This document shows, in pieces, positions 1 to 64,000 of a stretch of 64,000 nucleotides of DNA; position 1 is the stretch's first letter; every line of letters starts with the position of its first letter. The DNA lies in assembly GCF_002795805.1 (NCBI RefSeq), contig NZ_CP018799.1, positions 2,473,001 to 2,537,000 of the forward strand, read 5' to 3'. Position numbers and translations under genes: made by a program. The DNA comes from Mariprofundus aestuarium. GTDB taxonomy: Bacteria; Pseudomonadota; Zetaproteobacteria; Mariprofundales; Mariprofundaceae. The notes under the pieces were generated by a model. That model had not been told where the DNA came from. It made no database searches and worked only from the letters and a program-made list of their open reading frames with translations.

Positions 1-82
1 CCATTCGCACGGTGAGGTACCCCATCGCCAGTGCAAGCGAGAGGACAATCGTGATATTCATCATCATGGGGTCCAAGTGCAT
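1..82 (-). CDS. 5' fragment of a membrane protein, possibly a cation/proton antiporter
   Basis: Only the first 27 codons lie in the window; the gene runs off the left edge. The ATG at 82 is preceded by AAAGGA at a usable distance. The peptide starts MHLDPMMMN and continues into a hydrophobic stretch ([17 protein letters not shown]). That looks like the first membrane segment of a transporter, similar to the N-terminus of CPA2 antiporters, several of which lie nearby. The family assignment is a guess. The gene is divergent from purC, and the 200 bases between them should hold both promoters. Confidence 0.45.
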
Positions 83-284
83 AGCATTATCCTTTATTAA
101 TCAGCCTATTTTCCAAGCCTGCCCTGCCAGTCTCTGGTTCGCAATACGAGCAGGCCTCATGTTGAAACAGATAACATATCGACTCTCCCTGTGGCAGACT
201 TCACCTAGTTTACCTTGTCTGTTTTACACTGTTCGGGCATTTTTCGCCGCTTTCATAAACAAGACACCCTCAGGAGAACCAACC

Positions 285-1166
285 ATGGAAGCCATGATGC
301 ATGCCGACATCAAAAACCTGAAACTACTGCACAGCGGCAAGGTCCGCGATATGTATGAGATTGATGACAATCACCTTCTCATCGTCACCACCGATCGCCT
401 CTCCGCTTTCGACGTTATTTTGCCAACCCCTATTCCGGGCAAAGGCGTGGTACTCAACGCAGTTTCCGATTTCTGGTTTAAAAAGCTCGCCCATATCGTG
501 CCGAATCATGCTGCAACCATGACGCTGGAAGAGGCGATCCCCGATGCCGAAGAGCGTGAACGCGTCCGCTCCCATGCCATTATCGTGAAGCGCCTGAAGC
601 CACTGCCTATCGAAGCAATTGTACGCGGTTATCTGATCGGCTCAGGCTGGAAGGAGTACCAGAAACAGGGTTCGGTCTGTGGCATTGACCTGCCGGATGG
701 ACTGATTCTCGCCGATCAGCTGCCGGAGCCGATTTTCACCCCGTCCACCAAAGCCGCAGTTGGCGATCACGATGAAAACATCGATTTCGAAAGCATGTGC
801 GCAATTATCGGCACCGATCTGGCGACTCAGGTTCGCGATGTAAGCCTCCAGCTCTACAGGGAAGCTGCCGCCTTCGCACTGGAGAAGGGCATCATTATTG
901 CCGACACCAAGTTTGAATTCGGCCTTGACCACAATGGCACCCTGGCATTGATTGATGAGGTGCTGACCCCCGACTCCTCACGCTTCTGGCCAGTATCCGA
1001 GTATCAGCCCGGCATTAGCCCGCCGAGCTTCGACAAACAGATTGTACGCGACTGGCTGGAGACACTGGATTGGGATAAGAGCGCACCTGGACCCGAGATT
1101 CCGGATGCGATCAAAAATAAAACTGCTGAAAAATATCTCGAAGCACTCAACACACTTACGACCTGA
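285..1166 (+). CDS. purC: Phosphoribosylaminoimidazole-succinocarboxamide synthase
   Basis: SAICAR synthase joins aspartate to CAIR using ATP in de novo purine synthesis (cytosol). The protein is 293 aa and contains KVRDMYEI near the N-terminus, the [11 protein letters not shown]-like segment (here [13 protein letters not shown]), the [16 protein letters not shown] motif and the [13 protein letters not shown] motif near residue 225, all hallmarks of PurC of the longer, roughly 300-residue type. The reading frame stays open upstream, but the ATG at 285 has an AGGAGA Shine-Dalgarno seven bases before it, and the upstream translation has no PurC character. It appears to be a single-gene unit. 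Confidence 0.96.
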
Positions 1167-1261
1167 GTCTCTAAGGTCGTAAACGCCCTTTATTCGGCAT
1201 CATCGTGAGTGCCGCCGTTGCGCAGTCATAGCGGGACAAACTGGTGAGAGGATAGTTTTTT

Positions 1262-2221
1262 ATGTTACTGGCAACTGCAGCCATAGTCATCGGCGTAGCA
1301 CTTTTGATCTGGGGAGCAGACCGATTTGTGGATGGTGCCGCTTCGGTGGCCAAAAACCTGCGTGTGCCACCGATGGTGATCGGCCTGACCATTGTCAGCC
1401 TCGGCACCAGCCTGCCGGAGATGATTGTGGCGGCCATGGCGGCCCTCGATGGCAACCGCGACCTCGGCATCGGTAATGTGCTCGGCTCCAATATCGCCAA
1501 CATCGGACTGGTACTTGGCATTACAGCCCTGATCATGCCGTTGGCTGTTCAATCGATGACCTTAAGGCGCGAAATTCCGGTGCTGCTGCTGGTCACCTTT
1601 CTTGCCTTTGCCCTGTTTGCCGATGGTGAACTGAGCCGGATAGACGGCATTGTCCTATTGATTGGACTGGTGCTCATGCTGGCATGGATTACCCGCATCG
1701 GCATGAAGGATCGTCATGATCCAATGGTCGAAGAATTTACCGAATCGATCCCCGAGCAGATGAGCATGAAGAGCTCCATCCTCTGGTTTATCGTTGGCCT
1801 GATCCTGCTGATTATCAGCTCCCGCATGGTGGTCTGGGGCGCGGTTGAGATCGCCCACTACCTTGGCGTCAGCGACTTAATCATCGGCCTGACTATTGTC
1901 GCGATCGGCACCAGCCTGCCTGAGCTGGTTGCATCGGTTGCAAGCGCCCTTAAAGGCGAAGCCGATATAGCACTCGGCAACGTTATCGGCTCCAACATGT
2001 TCAATCTGCTGGCCGTGCTGGCCATGCCAGGACTGATTCATCCGGGCATTTTTGCGCAAGAGGCGCTGCTGCGCGACTTCCCGATTATGCTCGGCTTCAC
2101 TGTTGCCCTACTAATTGTCTCTCTCGGCTTCAAGGTGGGCGGAAAGATCAACCGGCTTGAGGGTGGCCTGCTAACGGCCGGTTTTTTCGCTTATCTCTAC
2201 CTGCTCTACCTTCAGGCCTGA
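1262..2221 (+). CDS. Calcium/sodium antiporter, CaCA (YrbG-like) family
   Basis: Inner-membrane exchanger of about ten transmembrane segments, 319 aa. The two alpha-repeats that form the ion site are clear: GLTIVSLGTSLPEM with GNVLGSNIAN in the first half, and GLTIVAIGTSLPEL with GNVIGSNMFN in the second. The hydrophilic loop between the halves (around residues 150-175) is short, as in bacterial YrbG-type members. The family exchanges Ca2+ (or Na+/K+) against Na+ or H+; the exact ions cannot be read from sequence. It follows purC after about 95 bases and converges on the Kef-type gene, with which it overlaps by ten bases at the 3' ends. Confidence 0.9.
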   Translation: MLLATAAIVIGVALLIWGADRFVDGAASVAKNLRVPPMVIGLTIVSLGTSLPEMIVAAMAALDGNRDLGIGNVLGSNIANIGLVLGITALIMPLAVQSMTLRREIPVLLLVTFLAFALFADGELSRIDGIVLLIGLVLMLAWITRIGMKDRHDPMVEEFTESIPEQMSMKSSILWFIVGLILLIISSRMVVWGAVEIAHYLGVSDLIIGLTIVAIGTSLPELVASVASALKGEADIALGNVIGSNMFNLLAVLAMPGLIHPGIFAQEALLRDFPIMLGFTVALLIVSLGFKVGGKINRLEGGLLTAGFFAYLYLLYLQA

Positions 2222-3882
2222 TCCTCTTCGTCGAATGGCGGCTCCTTCAGTCTGAAACGGCTCAGCATCTCGTCAGTCAGCATCTGGTCACTGCCAAAGG
2301 TATCGGCGACCACCTCCGTGGCACCGACCTGATAAAGCTGGTAGAGGTGCATCTCCTTACGGGTACGCACAATGATCGGCAGGTCACGGTACAGCACGCG
2401 AACACGCGAGATAATCTTCATCGCCGTGTTGAAATCGATCATGCTTACCACCAGCGCCGATGCCCGCGCCAGGCCACATGCATGCAACAACTCAAGGCTG
2501 CCGGCATCGCCATAAGAGACCGACGGCTCTCTGCCGGCACCTTCCCCGACCAGATCCAGATCCAGATCTATCGCCATATATCGGATACCCTCTTCGCGCA
2601 GCATCTTTGCGGTATGCTGCCCTACCCTGCCGTAACCGCAGATGACCACGTGATGATTAAGACCGCGCGACTGATTCCTGATCCGCTCCTTGATCTCCTG
2701 ACGGCTACGGGAGGCTGCACCCGGCAGCAGTTGAGCTGTGATACTGCCATTGTTGCGAATAATGAGGGGGGCCAGCGCCATGCTGAAGAGCATCGCCGCC
2801 AACATGGTCTGCCCCTCAACCGTATCAAGCAGCCCTCCATCCATAGCCAGAATAAGAATAGCGAACCCGAACTCGCCGCCATGGGCCAGAATTAATCCCG
2901 TACGCATCGCTACCGCACTGTTCCAGCCAGAGACACGACACAGGGCAGCGACCAGCAGCTGCTTGAACAGCATGAGTCCGACAAGGACCAGAAGAACAGC
3001 TGGCCATATCTCGGGCAGCATCCTGATATTCAGCATCATGCCTACGGTAATGAAAAACAGCCCCAGAAGCACATCGCGAAACGGCCTGATCTCCGACTCC
3101 ACCTGATGGCGAAACTCGGTTTCGCTCAACATCACGCCGGCAAGAAAGGCCCCGAGAGCGAACGTCAGGCCGATCTGATGAGTGAGCCATGAAGAGCAGA
3201 GTACAACCAGCAACACCGTCAGCGTGAATACCTCAGCAGAGCGGAAACGTGCCACCTCGCGAAACAGCGGCTGCAGCACCCAGCGCCCGAGCACAAAAAT
3301 CAGCCCCAGCACCAGCAACCCTTCTGCAAAGATGATAATCACGGTGAAAGGGGAGGGCTCTATGCCATCCCCACTCATAGTGGCAACAAGGATAAGGAAT
3401 GGAACCACCATCATATCCTGAAACAGCAGGATACCAAGACTGTTGCGACCGTGACGGGTATGCAGCTCGACCTGATCTACCAGCTGTTTCGTCACTAGTG
3501 CGGTTGAGGACATGGCGACCACGCCGCCAAGCACCAGCGCACTCTCAAAGGAAATGCCAATATAATAGGCCACAGCCGTGGTAGCCGCGGATGTGACAAA
3601 CACCTGCGCCCCACCAAGCCCCAGCACCGCCCCCTTCATGCGAATCAGCAGTGAAACAGAGAACTCAAGACCAATCGTAAAGAGCAGGAAAACCACACCA
3701 AATTCGGCAAATGTTTTGATATGCTCAACATCGGTGATCAATGCGAACCCGTAGGGACCAACCAGCAGCCCTGCCGCCAGATAACCGAGAATTGGAGGCA
3801 AGCCGAAACGCAGGAAGAGAACGAGAATAGAAACCGTCGCAAACAGGATCATTAGGGCTTCATTAAGATAGCTGTAATCCAC
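2212..3882 (-). CDS. KefB-type monovalent cation:proton antiporter with TrkA-N domain
   Basis: A 556 aa CPA2 antiporter. Residues 1-380 form a Na+/H+ exchanger domain of about 12 membrane segments (GLPPILGYLAAGLLVGP near the start, FALGAFLAGVMLSE in the middle). A cytosolic TrkA-N/RCK domain follows, with the nucleotide-binding motif VVICGYGRVGQHTA near residue 410. Homologues export K+ or Na+ in exchange for H+ under electrophilic or pH stress. I chose the GTG at 3882 because AAGGAGGA lies just upstream and the protein then begins with the usual short lead (VDYSYLNEALM); the longer open frame up to 4155 runs into the divergent feoB-like gene and has no family similarity. The C-terminal TrkA-C domain is absent. 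Confidence 0.9.
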   Translation of the reverse strand: MDYSYLNEALMILFATVSILVLFLRFGLPPILGYLAAGLLVGPYGFALITDVEHIKTFAEFGVVFLLFTIGLEFSVSLLIRMKGAVLGLGGAQVFVTSAATTAVAYYIGISFESALVLGGVVAMSSTALVTKQLVDQVELHTRHGRNSLGILLFQDMMVVPFLILVATMSGDGIEPSPFTVIIIFAEGLLVLGLIFVLGRWVLQPLFREVARFRSAEVFTLTVLLVVLCSSWLTHQIGLTFALGAFLAGVMLSETEFRHQVESEIRPFRDVLLGLFFITVGMMLNIRMLPEIWPAVLLVLVGLMLFKQLLVAALCRVSGWNSAVAMRTGLILAHGGEFGFAILILAMDGGLLDTVEGQTMLAAMLFSMALAPLIIRNNGSITAQLLPGAASRSRQEIKERIRNQSRGLNHHVVICGYGRVGQHTAKMLREEGIRYMAIDLDLDLVGEGAGREPSVSYGDAGSLELLHACGLARASALVVSMIDFNTAMKIISRVRVLYRDLPIIVRTRKEMHLYQLYQVGATEVVADTFGSDQMLTDEMLSRFRLKEPPFDEEDQA

Positions 3883-4006
3883 GACTCCTCCTTGCGGTTT
3901 GTCTTGCCTGTGCCTTCCCACCCCTCGTAATCGAAATGATACACCCCTATCTTTAACGTATTGCAGAATCGACAAAACTGCAAGTTTATAAAAGGATATT
4001 CTTGAC

Positions 4007-6094
4007 TTGCTGTTTATCGATCTCAGTCTCAATCCCGTTTTGAACACACACGATTCCGATATAAGCCATCCAGTGACCCTGCATAACCACGTCTTCCGTG
4101 GAGCCAACCGTCTGCGCGTCGCTCTGGTCGGCCAGCACAACAGCGGCAAGAGCACTATCTTCCATGCCGTTGCCAGTACCAGCTATCGCACAGGCAAGCT
4201 GGCCGGCACCCATAAACCCTATGCCGAATGTCCGGTTCAGATCGGTGTAGATGAGATACACCTGGTTGACCTGCCCGACCTACAATCGCTGCGCAATCTG
4301 TCCGGCGATGATCTTGAGGCACTGAAGTACCTTCTATGGGGAGATGCGCGTCCCCTGGTATCACGGCATGAGCGCTCTGAACCGCCGGTCCCATTTTCCA
4401 GACCGGATGTGCTGGTCTATGTCATTGATGCCAGTGCTCTACAGCAGAGCCTTGAACTCGCGCTTGAATTACCGGAGCTGGGACTGCCGGTAGTCGTGGC
4501 GCTAAATATGATGGATGAAGCACACCGTAAAGGTGTCGAGATCGACATTGAGGGGCTTGCAGAAAAGCTCGGAGTACCTGTCATTCCTACTGTTGCCCTC
4601 AAGGGCCACGGCCTGACCGAGCTGTTTAACAAGGTGTTAAACTGTGCCCGCAAACGCAGCTGTCCGCTGCCGCAATCGCCCAATCCCCATATCATGGAGT
4701 GGGCCTCAAAGATGCAGCACAATGTGGATCTGCCCGAAATCCAGAATGCTTTCGCTATGCCTAAAAACCAGCTGACAATGCACCTGCTGGAGGCGGACAG
4801 CTACTTCATGCATGAACTGGAAAGCCATTTCCCGGATGCGCTTGCCAAGGTCAAGGCGCTGCAGAATGAGGCGCTGGAGGAACTTCCCCGCGCCCTTTCT
4901 GAAGAGGTTGAGGCAGACCGGCATCACCGTGCCGCCTGCCTGTTTGAAAGCGTTGCCAAACTTATGCACAAGCCGAAGGTCAGCTGGGAGGAGCGACTGG
5001 ACATGCTCTTCCTACACCCCAGTTGGGGGCTGGTCGGGTCACTCACCGTTTTTGCGGCGGTGCTGTTCATGGTGTTTGAGGTCAGCACCACACTGGATGC
5101 GATGTCGGCTGCCCGACTCGCCGATATGGTATCCAGCTGGCAGCCGGATACAGCTGCAGGTGTGGTTGGTCGGGCAGTCATTGATGGCCTGATCGGACTG
5201 GTCGGCATTGTTGTCCCCTACATGCTACCGCTGCTGCTGATGCTCGTCGCACTGGAGGAGTCCGGCATCATGCATCGCATTGCCTTTGTCGTGGACCGCT
5301 TTTTTCATGCTATCGGCCTGCACGGCAAAGTGGCTGTACCATTCCTACTGGGGCTTGGCTGCAACGTGCCCGGTATTGCTGCCACCAAGGGACTGACCAG
5401 CGGTCGCGATCGCGTCGTCTCATCCTTGCTCATCACCTTCGTCCCCTGCTCGGCCCGTTCAGCAATCGTGCTGGCACTGGGGGCAAAATATCTTGGTGTC
5501 ATGGGGGTTTTCCTACTGTTCGCACTGAGCTTGCTGGTAATTGCGATTCTCGGCCGCCTGCTCTCGCACCGTTACCCTGAGATCAGCCCCGGTATTATTC
5601 AGGAGATCCCAAGTTATGCATGGCCGAAGTGGCGTCCACTGCTGCACTCCACATGGAACCGTTCCAGCGACATTCTTACCATCGTCACGCCGCTTCTCGT
5701 CGGCGGCAGCGTAATCCTTGCCCTGCTGCAGTATTTCGGCGCCGATGCCTGGATCAATACTGCACTTGCTCCGATTACCTACTGGATGCTGGGGCTGCCG
5801 GTTGTTCTCGGTGTTCCGATCCTGTTTGGCGTTCTGCGAAAAGAGCTCTCCCTGGTGATGATCTATCAGGCGCTCGGCACCTTCGAAGTGGGGCTGGCGA
5901 TGGACTGGATCCAGATCACCACCTTCCTCGTCTTCCTGCTCTTTTATATTCCCTGCATCTCCACCTTCGCGGTGATGCTGAAGGTGATTGGCAGAAAGGA
6001 GGCGCTCTTCTCTATCGCCCTCTCTATCGGCGTTGCTCTGATCACCGCAGTGGTTGTCCGACTCTCCCTAAGCGGAATCGAAAACCTTCTCTAA
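4007..6094 (+). CDS. feoB: FeoB-family ferrous iron transporter with variant G domain
   Basis: A 695 aa protein with an N-terminal GTPase domain and a polytopic membrane domain. G1 is GQHNSGKS, G4 is NMMD, and the membrane part carries both gate motifs: GLGCNVPGIAAT with VPCSAR, and GVLRKELSLVM with FYIPCISTF. FeoB moves Fe2+ across the inner membrane. Unlike standard FeoB, G3 reads DLPD instead of DLPG, and the switch region before it is altered. No feoA or feoC is adjacent. The start is probably the TTG at 4007, with AAGGA about ten bases upstream; a GTG at 4073 is an alternative. Either start is divergent from the Kef-type gene. Confidence 0.85.
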   Translation: MLFIDLSLNPVLNTHDSDISHPVTLHNHVFRGANRLRVALVGQHNSGKSTIFHAVASTSYRTGKLAGTHKPYAECPVQIGVDEIHLVDLPDLQSLRNLSGDDLEALKYLLWGDARPLVSRHERSEPPVPFSRPDVLVYVIDASALQQSLELALELPELGLPVVVALNMMDEAHRKGVEIDIEGLAEKLGVPVIPTVALKGHGLTELFNKVLNCARKRSCPLPQSPNPHIMEWASKMQHNVDLPEIQNAFAMPKNQLTMHLLEADSYFMHELESHFPDALAKVKALQNEALEELPRALSEEVEADRHHRAACLFESVAKLMHKPKVSWEERLDMLFLHPSWGLVGSLTVFAAVLFMVFEVSTTLDAMSAARLADMVSSWQPDTAAGVVGRAVIDGLIGLVGIVVPYMLPLLLMLVALEESGIMHRIAFVVDRFFHAIGLHGKVAVPFLLGLGCNVPGIAATKGLTSGRDRVVSSLLITFVPCSARSAIVLALGAKYLGVMGVFLLFALSLLVIAILGRLLSHRYPEISPGIIQEIPSYAWPKWRPLLHSTWNRSSDILTIVTPLLVGGSVILALLQYFGADAWINTALAPITYWMLGLPVVLGVPILFGVLRKELSLVMIYQALGTFEVGLAMDWIQITTFLVFLLFYIPCISTFAVMLKVIGRKEALFSIALSIGVALITAVVVRLSLSGIENLL

Positions 6095-6128
6095 ACAGAC
6101 TCCGCCGACAGCATAGCCCATTCATGTA

Positions 6129-6560
6129 TTAATTGAGTTCAGGTGGCAGCAAGGGTGGTTGACCATGTTTTTCTCGCATTTTATTGACTGCATTAAGAAT
6201 CAGTGGGCGCCCGATAATCCAGCACTCCAGTCTGTATTTTCCGGGATAGTTCATGATCATCAGGCCAAACAGGATGCAAAGCAGCCCCTGCCCAGGCGTG
6301 AACAGCATGATAAAGCCTGCCACAAGCAGAATCGCACCGAGCATATTCTTAAGAATCACCAGCATCAGCTTCACCAGTGGATGGCGCAGGTCACCGTCCA
6401 GCTTGTGGCGGTTATGATGGTGAAAATAGTCGGCAGGTATTCTGGCGACGATAAACGGAATCGAGGCCAGACTGATGACAAACATCGCGATCGAGCCAAC
6501 CGCAATCCAGAGGCCGTAGGCATCGAAGAACGCCTTTCCTTGTGTAATCAGCTCTTCCAT
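6129..6560 (-). CDS. PGPGW-family transmembrane protein
   Basis: A 143 aa membrane protein with an N-terminal hydrophobic segment (residues 15-40) and two closely spaced segments around residues 70-105. The region FTPGQGLLCILFGLMIMNYP matches the glycine/proline-rich motif of the PGPGW putative transmembrane family, whose function is unknown. A His/Arg/Lys-rich stretch (HHHNRHK) lies in the first loop. It is eight bases downstream of the RquA-like gene on the same strand, so the two are probably cotranscribed. Nothing in the sequence shows a catalytic role. Confidence 0.75.
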   Translation of the reverse strand: MEELITQGKAFFDAYGLWIAVGSIAMFVISLASIPFIVARIPADYFHHHNRHKLDGDLRHPLVKLMLVILKNMLGAILLVAGFIMLFTPGQGLLCILFGLMIMNYPGKYRLECWIIGRPLILNAVNKMREKHGQPPLLPPELN

Positions 6561-6568
6561 ATTTCTCC

Positions 6569-7297
6569 TTAACCGCCCCGCTTTGAAATGGTAAATTCGG
6601 TTACGCGATAGAAAGCCGAAAAGATATCCGTGTGCGACGTAACCCTCACCTCTTTTTCGTACGCCTCCCCCAGTTCATTGAGAAGAGCCCCGATATCCTC
6701 GTGCCAGAAACTCTCCAGGAAAGGCTCAAGTTGGGTCGTCAGCCAACGGATGGGGAGAAAGCGATAGAGCCAGTGATGCTTTGGCAAAGCTCCATACTCG
6801 GTCACCAATAGCACCCCGCCATCGCCGAGCACACGCATACATTCGGCGAGCGTGTTTCTTCTCGCCTCAGGCGGCATCTCATGCAACAGAAAAAAGAGCA
6901 CTATGGTTGAAAAGCTGTTCGTTTTATAACCCAGCGCTTCGGCATTCATGCGGGTAATGCCGAGTTTCTGTCCGGTTTCAACCTTACTGGCCGCCAGCGA
7001 AAGCTGCACGTCGGCCACATCGGTGATGTGCAGCGACGATGGCTGCACCTGCCGAATCAGGTTGGGCGTTAAGGAGCCGTAAACACAGGTAAGCTGCAGC
7101 ACGCGATCCAGCGGAGCCTCTTTTAACCGCTCCAGCGTAGCGTTCATCAGATTTTTGTACTGGCCGAAGAGAATCGCATTGATGATTGGCTGGTGATCGA
7201 AGAGCCATACCGATTTTGGCCAGAGGTAGGCCCACCAGTAGTGGCGCACCAGGTAGATGGGCATGCCATCAAGAAAGTGGCGGTAGAATTTAAACAC
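6569..7297 (-). CDS. rquA: RquA-like methyltransferase-fold protein (possible rhodoquinone biosynthesis)
   Basis: A 242 aa class I SAM-dependent methyltransferase-fold protein. The start (MPIYLVRHYWWAYLWPKSV, FDHQPIINAILFGQY) and the end (SAFYRVTEF) match my recollection of RquA, which converts ubiquinone to rhodoquinone by exchanging a methoxy for an amino group. Where ordinary UbiE/UbiG methyltransferases have an acidic residue and GxGxG in motif I, this protein has LQLTCVYGSLTPNL. RquA is known for a changed motif of this VYG type. Rhodoquinone serves fumarate reduction and reverse electron flow at low potential. The assignment rests on motif memory, not on a search; a generic methyltransferase is the alternative. 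It is likely cotranscribed with the PGPGW gene downstream. Confidence 0.65.
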   Translation of the reverse strand: MFKFYRHFLDGMPIYLVRHYWWAYLWPKSVWLFDHQPIINAILFGQYKNLMNATLERLKEAPLDRVLQLTCVYGSLTPNLIRQVQPSSLHITDVADVQLSLAASKVETGQKLGITRMNAEALGYKTNSFSTIVLFFLLHEMPPEARRNTLAECMRVLGDGGVLLVTEYGALPKHHWLYRFLPIRWLTTQLEPFLESFWHEDIGALLNELGEAYEKEVRVTSHTDIFSAFYRVTEFTISKRGG

Positions 7298-7329
7298 TGT
7301 CGGAATACTTAACTAAACCCAGTCATTCG

Positions 7330-8565
7330 TCAGCCCTGACCCTGATCTTCTGGCATAAGGTGGCCAAAGCGACTGTAGTACCACTTCAGAATAAACGGCG
7401 GAAGTATGGTAGTGGCAGCAATGGTAATAATCATGACCGCATAGAGGGTGTTATCGAAGACTCCGGAGACACGGCCCAACTCGGCAAATATCAACCCCAC
7501 CTCGGCACGCGGAATCATTGCAAGGCCAACTACCCATCGGAAATGGAGCGGTTCATCGATCATAAATGCGCCGGCAAGCTTGCTGGCCATTGCCAGCACG
7601 ATAAACACGAAACTCATCATTAATACAGAGGCTGAACCCCAGTCGACCTCCTGCAGGTTGAGCGACAACCCCACAGTAACAAAGAAGATCGGCGTAAATA
7701 GCTGGATAATCGGCTTCATCGACTCATCAATGCGGCGAACAAATTTTCCATCGGACTGGAACACCTTGGAAAGGGCAACGCCAAAAGGGAGGAAGAAACG
7801 GCGAGAGAGGGCAAGGCCCGCTGCAAAACCGCCAAGCAGCGCAGGTGCCCCGACAAGATGGGCGAGCCAGGCAAAAAATAGCACCAGTGATACGATGGTG
7901 GTTGGGATTAATCCTGTAATGCGGCTCTGGCTGTCGAAGCGACCGATCGTTTCCGCCATGATCTTGGCCACCACTGGCGCGAGAATCATGAAGATGGCGA
8001 TAAATGCAAGAACCTTACTGGCATTCGCCAAGCTGATGCCGCCATAAACTGAGAATTCGTAAAGCAGTGCCAATAGTACTACGCCCATTACATCATCAAG
8101 CACTGCTGCCCCCAGCACTACCTGTGCCTCCTGGGAATGTTGCCGATTAAGGTCGCGAAGTACGCGCACCGTCACGCCGATACTGGTAGCTGTAAGGGTG
8201 CCACCAACAAATAGAGAGAGAAGCATAGAGAGGTCAAAAACCAGATAGGCAAGGATAAAACCGCCGACAAATGGAGCGACAAAACCACCGAGCGCCACAA
8301 CCACCGCCTTGCTTCCACGGTTCGCCAACCGGGAGATATCGGTATCAAGCCCCACCTCAAAGAGCAAGAGAATCAGCCCAATCTCGGCCAGTGTCTGAAT
8401 GATATCATTGAGCCCTACCCAGCCCAGCAGGCTGGGACCGAGAACAATGCCGGCCAGCATCTCCCCCATTACCGGAGGTATCTTCAGCCACGCAGCCAGT
8501 TCGCCAAAGGTTCTGGCTACGATAAGGATCAGAACCAGTGAGAGGAAAAAGTCACTCGCTTCCAC
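7330..8565 (-). CDS. CPA2-family cation:proton antiporter
   Basis: A 411 aa membrane antiporter with about 12 segments and no cytosolic nucleotide-binding domain, which separates it from the Kef-type gene at 2.2-3.9 kb. Motifs include PPVMGEMLAGIVLGPSLLG near the start, GLDTD, GTLTATSIGVTVRVL around residue 140 and GAAVLDDVMGVV around residue 160, where the conserved paired aspartates form the ion site in NapA/GerN-type exchangers. The likely role is Na+ or K+ export against protons. It lies 32 bases upstream of the RquA-like gene on the same strand. Confidence 0.88.
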   Translation of the reverse strand: MEASDFFLSLVLILIVARTFGELAAWLKIPPVMGEMLAGIVLGPSLLGWVGLNDIIQTLAEIGLILLLFEVGLDTDISRLANRGSKAVVVALGGFVAPFVGGFILAYLVFDLSMLLSLFVGGTLTATSIGVTVRVLRDLNRQHSQEAQVVLGAAVLDDVMGVVLLALLYEFSVYGGISLANASKVLAFIAIFMILAPVVAKIMAETIGRFDSQSRITGLIPTTIVSLVLFFAWLAHLVGAPALLGGFAAGLALSRRFFLPFGVALSKVFQSDGKFVRRIDESMKPIIQLFTPIFFVTVGLSLNLQEVDWGSASVLMMSFVFIVLAMASKLAGAFMIDEPLHFRWVVGLAMIPRAEVGLIFAELGRVSGVFDNTLYAVMIITIAATTILPPFILKWYYSRFGHLMPEDQGQG

Positions 8566-8930
8566 GGCTATTTTTCCCCTACCATCGCATGTTTCATCGA
8601 GCTGTTTTCACTGAAAGTGACCAGTTCTTATTTCTCACATTCAAAGCGATCATCTCCTCTTCCAGGGGTCTATCCAGTCAGCATAGGAGGCCATTTGCTC
8701 ATGGCGGCTGCCTACTTCTTATCATAGTGCAAACAGCACGTTAACGACACCCAGCAGTAACCTTGTCGTTTAAACCATGCCTATAGCAAATGATGCTTGC
8801 TGAAAAAGAGATGTACTGCTTTGGACTTAAGCCTTAAGCGAGCTGAAAGCGACATGCATTACCTGTAAGAGAATAAGAACTTTTTTGCATAACCCAGAGC
8901 TACCATTAGATGCAGATCAGTCGTAATGTT
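8566..8930. other. 365-base intergenic region between arsJ and the CPA2 antiporter gene
   Basis: Both flanking genes are on the minus strand, so this region should hold the 3' untranslated part of the ars unit and the promoter of the antiporter operon. On the minus strand I see a TATGAT -10-like hexamer near 8730 without a convincing -35. A short repeated TTAAGCC/TTAAGC motif lies near 8830. No ORF of useful length, tRNA or strong terminator hairpin is visible. Confidence 0.5.
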
Positions 8931-10142
8931 TCACAGTTCCTTGCGTCGTTTCGCCTGCTTCGGAAGCAGCAGTGAAATCAGTGCCGCGACCAGCACAAAT
9001 CCAGCTGACCACCACAAGCAGCCGCTTAACCCCTGACTCTGGTAGACCCAGCCGGATAACACCGTACCTGCCAGCCGTCCTCCGGCATTAGCCATATAGT
9101 AGAAGCCGACATTCATCGAAACATGCTCACGTTCCGACCATGAGACGATCAGATAGGAGTGAACCGCTGAATTGATAGCAAAAACAATTCCGAACAAGGC
9201 CAGACCAACGACAATCACACTCTGAAGATCCCACTCCTGCCCCATGGCCAGCGCGATGGCTATTGGAACCGCTGCCAGAGTAAAGGCTGTGCCTGCCACC
9301 ATACCTCCATCCGGATTTGATGATGTTACTCTGCGTAGAATGGATGGCGCACTGCCCTGCACAAAGCCGTAGCCGATTACCCACAAAGCAAAGAAGGACC
9401 CCACCTCAGTAAAGCTCCAGCCAAGCTCGGCGTAGAGGAAAACGGGAAGACCAACCACAAACCAGACATCACGTGCCCCGAAAAGGAAAAAGCGGGCCGC
9501 AGATAAGCGGTTCACCTGAGGAGACTTGGAAAAGACCTGCGAGAACTTCGGCTTGGATGAGGATTTGCCCAACTCACCCGGTAACAGACTCCAGGTGATA
9601 ACCAACGCCAGCAGAAGCAGTGCCGAGAGTGCGAAGAGTGCACCGCGGAACTCAAGCCATGCCAACAGCAGCGCACCGATAAAGAAGCCGGCACCTTTCA
9701 GCGCATTCTTCGAGCCAGTCAGGACAGCCACCCAACGGAACAGCTTCTTCTCCGACTTATCAGGTAGGAACAGTTTCACGCCTGCCTTCGCACTCATCTT
9801 GTTCAGATCTTTGGCAATACCTGAAAATGCCTGTGCCGCCATCACATAACCCACCGACAGCCATGCCTCGGGCACGGCAAGTGCCATCAAGGCACCGATC
9901 TGCATGATCATGCCAATATTCATGCAGCGATTCAGACCGATGCGAGCACCTAGCCAGCCGCCAATGAGATTGGTGACAATGCCGAAGAACTCATAGAAGA
10001 GAAACAGCATCGCAATCTCAAGCGGGCTATAACCCAGTTGATGGAAATAGAGCACCACCAGCATGCGTATCGCACCATCGGTAATGGTGAATGCCCAGTA
10101 GCCACCTGTGACGGTCAGGTAATGGCGAAAACCCTGATTCAC
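8931..10142 (-). CDS. arsJ: Organoarsenical efflux MFS transporter ArsJ
   Basis: A 403 aa major facilitator protein with about 12 membrane segments. The N-terminus (YWAFTITDGAIRMLVVLYFH) and the segment AFSGIAKDLNKMSAKAGVK are characteristic of ArsJ. The family exports 1-arseno-3-phosphoglycerate, the unstable product made when GAPDH uses arsenate in place of phosphate; expulsion and breakdown outside give arsenate resistance. Its immediate upstream neighbour is a GAPDH gene, with a gap of 13 bases, which is the diagnostic pairing for this pathway. It is the last gene of the minus-strand ars unit. Confidence 0.93.
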   Translation of the reverse strand: MNQGFRHYLTVTGGYWAFTITDGAIRMLVVLYFHQLGYSPLEIAMLFLFYEFFGIVTNLIGGWLGARIGLNRCMNIGMIMQIGALMALAVPEAWLSVGYVMAAQAFSGIAKDLNKMSAKAGVKLFLPDKSEKKLFRWVAVLTGSKNALKGAGFFIGALLLAWLEFRGALFALSALLLLALVITWSLLPGELGKSSSKPKFSQVFSKSPQVNRLSAARFFLFGARDVWFVVGLPVFLYAELGWSFTEVGSFFALWVIGYGFVQGSAPSILRRVTSSNPDGGMVAGTAFTLAAVPIAIALAMGQEWDLQSVIVVGLALFGIVFAINSAVHSYLIVSWSEREHVSMNVGFYYMANAGGRLAGTVLSGWVYQSQGLSGCLWWSAGFVLVAALISLLLPKQAKRRKEL

Positions 10143-10155
10143 GACAGGGGCCTAA

Positions 10156-11154
10156 TCAAAGTGAGTCAGCCACCTTAGCGGTCAACTCCATCATGCGGTT
10201 CACATATCCCCACTCGTTATCGTACCAGATGTAGAGTTTCACCTGCGTACCATTGATCACCATGGTACTCGGCGCATCAATGATCGATGAACGGGCATCA
10301 TTGGTATAATCAACCGAAACTAGGGGGCGCTCCTCATATCCGAGAATACCTTTCAACGCATTCTCAGATGCCTCTCGAAACAGCTCATTGATCTCTTCGG
10401 CTGTCACCTCACGCTCCACTTCAAGCACAAGGTCGGTCAGTGACGCATTCAACAGCGGCACGCGCACGGCAAGACCGTTCAGTTTGCCTTCAAGTTCCGG
10501 GAAAATTTTCGTAATTGCCTTGGCAGAACCGGTACTGGTCGGAATCAGTGACTGGCCGCAGGAGCGAGCCCGGCGCAGATCCTTATGCCCTCTGTCGACA
10601 ATGGTCTGGGTATTGGTGATATCGTGAATGGTTGTCATGCAGCCGTGTTTGATGCCGACCTTCTCATGCATCACCTTGATCACTGGGGCCAGACAGTTGG
10701 TGGTACATGATGCAGCGGTCAGCAGATGATTCTGCTCAGGATCATAAAGGTGATCGTTAATACCATATACGATATTCAGTGCGCCATCGACCGGTGCCGC
10801 AACAATAACCTTCTTCACACCCTGATCGAAATAGGCCTGCAACTCTTCCACCTTGCGAAACTTGCCAGTTGCCTCAATAACGATATCACAACCCGACCAG
10901 TCGGTTTCTCCAATCGCCTGGTTGCCTGAGTGAGCAATCTGCCTCCCATCAATCAGCATGGTTTCGCCATCAGCCTCGCAATCATAAGGCCATGTACCAT
11001 GCACTGAATCGAATTTCAGCAGGTGGGCGGAACACTCGGCGCCACAAGCAGTTTCGTTGACCTGCACAATGTCAAAACCCTGCATCTGCCAACCGGCCCT
11101 GAGTCCCAGGCGCCCCATGCGTCCAAGTCCGTTAATGCCAACTTTTATTGTCAT
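10156..11154 (-). CDS. Glyceraldehyde-3-phosphate dehydrogenase of the arsenate-resistance type
   Basis: A 332 aa GAPDH with the N-terminal NAD-binding motif [18 protein letters not shown], the catalytic SCTTNC motif around residue 150 and the C-terminal WYDNEWGY. Position between acr3 and arsJ indicates that it forms 1-arseno-3-phosphoglycerate from arsenate for ArsJ to export, rather than serving central glycolysis. I chose the ATG at 11154, giving MTIKVGING with AAGGAAA upstream. An upstream ATG at 11190 is in frame and would overlap the end of acr3, adding 12 residues of no family character. Confidence 0.92.
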
Positions 11155-11167
11155 TTCAGTTTCCTTT

Positions 11168-12208
11168 TTATTTTGTAATCGGCCGTTCATACCAGCCTCT
11201 GCTGCGATTCACGATTGAGACCAGTGTTAACATCACCGGCACCTCAACCAGTACCCCAACAACAGTCGCCAATGCAGCTCCGGATTCAAAACCAAACAGT
11301 GCAATTGCCGTTGCTACTGCCAGTTCGAAAAAGTTAGAGGCACCAATCAATGCTGATGGCGCTGCAATATTATGACGTACTCCAAGCCTGCGGTTCAACA
11401 GATAGGCAAAGCTGAAAGTTGCATAGACTTGAATCACAATAGGCACAGCCAGAATGGCAATCACCAGCGGTTGTTGTAGAATTTCCTTTCCCTGAAAAGC
11501 GAAGAGCAGCACCACGGTAAGAAGTAACGCAGCCATGGACAGAGGGTCCAGGCGCTGCAAAACAACATCAAGCACTCCCCGCTTAAGAAGCTGCATTCTC
11601 CAGATATATGCCACCATCACCGGAACTACAATGTAGAGTAAAACTGAAAGTAACAAGGTATCCCAGGGAACAGTTACCGAAGCAACCCCAAGTAGCAACG
11701 CAACGATAGGGGCGAAGGCAAAGACCATTACCACATCATTGAGCGCCACTTGAGAAAGTGTGAATTGGGCATCTCCATGGGTCAATTTCGACCAGACAAA
11801 CACCATTGCCGTACACGGTGCTGCGGATAAAATCACTAAACCCGCGAAATAATCGTCCAACATCTGCGCATCAAGAAAAGAAGAAAATAGATGATAAATA
11901 GAGATGTATCCCAGCAGGGCCATGAAAAATGGCTTGAACAACCAGTTAATGCCAAGGGTAACTGCAATGCCGCGCCGGTGATCCCATACCTTATGCAGTG
12001 ATGAATAATCGATCTTGAGCAGCATCGGCAGAATCATGGCCCAGATCAGGATTGCTACCGGCAGATTGATATGAGCAACTTCCATTACACCCAGAATCTG
12101 GAACAGGCCTGGAAAAAATGAACCCAGAATAATGCCGACAACAATAGAGAGAAACACCCAGAGCGTTAGATAGCGCGCAAACAGCCCCATAGATTTTGAA
12201 TCAGACAT
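11168..12208 (-). CDS. acr3: ACR3-family arsenite efflux transporter
   Basis: A 346 aa inner-membrane carrier of about ten segments that exports arsenite, As(III), coupled to proton uptake. The hallmark motif [11 protein letters not shown], with the essential cysteine, lies near residue 130, followed by [12 protein letters not shown]. These separate ACR3 from the unrelated ArsB. An AGGAGTT ribosome site lies three bases before the ATG. A promoter with an embedded inverted repeat sits directly upstream (12229-12256), so acr3-GAPDH-arsJ may also be transcribed independently of arsR. It ends 13 bases before the GAPDH start. Confidence 0.95.
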
Positions 12209-12228
12209 AATAACTCCTGAACAGGAAT

Positions 12229-12256
12229 ATGATATCCGCTTATCCGGATATGTAAA
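12229..12256 (-). promoter_or_regulatory. Internal ars promoter with inverted-repeat operator
   Basis: Read on the minus strand, a TTTACA -35 (12251-12256) and a TATCAT -10 (12229-12234) are separated by 16 bases. The inverted repeat ATATCCG - 6 bases - CGGATAT (12232-12251) occupies the spacer and touches both hexamers. A dyad placed like this is what one expects of an ArsR-type repressor site that blocks RNA polymerase. Binding by the ArsR encoded just upstream is inferred. Confidence 0.6.
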
Positions 12257-12264
12257 TCACAATG

Positions 12265-12483
12265 CTAGGTAGACTTACAGCAGCCAGCCCCCTGCTGAAT
12301 GGGAGAACATGGCACATCACCGTAAGAACAGAATACGCAGCAGTCTCCCAGCTTGGCTCTTAACAGGGCATGGCACTGCTTACATTCATAAAACCACTGG
12401 CACGCAGACATACGCTCTTCACAGCAAAAGCCACAGGAGGGGCAGGTGATGGTGGAGGTAAGCTTCAGCTTATTGTCTATCAC
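12265..12483 (-). CDS. GDCCVxC-domain cysteine-rich small protein
   Basis: A 72 aa protein with 13 cysteines. It contains CPSCGFCCEE near the start, CQWFYECKQCH in the middle, the signature GDCCVFCSYGDVPCSPIQ and a terminal GCCKS. I recognise the GDCCVxC family, small proteins often found beside arsenic or mercury genes; some relatives carry selenocysteine in this motif. Here all positions are encoded as ordinary cysteine. The role is unproven; metal(loid) binding or delivery is a reasonable inference from the cysteines and from the position between arsR and acr3. Confidence 0.78.
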   Translation of the reverse strand: MIDNKLKLTSTITCPSCGFCCEERMSACQWFYECKQCHALLRAKLGDCCVFCSYGDVPCSPIQQGAGCCKST

Positions 12484-12490
12484 CTTAAAT

Positions 12491-12808
12491 TCAGCAGGAG
12501 CATGATCTATTCAGCCGCTCTGCATCCTGCAGCAGCAGGACTTCGGTCAAACTGGAGCGCGTCAGCAGGGTGATCAGTTCGGTGGGTGTATCATCCATCA
12601 GTTGGTAGTACATCCATTTGCCATCTCGCCGTGCACTTATCAGCCCAGCCTGGCGCAAGACTCCCAGATGGCGTGAAACCGTACTCTGCGGAAGCAACAG
12701 CGCTTCAGTCAGATGACAGACGCACTGCTCCCCTGATGTGGCAAGCAGCGAAACCAGACGTAAACGCACAGGTTCACCCAGCGCCTTGAATATCTGATTC
12801 AAGCGCAT
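12491..12808 (-). CDS. arsR: ArsR-family transcriptional repressor
   Basis: A 105 aa winged-helix protein. The helix before the recognition element carries the metal-binding signature QCVCHL (ELCVCDL in E. coli ArsR), followed by LPQSTVSRHLGVLRQAGLISARRDGKW, the helix-turn-helix and wing. An extra cysteine pair (CSC) ends the protein. ArsR repressors leave DNA when As(III) binds. It is the first gene of the ars unit, seven bases before the GDCCVxC gene. Its own promoter is not obvious; a TAAAAT hexamer lies near 12840 on the minus strand. Confidence 0.93.
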   Translation of the reverse strand: MRLNQIFKALGEPVRLRLVSLLATSGEQCVCHLTEALLLPQSTVSRHLGVLRQAGLISARRDGKWMYYQLMDDTPTELITLLTRSSLTEVLLLQDAERLNRSCSC

Positions 12809-12850
12809 CAGCAGTTTTTAAAATAAAAGATTTCTAGCATTTTACAGCGA

Positions 12851-13318
12851 TCACTCCTGCACATCCCCAACCAGTCCGTGTGGCATCGCAACCAGCACAG
12901 AACAGGAGGCATGGCGAACAACGCGCTCAGCAGTAGAACCGAGTAGCATATGCTCCAGCACTCCTTGACGGCCATGGCGGCCAACCACGATCAGGTCGGC
13001 AGAAAGTCTCTCGGCAATATCGCAGATCGCCCGTGCCGGGTCGCTCACCGCATCTTCCAGGTGTGTAGTGATGGGAAGATCAACGCTTCCAGCCTGTTCG
13101 ACAAGCCGTTTGGTCGCACCTTCATGCTGTGCTTTACTGATCTCATCCAGTGGAGAGATCGAAACCATGTCTGTTTCAAAGTAGAGGGAGGGGTCAATCA
13201 CGTGCAGCAGATGCACCTCTGCATCAAACTGCTTTGCCAGCACACATGCGCGCCTGAGCGCTTCGCTGGACTGCTCCGAAAAATCGGTCGGCACAACTAT
13301 CGTTCCATTATTGATCAT
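12851..13318 (-). CDS. Universal stress protein, UspA family
   Basis: A 155 aa single-domain UspA protein: VVPTDFSEQSSEAL at the N-terminus, and the ATP-binding pattern GRHGRQG followed after nine residues by GST (residues 115-131), which places it in the nucleotide-binding branch. Such proteins modulate stress survival; no specific partner is visible. It lies 42 bases upstream of arsR on the same strand, so readthrough into the ars unit is possible, but no arsenic link is known for the family. Confidence 0.9.
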   Translation of the reverse strand: MINNGTIVVPTDFSEQSSEALRRACVLAKQFDAEVHLLHVIDPSLYFETDMVSISPLDEISKAQHEGATKRLVEQAGSVDLPITTHLEDAVSDPARAICDIAERLSADLIVVGRHGRQGVLEHMLLGSTAERVVRHASCSVLVAMPHGLVGDVQE

Positions 13319-13388
13319 GACTTCCCTCCTGCATGGGTGGATAACCTATTGATAGCACGTTTATGATCAATTGACTATGGCCTCAAAG

Positions 13389-13418
13389 GATAAAGGGAGG
13401 CAAAAGCCTCCCTTTATC
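13389..13418 (-). terminator. Hairpin terminator after argG
   Basis: A perfect 13-bp stem (13389-13401 with 13406-13418) and a four-base loop lie 22 bases after the argG stop. The arm that would follow the loop ends in CTTTATC and is followed by CTTTG rather than a long T-run. It sits between argG and the universal stress gene and is the only strong fold there. Confidence 0.6.
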
Positions 13419-13440
13419 ACCCATTTACATCGGACTCTAT

Positions 13441-14661
13441 TTACTTGCGAGCCAGCGCGCTCATACGCAGGCGCAGTGCATTAAGCTTGATAAAACCGCC
13501 CGCATCCTTCTGGTCGTAGGCACCCTGATCATCTTCAAAGGTGCAGAGGCGCTCATCAAACATAGACTGCTCAGAGCGACGACCCACCACGATGGCATTG
13601 CCCTTGTAGAGTTTCAGATGCACATCACCGTTAACAAAGACCTGCGTGTAGTCGATGGCCTGCTGCAGCATTTCGCGCTCGGCTGCAAACCAGTAACCGT
13701 TGTAGACCATCTTGGCATAACGCGGCATCAGCTCATCTTTCAGGTGCGCTGCTTCACGGTCCAGCGTGATTGACTCAATGGCACGATGTGCCTTAAGCAT
13801 AATAGTGCCACCCGGCGTCTCGTAGCAGCCGCGTGACTTCATGCCAACATAGCGGTTTTCAACAATATCAATACGGCCAATACCGTGCTTGCCACCCAGG
13901 CGGTTAAGCTCGGTCAATACCTGCGCAGGGGTCATCGCAACACCATTAATCGCCACGATATCGCCAGATTTATATTTCAGTTCGATATATTCAGGGATAT
14001 CTGGTGCTGCTTCAGGGGATACACTCCAGCGCCACATGGATTCGGATGGCTCAGTCCATGGATCCTCAAGGTCGTATCCCTCATAGGAGATATGCAGCAG
14101 GTTGGCATCCATTGAGTATGGCGACTTGGAACCTTCGCGCTTACGCTCAACCGGAATACCGTGTTTTTCAGCATAATTGAGCATATCTTCACGTGACACC
14201 AGATCCCATTCGCGCCAAGGTGCAATCACCTTCACATCAGGCTTCAGGGCATAAAAACCAAACTCGAAACGCACCTGATCGTTACCCTTGCCGGTTGCAC
14301 CATGCGATACCGCATCGGCACCTTCAGCATTAGCGATCTCAATCATACGCTTGGCGATCAGCGGACGTGCGATAGAGGTGCCCAGCAGGTATTCGCCTTC
14401 GTAGATGGCGTTGGCACGAAACATCGGGAAGACATAATCGCGCACAAACTCTTCGCGCATATCCTCGATATAGATCGATTTCACACCACCGGCAACCGCC
14501 TTGGCGCGCGCATCCTCAACCTCGTCACCCTGTCCGAGATCAGCGGTGAAGGTCACCACCTCACAATCGTAGGTGTCCTCCAGCCACTTCAGGATAATAG
14601 AGGTATCCAAACCTCCAGAGTAAGCAAGTACAGCCTTCTTTACATCGGAATGCGACATCAT
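13441..14661 (-). CDS. argG: Argininosuccinate synthase
   Basis: Condenses citrulline and aspartate with ATP to give argininosuccinate, the seventh step of arginine synthesis. The 406 aa length is typical of the long type. The PP-loop ATP motif AYSGGLDTS is at residues 13-21, with [15 protein letters not shown] around residue 120 and [13 protein letters not shown] around 180. Two adjacent ATG codons (14661, 14658) are possible starts, with TGAGGG upstream. It lies 128 bases downstream of argF on the same strand. Confidence 0.96.
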
Positions 14662-14789
14662 CGAGCCCTCAACATAGTTTTGAAATTAGGGTTACCCTGA
14701 ATAAGCCAAGGCTCCCACGGACGCCATTTCGGCGAATCGGCCGCGCAGACTACACCCGCCTTTAGTTGCGCGCCATCAGGTGAATCTGA

Positions 14790-15704
14790 TTACCCCTGAC
14801 CAGACAGCAGGAAATCAAGCAACCCCTTCTGCGCATGCAGGCGATTCTCAGCCTCGGCCCAAACCACTGACTGCGGCCCGTCAATCACCGAGGCCGTAAC
14901 CTCTTCCCCACGATGGGCGGGCAGACAGTGCATAAACAGCGCATCAGGATTGGCATGCGCCATGACGCGATCATTCACCTGGAAGCCTGCGAAAGCCTTT
15001 TCACGCTCAAGCTGTTCATCCTCCTGACCCATTGATGCCCAGACATCAGTAGTAACAAGATCAGCGCCATCGACTGCTTCAATAGGGTCGTTGGTGAGTG
15101 AAACATCGGCGCCCAGCGCAGTTGCTGCAGCCAACAGCTTCTCATCAGGTCTATAGCCCTCGGGACTTGCGATTTTCAGTTTATAGCCGAAAGAGACTGC
15201 TCCGTTGACCCATGAGTGTGCCATATTATTGCCGTCTCCGATCCAGGCCACGGTCTTGCCCTCAATAGGGCCACGATGTTCCTCATAGGTGAACACATCG
15301 GCGAGAATCTGGCATGGGTGGGTAAGGTCTGTCAGGCCATTGATGACCGGCACAGCTGAATACTCTGCAAACTTCTGTACTATATCATGACCAAAGGTTC
15401 TAATCATAACGCAATCCACCATGCTTGAGAGCACGCGTGCCGAATCCTCAATCGGTTCGCCACGACCAAGCTGCGTGGTGCCGGAGTGCAGGAATAGCGC
15501 ATGGCCACCCAACTGGAACATGCCGGTCTCGAAGGAGACCCGCGTACGGGTGCTCGCCTTGTCAAAGATCATGCCCAGCGTCTTGCCTTCCAGTGAGCGG
15601 GTTGCCTTGCCCTCTTTGAGTTTGCGCTTGATCTTGGCAGCACGTTTAAGGATATACCGGGCCTCTTCTGAAGTGACGTCGAGCAGTGTCAGAAAATGTC
15701 TCAT
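14790..15704 (-). CDS. argF: Ornithine carbamoyltransferase
   Basis: Transfers the carbamoyl group to ornithine, giving citrulline. The 304 aa protein has the carbamoyl-phosphate motif STRTRVSFE near residue 53, HPCQILAD around 130 and the ornithine-binding FMHCLPAHRGEEV around 255-270, which together exclude aspartate transcarbamoylase. Its ATG overlaps the argD stop by four bases, so translation is probably coupled. With argG downstream it completes a three-gene arginine cluster. Confidence 0.96.
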   Translation of the reverse strand: MRHFLTLLDVTSEEARYILKRAAKIKRKLKEGKATRSLEGKTLGMIFDKASTRTRVSFETGMFQLGGHALFLHSGTTQLGRGEPIEDSARVLSSMVDCVMIRTFGHDIVQKFAEYSAVPVINGLTDLTHPCQILADVFTYEEHRGPIEGKTVAWIGDGNNMAHSWVNGAVSFGYKLKIASPEGYRPDEKLLAAATALGADVSLTNDPIEAVDGADLVTTDVWASMGQEDEQLEREKAFAGFQVNDRVMAHANPDALFMHCLPAHRGEEVTASVIDGPQSVVWAEAENRLHAQKGLLDFLLSGQG

Positions 15705-16861
15705 TGGGCGTTCTCCATAACTGTAATCAGCGTAACCAGCGCCTCATCCACTTCCGCTTCGGTAACATTAAGCGGCGGCAGTAGCCGTAGCACATTGGGG
15801 CCTGCTGCAAGAACAAGCAACCCGCGCTCGCGCGCACCGGCAATAAACGGCGCCGATTCAACAGACAACTCAACCCCGATCAGAAGCCCCTGGCCGCGCA
15901 CCTCACGAATGACAGGAAAGCGCGGTTGCAGTGCTTTCAGCCCCTGCATCAACTGCTCGCCGCGTGCATTCACATTCTCCAGTAGAGACTCCTCCTCCAG
16001 CACATCCAGCACGGTCAGTGCCGCTGTGCAGGAGAGCGGATTGCCGCCAAAGGTAGAGCCATGCGTTCCCGGCCCGAATGAGGCCGCTGCAGCATCCGTA
16101 GCCAGCATCGCACCAATCGGTACGCCGCCGCCAAGCCCCTTGGCCAGCGTCAGGATATCAGGTTTGATTCCAGCCTGTTCGAACGCAAACATCGTGCCGC
16201 ACCGGCCAATACCGGTCTGGACCTCGTCGAGCATCAGCAGGATACCGTGCTCGTCACACAGCTTGCGAACAGCCTGCAGATAGGCCGCATCAGCAATATT
16301 AACGCCGCCTTCACCCTGCAGAGGTTCAAGCAAAATGGCTGCCGTCTGGGAGCTTATGACCTCTTTCAGAGCATCCAGATCATTCAGTGGCACATGGACA
16401 AACCCCGCCGGCAGCGGATCGAAGCCGATCTTCACCTTATCCTGACCGGTTGCGGTAAGGGTGGAGAGCAACCGCCCATGAAATGACTGCGTTGCCGTAA
16501 TGACAGTGCGTCGAGTTGAGCCCTGATCATGGAAATATTTACGCGCCAGCTTGATTGCCGCCTCATTTGCCTCAGCACCCGAGTTGCAGAAAAAGGCCGC
16601 ATCCAGTCCCGATGCTCGGCATAGTTTTTCAGCCAGCTGCTTCTGTTTTGGAATATGGAAAAGATTGGAGCAGTGCAGCATGGTGGCAGCCTGCGCGCTC
16701 AAAGCCTCAGTCATCTTGGGATGGGCATGGCCAAGCGTATCCACGGCAATTCCGGAAATAAAATCGAGGTAACAGTTGCCTGCATCATCCCAGACGCGGG
16801 CTCCTTCGCCGCGCACCAGCGTGAGCGGAAACCGAGCATAGGTGTTCATGACAGCATTCAT
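15701..16861 (-). CDS. argD: Acetylornithine aminotransferase
   Basis: A PLP-dependent class III aminotransferase of 386 aa that makes N-acetylornithine from the semialdehyde; ArgD enzymes often also act in lysine synthesis. It shows FISGIAVDTLGHAHPK near residue 35, FCNSGAEANEAAIKLAR near 90, LMLDEVQTGIGR near 215 and the PLP lysine in LTLAKGLGGGVPIGAM near 245. It is first in the argD-argF pair and divergent from trpF; the 143 bases between them carry both promoters. Confidence 0.95.
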   Translation of the reverse strand: MNAVMNTYARFPLTLVRGEGARVWDDAGNCYLDFISGIAVDTLGHAHPKMTEALSAQAATMLHCSNLFHIPKQKQLAEKLCRASGLDAAFFCNSGAEANEAAIKLARKYFHDQGSTRRTVITATQSFHGRLLSTLTATGQDKVKIGFDPLPAGFVHVPLNDLDALKEVISSQTAAILLEPLQGEGGVNIADAAYLQAVRKLCDEHGILLMLDEVQTGIGRCGTMFAFEQAGIKPDILTLAKGLGGGVPIGAMLATDAAAASFGPGTHGSTFGGNPLSCTAALTVLDVLEEESLLENVNARGEQLMQGLKALQPRFPVIREVRGQGLLIGVELSVESAPFIAGARERGLLVLAAGPNVLRLLPPLNVTEAEVDEALVTLITVMENAQ

Positions 16862-17004
16862 GCGGCATAGGTTACGTCAGATGAAGCCATTTCGCACCCA
16901 TTTCGCACAAAAAAGCACTTAACGGCGATGGTTTCGGCTCTTTTCTTCAAGCCCTGCCACACCGCAATGATGGAAAGACCATGCATTCCGGTTATGATAG
17001 CGCC

Positions 17005-17640
17005 ATGAGTACGCGTACGTCACAGCTTCGCACCCGCATTAAGGTATGCGGCATTACCCGCCTTGAGGATGCGCTGGCCGCTTCAGCACTCGGTGTCGAT
17101 GCGGTCGGATTTGTCTTTTACCCCAAATCGCCGCGCTATATCGAGCCTGCCAAGGCTGCCGCCATTATTCGCCAATTGCCCCCTTTCGTCTCTGCGGTCG
17201 GACTATTCGTCAATCCAAGCCAGAGCTTCATTGCCGAGGTGCTGCACACCGTGCCGCTTGGCGTCATCCAGCTGCACGGCGATGAGTCGCCGGAGTTCTG
17301 TCAGGCTCAGCGCCGCAGGGTATTGAAAGCGATCCCGGTATCGGACGCTGATGATCTGAAGCGGGCTGCAGCCTACAACTGCCCGCTTCTTCTCGATGCC
17401 AAGGCCCCCGCCGGAGTCTATGGCGGCACCGGCAGGTCGTTTGACTGGTCGCTGCTTCATGGTTTTAAGCACAAATACCCGCTGACACTGGCTGGCGGGC
17501 TGAATATCGACAATGTGTCTGAATCACTCGCCGTTCGCCAATGGTTTGCACTGGATGTATCCTCCGGCGTTGAGATGTCGCCAGGCATCAAAGATGCTGA
17601 AAAAATGCGCGCCTTCGTCGCGGCCGTAAACAACCGCTAA
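17005..17640 (+). CDS. trpF: Phosphoribosylanthranilate isomerase
   Basis: Catalyses the Amadori rearrangement in tryptophan synthesis. It is a TIM barrel with KVCGITRLEDA at the start, GFVFYPKSPRY around residue 40, VIQLHGDE and the C-terminal ALDVSSGVEMSPGIKD. I chose the ATG at 17005 (211 aa). An in-frame ATG at 16981 has a GGAAAG upstream and would add eight residues, but a TATGAT hexamer at 16993-16998 suggests that transcription starts near there. It is the first gene of the trpFBA-accD-folC run, 15 bases before trpB. Confidence 0.93.
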   Translation: MSTRTSQLRTRIKVCGITRLEDALAASALGVDAVGFVFYPKSPRYIEPAKAAAIIRQLPPFVSAVGLFVNPSQSFIAEVLHTVPLGVIQLHGDESPEFCQAQRRRVLKAIPVSDADDLKRAAAYNCPLLLDAKAPAGVYGGTGRSFDWSLLHGFKHKYPLTLAGGLNIDNVSESLAVRQWFALDVSSGVEMSPGIKDAEKMRAFVAAVNNR

Positions 17641-17655
17641 CCCCAAGGAGAGCTT

Positions 17656-18915
17656 GTGAGCTTGTCAGATCAGAACCCGGATCTAGCCTCGATCTATAAT
17701 CTGGAAATTAAACATGCACCGGATGCAGGTGGCCATTTTGGACGTTTTGGCGGTCGTTTTGCCGCTGAAACCCTGATGCAGCCACTGCAGGAGATTGAAG
17801 ATGCCTTCTTTGAGGCCTGGGCTGATCCTGACTTCCACAAGGAACGATTCGACCTGCTGAAGAACTATGTCGGTCGCGCCACCCCGCTCTATCACGCCAA
17901 ACATCTCTCCAGGGAGGTTGGAGGCGCCCAGATCTACCTCAAGCGTGAAGACCTCAACCACACTGGTGCCCACAAGGTTAACAACACCATCGGCCAGGCG
18001 CTGCTCGCCAGACGCATGGGCAAAAAGAAGGTTATTGCAGAGACTGGAGCAGGCCAGCACGGCGTAGCCACAGCAACCGTTGCCGCAATGTTCAACATGG
18101 AGTGCAACATCTACATGGGGCGTGAGGATATCCGGCGTCAGGCCCCGAATGTATTCCGCATGAAGCTGCTCGGCGCCAATGTAATTCCGGTCGATTCGGG
18201 CTCAGCCACGTTGAAGGATGCAGTAAATGAAGCTCTTAGAGTCTGGGTGGCCTCATGCGAGGACACCTACTACATCTTCGGCACCGCCGCAGGCCCACAC
18301 CCTTTCCCGCTGATGGTACGCCAGTTCCATGTCGTGATTGGCCAGGAGGCGCGTGCCCAGTGTATCGATCAGACAGGTCGCCTGCCCGATGTCGCAGTGG
18401 CCTGTGTTGGTGGCGGCTCCAATGCCATAGGCCTGCTTCACCCCTTCTATGACGATGCCGATGTCAGGCTGGTTGCTGTTGAAGCGGGCGGCTACGGACT
18501 CGATGGAGACCAGCATGCCGCGGCACTTGCCGCAGGAAAACCCGGCATCATCCACGGCAGCCTCAGTTACCTGCTTGAGGATGAAGAGGGTCAGGTAAAA
18601 GGTACGCACAGTATCTCTGCCGGGCTCGATTATCCCGGTGTCGGCCCGGAACTTGCCGACATGATGGAGGCCGGACGCCTTGATCTCGATTCTGCCACCG
18701 ACGCTCAGGCGCTGGAGGCTTTCAAAACACTGACCCGCTCCGAGGGCATCATTCCTGCCCTGGAGTCCAGCCACGCACTGGCGGCAGGCATGCGCATTGC
18801 TGCTGAGATGAGTCCGGATCAGACCGTGCTGATCAATCTTTCTGGTCGTGGAGATAAGGATATGGGTACCGTATTCGAACTGCTTGGCGATGAGATTGAA
18901 GGAGAGCGGGCATGA
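17656..18915 (+). CDS. trpB: Tryptophan synthase beta chain
   Basis: Joins indole and serine to give tryptophan. The 419 aa PLP enzyme shows the lysine motif HTGAHKVNN around residue 100, ETGAGQHG after it, VGGGSNAIG around 250 and SGRGDKD near the C-terminus. The N-terminal [16 protein letters not shown] motif is intact. The start is the GTG at 17656 with AAGGAG upstream. Its end overlaps trpA by four bases, as is usual for genes whose products form the alpha2beta2 complex. Confidence 0.97.
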
Positions 18916-19721
18916 GCTCAACGCGACTGAACGATGTTTTCAAACGCTGCAAGGAAGAGGGGCGCGCAGCCCTCGTCGGCTACCTGACTGCGGGTGACCC
19001 TGATGTGACAACCAGCCACAAGCTTTTAGCAACACTGGCTAGACATGTGGATATTCTCGAGGTCGGCATGCCCTTCTCCGATCCAATGGCGGATGGCCCG
19101 GTCATTCAGGCAGCCAGTGAACGCGCCCTGGAATCGGGCACGAAGATTGCCGATGTTTTCGCCATTACTGCAGCGTTGCGCAGTGCCAACCCAGAGCTTG
19201 GTATCGTACTGATGGGTTATGCCAATATCGCTTACGCTATGGGCTTTGAAACCTTTGCTGAAAAAGCCCAAAACGCTGGTGCCGATGGCATCCTGCTTGT
19301 TGATATCCCACCTGAGGAGGGGGAAATCTGCGACGAGATTTTCGCCCGCCATGGCTTGGATCGTATCCTGTTACTCTCCCCCACCTCAACGGATGATCGC
19401 ATCCGCCTCGCCAGTGACATGGGAAGCGGATTTATCTATTACGTTTCCCTCACCGGCATTACCGGCGCTGAGATGGGCGCGATGGATGGTATCCGCGAAA
19501 AAACCCAGCATATTCAGTCGATGACCAATATGCCTGTATGCGTCGGATTTGGCGTTAAAACACCGGAACAGGTAGCACAGGTTGGTGCGTTTGCTGATGG
19601 TGTTGTGGTCGGCAGCCATTTCGTATCCCAGGTCACAGCCCATAGTGATAGTGACGCTATAATCAGTGCCCTCGACAGATCTGCAATGGCCATGAAACAG
19701 GCTATTACAGGAAAGGGATAA
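18912..19721 (+). CDS. trpA: Tryptophan synthase alpha chain
   Basis: Cleaves indole-3-glycerol phosphate and passes indole to TrpB. The 269 aa TIM-barrel protein has the catalytic glutamate in [19 protein letters not shown] near residue 49, the catalytic aspartate in [11 protein letters not shown], and the phosphate-binding region [10 protein letters not shown] near 215. It is translationally coupled to trpB (ATGA overlap). Confidence 0.96.
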
Positions 19722-19730
19722 GGTGACACT

Positions 19731-20516
19731 TTGAGACTCAAGGTTCTTGGATGTTATGGCGGCCAGCTTCTCGGCTTCCGGTTAACATCATTTTTGGTAA
19801 ATGACTCGATCCTGCTAGATGCAGGTTCGCCGACCGAAGCGCTGTCGCTGGAGGAGCAGCACGGCATTCGCCATATCTGCCTCTCGCATACGCATCTCGA
19901 CCACATCAAGGACATCGCCTTTCTCGCCGACAACCGTTCTCTCAAGCGCCTTGGCGGCATCAAGGCAAATCGCACGATCAACGTGCATTCTCTTCCCGAG
20001 AACAATGAGACGTTGCTGCGCGACTTCTTTAACGACCATATCTGGCCCGATTTCACCGTGATCCCATCGAAGAAAGATGCCATTCTCCGCCTGCACGACA
20101 TTAAGGCTGAAGTGCCTTTTGAAGTCGATGGTGTCCGCATCACAGCCATTGAGGTGAATCACCCTGTTCCCTGTACTGGCTTCCTGATTGAATTTGAAGG
20201 CAAACAACTGATCTATACCGCTGACACTGGCAACACGGACCGAATATGGGAGATCGCCAATGAGCAGCCGAATCTGAAAGCTGTCATCATGGACTGCTCG
20301 TTCCCCAACAGCTACCAGCACCTTGCCGATATAAGCGGCCATTTGACACCCAATGGCCTCAAACAGGAGCTACAAAAGTTCGAGGCAGTTGGTAGGGTGC
20401 CGGTCTATCTGTATCATATGAAACCGGAAACGCTTAATGTGATATCCGCAGAGGTGGAGGCACTGAATATTCCCCTGCTGCGCATGCTAACGCAAGTTGA
20501 TGAATTTCTGTTCTAA
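19731..20516 (+). CDS. MBL-fold metallo-hydrolase, class II cAMP phosphodiesterase-like
   Basis: A 261 aa metallo-beta-lactamase-fold protein. The metal ligands HTHLDH lie near residue 55, with further ligands in EVNHPVPCTGF and YTADTGNTD and a late histidine in LYHMKP. The overall plan resembles class II 3',5'-cyclic nucleotide phosphodiesterases, but the substrate cannot be stated. The start is a TTG at 19731 with AAGG upstream. It sits between trpA and accD, ten bases after trpA, an unusual insertion into the common trpFBA-accD-folC order. Confidence 0.8.
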   Translation: MRLKVLGCYGGQLLGFRLTSFLVNDSILLDAGSPTEALSLEEQHGIRHICLSHTHLDHIKDIAFLADNRSLKRLGGIKANRTINVHSLPENNETLLRDFFNDHIWPDFTVIPSKKDAILRLHDIKAEVPFEVDGVRITAIEVNHPVPCTGFLIEFEGKQLIYTADTGNTDRIWEIANEQPNLKAVIMDCSFPNSYQHLADISGHLTPNGLKQELQKFEAVGRVPVYLYHMKPETLNVISAEVEALNIPLLRMLTQVDEFLF

Positions 20517-20537
20517 GGAAAGGTTGAGGTCACCACT

Positions 20538-21407
20538 ATGAGCTGGTTTACACGCCTGATTGAAACACCAAAAAATATCCTGAAGTCGAATGATTCAGGC
20601 TCGCCCGAAGGGCTATGGGTTAAATGCCCGAGCTGTTCCGAAGCGCTCTATAACAAAGAGCTGCTGCGCAGCAGCATGGTCTGCTCCAAGTGCAACCAGC
20701 ATCTGCGCATGTCTGCCCTGCAACGCGCAGAGCTGCTCTTTGATGCAGACAGTTTTGAGGCGATGGATACCGAGCTTCGCTCCGAGGACCCGCTCAACTT
20801 CAAAGACAAAAAGAAATACAAGGATCGCACCAGAGATGCGATCAAGAAAGCCGGGCCTGAAGATGCTATTCGCAACTTCATCGGTGATATTCATGGACGC
20901 ACCGTATCTGCCTCTATTTTCGAATTCGCATACATGGGTGGCAGCATGGGTTCGGTCGCTGGCGAGAAGATCGTTCGCGGCATGGAGCATGCCTTGGAGC
21001 GTAACTGCCCCTATATTCTCGTCGCTGCATCTGGCGGCGCTCGCATGCAGGAGGGGGTACTCTCACTGATGCAGATGGCGAAAACCTCTTCGACTGTGAA
21101 CCAACTGAATAATGCCAAGCTGCCATTTGTCTGCCTGCTGACCGACCCAACCATGGGTGGAGTGTCGGCTTCGCATGCCTGGCTTGGCGATGTGATCATT
21201 GCTGAACCTGGCGCACTCATCGGTTTTGCCGGCCCACGCGTCATTCAGGAGACCGTTGGCCAGAAGCTACCCCCTGGCTTCCAGCGTTCCGAATTCCTGC
21301 TTGAACACGGCCTGATTGATGCGGTTGTGGACAGGCGTGAACTGCGGGACTACCTGGGCACCCTCTTCAACCACCTGACCGACCGCTCTTTTCGCCAAAG
21401 CGCCTGA
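20538..21407 (+). CDS. accD: Acetyl-CoA carboxylase carboxyltransferase subunit beta
   Basis: Part of the carboxyltransferase that makes malonyl-CoA for fatty acid synthesis, with AccA (not in the window). The 289 aa protein has the N-terminal zinc ribbon CPSCSEALY...CSKCNQH (residues 31-54) and crotonase-fold motifs SGGARMQEG around residue 165 and TDPTMGGVSAS around 205. It begins 21 bases after the MBL gene and is followed by folC after nine bases, matching the conserved accD-folC pair of many proteobacteria. Confidence 0.97.
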   Translation: MSWFTRLIETPKNILKSNDSGSPEGLWVKCPSCSEALYNKELLRSSMVCSKCNQHLRMSALQRAELLFDADSFEAMDTELRSEDPLNFKDKKKYKDRTRDAIKKAGPEDAIRNFIGDIHGRTVSASIFEFAYMGGSMGSVAGEKIVRGMEHALERNCPYILVAASGGARMQEGVLSLMQMAKTSSTVNQLNNAKLPFVCLLTDPTMGGVSASHAWLGDVIIAEPGALIGFAGPRVIQETVGQKLPPGFQRSEFLLEHGLIDAVVDRRELRDYLGTLFNHLTDRSFRQSA

Positions 21408-21416
21408 CTTTCAATC

Positions 21417-22559
21417 ATGACTGCAAAGCCACAGAGCATTGAGCAGTGGCTTTCCGAGCTGGGCAACCCATCCGCCGACCGGGACTATAAGCCGGGACAC
21501 GAACGACTCAGGCGACTTTTGTCGCATATCCACCCCTATCGGCCGAAGCTGCGTATCCGGGTTGCCGGCACCAACGGCAAGGGCTCAACCTCATCCATGC
21601 TGGCCGCAGCCCTACAACAGGCTTGCAACCTGAAAGTTGGCCTCTACACCTCGCCACACATTCTTGAGTTCAATGAGCGCATCCGCATCAACGGAATCCC
21701 GGTAAAAACATCCGAGCTGGAGCAGAGCCTGTCGCATCTGATGCCGCACGCGCTAGCCTATGGAACCTCTTATTTTGAAACGGCAACCGCTGTGGCACTG
21801 GATCTGTTTTCCAGAGTAAACGTCGATGTTGAAATACTTGAAGCCGGTGTTGGCGCAAGACTTGATGCCACCACTGCATTTCCTGCAGAGATGGCGCTAA
21901 TCACACCAATAGGCCTCGACCATCAGTCGTGGCTGGGTGATACGCTGAAGGAGATTGCTAGGGAGAAGGCGCATGCCATGGCTGGCTGCAAACTCTCAAT
22001 CTCCGCTCCGCAGAACCCCGAGGTTGCAGGCGAACTGTCCGCTTTCAATGCAGGCCTGCAGTTTTGTGAAATAAGCGACTGGCCGAAACTTGTTACTTCT
22101 GGAAAGCACCAGCGAATAAATGCATCGCTTGCCTATGCCGCTGTCCGGCTGCTGGCTGAACATGAGATGATCAGCTGCGACCTGGCACAAGCCCGGGCTG
22201 CCATTGCCTCATGCAAGGTGCCGGGAAGACTACAAAAAATCGAGATCGGACCTGCGAATATCTGGCTGGATGCCGCACATAACCGGCATGCTATCGAAGC
22301 GCTGTTGCCCTCACTGAAAGCCATTGCCGACCCGTTCGATGCCATCCTTGTTTTCACTCGCGAGGATCGTTCTCTGGATGACTGCCTGCCACTGCTTGCA
22401 CCTTTTGCCAGATCAGTGGTGACCAAGTCAGAAGGCGACGCACCCATAACAGCGCTGCAGAAGCAGCTCTCCCAGCACCCACAGGGTTCATTTCTTGTAC
22501 TGGGTTCCTTTATCACCGTAGCGGAAATTCTTCGCCATCGCGATAAGCTCCCAGAGTAA
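21417..22559 (+). CDS. folC: Folylpolyglutamate synthase / dihydrofolate synthase
   Basis: A Mur-ligase-type enzyme that adds glutamate to dihydropteroate and to folates. The P-loop is GTNGKGSTSSM near residue 47, followed by HILEFNERIRING, and LEAGVGARLDATTAF near 140. WLDAAHNRHA lies near 275, at the start of the C-terminal ligase domain. At 380 aa it is somewhat shorter than many FolC proteins, mainly through a compact C-terminal domain. It is the last gene of the trp-acc run. Confidence 0.92.
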   Translation: MTAKPQSIEQWLSELGNPSADRDYKPGHERLRRLLSHIHPYRPKLRIRVAGTNGKGSTSSMLAAALQQACNLKVGLYTSPHILEFNERIRINGIPVKTSELEQSLSHLMPHALAYGTSYFETATAVALDLFSRVNVDVEILEAGVGARLDATTAFPAEMALITPIGLDHQSWLGDTLKEIAREKAHAMAGCKLSISAPQNPEVAGELSAFNAGLQFCEISDWPKLVTSGKHQRINASLAYAAVRLLAEHEMISCDLAQARAAIASCKVPGRLQKIEIGPANIWLDAAHNRHAIEALLPSLKAIADPFDAILVFTREDRSLDDCLPLLAPFARSVVTKSEGDAPITALQKQLSQHPQGSFLVLGSFITVAEILRHRDKLPE

Positions 22560-22572
22560 ATACCCCTCTCGC

Positions 22573-22601
22573 TTTACAAAACCGGCATTCTGGTCTATAT
22601 A
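22573..22601 (+). promoter_or_regulatory. Sigma70-type promoter for the response regulator gene
   Basis: TTTACA (22573-22578) and TATATA (22596-22601) are separated by 17 bases, close to the sigma70 consensus. The site lies in the only gap between folC and the response regulator, which suggests that the regulator is transcribed independently of the biosynthetic run. Confidence 0.6.
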
Positions 22602-22637
22602 AATAACTGGTTCGGCCAACGGGAGAGGTGGCATGAG

Positions 22638-22982
22638 TTGAATATATTGATTGTCGATGACAACCCACACGTTACTGAAATGCTGGCATTTCTACTCTCC
22701 AGTGCTGGCTATCAGGTAAACGTTTTCGAACACCCCGAACTGGTGCTCTCGCATATAAAAGAGGTGGATCTGAAGCCACATGTACTTATTACCGATTACA
22801 ATATGCCGGGGATGAACGGGTGCCAGCTGCACCAGAAGGTGGTTCAGCATGTTCCAGGCATCAACACCATTGTGATCTCAGGGCGTCCAGTTGGCGATGC
22901 TGTCGGCGACCTCCACTTCATACAAAAGCCGTTTAGCCCCGAGCACATCATCACAATAATTGAAAGCTTCAGCCCTGCTTAA
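22638..22982 (+). CDS. Single-domain response regulator
   Basis: A 114 aa CheY-like receiver with nothing attached. The acidic pocket is in ILIVDDN, the phosphoacceptor aspartate in LITDYNMPGMNG near residue 52, a conserved Ser/Thr region in TIVISG and the lysine in FIQKPF near 98. It starts at a TTG; a three-codon ATG-AGT-TGA mini-frame overlaps that start just downstream of GGGAGAGG. No histidine kinase is adjacent, so the partner is unknown. It converges on ilvN. Confidence 0.88.
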   Translation: MNILIVDDNPHVTEMLAFLLSSAGYQVNVFEHPELVLSHIKEVDLKPHVLITDYNMPGMNGCQLHQKVVQHVPGINTIVISGRPVGDAVGDLHFIQKPFSPEHIITIIESFSPA

Positions 22983-23008
22983 ACGATCAAAGATGGCACC
23001 AGAGCACC

Positions 23009-23506
23009 CTAGTCGACAGTAAAACCTTTAGATCCGCGGCGCATGCCCAGAGGCCCTGTACGAGTCGCTTCAATGATCCCGAAAGGCTCTAGTTCACTGA
23101 GAATAGTATCCAGAACGTCAACAGTATTGGTGAACTCCAGGATCATATGACTATCGATATGGTCATCGACTACCTTAGCATCATATTTCTCAGCAAATTC
23201 CAGTACAGCATCAGAACTATCCGGCCCAACCTTCACCTTGACCATCAACATGCCACGCTCCAGATGAACGGCGTGGGAGATGTCTTCAACCTTGATCACA
23301 GGAACCAGCTTGTTGAGCTGCTTCTTAATCTGCTCAATAACGCGCTCGTCACCAATCGTTACCAGCGTCATACGGCTGACTGTTCTATCTTTCAACGGCG
23401 CCACGTTCAACGTCTCGATATTGTAACCGCGCGCAGAGAAGAGCCCTGCCACACGGGTCAGAACACCGAACTCGTTTTCAACCAGAATCGTAATTGTATG
23501 CCTCAT
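23009..23506 (-). CDS. ilvN: Acetolactate synthase small (regulatory) subunit
   Basis: The 165 aa regulatory subunit of acetohydroxyacid synthase. The N-terminal ACT domain (ILVENEFGVLTRVAGLFSARGYNIE) binds valine for feedback inhibition, and the C-terminal half matches the IlvN/IlvH C-domain. The length is that of the IlvH-like long form. The ATG overlaps the ilvB stop by four bases, so the two subunits are translationally coupled. No ilvC follows; the next gene is on the opposite strand. Confidence 0.95.
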   Translation of the reverse strand: MRHTITILVENEFGVLTRVAGLFSARGYNIETLNVAPLKDRTVSRMTLVTIGDERVIEQIKKQLNKLVPVIKVEDISHAVHLERGMLMVKVKVGPDSSDAVLEFAEKYDAKVVDDHIDSHMILEFTNTVDVLDTILSELEPFGIIEATRTGPLGMRRGSKGFTVD

Positions 23507-25203
23507 GACAACACCATCTCGTTCAGGGCAGCCCCAGCTGGAACCATCGGGAACACATTTTCCTCTTTCGATACAGCAACATCGACAATGACGAATTGAT
23601 CGTTAGCACCCAATGCCCTGTCCAGTGCCACATCCAGCTCTTCCAGCCTGTCGACACGAATTCCGACACCGCCATAGGCTTCAGCCAGCTTGACGAAATT
23701 CGGCAGTGAATCGAAGTAGGACTGCGAATATCGGGACTCGTAGAACATCTCCTGCCACTGGCGAACCATGCCCATATAGCCGTTATTCAGAATAATCACG
23801 ACAATCGGCAGGTTGTACTGGAAAGCCATGGAGAACTCCTGGCTGCACATCTGAATCGATGAATCGCCGGTAAAGAGCACGACCTTCTCATCCGGCATGG
23901 CAACCTGGGCGCCAATGCTTGCCGGCAAACCGTAGCCCATAGTTCCCAAACCACCGGAGGTAAGCCAGCGGTGCGGCCGGTTAAAACCGTAGTGCTGGGC
24001 TGCCCACATCTGATGTTGACCCACGTCGGTTGCCACAATGGCATTCCCCTTGGTTTTCTCATGCACCCTGCGAACCACGGTCTGCGGCTTGATCGGCCCA
24101 TCTTCAGGCTGCTCAAAACCAAGCGAGTCCTTGGCACGCCACTCATTAATCTGCTCCCACCATAGCTCCAGAGCCTCACCATCCGGCTCGCCATTCCTGC
24201 GTGCGATCTCTTCAAGCAGCTGCTTCAGGACGATGCCAACATCTCCCACGATCGGCAGGTGCGCATAAATGTTTTTTGAAATGGATGATGGGTCCACATC
24301 AATATGAATGACATGGGCATCCGGAGCAAAGGCATCAAGGCGACCAGTTACGCGGTCATCAAAACGCGCACCGATAGCGACAAGCAGGTCACAATGTGAA
24401 ACTGCCATGTTCGCTTCATAGGTGCCATGCATGCCTAGCATGCCGATGAAATGTTTGTCATCGTGTGGAACGCCGCCCAAACCCATCAGTGTATTGGTAA
24501 CCGGCGCATTCAGCGCATGCGAAAGCTCACGCAGCAGCGATGCACTGCCAACCGAGTTCATAATACCACCACCGCTGTAAAGCACGGGTCGCTTGGCAGC
24601 CAGCATTGATCTGACCGCTTTTTTAATCTGTCCCGGATGCCCTTTGGTTACCGGCTGGTAAGAGCGCATGTTCACCTCTTCCGGCCAGACGAATTCACAG
24701 ACATCGATACTGATATCCTTTGGAATATCAACAAGCACAGGGCCAGGGCGGCCGGTTGTCGCAATGTGGAAGGCCTGACGGATAATCAGGGCCAGGTCCT
24801 CAACACGCTTAACCAGGAAATTATGTTTGGTGGCCGACCGGGTAATGCCAACAACATCGGCTTCCTGAAAGGCATCATTACCAATCAGTGCGGATGGAAC
24901 CTGCCCGGAAAAGCAGACGGTTGGAATCGAATCGGCAAGCGAATCAGCCAGACCAGTCACCGCATTGGTGGCTCCCGGCCCACTGGTAACCAGAGCAACA
25001 CCACATTTTCCGGAAACACGCGCATAACCATTAGCCGCATGCAACGCACCCTGCTCATGACGTACCAGATAGTGCTTGAAGTGGCTCTGCTGGAAGATCG
25101 CATCGTAAATCTGCAGCACCGAACCACCGGGATACCCGAAGATGGTATCCACGCCTTCACGCTTAAGGCATTCAACAAAGATTTCAGCACCGCTCAGTTT
25201 CAT
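23503..25203 (-). CDS. ilvB: Acetolactate synthase large (catalytic) subunit
   Basis: A 566 aa ThDP-dependent enzyme making acetolactate or acetohydroxybutyrate, the first common step of branched-chain amino acid synthesis. The ThDP-activating glutamate is in LVRHEQGALHAANGYAR near residue 50, GPGATNAVTGLADS follows, and the Mg/ThDP motif is GDSSIQMCSQEF to ILNNGYMGMVRQW near 440-475. I chose the ATG at 25203 (MKLSGAEIFVE), with GGTGAG upstream; the open frame extends 16 codons further without family similarity. An insertion element begins about 150 bases upstream of the start. Confidence 0.95.
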   Translation of the reverse strand: MKLSGAEIFVECLKREGVDTIFGYPGGSVLQIYDAIFQQSHFKHYLVRHEQGALHAANGYARVSGKCGVALVTSGPGATNAVTGLADSLADSIPTVCFSGQVPSALIGNDAFQEADVVGITRSATKHNFLVKRVEDLALIIRQAFHIATTGRPGPVLVDIPKDISIDVCEFVWPEEVNMRSYQPVTKGHPGQIKKAVRSMLAAKRPVLYSGGGIMNSVGSASLLRELSHALNAPVTNTLMGLGGVPHDDKHFIGMLGMHGTYEANMAVSHCDLLVAIGARFDDRVTGRLDAFAPDAHVIHIDVDPSSISKNIYAHLPIVGDVGIVLKQLLEEIARRNGEPDGEALELWWEQINEWRAKDSLGFEQPEDGPIKPQTVVRRVHEKTKGNAIVATDVGQHQMWAAQHYGFNRPHRWLTSGGLGTMGYGLPASIGAQVAMPDEKVVLFTGDSSIQMCSQEFSMAFQYNLPIVVIILNNGYMGMVRQWQEMFYESRYSQSYFDSLPNFVKLAEAYGGVGIRVDRLEELDVALDRALGANDQFVIVDVAVSKEENVFPMVPAGAALNEMVLS

Positions 25204-25351
25204 GGTCAACTCACCGCTCTTGGAAGGAAAAATCGAATGCGAAAACTGCACCTGCCATGCCTGAGGGTCAAGGAATCAGACTTGATTAAACCTAGTAAAA
25301 ACAAGGGAATTCAAGGCTATTTAGCCAAGACTCTTAAAGTGTTAGCGGCAA

Positions 25352-25560
25352 TTGACATCCTCCCCACCCAAAATGCTTTGGATGGGGATTCCCAAAACTG
25401 CTCACGCGGCTAACGGGAGAGGTTGCATTGCTGCGCCTCCAGTTCCTGCTTCGTCGGGAGCGTAACTGCCTATCCCTCCACAGGCTTTAACGGCATGCCC
25501 TGCCGCCAGAATGTTTTTTTGCAGCGTTCACATCGGCGTTTTCGGAATGGCCGCAGGCCA
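25352..25560 (-). ncRNA. Predicted omega RNA region of the tnpB element
   Basis: In IS605-type elements the 3' end of tnpB and the right end are transcribed as a guide RNA (omega RNA) that ends with the flanking host sequence. The right end here has the expected structure. The guide would be the minus-strand bases just outside the element, roughly 25332-25351. The 5' limit given is nominal. There is no expression evidence, and the partner TnpB is shortened. Confidence 0.35.
25362..25387 (-). repeat. Right-end subterminal hairpin of the IS element
   Basis: The stem pairs 25362-25372 with 25377-25387 around a four-base loop, 11 bp with one G-T wobble when read on the minus strand. It is followed by GAGGATGTCAA, the usual end of OrfB-only IS605 elements. 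Such hairpins are recognised by TnpA and form the 3' end of the omega RNA scaffold. Confidence 0.65.
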
Positions 25561-26488
25561 TGCATGAAAACTGCGCTTGAGACGGCCGGTTCACCTTATC
25601 GGTGAACCCACAATCTGAGCATTTCCGTGATGTGTTGCGCGGATTGATCAGGATCACCTGACCTCCGCGCCAACGCTGCTTGTACTCAAGTTGCCGACCG
25701 AACTCGAACCACCCCATATCGAGTATGGATCGGTTGAGCCCTGCTTTTTGCCGGAATTTGGAGCCTGGCTCATCGAGAGAGCCTTTTGCAGATGCCGTCA
25801 TATTTTTGGTGCGCAAATCTTCGAGCACGATCACCGCGTGGCTTTTGCTGATGATCGTTGTTGCTTTGTGAATTGCGTCGTTTCGGGCATCTGCGATTTT
25901 GATATGCAGGCGAGTGATGCGTTCGCGCTGCCTCATCCAGTTATTTGAAAACTTGGTTTTGCGAGCCAGTCTTTTGAGTGGTTTTGAGCCTTCAAAAGTC
26001 GATCCATCGGACAGGACTGCGAGATTTACCACACCCCGATCAATACCGACTGCAGTTGATAATTCATGGACTGGTTCAGCGACTTCAATCGCTGTCAGGA
26101 TGGAGACAAACCAATGCTTGCCTCTGCGCGATACTGTTGCGCTTCGGATTGACCCTTCGATCTCACGCGACAAACGCATACGAACCCATCCGATTTTCGG
26201 GAGAAAAACGGATGATCCTTCAAGCCGGATAGATTGTGGAAACCTGAATGAATCGCCCATGCCTTTTTTCTTGAATTGAGGCGTGCGTTTCAAAGGCTGT
26301 TTGCGATCAAATCCATCGCTGAAAGCCCGATCCAGATCCTTGAGGCACTGCTGCAAAACCTGCGATTGGGCTGTTGCGAGAAAGCCAAACTCATCCGATT
26401 TCTTCCAGAAAGTCAGCCACCAGGCAGACTCATTGTAGCGCATGATCAGCTGTTTATCCCTAAGCCGCTGAAGGTTCATGGAAAGCAT
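25487..26488 (-). CDS. tnpB: TnpB/OrfB RNA-guided nuclease of IS605 type, 5'-shortened
   Basis: A 333 aa OrfB. The RuvC-like aspartate is in VGIDRGVVNLAV near residue 150, the glutamate in IVLEDLRTKNM near 220, the zinc ribbon in CSDCGFTDK...CMACGH near 290-310, and the last aspartate in ADVNAAKK. TnpB proteins normally begin with about 17 residues of the KAYKFRLYPT type before the GC(C/R)RFVWN motif. Here the codons for AGCRRFLWNK (26489-26518) continue directly upstream into the left-end hairpin, so the normal start is missing. The first available ATG is at 26488. The catalytic residues are intact but the N-terminal strand is lost, so activity is doubtful. Confidence 0.8.
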   Translation of the reverse strand: MLSMNLQRLRDKQLIMRYNESAWWLTFWKKSDEFGFLATAQSQVLQQCLKDLDRAFSDGFDRKQPLKRTPQFKKKGMGDSFRFPQSIRLEGSSVFLPKIGWVRMRLSREIEGSIRSATVSRRGKHWFVSILTAIEVAEPVHELSTAVGIDRGVVNLAVLSDGSTFEGSKPLKRLARKTKFSNNWMRQRERITRLHIKIADARNDAIHKATTIISKSHAVIVLEDLRTKNMTASAKGSLDEPGSKFRQKAGLNRSILDMGWFEFGRQLEYKQRWRGGQVILINPRNTSRKCSDCGFTDKVNRPSQAQFSCMACGHSENADVNAAKKHSGGRACR

Positions 26489-26534
26489 TTTGTTCCAGAG
26501 GAATCGACGACAACCGGCAGAGAGAGCCTTATAT

Positions 26535-26563
26535 CCCCACCCAAAGCTACGCTTTCGATGGGG
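26535..26563 (-). repeat. Left-end subterminal hairpin of the IS element
   Basis: CCCCACCCAAAGC and GCTTTCGATGGGG (26535-26547 with 26551-26563) form a stem with two mismatches. It resembles the right-end hairpin at 25362-25387 in sequence and abuts the tnpB reading frame without the usual leader. Confidence 0.55.
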
Positions 26564-26591
26564 TCTTACGGCTCGTTGGATAAGACAGGGT

Positions 26592-27077
26592 CTAAGCGAG
26601 TTTAAGGTCCATCAATACCGCATCTTCGCACATGCCTGTGACATCCGGGGCATAATAATTCTTCCTATAGCCACTCTCTTCAAAACCCAGTTTGGCATAG
26701 AGATTTCGCGCCGCCCGGTTGGAAACCCGCACCTCCAGAAGGATGACAGAAACCCCTGAACTGGTGTCGATGAGAAAACGGGACATCGCTTCAGCCTGCC
26801 CCAGACGCAGGAACTGCTTGGCCACGGCAATCTGCATAATCTGCATCTCATCAAGGATGGTCATACTCAGCAGATAGCCCGCCAACTCGCCACCAGTTTC
26901 ACATACAATCAGGTCGTAACCCGACTCAAGCGCGGAATAGAGTGCTTGATACGACCAGCAGGAGTCAAAAGCCTGACGATTCAGCTCATAGACAGCCGTA
27001 AGATCATTAACACTACCAGCTCGGATCGTGAAATGACCGGTCAGCTTAAGGTGCCTCCACCAGCTCTTTCCAGCCAC
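26592..27077 (-). CDS. rimI: Ribosomal-protein-alanine N-acetyltransferase, GNAT family
   Basis: A 161 aa GNAT enzyme. Motif A is IMQIAVAKQFLRLGQAEAM near residue 85, motif B is LEVRVSNRAARNLYAKLGF near 120, then YYAP; this is the RimI pattern, which acetylates the N-terminus of ribosomal protein S18. The only usable start before the domain is the GTG at 27077, which overlaps the end of topA by 32 bases and has GAGGG upstream. An insertion element lies directly after its stop. Confidence 0.82.
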   Translation of the reverse strand: MAGKSWWRHLKLTGHFTIRAGSVNDLTAVYELNRQAFDSCWSYQALYSALESGYDLIVCETGGELAGYLLSMTILDEMQIMQIAVAKQFLRLGQAEAMSRFLIDTSSGVSVILLEVRVSNRAARNLYAKLGFEESGYRKNYYAPDVTGMCEDAVLMDLKLA

Positions 27078-29295
27078 AGCCCTCTGTCACACAGACATGC
27101 TCAGTACCGCGACGCTTGGTAATTTTTACAGTTACAAATGGCGCACCGCATTGAGGGCACGGCTTGTCGATAGGCAGATCCCAGAGTGCACTCTTGCACT
27201 TGGGATAACCCGAGCAGGAGTAGAAAATCTTGCCGCGTCGGGATTTCTTCTCCAGGAAGGTTCCCTGACCGCATGCCGGGCAGTTGATACCGGTATCCTT
27301 TGGCTTCTCCAGCGGCTGGATATTCTTGCACTCTGGATAAGCCGAGCAGCCGAGGAATTTACCGTAGCGGCCATTTTTGATAGCCATCGGCTCGCCGCAC
27401 TGATCACACTTCTGATCCGAAAGCTCCGGTTCTGCCTTCTCAGCTGCACCATTCAAAGGTTGGGCAACCTTGCACTCAGGATAACCGGTGCAGGCCATGA
27501 ATTTACCATAACGCCCCAGCTTGATAGCCATCGGCTTGCCACATTCAGGACATTTCTCTTCGGTTTCTTCCGATGGCCGCTCTGCAGTTGCGGCAAGATC
27601 TACAGCCGCTTTAAATGGCCCCCAGAAATCACGCAGTACCGGCTTCCAACCGGACTCACCCCGGGCGACAGCATCGAGCTTGTCTTCAACTGAAGCTGTA
27701 AATTTCGGATCAACAATCTCACCGAATGATGCAACAAGGAATTTATTGACCCAGTCACCGGTATCGGTCGGAACAAAACGTTTCTTCTCCATATCCACAT
27801 ATTCGCGCGCGCGCAGCACATTCAGAATAGAGGCATAGGTGGAGGGGCGGCCAATACCATTGGCTTCGAGCTCTTTCACCAGTGTCGCTTCAGAAAAACG
27901 AGGTTTGGGCTCGGTAAAATGCTGTTTGGCATTTGCATCCTTAATGGTAATAGCATCTCCCACAGCCAGCGCAGGCAAGAGGCGATCTTTATCACCCTTG
28001 CCCGGCTCATCGGTACCTTCAATATAGAGCTTGCGAAAGCCGGGGAAAGCCAATGTCGAGCCGGTAGCCCTGAGCGTCAAATCTCCAGAATCAATATCAG
28101 CACGCACCTGATCCAGCAAGGCAGGGGACATCTGTGATGCCAGGGCACGTTTCCATATCAGCTTGTATAGCTTCAGGCCGTCGGCATCGAGTACTGTCTT
28201 CAGTGAATCCGGCGTACGCCCAACAGAGGTTGGTCGAATCGCCTCATGCGCTTCCTGTGCATTTTTACTCTTGGTTTTGAAGCGGCGTGCTTTTTCAGGC
28301 AGGTATTCAGCACCATATGCGCTACTGATATGAGAACGCATCTCGGCAATAGCGTCTTCAGAGAGCGTTACCGAATCGGTACGCATATAGGTAATCAGAC
28401 CGACCGGCTCACCATCAACTTCGATACCTTCATACAGTTTCTGGGCAACCTGCATGGTCTTTCTGGCTGTGAATCCAAGTTTGCGAGAGGCATCCATCTG
28501 CAATGTCGTGGTGATAAATGGAGGCGCGGGCTGCTGTTTAGCCTGCTTCTTCTGAACATCGCTGACGCTGAACGAAGCCTTCTCCACACGGCGTGCCATC
28601 ACCTTGGCATTCACACCATCTGTGATGGCAAATTTGCTCAATGCTTTGCCATCCACAGCGTGCAGCTGAGCCTGAAAACCCTTCTGACCAGTGAGGCACT
28701 CATTATCAATCGTCCAGAACTCTTTGGGTTTGAAATCGCGAATCAGCTGCTCGCGCTCACAAATCAGGCGCAGGGCAACCGACTGTACGCGGCCAGCTGA
28801 GAGCCCACTGCGAATCTTGCGCCACAATAGTGGGGAGAGTGTAAATCCCACAAGGTAGTCGAGTGCACTGCGTGCCTGCTGAGCATCAACTAGCTGCATA
28901 TCCACTTCCGATGGATTCTCAACTGCCTCTGTGATGGCTTTCTTGGTAATCTCGTTGAACGTAATACGTAGAACAGGCTTATTTTTGAGCAGGCCACGCT
29001 CGCGCATCACCTCGGCAACATGCCATGCAATAGCCTCACCCTCTCTATCCAAATCGCTTGCAAGAATAAGTGTATCGGCCTTTCTCAACGCGGTTGCGAT
29101 GGCATCCAGCCTCTTCTTCTTATCATCAATTATCTGATACTTTATTGCAAAATCGTTATCAGGGTCGACAGACCCATCCTTCTTCGGGAAGGCGCGCACA
29201 TGACCATAGGAGGCCAGCACCTTGTAGCCTTTGCCCAGATATTTTTCGATCGTTTTCGCTTTGGCGGGAGACTCCACCACGACAACAGCACTCAT
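27046..29295 (-). CDS. topA: DNA topoisomerase I
   Basis: A 749 aa type IA topoisomerase that relaxes negative supercoils. The Toprim domain starts VESPAKAKTIEKYLG and includes DLDREGEAIAWHV near residue 105. The active tyrosine is in GLITYMRTDSVTLS near 305. The C-terminus carries four C4 zinc ribbons between residues 590 and 745 (CPECGKP, CDQCGEP, CPACGQG, CPQCGAP). It follows the broken dprA gene by eight bases, the usual dprA-topA order. Confidence 0.97.
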   Translation of the reverse strand: MSAVVVVESPAKAKTIEKYLGKGYKVLASYGHVRAFPKKDGSVDPDNDFAIKYQIIDDKKKRLDAIATALRKADTLILASDLDREGEAIAWHVAEVMRERGLLKNKPVLRITFNEITKKAITEAVENPSEVDMQLVDAQQARSALDYLVGFTLSPLLWRKIRSGLSAGRVQSVALRLICEREQLIRDFKPKEFWTIDNECLTGQKGFQAQLHAVDGKALSKFAITDGVNAKVMARRVEKASFSVSDVQKKQAKQQPAPPFITTTLQMDASRKLGFTARKTMQVAQKLYEGIEVDGEPVGLITYMRTDSVTLSEDAIAEMRSHISSAYGAEYLPEKARRFKTKSKNAQEAHEAIRPTSVGRTPDSLKTVLDADGLKLYKLIWKRALASQMSPALLDQVRADIDSGDLTLRATGSTLAFPGFRKLYIEGTDEPGKGDKDRLLPALAVGDAITIKDANAKQHFTEPKPRFSEATLVKELEANGIGRPSTYASILNVLRAREYVDMEKKRFVPTDTGDWVNKFLVASFGEIVDPKFTASVEDKLDAVARGESGWKPVLRDFWGPFKAAVDLAATAERPSEETEEKCPECGKPMAIKLGRYGKFMACTGYPECKVAQPLNGAAEKAEPELSDQKCDQCGEPMAIKNGRYGKFLGCSAYPECKNIQPLEKPKDTGINCPACGQGTFLEKKSRRGKIFYSCSGYPKCKSALWDLPIDKPCPQCGAPFVTVKITKRRGTEHVCVTEGCGWKELVEAP

Positions 29296-29303
29296 GTATT
29301 TGG

Positions 29304-30410
29304 TTACTCCGAGCTTAACTGATAACGGCTGCCGGGCAGGCGCTCAATGACACCCTGCAGCTCAAGGCCGAGCAAGATGGGGGAAAGTTCGGGCATGGTC
29401 AACCCGCAAGTTTCTGTGAGCTCATCTAGATGAAGGCTCTCAGAGTGTAAAAGGTCGAGGATTTTTGCCTCATTTTCACTTCTCGGCTGATAGGTTTTTC
29501 TCTTTGGAAAGAGATCACCTTTTACCCCAAACCACCCCAGCTCCTGCATGATGGAGGCCGGATCACTGGCCAGAGCCGCCCCACCCCGGATCAGCTGATG
29601 GCAGCCTGCATGGTTGCCCACCTGCACTGACCCCGGCACAGCAAATACCTCACGACCATAGTTTCCGGCAAGTCTGGCCGTGATCAGTGAGCCTGAGCGA
29701 ACCTCAGCCTCGATGACCAGCGTTGCCCGGCTCAGGGCGGCAATAACCCGGTTACGCTGCGGAAACTGTTCCGGCCTTGCACCCTGTTCGGGCAAAAATT
29801 CGGAAACGACACAACCCTGCCGGCAGATTGCTTCAACCTGCGCCTGCTGCTCTTCGTTCAGGCTGGCCAGGCCACAACCCAGCACGGCAATCGTAGGCGA
29901 ACTCCCTTCAAGTCCCCCGCCATGGGCTGCTGCATCAATACCGTAGGCCATGGCGCTGATAATGGTAACGCCCTGATCAGAGAGAGGTAGCTGCTCCAAC
30001 GCCGTGAGATCAGAACCCCTTCGCGACTGGCCCTGCGCGCCCCAACGACAGCCAGCATCCTTTCACTGTTTAGTGCAGAGGCATCACCCCTTACAAATAG
30101 TAGTAGCGGCGCATCGCCGATATCATTCAGGGTCTGGGGTCAGAGATCATCATCCGGACAGATCAGTCTGATCTGATTCATTTCACACTACAATCGGGGC
30201 GGTTGAGTCAGGCCTGCTCGCTTTTAAAGCCTGCAGAAGTGCAGGGAGGGGCGACACCAACGATATCCGGCCACCCTTCTGCACCGGCAGACCAGAAATT
30301 TCCAATGCCTCCGCAAGCATCGGTGAGTTTGCGAGACCAAGAAGTGGCCCGATACCACTTACCAGTGACAGTCGGAGCCATGCAGCAGCCTCATCACTCC
30401 AAGGCTTCAC
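29304..30410 (-). pseudogene. dprA: dprA (DNA processing protein A), broken by frameshifts and a stop
   Basis: DprA loads RecA on incoming single-stranded DNA during natural transformation. The locus has nearly full length (about 368 codons) but is not a single frame. The N-terminal part (30410 to 30183) has SLVSGIGPLLGL and stops at a TGA. The middle, in another frame, gives APLLLFVRGDASALNSE and MLAVVGARRASREGV, with an extra TGA at 30140-30142. From about 30020 the first frame resumes with VTIISAMAYGIDAAAH, FPQRNRVIAALS and SGSLITARLAGNYGREVFAVPGS. At least two indels and one stop are needed. A 231 aa ORF from 29999 remains but lacks the start of the Rossmann fold. Confidence 0.85.
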
Positions 30411-30417
30411 TGTAAAC

Positions 30418-31464
30418 TTACTGTTGGCCGTTGCTCAACACCGCATCGCCAATGTGAACAGGTGCTGTAGATTTGGTAATCAGCGCCAGGGAGGCCTGCT
30501 CCTGTGGCACCAGTACAATCAATTCACCCACCTTCTCTTTCGGCAGACGAACATCCTCACCTGTCACCTGATCATGGATAACACGGCCACTCTGATAGAT
30601 CGACATAACCGTTCCCGGCTTAATGCGGTCTTTCATGCCCAGACTAATACCAAGCACCTGGTGCTGTCCTGCTACGCGTCCATCATCGCGGATATACATC
30701 ACTGAACCGCGAACCGGCAATTCAGCGGCCTGTGGAACAATTTTCAGGTCGGGGTCACGGGCCGGTTTCAGGCGATCACTGCGGGAGATCTCTGCAAACG
30801 CCTTCTCAACAACGCCACGATAGATTCCATCTTCCTCAGAAACCACTCTGACCTGGCCCCGATGCTCGACCAGCACACCCACGTCATCGCCACTGATGGG
30901 GTCAACCATCGTGCTGGTGGTGCGAAACACATCAAACAGGTCCCCGGCCTTGGCTGGCTGATTCAGCCTGAGATAGACGCGATCATGCGGGCCGTAATTG
31001 AGCCTCTCATCTTGAGAGTCGAGAATATGGCCAACACCCTCCACCTGATCGGCTTGAATAAAATCCTGTCGCATCAGAGCCGTCATAATAATCGATGAGT
31101 CAACCGGACCCTCCAGTCGCTCAACTGGTTTGAACACGACCTCTGGCTTTAGCTTAATCACCCTCAGGCCACCGGCCCGTCCGCCATCAAACCAGATTTT
31201 ATTGCCGGGATAGATCAGATCGGGATTGGTGATATAGAGGTTCCGCTCCCATATTTTCAGCCACGTCCAGGGGTCCTTGAAAAAATAATCGGCAATGTCC
31301 CAAAGTGTATCGCCTTTTTTCACGACATAGGGCTGAGGCAGGTTCGGCTTCACATCGTTAGCAGATACCACCCCTTTGGTATCGAGTTCATCGGCCATGG
31401 CAACAGGTGCCACCGCGAACAAACCGAAAACAGCTATGATCAGAACAATCGGACTAAACTTCAT
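30418..31464 (-). CDS. Secreted LysM-domain protein
   Basis: A 348 aa protein with a cleavable signal peptide (MKFSPIVLIIAVFGLFAVA, cut near VAMA-DE). One LysM domain lies at about residues 47-95 (YVVKKGDTLWDIADYFF, TNPDLIYPGNKIWF), which should hold it on peptidoglycan. The remaining 250 residues are of unknown fold, with beta-rich segments. The ATG at 31464 has GGAGG five bases upstream; a GTG four codons earlier is less likely. Homologues are often encoded upstream of dprA and topA, as here (seven bases before the dprA remnant). Confidence 0.87.
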   Translation of the reverse strand: MKFSPIVLIIAVFGLFAVAPVAMADELDTKGVVSANDVKPNLPQPYVVKKGDTLWDIADYFFKDPWTWLKIWERNLYITNPDLIYPGNKIWFDGGRAGGLRVIKLKPEVVFKPVERLEGPVDSSIIMTALMRQDFIQADQVEGVGHILDSQDERLNYGPHDRVYLRLNQPAKAGDLFDVFRTTSTMVDPISGDDVGVLVEHRGQVRVVSEEDGIYRGVVEKAFAEISRSDRLKPARDPDLKIVPQAAELPVRGSVMYIRDDGRVAGQHQVLGISLGMKDRIKPGTVMSIYQSGRVIHDQVTGEDVRLPKEKVGELIVLVPQEQASLALITKSTAPVHIGDAVLSNGQQ

Positions 31465-31532
31465 ACATGCCTCCACGGCCTGTGCACTTTATTGATCGGC
31501 CTAGCGCCCTGTGCAAACAACTTAATAAACAC

Positions 31533-32147
31533 TCACGCATCGGGGCTCGCCTTGCGATCCTCACCTATCGTCGATTCGGTGCCATCAAGCAACCTGCTGA
31601 TGTTGCTTGCATGTTTCACAGTCACCAGTGAAGCAAAAAGGATGCTGACAATCAATGCCGGTTGTGAGCCACCCATCATCCAAACCAGCAGCGGCAACGC
31701 CAGTGCCCCTGCGATTGAGGCCAGTGAAACGTAACGCGTTCGCCAGATGAGAATGCCCCAGATCACGGCCCCTATCAATGTTGCCAGTGGCTGCCATGGA
31801 AGCATTGCGCCCAGCATGGTGGCCACACCCTTGCCTCCCTTGAACTTCAGATAGACCGGAAAGATGTGGCCGATAAAGCTTGCTGCTGCAATCGCACCAA
31901 TCCAAGCCTCAGAGAGCTCCATGGCAACTGCAATGGACACAGGGATAAGGCTTTTAGCAATGTCTGCCAAAAGCGTTAAAAGACCAACCAGCTTGCCGCC
32001 AGTACGCATGGCATTGGTGGCGCCGATATTGCCGCTGCCATGCTCGCGTGGGTCGCGCTTGCTGAGAGCCCTGCTCAAGAGCAGCCCGAAAGGAACGGCT
32101 CCGAGCATATAGGCAGCAATAACAGCAAGGATTAAGAAGAGACTCAA
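31533..32147 (-). CDS. plsY: Glycerol-3-phosphate acyltransferase PlsY
   Basis: A 204 aa inner-membrane enzyme that moves the acyl group from acyl-phosphate to glycerol-3-phosphate, starting phospholipid synthesis. The three family motifs are present: GSGNIGATNAMRTGG near residue 37, the KFKGGKGVAT motif near 103, and a late loop before the C-terminus. There are about five membrane segments. The ATG overlaps the stop of the upstream reductase gene by four bases. Confidence 0.94.
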   Translation of the reverse strand: MSLFLILAVIAAYMLGAVPFGLLLSRALSKRDPREHGSGNIGATNAMRTGGKLVGLLTLLADIAKSLIPVSIAVAMELSEAWIGAIAAASFIGHIFPVYLKFKGGKGVATMLGAMLPWQPLATLIGAVIWGILIWRTRYVSLASIAGALALPLLVWMMGGSQPALIVSILFASLVTVKHASNISRLLDGTESTIGEDRKASPDA

Positions 32148-33100
32148 ATGCCACCCTTACGATAACGCGCACGCATTTTATCCCATCCTTGCTGCATCGT
32201 ATCCGCTCGATTGCCAGAGATGTAGGTAGGGAGGACATCCTCGACTGCGGCTGGTGTGCCGAATATTGCAGGGAATGGCTCACCGTCCACCACATTATCA
32301 CGCCCGAGAAGCATCAGCTGATCGCGGGTGATTAGTGGCGTCGGTAGCACTGATGTGAAAGCCGCCATCAGAAATGCAGCTACACCAGGCACCGGAATCA
32401 ACGTACGTTTAATGCCCATCTCTTTTACCAGCAACTCCAGCAACTCTCTGAAGCTGTAGCTTTTTGGCCCGCCGAGCTCGAATGTTGCACCTGCAACATG
32501 GCGATTACCGATAGAAGCCACAAATGCGCGTGCTACATCCTGCACCCACACAGGCTGGAAGCGGGTGTCTCCCGATATCACCGGCAATACGGGCATGCTC
32601 TGGCTCATCGCTTTGAATTTATTAAAGAAGGCGTCGCCCGCTCCGTAGATGATCGAAGGGCGAAAAATAGTGAAGTTCAGTCCCGAGTCGCACACCAGAT
32701 GTTCTGCCCGGGCCTTGGTCTGGGAGTACTTGCTCGCCTCGACCTCCCCGGCTCCCAGCGCACTCATATGCAGAAGCTGTTTCACACCGCTATCCTTGCA
32801 CGCCTTGATCACGTGACGGGTGCCGATCACGTGCGCTGCCTCGAAATTCTGGCGCCCCTTCTCAAACAGCAGGCCTACGAGATTAATCACCACGTCAGAT
32901 CCGGCAACGGCATCATCGAGGCCATAACCATCAGTCACATCGGCACGAACCAGTCGCACACCATCCACTAGTTGGCCACGCGCTTTGACCGGATGGCGAC
33001 AGGCCACAGTTACCTGATGCCCGGCCTCCACTGCCTGTTGTGCAATGGCACGCCCAACAAAGCCACTGCCACCGATAATACAAACACGCTGTCCCATCAT
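32144..33100 (-). CDS. NAD(P)-binding reductase, complex I NDUFA9-like
   Basis: A 318 aa atypical short-chain dehydrogenase. It has the nucleotide motif IIGGSGFVGRAIAQ at the start, VNLVGLL near residue 75, and YSQTKARAEHLV near 125, an altered YxxxK site. The profile matches bacterial NDUFA9-like proteins, which are related to the accessory 39-kDa complex I subunit and to ubiquinone-synthesis reductases; substrate unknown. It is coupled to plsY and divergent from the acyl-CoA synthetase gene. Confidence 0.82.
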   Translation of the reverse strand: MMGQRVCIIGGSGFVGRAIAQQAVEAGHQVTVACRHPVKARGQLVDGVRLVRADVTDGYGLDDAVAGSDVVINLVGLLFEKGRQNFEAAHVIGTRHVIKACKDSGVKQLLHMSALGAGEVEASKYSQTKARAEHLVCDSGLNFTIFRPSIIYGAGDAFFNKFKAMSQSMPVLPVISGDTRFQPVWVQDVARAFVASIGNRHVAGATFELGGPKSYSFRELLELLVKEMGIKRTLIPVPGVAAFLMAAFTSVLPTPLITRDQLMLLGRDNVVDGEPFPAIFGTPAAVEDVLPTYISGNRADTMQQGWDKMRARYRKGGI

Positions 33101-33285
33101 GCCTCTCCCATATGAAATGTTTTTCAGGGTAAGTATGATCCTGCCATCGGCAAGGTCAATGCGCCTGCTGGCGACCTCTGGCTTTCCACATTAATTTTTT
33201 TAGTCTAACCTGAGAACCATGTAGAGGAGGAGCGCACTATTTCCTGTAATCACTTCGCTTTGCCAGCCAATGCCACGAGATCCAA

Positions 33286-35055
33286 ATGAATCTCGTACCG
33301 CCAGATATAGATAGTATCCGCAACCTGCCGGAAGCTCTGTTCAGTATGGGAGAAGTCGCTGCAATTCGACCCGCACAGTGGTACCGCAAGCATGGGGAGT
33401 ATCTGCCGATCACCTACGCACAGCTGGTCAGCAGTATCCGCCATGTTGCATCGGGACTGATGCTTGCTGGCGTCAAGCCGGGTGATCGTATCGGCTTGCT
33501 GATGGAGAACCGGCCCGAATGGGCAGTGATTGATTACGCCATCCTCTCTGTTGGTGCGGTAACCGTTCCACTTTATTGCACCTACCGGCCACAAGACATG
33601 GCCTATGTACTCAAGGACTCCGGCGCTTCTATCGTTTTCACCTCCGGCGGACACCTGCTTCGTGACCTGCAAAAAGCAGCGGCTGAATGCGCTGCAGTGA
33701 AACGTATCTATGCAGTCGATGACTCAAGTGACGATGAACTTGTACACAACCTTACCGAGCTGGAGGGGTGTGACGCCGATGATCAGCGCCTGAACAGGCG
33801 GCTTGCCAAGATCGGGCGCGATCAGCTGGCAACTATTGTTTACACCTCAGGCACTACTGCCAACCCCAAAGGCGTGATACTCACGCACGGCAATATCCTG
33901 ACGAACCTTGAAACGGTTCCGGCCGTCATATCGCTGCTGCGTGAAGAGCGCATGCTCTCGTTTCTACCACTTGCACATACGCTCGAGCGGACTGCCAGTC
34001 ACTTTCTCCCCTACTCCTACGGTATCTCGGTCGCCTTCGCCGAACGACCTGATACCGTTGCCAAGAATATGGCTGAAGCAAGGCCAACGATCATGGTTGC
34101 CGTGCCGCGCATGCTCGAGGTAGTGCGTAACCGAATCCTCTCTCAGGTCGGTAAACAACCACCGCTCAAACAGAAGCTCTTTCACAGCTATTTTTATCTC
34201 GCTGGCAAGGCGAATCCAGGCCCCATAGGTGGCCTGCTGTTGAAGCTTCTCGACAAGCTGGTGGGAGAGAAAATTCGCGGCCGCTTCGGCGGCAGGTTGC
34301 GCGTCATGGTATCCGGTGGTGCCCCCCTCAGTGTTGAGGTCGGCCAGTTCTTCGAAACACTGAAAATGCCCGTACTTGAGGGTTACGGCCTCACCGAATC
34401 AGCACCTCTGCTTGCTGCCAATCCGATGCACGACAGACGCATCGGCACAGTAGGCCTCGCTGGTAAGGGTGTTGAAATCAAGATTGCCGAGGATGGCGAG
34501 ATCATTGCCCGCGGCAATAATATCATGCCGGGCTACTGGAAAAACAAAGTGGCAACCAAAGAGGCATTGATAGATGGCTGGCTGCATACCGGTGATATTG
34601 GCGAAATAGACAAGGATGGTTACCTCAAAATCACCGACCGCAAAAAGGATATTATCGTCAATTCCGGCGGCGAGAACATTGCGCCGCAACGCATCGAAGG
34701 TTTACTCGTTGCAAGTGAAGAGATTGATCAGGCAGTCGTTTATGGTGATCTGAAACCGTACCTCGTCGCCTTGATCATCCCCAATCAGGAGGCCTCTATG
34801 GCCTGGGCCAAACAGCAGGGATTACCAGAAACCGATTGGGATCACCTCTGCGGTTCCGAGATTTTCAGAAAACACCTGCAAACCAGAATCAGCGCCATAC
34901 TCAAACCCCTCAATCCATTTGAACAGGTACGCCGCATTCATTTGCTGCACAGACCCTTCACCATCGAAGCCGGCCTGATGACCCCCACCATGAAAATCAA
35001 ACGCCGCAAGGTTTACGAGCAATACAGAGACAACCTTGAGTCCCTTTATTCCTGA
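33286..35055 (+). CDS. Long-chain acyl-CoA synthetase, AMP-forming
   Basis: A 589 aa ANL-superfamily ligase that activates fatty acids with ATP and CoA. The P-loop is TIVYTSGTTANPKGV near residue 183, then GYGLTESAPLL near 365, WLHTGDIGEIDKDGYLKITDRKKD near 430 and the C-terminal lysine in PTMKIKRRKV. The fairly long N-terminal part matches the bacterial FAA1-like group. The ATG at 33286 is the first start after an in-frame TAA, and its ribosome site is weak; a strong AGAGGAGGAG at 33222-33231 lies too far upstream to serve it. Confidence 0.92.
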   Translation: MNLVPPDIDSIRNLPEALFSMGEVAAIRPAQWYRKHGEYLPITYAQLVSSIRHVASGLMLAGVKPGDRIGLLMENRPEWAVIDYAILSVGAVTVPLYCTYRPQDMAYVLKDSGASIVFTSGGHLLRDLQKAAAECAAVKRIYAVDDSSDDELVHNLTELEGCDADDQRLNRRLAKIGRDQLATIVYTSGTTANPKGVILTHGNILTNLETVPAVISLLREERMLSFLPLAHTLERTASHFLPYSYGISVAFAERPDTVAKNMAEARPTIMVAVPRMLEVVRNRILSQVGKQPPLKQKLFHSYFYLAGKANPGPIGGLLLKLLDKLVGEKIRGRFGGRLRVMVSGGAPLSVEVGQFFETLKMPVLEGYGLTESAPLLAANPMHDRRIGTVGLAGKGVEIKIAEDGEIIARGNNIMPGYWKNKVATKEALIDGWLHTGDIGEIDKDGYLKITDRKKDIIVNSGGENIAPQRIEGLLVASEEIDQAVVYGDLKPYLVALIIPNQEASMAWAKQQGLPETDWDHLCGSEIFRKHLQTRISAILKPLNPFEQVRRIHLLHRPFTIEAGLMTPTMKIKRRKVYEQYRDNLESLYS

Positions 35056-35192
35056 TAAATCCGATAACTAATAGCCTCCTAGGTCGAGAGTTTTATTTCT
35101 GGTCTTGGCTCTTAGTTTCATTGGCTCAGGCTCGAATGATTGAAAACCCTTAATCACACTGGTGAGAATAAATATACCAGCCCTGTTATCTT

Positions 35193-35579
35193 ATGCCTGT
35201 GAATAGATCTGACCATCCAATCAACATTACAGTGCGGACTGAATATGCAGCCGAGGCTTCCGATCCTGCGCATGACCGTTACGTGTTTATCTACTACATC
35301 AGCATTATTAATAATGGCTCACAGGCTGTTCAACTGATCTCCCGCCATTGGCTGATTACTGATGCCACTGGAAAGGTAGAGGAGGTGCACGGGGCAGGCG
35401 TCATCGGAGAACAACCGGTGATTGAAGCGGGCAAAGAGCATTTCTATAATAGTTTTTGTATGCTGGAAACGCCGGTTGGCTGCATGCAGGGGAGTTATCA
35501 GATGCAGTGTGTCGATGGTATGCAGTTTGATGCTCCAGTTGCGCTCTTTTCACTGGCCGTGCCCGGCTGCCTGAATTGA
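35193..35579 (+). CDS. apaG: ApaG-domain protein
   Basis: A 128 aa beta-sandwich protein: HPINITVRTEYAAEAS, YIYISIINNGS-like strand (here FIYYISIINNGSQAVQL), ISRHWLITDATG and GCMQGSYQM are typical of ApaG. The family has been linked to Co2+/Mg2+ resistance and to Ap4A metabolism in enterobacteria, but its biochemical role is unsettled. The stop overlaps the TTG start of the following GST-like gene. Confidence 0.92.
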   Translation: MPVNRSDHPINITVRTEYAAEASDPAHDRYVFIYYISIINNGSQAVQLISRHWLITDATGKVEEVHGAGVIGEQPVIEAGKEHFYNSFCMLETPVGCMQGSYQMQCVDGMQFDAPVALFSLAVPGCLN

Positions 35580-36214
35580 CACCTGCAAACAGGCCCATTC
35601 TCTACAGTTTCCGTCGTTGCCCCTACGCCATGCGAGCGCGTATGGCGCTGGTTCAGGCTGGAATCCAATGTGTGATCCGTGAGGTCCTCCTCAAGGAAAA
35701 ACCGCAACATTTGCTGGCAATCTCACCCAAAGGAACCGTTCCAGTCCTACTGTTAGCCGATGGTAGCGTCATGGATGAAAGTCTGGATATCATGCATTGG
35801 GCAATGCGGCAGCATAATGCTGGCTGGTCAGAAACTGATGATGCTGCAGTACTGATAGAACGCAACGACAGCTTCTTTAAATATCACCTCGACCGATATA
35901 AATACCCACAGCGCTTCGGCCCGGAAACTGATGCCGCTTTTCACAGGCAAAAGGCAGGGCTGTTTCTTGCCGAACTGGATGAACGCCTTCTCGCAAGCAT
36001 TAACCTGTGCGGTGAGCAGGAGCGTTTTGCTGATATCGCTCTTTTGCCATTTGTGCGTCAATTTGCTGCGACTGAACCTGAGCTGTTCTCCTCTTTGCCA
36101 TACCCGAACCTGCAGGCATGGCTGAACCGCTGGCTTGAAAGTGAACGATTCAACTCAGCCATGCAACGTCATGCGCAGTGGCACCCAGGTGATGCAGAAA
36201 CCCTTCTGTTTTAA
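35576..36214 (+). CDS. Glutathione S-transferase-like protein
   Basis: A 212 aa protein with an N-terminal thioredoxin-fold domain (LYSFRRCPYAMRARMALVQAG, then SPKGTVPVLLLADG and DESLDIMHW) and an alpha-helical C-terminal domain. The CPYA motif resembles that of glutaredoxin-2/omega-type members. The substrate is unknown. It starts at a TTG that overlaps the apaG stop (TTGA), so the two are translationally coupled. A shared terminator separates it from rpoC. Confidence 0.85.
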   Translation: MTPANRPILYSFRRCPYAMRARMALVQAGIQCVIREVLLKEKPQHLLAISPKGTVPVLLLADGSVMDESLDIMHWAMRQHNAGWSETDDAAVLIERNDSFFKYHLDRYKYPQRFGPETDAAFHRQKAGLFLAELDERLLASINLCGEQERFADIALLPFVRQFAATEPELFSSLPYPNLQAWLNRWLESERFNSAMQRHAQWHPGDAETLLF

Positions 36215-36260
36215 CCACCCTATTACTACCTTGCCTGACTGGAACAGTTGCGGACATAAA

Positions 36261-36285
36261 AAAAGGGCGCCATTGGCGCCCTTTT
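36261..36285. terminator. Bidirectional terminator between the GST gene and rpoC
   Basis: AAAAGGGCGCC and GGCGCCCTTTT form an 11-bp stem around a three-base loop. Both sides carry A/T runs, so it can end transcription of the plus-strand GST gene and of the minus-strand rpoBC operon, where a run of seven Ts follows the stem. Confidence 0.9.
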
Positions 36286-36304
36286 CTGTTTCACTAGGAG
36301 TGGC

Positions 36305-40522
<4,218 letters not shown>

Positions 40523-40525
40523 AAC

Positions 40526-43500
40526 TTATTCTCCTTCGTTCTCGGCTGGGTGCTTAACCATTGCAAGGTCAATACCCAGAGCATTCAATTCTTTGGTCAT
40601 CACGTTAAAGGACTCAGGAATACCTGCCTCAAACGACATGTCACCGCGTACAATAGACTCGTACATTTTGGTACGGCCCTGAACATCATCCGACTTCACA
40701 GTCAGCATCTCCTGCAGCGTGTAGGCCGCGCCGTATGCTTCCAGCGCCCAAACTTCCATCTCACCGAAACGCTGGCCACCGAACTGCGCCTTACCACCCA
40801 GCGGCTGCTGTGTAACAAGTGAGTACGGACCGGTTGAACGAGCATGAATCTTCTCATCCACCAAGTGATGCAGTTTAAGGATATACATCTGACCGATAGT
40901 GATATCACGATCAAATGCCTCACCTGTACGTCCATCATAAAGTGTGGTCTGACCAGACTCTGGCTTATCTGCAAGCTTCAGCATGCGCTGGATATGCGCT
41001 TCCTTGGCACCATCGAACACCGGTGTCGCAATCGGAATACCGCCGCGAAGGTTATGCGCCAGCTCAAGCAGCGACTCTTCGTCCATGCCCTTGATATCAC
41101 TGCATGCCTGTTCATCTTCAAGATAGCACTCAAGCAGGAACGAACGTAGCTCCTCTGTTGGCAATTTATCCTTAAGCATGCCGTCGATCTTCTTGCCGAG
41201 CGAACTTCCTGCCCAACCCATGTGAATCTCGAAAATCTGACCGATATTCATACGCGAAGGTACGCCCAGTGGGTTCAGGCAAATATCAACCGGAGTTCCA
41301 TCTTCGGTATAAGGCATATCCTCTTCCGGTACGATGACCGAAATCACACCCTTGTTACCATGACGACCAGCCATTTTGTCACCCGGCTGCAATTTACGTT
41401 TAACAGCCACGAACACCTTCACAACCTTGATAACGCCAGGCTTCAATTCGGAACCTTCACGAACCTTGGCTACCTTCTCTTCGAAGCGTGACTCAAGCCT
41501 GCCGCGCTCTTTGTCCATAGACTCAAGAATTTCGGCAACGCGTTCGTTCACCGCATCATCGGTAACAGACACACCGGAGAGGTCTCGCAGATTTAAAGCA
41601 TCGATATTCTCTGCCTTAATGGTTTCACCCTTCTTCACACCCTTGAACTGGGCAGCACTCTGGCCAACAAGAAGACCCTGAAGACGACTCACCACATTGG
41701 TCTCAAGAATACGACGCTCCTCCTCTTTATCAGAGTAGAGCTGCTCGATTGAAGACTCTTCAATAACCTTGGCGCGATCATCCTTCTCATCGCCACGACG
41801 GGTAAAGACCTGAACGTCAACAACGACGCCCTCATCGCCCGGCTTAACGCGCATCGAGGTATCACGAACGTCACTAGCCTTCTCACCAAAGATCGCACGC
41901 AGCAGCTTCTCTTCAGGAGAGAGCTGGGTTTCGCCCTTCGGTGTGATCTTGCCTACAAGGATATCACCCTGTTTAACTTCCGCACCGATGTAGGCAATGC
42001 CGCAATCATCAAGATGACGCAGAGCTTCTTCACCCACATTCGGGATATCGCGGGTAATCTCTTCAGAACCAAGTTTGGTGTCGCGAGCTACTGCCTCGAA
42101 CTCTTCGATATGAATAGAGGTATAAACATCCTCTTTCACCAGCTTCTCGGAGATTACAATCGCATCCTCGAAGTTGTAACCGCGCCATGGCATCAGAGCC
42201 ACCAGCGCATTACGGCCTAGTGCCAGCTCACCCAGATCAGTGGATGGGCCATCTGCAATGATGTCACCCTTGGCAACGATCTCACCGGTCTTCACCAGCG
42301 GACGCTGGTTAAAGCAGGTGTTCTGGTTGGAACGGCGATACTTGAACAGGCGATAGATATCCACACCCGGCTCACCTTCAACCTGTTCTTCCTCATAAAC
42401 CTTCACAACAATACGTTCGCCATCAACGCGCTCAACCACACCACCACGACGTGCAACCTGGGATACACCCGAGTCACGTGCCAGAGGCGCTTCCATACCG
42501 GTACCAACCAGTGGCTTCTCGCTACGCAGCAGAGGAACAGCCTGACGCTGCATGTTTGAGCCCATCAGTGCGCGGTTCGCATCATCATGCTCAAGGAATG
42601 GAATCAGACCCGCACAAACAGAAACCACCTGCGATGGTGATACGTCCATGTAGTTGATGTCAGCAGGTGCGGCCATGATGAACTCGCCACCCTGACGACA
42701 CTGGATCAGGTCAGATACGAACTTGCCATTCTCATCCACTTTGGCGTTTGCCTGTGCAATAACCGGTGTGGCTTCATCAATAGCAGAGAGGTAATCCACA
42801 TCATCAGTCACCTGGCTATTTACAACCCTGCGGTATGGTGATTCAAGGAAACCGAAATCGTTCACTTTGGCGTAAGTCGCCAGTGAGTTGATCAGACCGA
42901 TGTTCGGACCTTCAGGCGTTTCAATTGGGCAGAGGCGGCCATAATGGGTTGGATGAACATCTCGAACTTCAAAGCCAGCGCGTTCACGCGAAAGACCGCC
43001 CGGGCCAAGTGCCGAAAGACGACGTTTATGCGTTACCTCGGAGAGCGGGTTGGTCTGGTCCATGAACTGAGAGAGCTGGGATGAGCCAAAGAACTCTTTC
43101 ACCGATGCAATCAACGGTTTCGCATTCACGACATCCGAAGGCATCATTTCAGTCAGATCGCCAGAGCTCAAACGCTCACGAACGGCGCGCTCCATACGAA
43201 CAAGACCGACACGAATCTGGTTTTCCAGTAGCTCGCCTACTGAACGCAAGCGACGGTTACCCAAGTGGTCGATATCATCTACTTCGCCGATACCGTCACG
43301 AAGAGAGAGCAGGGTATTGAGTGCCAGCAGGATATCTTCATCACGCAGCGTACCCTGATCCAGTGGAACGATATCGTTATTGATCTCCAGGCGGCTGTTA
43401 AGCTTCATACGGCCAACACGGGATAGATCATAACGGGATGGATCATAGAACAGTGATTCAAACAGTGCTTTCGCTGTTTCAACTGTTGGTGGCTCGCCAG

Positions 43501-44620
43501 GACGCATCATGCGATAAATCTCAACACGCGCCTCTTCACGCGACTGAACGGTATCCAGACGCAGGGTATCAGCCAGCCACGGGCCACGAACGGCGGTATC
43601 GATCAACAGGCAATCAAACTGCTCGACTCCGGCACCCTGAAGTGCGGAGATGGAGTCTTCAGTCAGTTCCTGGTTATGGTCGATAAGGATCTCGCCACCA
43701 GGGATCAGAATAGGTTCAGCAGCAGCCTCACCGATAACGCTTTCGAGAGGTACGTCAATCCATTCAACCTCAGCCTCAGCCAGACGTTTAATCGCCATCT
43801 TGGTGAATTTTTTACCTTCAGCAACAATGCGTTTATTGCCAATTTTTATTGTCGTTACAGCACGAGTACCTTCAAACAACTCAGGTACAAATTTAACCTG
43901 CACACCCTTATCAGTAAAACGGTAGGTACGGCGCTGATAAAAACGATCAAGGATATCCTGTGTAGAGAGTCCGATAGCCTTAAGCAAAACGCCGACAGGC
44001 ATCTTACGGCGCAAGTCGATGCGGAAATGAACTTTATCCTTGGCATCAAACTCGAAATCTAGCCATGAGCCGCGGTAAGGAATGACGCGAGCCTTGAACA
44101 GGAACTTGCCTGAGGCATGTGTTTTGCCCTTATCGTGGTCGAAAAACACACCTGGAGAACGGTGCATCTGTGAAACGATAGCACGCTCGGTGCCGTTAAT
44201 GATGAACGAGCCGTGCTCGGTCATGCGTGGGATCTCGCCCATGTAGACAGACTGGTCGCGTACTTCGCGAACCTTACGCTTGGCGCGCTTTTCACCCTCG
44301 TTTTCGAAGATCTTCAGGCGCAGCTTCACCTTTACAGGCAGTGCGTAAGTCAGATCGCGACGGCGACACTCGTCAAGGTCATAGCGGGGAGGGCTGTACT
44401 CAAGCCCTTCAAAACCCAACTCAGCATTACCGGCATAATCGCGAACCGGAAATACTGACTGGAAAACTGTAGCCAGCCGTGAGTCGTTTACGGCTTCGCC
44501 GTAACCAACAAACTCATGGTAGGACTCGGTCTGCAGATTCAGCATGTTAGGCATGCTGATCGGCGACTTGATGGTACCGAAATTTTTACGAATACGTTTC
44601 AATGATGCTTGTTTGGCCAT
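40526..44620 (-). CDS. rpoB: RNA polymerase beta subunit
   Basis: The 1364 aa beta subunit. The rifampicin pocket region reads [18 protein letters not shown] near residue 515 and [19 protein letters not shown] after it, with wild-type-looking residues. The C-terminal [11 protein letters not shown] motif near 1090 and [12 protein letters not shown] are intact. It lies downstream of rplL after a 126-base gap that holds an attenuator-like hairpin. Confidence 0.98.
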
Positions 44621-44674
44621 GATTACCCCGAACGACGTACAGATTTTCCAAAAACTCTAAAATGCGAAAAAGGC

Positions 44675-44706
44675 TAAGCCCCGGCAGCTTTCGCCACCGG
44701 GGATTA
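44675..44706 (-). terminator. rplL-rpoB intergenic hairpin (attenuator candidate)
   Basis: CCCCGG (44679-44684) pairs with CCGGGG (44697-44702), extended by TAA/TTA after one mismatch, around a 12-base loop. On the minus strand it lies between rplL and rpoB, where E. coli has a partial terminator and an RNase III site. No T-run follows, so partial termination or processing is an inference. Confidence 0.45.
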
Positions 44707-44746
44707 ACCCAAAACGCTTACGTGCGAAACGTAAAACAACAGTAGC

Positions 44747-45124
44747 TTACTTCAGCGCTACAGATGCGCCCGCTTCTTCCAGTTTTGCTTTCAGCTCTTC
44801 AGCTTCGTCTTTTGAAACGCCTTCTTTGATGTTGCCAGGTGCGCCGTCAACCAGTGCCTTGGCTTCTTTCAGGCCCAGACCGGTTGCTTCACGTACTGCC
44901 TTGATGACCTGGATCTTCTTGTCGCCTGCGGACTCGAGAACAACATTGAACTCGGTCTGCTCTTCAGCAGCAGCTTCGCCAGCAGCAGCTGGACCAGCAG
45001 CTACAGCTACAGGTGCAGCTGCAGATACGCCGAATTTGTCTTCCAGAGCAGTTACCAGCTCAGAGAGTTCCAGAACGGTCATAGTTTCAATTGCTGAGAT
45101 TAGTTCGTCTTTAGTGATTGCCAT
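44747..45124 (-). CDS. rplL: 50S ribosomal protein L7/L12
   Basis: A 125 aa stalk protein: N-terminal dimerisation helices, an alanine-rich hinge (residues 38-55, [20 protein letters not shown]) and a C-terminal domain with [21 protein letters not shown]. It binds translation factors. It follows rplJ with a 54-base gap, the usual L10-L12 pair. Confidence 0.97.
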
Positions 45125-45178
45125 TTTGTTTAGCTCCTTGTGCTATAAGTTAAAAAGTTATGATATCAGTGATAAATG

Positions 45179-45697
45179 TTATGCAGCTTCTTTCTGGTCG
45201 CGAATGGCTGCCAGTGTGCGCACGAACGATGCAGGAACTTCCGCCAGTGTACGGACGAATCCGCTGATTGGCGCCTGCATGCTGCCGAGCATCTTGGCGA
45301 GCAGAACTTCGCGTGATGGTAGATTGGCCAGTACGCTAATACCTGCAACATCCACCAGCTTGCCGTCGAGTACTCCACCTTGGACCTTGAGCGCGTCGTT
45401 CTTTTTGGCGAACTCGGAGATGGCTTTTGCCATTGCTACCGGATCCTTACCATAAGCGATCGCGACCGGGCCGGTGAAGAGTTGTTCAGCTGCTTTAAAG
45501 TCCGTACCTTCTGCCGCACGACGCGCCAGAGTGTTTTTTACAACCTGAAGTGACACATCTGCTTCATGCAGAGTACGACGGAGCTCTCCCAATTTGGAAA
45601 CACTCAGACCGCTGTAGTGTGTAACTACGCCAGCTGTAGATTCGGACCAGGCAGCGTGAAGTTCTTCGACAATGCGTTGTTTGTCATTTTTATTCAC
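45179..45697 (-). CDS. rplJ: 50S ribosomal protein L10
   Basis: A 172 aa protein that anchors L7/L12 dimers on the ribosome. VNKNDKQRIVEELHAAW starts the conserved domain; VVKNTLARRAAEGT and LPSREVLLAKMLGSMQAP follow. I chose the GTG at 45697, which has AGGGGG five bases upstream; the open frame extends ten codons further into the leader without family similarity. Translation of rplJL is probably controlled by L10 binding to the upstream leader. Confidence 0.95.
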   Translation of the reverse strand: MNKNDKQRIVEELHAAWSESTAGVVTHYSGLSVSKLGELRRTLHEADVSLQVVKNTLARRAAEGTDFKAAEQLFTGPVAIAYGKDPVAMAKAISEFAKKNDALKVQGGVLDGKLVDVAGISVLANLPSREVLLAKMLGSMQAPISGFVRTLAEVPASFVRTLAAIRDQKEAA

Positions 45698-45905
45698 ATT
45701 TACCCCCTTGCTTTTCGACCCGCGCAAGTGGCTTGCACCCCATCTATGCAGGAAGGGTCACCCCAATTAAGCCTCGCTCTTTGTGAGTCTGGCTCCAGCA
45801 GTCTAGGACGGATCGTTATTTTCGACGTTACCTCCGCAAGCTTCTGCATCGGTTCAGTCGATTTTTTTGCCTTTCGGCACGCCAACCTAAGTCGGCAAAC
45901 TTAAT
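45698..45905 (-). ncRNA. L10 leader (ribosomal protein autoregulatory mRNA element)
   Basis: The 200 bases between rplA and rplJ have no ORF and, read on the minus strand, carry the GAACCGATGCAGAAGCTTGC and GGAGGTAAC elements that I associate with the proteobacterial L10 leader. Complementary GTGCAAG/CTTGC segments lie nearby near 45740. In the known system L10-L12 binds a kink-turn here and represses rplJL translation. The exact boundaries are not defined. Confidence 0.6.
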
Positions 45906-45930
45906 GCGCCGGCACTCCATGTGCCGGCGC
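45906..45930 (-). terminator. Hairpin after rplA
   Basis: GCGCCGGCAC and GTGCCGGCGC form a perfect ten-bp GC-rich stem with a five-base loop, nine bases after the rplA stop. On the minus strand the following sequence is ATTAAGTTT, too weak a T-run for a full terminator. It could end part of the rplKA transcription or mark a processing site before the L10 leader. Confidence 0.5.
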
Positions 45931-45939
45931 GCTTATCTC

Positions 45940-46626
45940 TTAGAGTGTGGTTTCATCCACGCGTACAGCTGCACCCATGGTGGAAGAGATGCTCATCTTC
46001 TGCATGTAGCGGCCTTTTGAGGATGATGGACGCATGCGGTTGAGCTCACCAAGCAGCGCTTGAATGTTTTCATTCAGCTTGTCTGCATCGAATGAACGGC
46101 GTCCAACAGGTGCGTGAATCACGCCGCCTTTATCAACACGCACTTCAATCTGCCCTGATTTGATCGCACCAACAGCCTTGGTGACATCCATGGTGACGGT
46201 ACCCAGCTTAGGGTTAGGCATAAGGCCACGAGGACCCAGTACACGTCCCAGCTTACCAACCTGCGCCATCATGTCCGGTGTTGCTACTACGCGGTCAAAG
46301 TCCATGAAACCTTCGAGAACTTTTTCAACCAGATCGTCAGCACCGACAATATCGGCACCGGCTGCAGTCGCTTCATCAGCCTTAGGACCTTTAGCAAACA
46401 CTGCAACACGAACGGTTTTACCTGTGCCGTTTGGCAGTGCGATTGAACCACGAACCATCTGATCTGCATGACGCGGGTCAACACCCAGCTTGATTGCAAC
46501 GTCAACAGACTCGTCAAATTTTGTGGCTGGCTGCGCTTTAATTGCCTCAACTGCTTCTTTAACTGTAACAGCCTGTGCCGGAACGGCTGCCAGACTGGCT
46601 TTCATACGTTTGGTTACTTTTGCCAT
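45940..46626 (-). CDS. rplA: 50S ribosomal protein L1
   Basis: A 228 aa protein of the L1 stalk, which also represses its own operon by binding the rplK leader. Motifs: [19 protein letters not shown] near residue 38, [11 protein letters not shown] near 67, and the signature [21 protein letters not shown] near 157. It starts 11 bases after rplK. Confidence 0.97.
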
Positions 46627-46637
46627 CTTAACGCCCC

Positions 46638-47066
46638 TTAGCCCTTAACTTCCAGACCCATAGAGACAGCAGTGCCTTCTATGATCTTCATTCCAGCTTC
46701 AACATCATAACAGTTCAGGTCAGGCATCTTGATTTCAGCGATCTCACGAAGCTGAGCGCTGCTTACTGTGCCAACCTTTTTCTTGTTAGGTTCACCACTG
46801 CCTTTCTGAAGCTTTGCAGCCTTCAGCAGCAATACGGATGCAGGTGGGGTTTTGATAACGAAATCGAACGAGCGGTCTGCATAAACACTGATTACAACCG
46901 GCAGTGTCAGCCCCTTCTCCATCTCCTGAGTTCTGGCGTTAAATGCTTTACAGAACTCCATGATGTTCACACCAGCCTGACCGAGAGCCGGGCCAACTGG
47001 CGGGGATGGATTTGCGGAACCTGCAGGAACCTGCAGTTTCACAATTTTATCAAGTTTCTTAGCCAT
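46638..47066 (-). CDS. rplK: 50S ribosomal protein L11
   Basis: A 142 aa protein of the GTPase-associated centre. [21 protein letters not shown] is near the N-terminus, [13 protein letters not shown] in the middle, and the RNA-binding C-terminal domain shows [19 protein letters not shown]. It is the first gene of the rplKA pair, preceded by a 140-base gap after nusG that should hold the L1-binding leader. Confidence 0.97.
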
Positions 47067-47206
47067 TTATATCTCCAACCGGTTTCAGGCCTCTTGCCTT
47101 CCGCCTTTATTCGCATGCCGGTATCCCCGGACTCTGCTCCCGCATCTTTGCGGTAATCCTCTCACATCCTGTGAAAGTGTTTGCTCAAAGGCTAAAGGCT
47201 CTACCT

Positions 47207-47737
47207 TTAGCCTTTTTCAACCTGAATGTACTCAAGCTCAACCGGTGTAGGACGACCAAAGATAGAAACACTTACCTTCAGCTTAGCCTTATCTTCCATC
47301 ACCTCTTCAACAACTCCGTTGAAGGAAGAGAATGGGCCGTCAATCACGCGAACTGCATCACCGATATCGAACATCACCTTAGGCTTCGGACGCTCAATTC
47401 CCTCTTCAATCTGCTGAATCAGGGCATCCACTTCACGCTGCGGCATTGGCATTGGCTTGTTAGCTGAGCCAAGGAAGCCACTAACCTGGCGGGTGTCTTT
47501 AACCACATGCCAGGTGTCGTCGTTCATTTCCATCTCTACGAGAATATAACCAGGGAAGAACTTGCGCTGAGAAGTCACTTTCTGACCCTCTTTCAGCTCA
47601 ACCACTTCCTCACGGGGAACAAGAATTTTACCGAACTTATCGGAAAGACCTGCCCGTTCTGCATTTTCTCTCAGCATCTGCTCCACTTTATCTTCATAAT
47701 TGGAGTAGACCTGAACCACATACCAACGCATCGCCAT
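47207..47737 (-). CDS. nusG: Transcription antitermination factor NusG
   Basis: A 176 aa protein with an N-terminal NGN domain (RWYVVQVYSNYEDKVEQML, FFPGYILVEMEM) and a C-terminal KOW domain (VRVIDGPFSSFNGVVEEV). It binds RNA polymerase and couples to ribosomes through S10 or to Rho. Its ATG overlaps the secE stop (TGATG), so translation is coupled. Confidence 0.97.
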   Translation of the reverse strand: MAMRWYVVQVYSNYEDKVEQMLRENAERAGLSDKFGKILVPREEVVELKEGQKVTSQRKFFPGYILVEMEMNDDTWHVVKDTRQVSGFLGSANKPMPMPQREVDALIQQIEEGIERPKPKVMFDIGDAVRVIDGPFSSFNGVVEEVMEDKAKLKVSVSIFGRPTPVELEYIQVEKG

Positions 47738-47925
47738 CAGATCACCTGCTTAACAAGTGAGCTCAAGCCCCAGTCGACCAGCCACAGAAACAGAGCAATA
47801 AAGATCACCATGACGAACACCATAAGTGTTGACTGCACCGTCTCTTTACGATCAGGCCAGGTCACCTTCTTGGCTTCGACCTTCACTTCATTCATGAATT
47901 TCTGCATCTCAGCAACGCGACTCAT
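47737..47925 (-). CDS. secE: Preprotein translocase subunit SecE
   Basis: A 62 aa single-span form of SecE: an amphipathic N-terminal helix with EVKVEAKKVTWPDRKET, the conserved cytosolic hinge, then one membrane segment (FVMVIFIALFLWLVDWGL). The three-span form of enterobacteria is not present. It lies between tRNA-Trp and nusG, as in many proteobacteria. Confidence 0.95.
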   Translation of the reverse strand: MSRVAEMQKFMNEVKVEAKKVTWPDRKETVQSTLMVFVMVIFIALFLWLVDWGLSSLVKQVI

Positions 47926-47962
47926 ACTTAAGCTCCTATTCTACTATCCACACAAAATACAC

Positions 47963-48038
47963 TGGCAGGCGAGGAGGGACTCGAACCCACAGCACCCGGT
48001 TTTGGAGACCGGTACTCTACCAATTGAGCTACTCGCCT
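47963..48038 (-). tRNA. tRNA-Trp (anticodon CCA)
   Basis: The acceptor stem AGGCGAG/CTCGCCT, the GTTCGAGTC T-arm and an anticodon loop of CTCCAAA give CCA. The 3' CCA is encoded. It lies between rpmG and secE on the same strand. Confidence 0.96.
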
Positions 48039-48046
48039 AGGTGTTG

Positions 48047-48202
48047 TTACTTAATCTTTGTTTCCTTGTGTGGCGTATGCTTTTTGCAAGAGTTGCAGTA
48101 CTTACTCAGCACCAGCTTATCTGTCATGGTACGCTTGTTCTTATCAGTAGTGTAATTCTTGCGTTTACACTCTTCGCACGCCAAAGCCAATAAATCACGC
48201 AT
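48047..48202 (-). CDS. rpmG: 50S ribosomal protein L33
   Basis: A 51 aa protein, short enough to be missed by length-filtered gene finders. It begins [19 protein letters not shown] and ends [16 protein letters not shown]. Both CxxC pairs are retained, so this is the zinc-binding version of L33. It sits between tuf and tRNA-Trp, ending eight bases before the tRNA. Confidence 0.95.
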
Positions 48203-48225
48203 TTCCTACTCTCCAGTGACGGCAA

Positions 48226-48254
48226 AGCGGCGGTAGCACGAGTCTACCGCCGCT
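48226..48254 (-). terminator. Hairpin between tuf and rpmG
   Basis: AGCGGCGGTAG and CTACCGCCGCT form a perfect 11-bp stem around a seven-base loop, 16 bases after the tuf stop. Only three Ts follow on the minus strand, so it may lower rather than stop transcription into rpmG-secE-nusG, or serve as a processing site. Confidence 0.5.
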
Positions 48255-48270
48255 GCACATCTTTTCGGTT

Positions 48271-49461
48271 TTACTTAGTAATTTCAGTTACGACGCCAGC
48301 GCCGACCGTACGACCGCCTTCGCGAATTGCGAAGCGGAGTTCTTTATCCATTGCGATTGGTGTGATCAGCTCAACATCCATAGAGATGTTATCGCCAGGC
48401 ATTACCATCTCAGTTCCTTCAGGCAAGGTAACAGAACCAGTCACGTCAGTTGTACGGAAGTAGAACTGTGGACGGTAGCCGTTGAAGAATGGCGTGTGAC
48501 GACCACCCTCTTCCTTGTTCAGGATATAAGCTTCAGCCTTGAATGTGGTGTGTGGAGTGATTGAACCTGGCTTGGCCAGAACCTGACCACGCTCGATATC
48601 TTCACGCTTAACGCCACGAAGAAGAAGACCTACGTTGTCGCCAGCTTCGCCGGAATCCAGAAGCTTGCGGAACATTTCAACACCAGTACAAGTAGTCTTA
48701 ACGGTGTCTTTAATACCAACGATCTCGATCTCTTCGCCAACCTTAATGATACCAGCCTCAATACGACCAGTAGCAACAGTACCGCGACCTGAGATTGAGA
48801 ATACATCCTCAACAGGCATCAGGAATGGCTTGTCTACATCACGTGCAGGTGTAGGAATGTACTCATCCACTGCAGCCATCAGACGCAGGATAGATGGAGC
48901 ACCGATCTCAGAGGTGTCACCTTCAAGTGCTTTCAGCGCAGAACCGATGATGATTGGAGTGTCGTCACCCGGGAAGTCGTAAGAGTCCAGAAGCTCGCGA
49001 ACTTCCATCTCTACCAGCTCAAGCAGCTCTTCGTCATCAACCATGTCTGCCTTGTTCAGGTAGACTACCAGGTGAGGTACGTTTACCTGACGGGCAAGCA
49101 GCACGTGCTCACGAGTCTGTGGCATTGGGCCGTCTGCAGCTGATACAACCAGAATACCGCCGTCCATCTGTGCAGCACCAGTGATCATGTTTTTAACGTA
49201 GTCGGCATGGCCTGGGCAATCAACGTGAGCGTAGTGACGAGCTTCTGTCTCATACTCAACGTGAGCTGTCGCAATAGTAATACCGCGCTCGCGCTCTTCA
49301 GGTGCACCATCAATATCGCCGTAGTCTTTAAAGACTGCGCCGCCTGTCAGGGACAGAACCTTAGTGATCGCAGCGGTCAACGTGGTCTTGCCATGGTCGA
49401 CGTGACCAATGGTACCAATGTTTACATGCGGCTTGTTACGTTCAAACTTTTCCTTTGCCAT
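48271..49461 (-). CDS. tuf: Translation elongation factor Tu
   Basis: A 396 aa GTPase that brings aminoacyl-tRNA to the ribosome. G1 is [11 protein letters not shown]3 [10 protein letters not shown]4 NKADM, and domain 3 has [15 protein letters not shown]. The gene sits directly after the four-tRNA cluster, in the tufB position of E. coli. A second tuf copy in the str operon would be usual but lies outside the window. Confidence 0.98.
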
Positions 49462-49523
49462 TTTTATTCTCCATGCACGTTATTAAACTACGACAGGAAT
49501 CTGCAAGCAGTACCCATCAAATC

Positions 49524-49598
49524 TGGAGCCCAGAGCGAGAATTGAACTCGCGACCTCATCCTTACCAAGGATGTGCTCTACCCCTGAGCTACCTGGGC
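49524..49598 (-). tRNA. tRNA-Thr (anticodon GGT)
   Basis: The acceptor stem GCCCAGG pairs with a CTCTGGGC-type 3' strand. The anticodon loop CTTGGTAAG gives GGT, and the T-arm is GTTCAATTC. The 3' TCCA is encoded. It lies 62 bases upstream of the tuf start and is the last of four tRNAs. Confidence 0.95.
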
Positions 49599-49626
49599 CA
49601 ATCCCAATTGCCTGACTAAAGACAAA

Positions 49627-49700
49627 TGGAGCGGGCGGCGGGAATCGAACCCGCGTCATCAGCTTGGAAGGCTGAGGTGCTACCATTGTACCACGCCCGC
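49627..49700 (-). tRNA. tRNA-Gly (anticodon TCC)
   Basis: The acceptor GCGGGCG/CGCCCGC, loop CTTCCAA giving TCC, T-arm GTTCGATTC and encoded 3' TCCA are all present. The gene corresponds in order to glyT of E. coli. Confidence 0.95.
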
Positions 49701-49737
49701 GTACCCGAAGAAGCTCAGGGGCAACTTCTTCAGAAAC

Positions 49738-49822
49738 TGGTGGAGAGAGCTGGATTCGAACCAACGTAGGCTGAGCCAGCAGATTTACAGTCTGCCCCCT
49801 TTAGCCACTCGGGAATCTCTCC
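49738..49822 (-). tRNA. tRNA-Tyr (anticodon GTA)
   Basis: A class II tRNA of 85 bases with a long variable arm. The acceptor is GGAGAGA, the anticodon loop CTGTAAA gives GTA, and ACCA is encoded at the 3' end. The gene corresponds in order to tyrU of E. coli. Confidence 0.95.
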
Positions 49823-49933
49823 ATCTCGCACCCCATCAAGCTACTGGCCCGCAAGCGAGTCAGCCCAAAAGGGCGCGCGATTCTGCACTTCTGCTGCGCA
49901 CTGTCAATCAGCACATCAAAAATGCGGTTAAAC

Positions 49934-50009
49934 TGGAGCCGGCAACAGGAGTCGAACCCGTGACCTGCTGATTACAAATCAGCTGCTCTACCAACTGAGC
50001 TATGCCGGC
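49934..50009 (-). tRNA. tRNA-Thr (anticodon TGT)
   Basis: The acceptor GCCGGCA, loop TTTGTAA giving TGT, T-arm GTTCGACTC and encoded 3' TCCA are present. It is the first gene of the tRNA-tuf operon, directly behind the promoter at 50021-50048. Confidence 0.95.
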
Positions 50010-50020
50010 AAGGGTGGCGC

Positions 50021-50048
50021 ATCATAGCGATCACACAAACGAACTCAA
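50021..50048 (-). promoter_or_regulatory. Promoter of the tRNA-tuf operon
   Basis: Read on the minus strand, TTGAGT (50043-50048), 16 bases and TATGAT (50021-50026) form a good sigma70 promoter. It is followed by a GC-rich stretch (GCGCC) before the tRNA, a discriminator type linked to stringent control of stable RNA promoters. Confidence 0.7.
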
Positions 50049-50396
50049 GCACTATTTAAAAATGGCCGCTCCTCCTGCCAGTTGGGTTCGCTTTATACAG
50101 CATAATAAGAAGCAAACACCCTCTCTCATCGGCCGGCGACCCTTAATCGCTTCCGCTCTGATTTTCCGGTTTACTTATTTTTAGTTCGTTGGTTTATCCG
50201 CCACCATTGAGACAAAACAGGCTGTGTTATAATAGCTCTCTTGCTTCCGGCCATCTCGTTGCAGGCTTTAATTCTGCTATACTAGAATCAGGTGCAATAT
50301 AATCAGACGCGACTCACATATGATGAGTGCATCACTTAAGAGGTGATATGGTAAAGCGTCAGGAATTGAAAAGAGGCCCTCGTGAGATGAGCGCAT
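50049..50396. other. Intergenic region upstream of the HD-GYP sensor gene
   Basis: About 350 bases between the divergent tRNA-tuf promoter and the HD-GYP gene. On the plus strand there is TTGAGA (50207-50212), 15 bases, TATAAT (50228-50233), a likely sigma70 promoter, and a further TATACT at 50278-50283 with a poorly spaced TTGCAG. The leader after it is long (over 150 bases). No tRNA, ORF or clear riboswitch was seen. Confidence 0.5.
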
Positions 50397-52685
50397 ATGA
50401 GGATTGGTCAGAAAATAGCCCTTGGCTTCCTTCCTGTAGGCATACTGTTTGCGCTGGCTGGTGCCATGCACATTGCTCACCTCAACCAGACGAGAGAACA
50501 AATTGACCAGGTCATTTCCATCAATTTAGCTGAACTGGAATGGGCAGAAGAGGTGTTCAACGCCACTCAAGTCACCCACTCCACCATCATGCGCGTTCTG
50601 CTGGATTCGCAGTACAAGGAACACAAAGGCCATACTGACCACATCAGTCAAGCATTCGACTCAATAAATGATAGCCTAGATGAAGCCAATACCGCCATAT
50701 CCTCCCTGGAGAAAGCGACTCTACATCAGATTTCGCATGGTGATCCGGAAGGTGAAAATGATGAGCTTCGTGAAATCCAGCAGTTAAAGATCCATGTGAA
50801 TGACCTCTCCAACCTAGCGGGACAGCTTGAGGCGCATCTAGATGCGGGTAACTATAATGCAGCCCGCACTATCGCGAATGAGCAGGTTCTACCGATTTCG
50901 CTTGCAATTCAGGCTCTCGTTAGTGATCTGGAAGTTGATGCCAGAGAAGAGGTCGATACTGCTCTGGATGAAGCCCGATCTGACACCGAGACCAGCATCC
51001 TAGCCAGCATTATCGTCTCCATGGCAGCTGCTCTAACTGCCATTGGGCTTGGGCTGTATCTATCGAGAAGCATATCATCCAATGTCTCTCAAATGCATGA
51101 AGCCACCACGCGACTGGAAAGAGGCGAACTGGATACCAGAATCGAGATAGACTCAAGTGATGAACTTGGTCAGATCGCAGCTGATATCAACCGTATGGCC
51201 ATCGGCCTCAGAGAGACCATTGTCTCAAGAGATGATCTGGCCAAAGAGATTGAAAAACGAATATCAGTTCAAAAAGAGCTGCAGAAAAACGAGAGTAAAT
51301 TCCGCGCAATTTTCGAATCCTCAAAAGACTCATTTTCGCTACTTGATAATAACGGGTTTCTCGACTGCAATGACGCCACCCTGAAGATGTTCAAGATCTC
51401 AAGCAGGAAAGAGTTTCTCGGCCACCATCCCAGCGAACTCTCCCCCGCAACGCAAAGTGATGGTACGCCATCTATAGAGGCTGCAGGCAGGCACATTGAA
51501 ACGGCTCTTAATGTTGGATATGACCAGTTCGAGTGGATTCATATGCGCAAGTCAGGGGAGGAGTTCCCCGCAGAAGTTCTCCTTACAAGGCTAGTCATTG
51601 ATGGCGAGAATCTTCTCATGGCTTCAGTTCGTGATATCACTGAGCGCAAACTTAGAGATATACATATAAGAGAGAGCGAAGTGTCACTACGAGCACATCA
51701 AGAGGAGATCCGCCTTCTGCTGAATTCTACGGCTGAAGCTATTTATGGTGTAGACACCGGTGGCAACTGCACGATGGTCAACAAATCCTGCATCGACATG
51801 CTTGGCTATAGCAGTGAATCAGAACTGATCGGAAAAAACATGCATGAGCTCATTCACCATAGCCATAAAGATGGCTCCCCCCTCGCTGCTATCAACTGCA
51901 GGATCTTTCAGGCATTTAATAATGCTAAAGCTACACATGTGGATGATGAGGTGTTCTGGCGCAAGGATGGCAGCAACTTCCCCGTCTCCTATTGGTCCCA
52001 CCCGATTTATAAAAAGGAGTCGGTGATCGGTGCCGTGGTTACCTTTCTCGACATTTCTGAACAGGTTAGCTCCAGAAGTGCCCTGAAACAGAGTCGCGAA
52101 CTGTTGCAGACAGCTCTAGAAGGCACCATTGCTGCCGTAGCTAAGTCAGTTGAGGCCAGAGACCCCTATACCGCTGGCCACCAGCGCCGTGTGGCTGACC
52201 TTGCCTCAGCCATTGCCGGGGAGATGGGACTGGATGCAAATCAGGTAAAAGGTGTCTTCCTGTCCGCGACCATTCACGATATTGGCAAGATACAGATGCC
52301 AGCAGATATATTGAGTAAACCGGGAAAGTTATCATATCCCGAATTCGAGCTTATTAAGGCTCATTCAGAGGCCGGCTACAATATCCTCAAGGATGTGAAG
52401 TTTCCATGGCCTGTCGCGGATGTGGCTCATCAGCACCACGAACGGATTGATGGCTCCGGTTATCCTCAGGGTTTAAAAGGCGATGAGATATGCCTTGAAG
52501 CCCGGATTGTTGCCGTTGCCGATGTTGTAGAGGCAATGAGCAGTCACCGGCCATACCGTGCAGGACTGGGTATAGATATTGCACTGGAAGAGATTCGAAT
52601 ACATCGGGGCAGCTCTTTTGATCCGGTGGTGGTTGATGCCTGCCTTAAACTTTTCGAAGAGAAAGGTTATACTCTTCAAGCATAA
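50397..52685 (+). CDS. Membrane sensor HAMP-PAS-PAS-HD-GYP cyclic-di-GMP phosphodiesterase
   Basis: A 762 aa protein. Membrane segment 1 lies at residues 8-26, followed by a helical periplasmic sensor region to about 198, membrane segment 2 at about 199-222, a HAMP domain to about 275, two PAS domains (about 300-420 and 435-565) and a C-terminal HD-GYP domain. The catalytic residues are present: HDIGK near 620 and HHERIDGSGYP near 680. This class hydrolyses cyclic-di-GMP to GMP, lowering the signal that favours attachment. No GGDEF domain is fused. The ATG at 50397 has only a weak ribosome site. It has no operon partner. Confidence 0.92.
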   Translation: MRIGQKIALGFLPVGILFALAGAMHIAHLNQTREQIDQVISINLAELEWAEEVFNATQVTHSTIMRVLLDSQYKEHKGHTDHISQAFDSINDSLDEANTAISSLEKATLHQISHGDPEGENDELREIQQLKIHVNDLSNLAGQLEAHLDAGNYNAARTIANEQVLPISLAIQALVSDLEVDAREEVDTALDEARSDTETSILASIIVSMAAALTAIGLGLYLSRSISSNVSQMHEATTRLERGELDTRIEIDSSDELGQIAADINRMAIGLRETIVSRDDLAKEIEKRISVQKELQKNESKFRAIFESSKDSFSLLDNNGFLDCNDATLKMFKISSRKEFLGHHPSELSPATQSDGTPSIEAAGRHIETALNVGYDQFEWIHMRKSGEEFPAEVLLTRLVIDGENLLMASVRDITERKLRDIHIRESEVSLRAHQEEIRLLLNSTAEAIYGVDTGGNCTMVNKSCIDMLGYSSESELIGKNMHELIHHSHKDGSPLAAINCRIFQAFNNAKATHVDDEVFWRKDGSNFPVSYWSHPIYKKESVIGAVVTFLDISEQVSSRSALKQSRELLQTALEGTIAAVAKSVEARDPYTAGHQRRVADLASAIAGEMGLDANQVKGVFLSATIHDIGKIQMPADILSKPGKLSYPEFELIKAHSEAGYNILKDVKFPWPVADVAHQHHERIDGSGYPQGLKGDEICLEARIVAVADVVEAMSSHRPYRAGLGIDIALEEIRIHRGSSFDPVVVDACLKLFEEKGYTLQA

Positions 52686-52742
52686 ATGAGGCTATTCACT
52701 GGCTGAAATATTCATGCCAGACCTTCCGAGCAAACAGTCGGC

Positions 52743-53216
52743 TTATTTTTTAGCCAGATATGGAATCACAGCAGCAGGAACAAGCTCGGAGACATCGCCA
52801 CCCATGCTGGAGATTTCCCGAATAAAGCGAGATGAGACAAAGGTGTAATCCTCTCGTGCCATAACAAAGACCGTTTCGATACGTTCATCCAGTCTTCGGT
52901 TCATGGTCGCCATCTGAAATTCATATTCGAAATCGGAGGCCGCACGCAGGCCGCGCAGAATGGCCTTGGCCTGATGCTCGTGAGCCAGATCTACCAGTAG
53001 CCCTGAGAATCTGACGGCCTCTATATTTTTCTCTTCACTAAAGGTTTCGCGAACCAACGCCAGCCGTGTCTCCACATCGAACATTGGTGCCTTATTCGGA
53101 TTGTCTGCTACGCCAATAATAACGCGATCGAACATCTTCAGCCCGCGCCGTACCACATCAACATGGCCTAACGTAATGGGATCAAATGTTCCTGGATAAA
53201 TGGCTGTTTGCTTCAC
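52743..53216 (-). CDS. coaD: Phosphopantetheine adenylyltransferase
   Basis: Converts 4'-phosphopantetheine and ATP to dephospho-CoA, the penultimate step of CoA synthesis. The 157 aa protein has the nucleotidyltransferase motif IYPGTFDPITLGHVDVVRR at the start, AILRGLRAASDFEYEFQMA near residue 85 and TFVSSRFIREIS near 120. I chose the GTG at 53216, with GGGGGA upstream; the open frame continues far into the Omp85-like gene without similarity. Confidence 0.96.
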   Translation of the reverse strand: MKQTAIYPGTFDPITLGHVDVVRRGLKMFDRVIIGVADNPNKAPMFDVETRLALVRETFSEEKNIEAVRFSGLLVDLAHEHQAKAILRGLRAASDFEYEFQMATMNRRLDERIETVFVMAREDYTFVSSRFIREISSMGGDVSELVPAAVIPYLAKK

Positions 53217-53277
53217 GATTCCCCCATGCAAAAAAGCGGATCGTAATAGATTTGTGCAATCTTGTATGCTTTCAGGA

Positions 53278-54555
53278 TCAGAACGACTGACCGGTTCCCA
53301 GATAGAAGCGCCAGCGCTTAGTAGCAAAGCCGTAGGCCACATCACCCCGAATCGTGCCTCTTGCCAGCCAGCGTAGCGTCCAGCGGAAGCCTCCGCCGGC
53401 ACCGACAGCCACGCCACGGGTAACCGAGCTCCCCACCCTGCCACCGATCTTGCCGATATCGGTAAAGGTGACCAGCTGGAGGTTGGAGTCCTGTTTGATC
53501 GGAAAACGCCCTTCAAGGCTTCCATAGATGTAATGAGTTCCCTGCAGTTCTCCCGGGTAGTAGCCGCGAAGCCCGTTCCTGTTTCCGATATCGAAAAGGC
53601 CACTGCGCAGCACATCGCCAGTCATCAGGCCACCGTCCAGGCGCACATTAAAGGTGTGCTGCCCTGAAAAGGCATAGTAATCGCGCCATGAGGCCGTGTG
53701 GCTATAACTGTTCACGGTTGAACCAAAGGCCTTGTGCGCAGCTGACAATGAATAATCAAACGCACTGCCCGACAGCCAGGTGATGTGGTCATCGATTTTA
53801 CTATAACTCACCCCGGCAAGCAGTGCCCGGATATGGTTGCCTATCACATCCGCCTGTGGGGCACCTGAAATAAAACGGTAGCCCGCATTGGAGCCCGTAA
53901 ACCCTGCCGACGCACTCCACCCCTCATTCGGCACATCTGCAAATGCATAACTAAACAGCAGAGTGGCACTTTTACCTGTCTGCATATATTGGGCTGCTTG
54001 AACACCCTGACTATATGCATCAAACAGGGAGCGTCCCCAGCTTCCACTAACAGACATACTCAGCTTTGAATCGGCAATCCTGCGCCAGTCATAAGCACCA
54101 CTGTAAGATGAGCCGTTCAGGCCGGAGAAGTTCGTACCGGTCTCACGTTTGTACCCCAGGCGGGCATGGTGATTCAAGCCCCAGAGGTTATATTCGTCCA
54201 CTACAACAGAGACAGAGGATGCGCCGTTATCCTTACGCGCAGCCTGGGGCAGAAGCCATAGCGTCCAGCGCTCTTTAAGGTGAACGATCACCTTGCCGGT
54301 TTCATCAGGAGCAGACACAACGGCTTCGCTGAATATTCCGAGGTTTCGAAGTCGTCGTTCAGCACTATAGGTAAAATCATGCTGCCATGTGGAACCCACA
54401 CTGAAAGGCAGTTCACGCAGCACGGTTATCTCTTCAGTCCGCTCCAGACCTTCGACCTGAATACTATCAACTATCGCTACAGGCTCGGCAGTTGCACTCC
54501 AGGTGAACAGGAGTACGGAAAGCAACAGAAGGTGGATTCGGAATAAGCGTTTCAC
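53278..54555 (-). CDS. Omp85-like outer-membrane protein with one POTRA domain
   Basis: A 425 aa protein with a signal peptide (MKRLFRIHLLLLSVLLFTWS, cut after ATA). Residues 25-95 look like a single POTRA domain (VDSIQVEGLERTEEITVLREL). The rest is a predicted beta-barrel ending in aromatic strands and a terminal phenylalanine (YLGTGQSF), the usual BAM signal. It contains GLRGYYPGEL, the L6-loop-like motif of the Omp85 family. BamA and TamA have five and three POTRA domains, so this is a minimal relative; cargo unknown. It lies between mtnA and coaD. Confidence 0.8.
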   Translation of the reverse strand: MKRLFRIHLLLLSVLLFTWSATAEPVAIVDSIQVEGLERTEEITVLRELPFSVGSTWQHDFTYSAERRLRNLGIFSEAVVSAPDETGKVIVHLKERWTLWLLPQAARKDNGASSVSVVVDEYNLWGLNHHARLGYKRETGTNFSGLNGSSYSGAYDWRRIADSKLSMSVSGSWGRSLFDAYSQGVQAAQYMQTGKSATLLFSYAFADVPNEGWSASAGFTGSNAGYRFISGAPQADVIGNHIRALLAGVSYSKIDDHITWLSGSAFDYSLSAAHKAFGSTVNSYSHTASWRDYYAFSGQHTFNVRLDGGLMTGDVLRSGLFDIGNRNGLRGYYPGELQGTHYIYGSLEGRFPIKQDSNLQLVTFTDIGKIGGRVGSSVTRGVAVGAGGGFRWTLRWLARGTIRGDVAYGFATKRWRFYLGTGQSF

Positions 54556-54595
54556 AACATCCTTATTTAAGCCATTACTGGCTCAAAACACAAGG

Positions 54596-55612
54596 CTATG
54601 GCTGCCAGACACCCAGCTCGCTGACTACCGCTGTAATATTGCCAAAAGGTGTAACATCAAAAGCGGGGTTGTTGGCCACAACACCTGTTGCCGCAATGCG
54701 AATCTGCTGAATAGAGCCTGCCCGGTCCATGCCATCCATTTCAAGGAGTTCAGAACCCTCCCGCTCTTCAATGGGAATATTAGAACCCTTGAGACACGCG
54801 GGATCAAATGTTGATGAGGGCGCAGCCACATACATCGGGACACCGTGTTCTTTCGCAGCCAGCGACAAGGCGTAGGTGCCAATTTTATTGGCCACATCAC
54901 CATTGGCAGCAATACGATCGGCTCCGACAACTATCGCATCCACCCTGCCCTGAGCCATCATCCAGGCGGCCGCTCCATCAGCCTGGATTCGACAGTCGAT
55001 ACCTTCCTGATTGAGCTCCCAGGCAGTTAATCGCGCCCCTTGAAGGCGAGGCCTTGTTTCATCAACCCAGACAAACGGGTTTTCGCCTGCATGTGCCAAA
55101 TGATAGATGCCCGAGGTTGCCGTTCCCCAGTCAACCGCAGCCAGCCAGCCGGCATTGCAATGGGTCAGAATACGGCGCTCACCAACAGCCAGAAACTCAG
55201 CAAGGCACGCTCCAATCTTCCGGTTGGCCATCACCTCAGCATCCGCATAGGCACCGGCACGCTCAATCATCTGGGTTATGGTTGGATTCTGCTCTGAGTA
55301 CAGCTGCATTACATCGCAAGCATGAAACAGGTTGACTGCCGTCGGTCGCGTAGCCCGAAAGCGAGGAAGCCAGAATTCATTGAACCGCTCCTTCCCCTCC
55401 TTCCATGCAAGTGCCAGCCCGTAAGCTGCCGTAGCACCTATTGTCGGTGCTCCACGCACCTGCATTGATTCTATGGCTACAGCCACATCCTCAGGATTTC
55501 GGCTGACAACTTGTTCAAATCGGTGCGGCAGCAGGCGCTGTTCAACCCACTGTACGCCTCCTGATTCCAGGTGCCAGCTAACAGCACGATATGATGATCT
55601 CCCTACTCGCAT
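54596..55612 (-). CDS. mtnA: S-methyl-5-thioribose-1-phosphate isomerase
   Basis: Isomerises methylthioribose-1-phosphate to the ribulose form in methionine salvage. The 338 aa eIF2B-fold protein has QVRGAPTIGATAAYGL near residue 50, the catalytic cysteine in LTHCNAGWLA near 150 and the aspartate in VVGADRIAANGDVANKIGTY near 235. No other salvage genes are adjacent. The ATG at 55612 has little ribosome-site support. Confidence 0.95.
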   Translation of the reverse strand: MRVGRSSYRAVSWHLESGGVQWVEQRLLPHRFEQVVSRNPEDVAVAIESMQVRGAPTIGATAAYGLALAWKEGKERFNEFWLPRFRATRPTAVNLFHACDVMQLYSEQNPTITQMIERAGAYADAEVMANRKIGACLAEFLAVGERRILTHCNAGWLAAVDWGTATSGIYHLAHAGENPFVWVDETRPRLQGARLTAWELNQEGIDCRIQADGAAAWMMAQGRVDAIVVGADRIAANGDVANKIGTYALSLAAKEHGVPMYVAAPSSTFDPACLKGSNIPIEEREGSELLEMDGMDRAGSIQQIRIAATGVVANNPAFDVTPFGNITAVVSELGVWQP

Positions 55613-55654
55613 AGCAGCACAAGAATCACTTAACTAATTGTTCTATAAGGACTT

Positions 55655-56506
55655 TCATTGAGACCTTAGCTTTCTTAATACACCATCGAGCTCAACGGGT
55701 CTGGTGTAGGCTATCTTTAGTTCACCTGAACCATTTTTCCGGCAGCTTATTTCAACAGGTAGGCCTAGCTTACGGGTCAGCTCATCCTGCAAGGCAAGGA
55801 CGTCAGCATCCGGCTCCTGTTTCGGCTTATTGACCGTCTCCTTTGCCGCCCTCTTGGCTTCATGCTCCATTTGCCTTGCGCTCCACCCCTTACTGATACA
55901 GAGGCGTGCAAGGGACTCCGCCACATGTGCAGGAAGACCGACAAGCGGACGTGCCTGACCCATGCTAAGCTCCCGATTTTCAAGCATTTCTTTGATCACA
56001 GGCGAAAGCTGGAGCAGACGTATCAGGTTGCTCACCTGAACGCGGGAAATTCCGATCTTCTCTGCTACCTGCTGCTGTGTGCAGCCAAACTCATCTATCA
56101 TACGGCGATACGCTCTAGCCGACTCGATCGCCGTAAGGTCATCACGCTGCTCATTCTCGATTATCGCCAACTCAAGGGCTTGAAGGTCATCAACGTCCCT
56201 GATAACGGCTGGAATCTCCTTTAAACCTGCAGCCTGAGAAGCTCTCCAGCGACGTTCGCCAGCTATCAGCTCATATCCACCCCCTTTCGGACGAAGAAGA
56301 ATCGGCATCAGAACCCCTTCATTACGGATCGATTCCGTCAAGGAACCCAACTCATCATGAGAAAAGTGTGTTCTGGGCTGGTAGGAGTTTGGTTGGATTT
56401 TTGAAATCGGGATTTGGGCTGCCTGTCGCATGACCTCTGGTGTTGGCTCATCTGCCAAAAGGGCACTCAAACCACGCCCCAGACCTCTATTTTTTACAGC
56501 TGCCAT
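55655..56506 (-). CDS. parB: Chromosome partitioning protein ParB
   Basis: A 283 aa CTP-dependent DNA clamp that loads at parS and spreads. KNRGLGRGLSALLAD is the N-terminal ParA-contact region. The Noc/ParB core follows with PNSYQPRTHF and the GERRWRAS motif (CTP site) near residue 85, then a helix-turn-helix (QQVAEKIGISRVQVSNLIRLL) near 145 and a C-terminal dimerisation domain. The ATG at 56506 has GGAGGAG upstream. It follows parA by 38 bases; two parS sites lie in the same block. Confidence 0.96.
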   Translation of the reverse strand: MAAVKNRGLGRGLSALLADEPTPEVMRQAAQIPISKIQPNSYQPRTHFSHDELGSLTESIRNEGVLMPILLRPKGGGYELIAGERRWRASQAAGLKEIPAVIRDVDDLQALELAIIENEQRDDLTAIESARAYRRMIDEFGCTQQQVAEKIGISRVQVSNLIRLLQLSPVIKEMLENRELSMGQARPLVGLPAHVAESLARLCISKGWSARQMEHEAKRAAKETVNKPKQEPDADVLALQDELTRKLGLPVEISCRKNGSGELKIAYTRPVELDGVLRKLRSQ

Positions 56507-56544
56507 CAACTCCTCCCTAAGAACCAACTACCCTTTAATTCCTG

Positions 56545-57330
56545 TTAAATTGCTCTGCGATGCATCAACTCTTGAGCCACTTCGAGATAAGCTTGCGCAC
56601 CCTTGGATTTTAGATCGTGATACATTACCGGAACTCCGAAACTGGGAGCCTCCGAAAGTCTTACATTTCGGGGAATTACGCTTTCGTAGACCTGTGAACC
56701 AAAATAAGCCCGCACATCCTGCTCGACCTGGGTAGAGAGGTTGTTTCGACGATCTACCATAGTCAAAAGTATCCCTTCCATATTCAACTCAGGGTTCAGG
56801 CCTCGACGGATACGCCTGATTGTATCCATAAGCTGAGTCAGGCCCTCCATGGCATAAAATTCGGTCTGCAAGGTAACCATAATATAGTCTGAGGCGGTAA
56901 GCGCATTGACTGTAAGCAGGCTCAAGGCGGGTGGACAGTCGATAAATACATGATCAAAGGCGTCGCCCTGGTAGGCAGTAAAGGCATCTTTCATTCGCTG
57001 TTCACGCCCAGATGCATTGACCAGTTCAACCTCTGCACCGGAAAGGTCTCTGGTGGCAGGAAGTAAGAATAGATTTTCATATTCTGTTTTTACAATCGAA
57101 CTGGCAATCGAACTCTCACCCATCAATATATCATAGGTTCCTGATTCCACTTCCTGCTGATCCACCCCAAGACCTGAGGTTGAGTTCCCCTGCGGATCGA
57201 GATCAATAAGCAGCACCTTCTGGTCAAGCGCAGCCAGTGAAGCGGCAAGGTTAATGCTTGTAGTCGTTTTACCTACGCCACCCTTTTGATTCGCTACTGC
57301 GGTAACCGGGCCAAACCCCTGATGTTTCAC
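56545..57330 (-). CDS. parA: Chromosome partitioning ATPase ParA (Soj)
   Basis: A 261 aa deviant Walker A ATPase: VANQKGGVGKTTTSINLAASLA near residue 10, LLIDLDPQGNSTSG near 42 and VFIDCPPALSLL near 125. It drives segregation with ParB. The start is the GTG at 57330, inside a parS palindrome, with GGGAGG six bases upstream; it overlaps the rsmG stop (GTGA). The open frame reaches 57369, but those residues belong to rsmG. Confidence 0.95.
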   Translation of the reverse strand: MKHQGFGPVTAVANQKGGVGKTTTSINLAASLAALDQKVLLIDLDPQGNSTSGLGVDQQEVESGTYDILMGESSIASSIVKTEYENLFLLPATRDLSGAEVELVNASGREQRMKDAFTAYQGDAFDHVFIDCPPALSLLTVNALTASDYIMVTLQTEFYAMEGLTQLMDTIRRIRRGLNPELNMEGILLTMVDRRNNLSTQVEQDVRAYFGSQVYESVIPRNVRLSEAPSFGVPVMYHDLKSKGAQAYLEVAQELMHRRAI

Positions 57331-57338
57331 GTGAAACC
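57323..57338. promoter_or_regulatory. parS site at the rsmG-parA junction
   Basis: TGTTTCACGTGAAACC matches the bacterial parS consensus TGTTTCACGTGAAACA in 15 of 16 positions. It includes the rsmG stop codon and the parA GTG start, so ParB should nucleate exactly on the parA translation start. Confidence 0.9.
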
Positions 57339-57899
57339 TCCCTGCAACTCGTCGCAATAACGATAACACCTGATTCGCTGGATGCCATCCCCTTCACTCG
57401 TAATTTTCAGGTCTTGTTCACTGCTGAGGGCCCAGCCCTTTATCTTGCCAGGACTATGTGAAAGAGGCACCGGCAATACAGCAAGTGCATTGGCATTAGC
57501 ATGAGGCGAACACATTTGTAGAAGCATCTCTTCATCTGTCACAGCCCTGGCCACACAGATGTCTACATGCAGGGATGGAAGATCATTAATATCAGCGTCA
57601 TATACCTCTGCATTCAACTTCAACTTTCGAACCACATGCCGAAGAAACTCAGCCCGCTTCTTCCGCCGCTCCACTAGCACACCAACAATACCCGGCCTTG
57701 CGATTAACAGTGGAATGCCTGGGACTCCCATGCCACTCCCTACATCCAGCATCCGCCCCTCTTCAGGAACCCACTCTGCCAGTGCAAGTGAGGGCTTAAT
57801 AAATCGCGCATGAAAAAGTTCCGGGTTCGATATAGAGGTAAGATTAAGTGCCCTGCGGAACTTCATTACCTCTTCAACATAAGCATCACAAATCATCAC
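57327..57899 (-). CDS. rsmG: 16S rRNA (guanine527-N7)-methyltransferase
   Basis: A 190 aa class I methyltransferase (GidB) that methylates G527 of 16S rRNA. The SAM motif is [17 protein letters not shown] near residue 50, preceded by [17 protein letters not shown]. The N-terminus is a little shorter than in E. coli. The ATG at 57899 overlaps the mnmG stop by 14 bases; an ATG at 57866 is another option. The last codons and stop lie in a parS site. Confidence 0.92.
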
Positions 57900-59757
57900 T
57901 TTTCCTCAAATATAACATTAAGGATGTAATTGCCGCTGGAGTAATGCCCGTCATTCTAGATGCATGGCCCAGTGTTGCTGGCTGGCCAGCAATAAGCCTC
58001 TGACAACACTCAATGCTCAACCCTTTTACGGCACTATAATCAAGATCATCTGGTATTTTAGTGGCCTCCATTTGCTTGAAGCGAGCCACCTCCAGGTACT
58101 GTTTATCCAAATAACCCTCATAGTGAACCAGTGCGCTCAGACTATTCAAATCTTTCACATCCAGCTCAGGATAGATATCGAGTAGCTTTAGCGCCTCAAT
58201 AGTCGGCACATCGTCCCTGTGGCTGTAAGCCGCTAGAGTCATCGACTGCCCAGGAATTGGCAACCCCAATGAAGAGAGACGACCGCGCCATGCTGCGCCG
58301 GTTCCAACCACAGTTTCACGGGCAAACGCCATACCACGCTCCACCCTCTCCCTTCTGGACTCAAACACTTTCCTGCGCTGGTCATCATAAAGACCAAGAC
58401 GGATTGCTGCATCACCCAATCTCAAGTCAGCATTATCTTCGCGCAACTGGAGACGGAACTCAGCGCGCGAGGTAAACATACGGTAGGGCTCTGTTACACC
58501 CTTAATCACCAAATCATCCGCCATTACACCCAGATAGGCCTCGGAGCGGTCTGGCACCCAGGATTCAACACCAATGGCTCTTGCTGCAGCATTAATGCCG
58601 GCTAGAAGGCCCTGTGCAGCGGCCTCCTCATAACCTGTCGTTCCATTAATCTGACCGGCATGGAAAAGACCCATCACCTTCTTGCTCTCTAAAGAAGGCT
58701 TCAGCTCTGTTGGGTCAACATAATCATACTCTATGGCATACCCCGGACGAATAATAATTGCCTTCTCCAACCCTGGAATGGATCGAATAAATGCCCACTG
58801 AACATCAATAGGAAGGGAGGTAGAGATACCGTTTGGATAGACCTCGTTGTGATCTACACCTTCTGGCTCGAGAAATATTTGATGGCTGGTTTTATCTGCA
58901 AAGCGAACGACTTTATCTTCGATACTTGGGCAATAGCGCGGCCCAGTTCCTTCGATTTTACCAGAGTACATAGGGGATCGGCCAATATTCTCCCGTATAA
59001 TCTCATGTGACCTTTCTGTCGTCCTAGTTATCGCACATGGAATCTGATGCTCTTTAACGCGCTTATGCAGCAATGAAAATGGCATAACATCGGTCTCACC
59101 CGGTTGTGATTCCAATGAGGCCCAGTTAATAGTTGCCTTATCAAGACGTGGTGGCGTTCCTGTTTTTAGTCGCCCCAGATTAAAATCCCTGCGATACAAC
59201 TCATCGGTCAGGCCTTGAATGGCGGCATCCCCTGCTCTTCCAGCAGGCATGGTCTTATCCCCTACGTGAATCAAACCGCCAAGAAATGTTCCCGTCGTCA
59301 ACACCACAGCACTGGCCATGTGCTCGACACCCAGCTCATCAACAGCGCCACACACCTGATCACCGGAAAAAAGAAGTTCGGATACTGACCCTTGGTGAAG
59401 GTGAATACGGGGGTGCGAATCCAGCATCTCTCTTACTACCATATGGTAAATACGGCGATCGCACTGGGCACGTGTAGCCTGAACCGCAGGACCTTTGCGA
59501 CGATTGAGCACTCGGTATTGCAGTGCCGAGCGATCTGCGGCCAAACCCATTAATCCACCTAGCGCATCCACCTCATGTACCAAATGCCCCTTGCCAATGC
59601 CCCCGATGGCGGGATTGCATGACATTTTAGCGATCGTGTCGAGGTTCTGCGTAAGCAGGCGAACCCGGGCGCCACGATTCGCAGCTGCCCATGCAGCCTC
59701 GCAACCGGCATGACCGGCACCAATAACAAGCACATCAATTTTTTGCGGATGTTTCAC
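57886..59757 (-). CDS. mnmG: tRNA uridine-5-carboxymethylaminomethyl modification enzyme MnmG
   Basis: A 623 aa FAD protein (GidA) that, with MnmE, modifies U34 in several tRNAs. The FAD motif is [21 protein letters not shown] at the N-terminus, with [17 protein letters not shown] near residue 50, the cysteine in [11 protein letters not shown] near 275 and [17 protein letters not shown] near 365. The start is the GTG in a parS palindrome (59757), giving [15 protein letters not shown] lies about 11 bases upstream. Confidence 0.96.
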
Positions 59758-59765
59758 GTGAAACT
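59750..59765. promoter_or_regulatory. parS site at the mnmG start
   Basis: TGTTTCACGTGAAACT matches the parS consensus in 15 of 16 positions. The GTG in its centre is the mnmG start codon. It lies 2.4 kb from the other parS site, in the usual origin-proximal location. Confidence 0.9.
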
Positions 59766-59825
59766 ATTCTCCATGCCTTAAAATCAGAAGGATCGAGAAG
59801 CGTAGGGTTATCTCTGTTCAAAGCA

Positions 59826-59859
59826 ATAAAAAAGGGGGCCATAAGGCCCCCTTTTTTAT
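59826..59859 (-). terminator. Terminator after the phosphoribulokinase gene
   Basis: A perfect stem of 13 or more bp (GGGGGCC core flanked by A6/T6) with a four-base ATAA loop. The A/T symmetry gives a T-run on either strand. It lies 14 bases after the prk stop and isolates prk from mnmG. Confidence 0.92.
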
Positions 59860-59872
59860 AAAACAGTGTTCA

Positions 59873-60736
59873 TTAACCCTTACGCTTCTTCTCCATCATC
59901 TCATGGATGATTGGTGACAGAATAAGCTCCATGGCAAACATCATCTTACCAGCAGGAACTACAATCGTGTTGCGGCGGGACATGTGCGAACCGTCCAGCA
60001 TGGCCGACAGTGCTGGGAAATCGATTCCCCACTGTTCTGGCTTGCGGATGCGGATCACGACGACACTCTCGTCTGGCGTTGGAACATCGCGTGCGATGAA
60101 TGGATTAGAGGTATCAACCAGAGGTACACGCTGGAAGTTGATATCGGTATTGCTGAACTGCGGTGTAATGAAGTGAACGTAGTCGTGCATACGGCTAAGA
60201 ATATTCTCGACCACAGCCTCCGGAGAGTAGCCGCGCATTGCAGTGTCCCGGTGGATTTTCTGAATCCACTCTAGGTTTACAACAGGTACAATACCCAGCA
60301 GGAGGTCGGTATAAGGAAGAACCTCTTCTACGCCACCGTGAAGGCCCTCATAAAACAGAAGATCTGATCCTTCGCCAACGTCGCGCCAGTCGGTAAACTT
60401 ACCTGGCTCAACACCATAAATCTTAGCCTCTTCATCATCATGAATATAGGTGCGCGCAAGACCCTTGCCAGTCTCACCGTAGGATTTAAAAAGATCGGCA
60501 ATATTATCAAACAGGTTAGCTTCGTCAGAGAAGTGGCTCAGGCGCTTACCTTTAGCTTCAAATTCTTTTGATTTCTCACGGAAGGTGAGACGATCAAAGC
60601 GGTGGAAGCAATCGCCCTCTACAACTGCAGGCGTTACTTTCTCACGCCTGAAAATGTGCTCGAGTGCAACCTTGGCTGTACTGGTACCTGCTCCTGATGA
60701 ACCCGTTACGGAAATCACTGGATGTTTTACTGACAT
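59873..60736 (-). CDS. prkB: Phosphoribulokinase
   Basis: Phosphorylates ribulose-5-phosphate to ribulose-1,5-bisphosphate, the Calvin-cycle step feeding RuBisCO. The 287 aa protein is the proteobacterial class I type. The P-loop is GSSGAGTSTAK near residue 12, followed by EGDCFHRFDR near 42, FYEGLHGGV near 130 and the C-terminal MSRRNTIVVPAGKMMFAMEL. The ATG at 60736 has GGGAGA upstream. It stands alone with its own promoter and terminator, away from any RuBisCO gene in the window. It is strong evidence for autotrophy. Confidence 0.96.
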   Translation of the reverse strand: MSVKHPVISVTGSSGAGTSTAKVALEHIFRREKVTPAVVEGDCFHRFDRLTFREKSKEFEAKGKRLSHFSDEANLFDNIADLFKSYGETGKGLARTYIHDDEEAKIYGVEPGKFTDWRDVGEGSDLLFYEGLHGGVEEVLPYTDLLLGIVPVVNLEWIQKIHRDTAMRGYSPEAVVENILSRMHDYVHFITPQFSNTDINFQRVPLVDTSNPFIARDVPTPDESVVVIRIRKPEQWGIDFPALSAMLDGSHMSRRNTIVVPAGKMMFAMELILSPIIHEMMEKKRKG

Positions 60737-60836
60737 GACATCTCCCAAATAAACTCTTTAAAATCAAGGGCTTACAGAGTCCCTCCCCTGATTCAACCCC
60801 TGTCTTTCTGCGCTACTACCCTCAAAAAGGATGGCC

Positions 60837-60866
60837 ATTATGCCGCAAAGCCCCCCTAACATTCAA
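60837..60866 (-). promoter_or_regulatory. Candidate prk promoter
   Basis: On the minus strand, TTGAAT (60861-60866) and CATAAT (60837-60842) are separated by 18 bases, about 100 bases before the prk start. It is the best promoter-like pair in the mnmE-prk gap. Confidence 0.45.
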
Positions 60867-60915
60867 GGAAAAGCCTCCAACCATCAAAAAATCTCGCTGT
60901 AAAAGGCTATTTCTT

Positions 60916-62232
60916 CTACTTTCCTATACAGAACTCTGAAAAAATCCGGTCAAGGATGTACTCGACATCGCCAATGCCCAAAATCCCACCCAATGCAGAC
61001 CACGCGTGCCGCCACTGCATAGCTGTAATCTCCAACTGCTCTTCCACATGCAGCGTACTCATGCCGGTTTCAATACACAGGAGCGCATCGGCAAGGCTCT
61101 GGCGGTGGCGCTCACGGGTCACAATCATAGACTCATCAGCCATCTCAATATCCCCAAGGCAAGATGCCAGGCAATCCTTTAAATCCTGCAGCCCTTCACC
61201 GCTGGCTGCACTGACTGTGATAAAATGACCGGGAAAGCCATCATGTTGAAGATCAACCTTATTCATTAGGTATATATCTGCATCAAACCGGCAGATCCAT
61301 GTGTCGGGGTTGGTGGCATCGGCGACAAAAATCGTGGCATCAGCCTGAGCAGCAGTCTGCTCGGCACGCCGGACCCCCTCCTGCTCAATCACATCCTCAC
61401 TGACCCTTAAACCTGCCGTGTCAGCCAACCGAACAGGGATTCCATGCACTTCGAAATCAACTTCGAGAACATCACGCGTGGTTCCGGGAATATTGCTGAC
61501 GATAGCCCGATCACGGCCTGAAAGTGCATTTAGAAGGCTGGATTTTCCTACATTCGGTGCACCGATAATGGCAACCGTAGCCCCATCAAAGAGACGCTCA
61601 CCAAGCGGGGCTGAATCAAGCATTGCCTGAATCGGCAATATCAACTGTTGCTGCATCTCTTCAGCAAGGTGCTCAAAAAATAGAGCAGGGATCTCCTCCT
61701 CAGGAAAATCGAGGCTTGCTTCGACGTGTGCCACCAGTGATGTCAGTCGCTGCATTAACTGCTCAATATGTTCTCCGAAAGCACCCTGTAGCTGACGCTG
61801 TGCCTGTTTTCCGGCACGAACCGTAGCAGCGTCTATACAGGCAGCAACGGCCTCAGCCTGGGCCAGATCCATCTTACCGTTCTCAACCGCTCTGCGGGTG
61901 AACTCACCCGGCTCAGCAGGCCTGCATCCCAACGCAAAGAGCCGCTCAAGGAGGGCACGCAGAAGAACTGGGCCACCATGGCCTTGAAGTTCAACCGTGT
62001 GTTCGCCGGTATAGGAGTGAGGGGCAGGAAAATAGAGTGATAGCCCCTGATCAAGGGTATCCCCCTCACTATCAAACCATGAACTCAAGGTTGCCATTCT
62101 AGGTGAGTAGGTTTTGTCAGACCGGGAAAGCTGCTGAAGTATATTCAGGGCATTCTCACCTGAAATCCGTATCACCCCTACGCCACCCCGACCAGGCGGG
62201 GTGGCTATAGCGGCTATAGTTGGCTTGTTAAT
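60916..62232 (-). CDS. mnmE: tRNA modification GTPase MnmE, ATT start
   Basis: Partner of MnmG in U34 modification of tRNA. A canonical start gives only a 419 aa protein from the GTG at 62175 (MIRISGEN). The same frame upstream encodes NKPTIAAIATPPGRGGVGV (62229 to 62173), the conserved MnmE N-terminus, so translation must begin earlier. Between the frame's TGA at 62239-62241 and that sequence there is no ATG, GTG or TTG. The ATT at 62232-62230 has AGAGGA nine bases upstream and overlaps the yidC stop (ATTAA). This gives 438 aa, normal for MnmE. G1 is GAPNVGKSSLLNAL, G3 DTAGLR, G4 NKVD, and the protein ends in the catalytic FCIGK. Confidence 0.9.
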   Translation of the reverse strand: MNKPTIAAIATPPGRGGVGVIRISGENALNILQQLSRSDKTYSPRMATLSSWFDSEGDTLDQGLSLYFPAPHSYTGEHTVELQGHGGPVLLRALLERLFALGCRPAEPGEFTRRAVENGKMDLAQAEAVAACIDAATVRAGKQAQRQLQGAFGEHIEQLMQRLTSLVAHVEASLDFPEEEIPALFFEHLAEEMQQQLILPIQAMLDSAPLGERLFDGATVAIIGAPNVGKSSLLNALSGRDRAIVSNIPGTTRDVLEVDFEVHGIPVRLADTAGLRVSEDVIEQEGVRRAEQTAAQADATIFVADATNPDTWICRFDADIYLMNKVDLQHDGFPGHFITVSAASGEGLQDLKDCLASCLGDIEMADESMIVTRERHRQSLADALLCIETGMSTLHVEEQLEITAMQWRHAWSALGGILGIGDVEYILDRIFSEFCIGK

Positions 62233-63838
62233 CGACGTTCATCCTCTTCATAACCCATCGCTGCTGAACAATAGAAAGTATGTTATTCACCACCCAGTAG
62301 AGCACTAGGCCTGCTGGGAAGAAGAGGAACATCGCTGTGAAAAGGAATGGCAGAAACTGCATGACCTTAGCCTGAACAGGATCAGGCGGCTGTGGGTTGA
62401 GTCGCTGCTGAATAAACATCGATATACCCATCACAACTGGCAGAACAAAGAACGGATCCTGAACCGACATATCCTCAATCCAACCGATAAATGGCGCCTG
62501 CCGCATCTCGATTGACATCAGAAGCACCTTATAAAGAGCAAAGAAAACAGGGATCTGGATAATGATCGGCAGGCATCCACCCAGTGGATTTACCTTATGT
62601 TTCTTATAGAGCTGCATGACCTCCTGCCCCATACGCTGCCTGTCATCACCATACTGCTCTTTCATACGGGTCATTTCAGGCTGCAGCTTGCGCATAGCTG
62701 CCATCGACTCATACGACTTCTGAGTAGGGTAGAAGAATATGATCTTAATACAGATCACAAGTACAATTATACACCAACCAAAGTTTCCTAGGTAAACGTA
62801 CAACCATTCAAGGAAGCTGTGCATCGGCTTGGAGATAGGGGAGAACCAGCCAAAATCAACTGACCGCTCCAGTTCGGCATTTACGCTTTCCAGTATCGGC
62901 AGTGACTTGGGGCCAACATACAGACGGGATTTAAATACAGCATCCCGACCCTCAAGCAAACCGTCATCAATAAGGCCAGCCTGATAAGAGCGCCCGTCGC
63001 CCTTGTAATAAAAAGGGTAGTCCTGTTCTGGGTTAGCGATAAGGGCAGCAATAAAATAGCGATTCATGATCGCGGTCCAGCCACCCACGGATGCCATGCG
63101 AACTGCGCCACTATCATCAAGGTCTTCGTAATCAGGTTCCTGCAATTTGCCATTGAGCAAGCCTGTTGGGCCCATATGCTCATAAAAAGTATTCGCTTCC
63201 TTGTCTGGATGACTCTCGACAACCTGCCGATAGAGCTTCAGTCCGCCACCATCGATAATTCTGTCATTCACACTGATGACGTACGAACCCTGGTTCAGGG
63301 TTACCTGGCGCTCCCAGATGCGCCCGTCATCAAGTACACCGCGCAACAGAACAGAGTCAGCCTCCTGTTTGACTGCTGCAAATTGTTGCACCAGACGCCT
63401 GCCCATCACGCCGGCATTCACGTAAACAGAATTACCATCATCCTTGTGCAACACTGCAACAGGTGCTGAATCGGCCTCAAGTGACTCTTTATAGTTGGTC
63501 AATACGGCACGTGTGAACCACCCCTTTTCATTAACCGAAAGCTTCAGCAGATCATTGCTGATCTCAAAAGCTGCAGGCGTGATAGCTGTAACAGGTGCCG
63601 GCGTAGCAATGGGTTCAGAAACAGTTGGGGCTATTTCACTTGTCAGGAGAGGGGTCTCTGCCTCGGGAATTGCAGCGGGTATAATTGCTGAATCTTCAGC
63701 AGGAGGGGTCAATGTGCCAACAGCCTCTGTCTGAACCTGCTGTGTGCTGGCTGACTCCTGTTCCGGGAACAGTACGCCCCAGCCAAGTAAAACCGCCATC
63801 GACAGCGCAAACGCCAGAATCATATTCCGTTGTTCCAT
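62228..63838 (-). CDS. yidC: Membrane protein insertase YidC
   Basis: A 536 aa Oxa1-family insertase. The N-terminal membrane segment is at residues 6-24, followed by the large periplasmic P1 domain (about 70-330) and a conserved five-segment core beginning LGNFGWCIIVLVICIKIIFF. That core includes KYKVNPLGGCLPI (here KKHKVNPLGGCLPIIIQIPV) and the C-terminal LFFPAGLVLYWVVNNILSI. It lies two bases downstream of yidD, and its stop overlaps the proposed mnmE start. Confidence 0.97.
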   Translation of the reverse strand: MEQRNMILAFALSMAVLLGWGVLFPEQESASTQQVQTEAVGTLTPPAEDSAIIPAAIPEAETPLLTSEIAPTVSEPIATPAPVTAITPAAFEISNDLLKLSVNEKGWFTRAVLTNYKESLEADSAPVAVLHKDDGNSVYVNAGVMGRRLVQQFAAVKQEADSVLLRGVLDDGRIWERQVTLNQGSYVISVNDRIIDGGGLKLYRQVVESHPDKEANTFYEHMGPTGLLNGKLQEPDYEDLDDSGAVRMASVGGWTAIMNRYFIAALIANPEQDYPFYYKGDGRSYQAGLIDDGLLEGRDAVFKSRLYVGPKSLPILESVNAELERSVDFGWFSPISKPMHSFLEWLYVYLGNFGWCIIVLVICIKIIFFYPTQKSYESMAAMRKLQPEMTRMKEQYGDDRQRMGQEVMQLYKKHKVNPLGGCLPIIIQIPVFFALYKVLLMSIEMRQAPFIGWIEDMSVQDPFFVLPVVMGISMFIQQRLNPQPPDPVQAKVMQFLPFLFTAMFLFFPAGLVLYWVVNNILSIVQQRWVMKRMNVD

Positions 63839-63840
63839 GA

Positions 63841-64000
63841 TTACTTCTCCCTCAAACCTTTAAAACCACTGATCGCCTCTACTTCAGGCACCGGGTCAAA
63901 CCCACCTTTTGAAAACGGGTGGCAACGTAACAGACGTTTCGTGCCAAGCCAAATGCCGCGCAAAACACCATGGTGCTGCACTGCCTCTATCATGTAATGT
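63841..64000 (-). CDS. yidD: Membrane protein insertion efficiency factor YidD, 3' part
   Basis: The last 52 codons of yidD; the gene continues beyond the right edge. The visible protein has [20 protein letters not shown] and [15 protein letters not shown], the YidD signature. Only a C-terminal LREK follows. Together with yidC and mnmE it matches the usual rnpA-yidD-yidC-mnmE order near oriC, so rpmH, rnpA and dnaA are expected further right. Confidence 0.92.

Follow-up and report, generated by a model that had tools for sequence, protein, structure and literature searches.

An RquA-like gene in a 64,000-nucleotide stretch of the genome of the marine iron oxidiser Mariprofundus aestuarium (this whole stretch being hereafter called the window) encodes a protein that, judged from its sequence, belongs to a new RquA subfamily and is not a standard RquA. 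Our best guess, towards which we lean only slightly, is that this divergent protein works like RquA and converts ubiquinone to rhodoquinone. The genome is a single contig of 2,537,610 bp, of which the window, with a G+C content of 52%, covers positions 2473001-2537000. The features discussed below are collected in Table 1.

Table 1. Positions, within the window, of the genes and residues considered in the analysis
Feature	Position	Strand	Evidence and remarks
RquA-like SAM-binding protein, putative member of the divergent RquA subfamily	6569-7297	-	242 aa, GTG start; NF038261, 177.5 bits
PGPGW membrane protein	6129-6560	-	143 aa; PF09656, E 1.3e-8; 8 bp downstream of the RquA-like gene
Sodium/hydrogen (CPA2-type) antiporter	7330-8565	-	PF00999, E 4e-64; 32 bp upstream of the RquA-like gene
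Calvin-cycle kinase	59873-60748		PF00485
Altered motif I, residues 68-74 (QLTCVYG)	7076-7096	-	Alignment
Asp93, counterpart of R. rubrum Asp118 (SAM ribose)	7019-7021	-	Alignment
Asn118, counterpart of R. rubrum Asp143	6944-6946	-	Alignment

The gene and its operon

A search of the genome found one copy of the RquA-like gene. The gene at the same place in genome G047 (locus L016) begins with ATG, whereas that of the window begins with GTG. Compared between Mariprofundus species, the gene has a dN/dS of 0.05-0.10, and such low values, which reflect purifying selection, indicate that it is a working gene. It probably forms one operon with the PGPGW gene and the antiporter gene, which are located on the same strand. 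The antiporter gene adjoins the RquA-like gene in genomes G000, G047 and G049, with a partial match in G057.

The preliminary description had pointed to a Calvin-cycle kinase in the window and to a link between the RquA-like protein and an adjacent PGPGW membrane protein. Both genes are indeed there, but among the fetched loci the PGPGW gene adjoins the RquA-like gene in six Mariprofundus genomes only, and the PGPGW protein was for this reason rejected as a conserved partner. A role as a non-enzymatic, quinone- or SAM-binding accessory factor, acting perhaps together with the PGPGW protein, would agree with the divergence of the RquA-like protein and with its local operon; we consider it very improbable, because the catalytic-loop residues are conserved, purifying selection is strong, and the PGPGW link is so narrowly distributed. 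Also observed in the window were a FeoB-type ferrous iron transporter gene (4007-6094), which is convergent with the rquA operon and listed with a TTG start, and a TnpB-type (OrfB_IS605 / Cas12f1-like) gene on the minus strand (25487-26488).

Family scores, phylogeny and occurrence

The NCBIfam equivalog model for RquA, NF038261, matches the window protein over model positions 1-203 of 218 with an E-value of 3e-52, and the score given in Table 1 narrowly clears the curated cut-off of 175 bits. The model was run on 78 class genomes and gave about 29 matches of full length and two partial ones: full-length proteins score 155-186 bits and the background at most 33 bits, with nothing in between except the two fragments at about 90 bits. 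The cut-off is exceeded in 15 of the 78 genomes, and near relatives fall just under it. Across 397 phylum genomes, the scores of standard RquA proteins lie at 279-317 bits, with a single one at 225, and those of the class's own proteins at 156-186 bits. Ordinary methyltransferases score less than 33 bits. On the strength of these scores in class and phylum genomes, the window protein is assigned to the RquA superfamily, in a lower-scoring tier. Sequence searches against plasmids and against the PDB returned no close relative of the window protein.

In a first tree the UbiE/UbiG outgroup was too distant and the deep order was unresolved; the final tree was built with nearer methyltransferases as the outgroup and with the longest row left out, and the divergent clade was then resolved. 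In this tree one side of a branch with a support of 100/98 and a length of 1.78 consists of the window protein together with 24 relatives, which come from Zeta-, Beta-, Gamma-, Alpha- and Deltaproteobacteria. The window protein lies outside all standard RquA rows, including the standard RquA of genome G082, and the standard RquA proteins are not resolved as a single clade (support 23/0). Identity between divergent and standard RquA is 23-40% (median 31), and the median identity is 51% inside the divergent group and 60% inside the standard group. The comparison with RquA and with UbiE/UbiG that had been suggested for the protein therefore gave a double answer, in that it was not placed with UbiE/UbiG and does not fall in the standard RquA clade either. 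An ordinary small-molecule methyltransferase that resembles RquA would be consistent with the generic methyltransferase domain returned by Pfam and with the view that RquA itself derives from UbiE-like enzymes; however, both the tree and the model scores set the window protein apart from UbiE and other methyltransferases, and the acidic-GxGxG motif is missing, so that we regard this explanation as improbable.

Two RquA groups, A and B, from seven orders were described by Stairs 2018 (PMC5953543), and neither Mariprofundales nor Gallionellales is among these orders. The RquA of M. marinus is reported to be functional, and M. marinus cells to contain RQ8 (PMC11707229). The divergent clade spans Zetaproteobacteria, Gallionellaceae, Tenderia-like gammaproteobacteria, some alphaproteobacteria and two ubiquinone-making deltaproteobacteria. 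The best 80 of 144 relatives in named genomes, which were kept for the analysis, come mainly from iron oxidisers and groups rich in chemolithoautotrophs, namely Mariprofundus, Ghiorsea, Gallionella, Sideroxydans, Ferrigenium, Tenderia, unclassified gammaproteobacteria and Rhodospirillaceae bins. A standard RquA beside the divergent type was found in none of the 30 carrier genomes checked. Some single cases were observed: a lone 'Emcibacter' bin, perhaps the result of a binning error, groups among Mariprofundus; one Mariprofundus bin (G055) has two divergent rquA copies, on contigs C8 and C4, with 180.4 and 166.5 bits; and the divergent rquA of locus L027 (G041, C96) is broken by an in-frame TAG, which is either a pseudogene mutation or a sequencing error.

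The neighbours of divergent rquA in Mariprofundus are unlike those in its alpha-, beta- and gammaproteobacterial relatives, where genes of 2-oxoacid:ferredoxin oxidoreductases are among its neighbours. In three loci of unclassified gammaproteobacteria (L145, at 7121-13712, L146 and L151), the gene is flanked on one side by glutamate dehydrogenase and on the other by a membrane protein without a Pfam match, a 2-oxoacid:ferredoxin oxidoreductase, an NfnB/GltD-like protein, malate dehydrogenase and citrate synthase; divergent rquA heads a compact TCA-type gene row in these loci. An alphaproteobacterial bin (L148) has divergent rquA followed by a DHODB-type FeS oxidoreductase, an NfnB-like protein and oxidoreductase subunits, and in a Gallionella bin (L147) oxidoreductase genes of the same type adjoin divergent rquA on the opposite strand. 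In a further gammaproteobacterium (L150), an NADH-linked molybdopterin dehydrogenase is located immediately upstream. Clusters of the 2-oxoacid oxidoreductase alpha subunit and of the NfnB-like protein were each counted in 8 of the 80 loci, these being raw counts of loci that are not independent. These differing neighbourhoods, in three classes, point to low-potential electron metabolism.

Residues, quinone genes and proposed function

The window protein was aligned with 33 standard RquA, 107 divergent and three UbiE sequences. Forty positions show a conservation of at least 90% in standard as well as in divergent RquA, and many of them are absent from UbiE; residues conserved in both RquA groups include Y20-W21-W22-A23-Y24, Q68, C71, Y73, Q98, H139-E140, Y168 and F193. 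The motif I stretch reads LQLTCVYG in the window protein, compared to LDLAGGTG in UbiE, and Q68, C71, Y73 and G74 are common to at least 90% of standard and of divergent RquA. The YWWAYL start and the H-E pair of RquA are both present. The RquA-type ends and the altered motif I in place of acidic-GxGxG, already mentioned in the preliminary description, were confirmed in this way by the alignment and the NF038261 match. The AlphaFold model of the protein (mean pLDDT 92) shows additional helices at the N-terminus of a class I SAM fold, and its top PDB match is SAM-bound yeast Coq5 (4obw), an enzyme to which RquA has been likened (PMC9814641).

The SAM-site aspartate pair of RquA is incomplete in the window protein. 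The first aspartate is kept as Asp93, which is identical in 106 of the 107 divergent sequences (the remaining one has a gap) and in all 33 standard RquA; the second is replaced by Asn118, and the 25 residues that separate the two positions equal the Asp118-Asp143 spacing of R. rubrum. Residue 118 is N in 98 of the 107 divergent sequences, D in 33 of 33 standard RquA, and N in E. coli UbiE. The R. rubrum residues were mutated jointly (D118A/D143A), with loss of activity (PMC9814641). The idea that Asn118 disables the enzyme was given up because the same residue is found at this place in E. coli UbiE, and for the same reason SAM binding is probably kept. Besides 118, positions 35, 39, 44, 46, 70, 167, 194, 229 and 231 are fixed differently in divergent and standard RquA, which gives ten such positions. 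Because of its place outside the standard clade and of the missing Asp143 counterpart, the window protein should not be filed as standard RquA.

The genome encodes UbiA (273.5 bits, the cut-off being 275.45), a UbiC-like protein, UbiE, UbiB, an SCP2 protein of the UbiT/UbiJ kind and two tandem UbiH-type hydroxylases, and ubiquinone synthesis genes have been reported for strains CP-5/CP-8 (PMC5513912). M. aestuarium is accordingly predicted to make ubiquinone by the O2-dependent route, and UbiU was not found in its genome. The UbiU pathway is present in 73 of 84 rquA genomes (PMC11707229). Among the 78 class genomes a strong UbiU match was found in four, three of which carry divergent rquA (an association that is not significant, Fisher p 0.30), and 28 of the 31 carrier zetaproteobacteria have no detectable ubiU. 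MenA is absent from all 78 class genomes. The sole other UbiA-family prenyltransferase found in the M. aestuarium genome lies inside a cytochrome oxidase gene cluster; the heme O synthase gene is also found in such clusters. Since the Ubi genes are present and MenA was not found, ubiquinone, made with oxygen, is the known quinone that would be available to the RquA-like enzyme. One SdhA, which matches the forward-type model TIGR01816 at 888 bits, represents succinate dehydrogenase together with SdhC and SdhB; a second flavoprotein with a strong match resembles NadB by length and sequence, and a separate fumarate reductase was not found in the genome. The fumarate reduction at low oxygen proposed earlier is weakened by these findings and by ubiquinone synthesis without UbiU.

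We know of no member of the divergent clade that makes rhodoquinone. An rquA from the ubiquinone-making deltaproteobacterial class GWC2-55-46 yielded no rhodoquinone in E. coli (PMC13386864). In the class of genome G433, two rquA-like genes of at least 165 bits were found, one in G433 and one in G490; both belong to the divergent type, and each of the two genomes has ubiU. The tested gene probably belongs to the divergent clade, a link that we infer through G433 and G490; if it is one of these two genes, the clade's single experimental test was negative, with the caveats that apply to heterologous expression.

We infer the substrate, product, metal use and physiological role of divergent RquA. 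In the proposed mechanism, the 6569-7297 product would be a membrane-associated SAM-dependent enzyme that replaces a methoxy group of ubiquinone by an amino group from SAM, giving rhodoquinone; a microaerophilic iron oxidiser would thereby hold a low-potential quinone alongside ubiquinone, which could serve reductive steps or reverse electron flow at low oxygen. From the preliminary claim of rhodoquinone synthesis, the likeness to RquA stood, and ubiquinone, the substrate of RquA, is predicted to be made in the same cell. The rhodoquinone reading is further favoured by the narrowly passed cut-off, the 40 conserved positions, Coq5 as the top PDB match, the absence of MenA from the class, and the relatives' neighbour genes, which fit a low-potential carrier. 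It is weakened by the separate clade, the ten fixed differences (Asp143 to Asn among them), the negative E. coli test, the carriers without ubiU, and the presence of forward-type SdhA only. Rhodoquinone production by M. aestuarium is plausible on this sequence evidence.

Alternatively, the subfamily may alter ubiquinone or a late intermediate otherwise than RquA does, supplying iron oxidisers and other chemolithoautotrophs with another amino- or methyl-quinone. The fixed differences between two internally conserved clades, the branch length of 1.8, the probable negative rhodoquinone test and the occurrence centred on the iron-oxidiser genera and Tenderia would suit such an enzyme, but the altered motif I and the H-E pair, both hallmarks of RquA, are retained and we found no report of an unknown quinone in these organisms; we consider this rather unlikely. 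A broader proposal, which includes rhodoquinone and which we put forward tentatively, as something short of probable, is that microaerophilic iron oxidisers and their relatives are the centre of a third, undescribed RquA subfamily, by which aerobic chemolithoautotrophs make a modified ubiquinone, either rhodoquinone or a new aminoquinone; this quinone would serve reverse electron flow or ferredoxin-linked carbon metabolism and not classical fumarate respiration.

If rhodoquinone or a sister quinone is made, neutrophilic iron oxidisers own a second, lower-potential quinone, which bears on the lifting of electrons from iron to NADH at low oxygen. Should the divergent proteins make neither, present genome annotation over-predicts rhodoquinone, part of the clade passing the NCBI cut-off for RquA. 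In either case, the divergent clade helps to mark the residues that define rhodoquinone synthesis.

Comparison with known systems

The window protein resembles RquA of R. rubrum and its relatives (NF038261; groups A and B of Stairs 2018) in length and domain layout, and shares with it the N-terminal YWWAYL, the CVYG motif I, the DVAPVQL block, FFLLHExP, LEPF..W and a tyrosine near the C-terminal end. It differs from standard RquA in its low identity (23-40%) and in its score (177 bits against 279-317), and its clade has N for D143, H for R35, F for W44, T for A70, E for D167, L for A194, F for L229 and R for Q231. With the C-methyltransferase UbiE/Coq5 it has in common the class I SAM fold, Asp93, Asn118 (as in E. 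coli UbiE) and the ubiquinone pathway; unlike UbiE/Coq5, it has lost the GxGxG motif I, has extra N-terminal helices and is only 17-21% identical, and the genome has a separate UbiE gene. A third RquA-like group (L196 in G510 and L197 in G496) has an RquA-like core and an SCAFGD motif I, and differs in that a hydrophobic N-terminal stretch replaces YWWAYL, in its scores of 136-146 bits, and in forming a separate tight branch.
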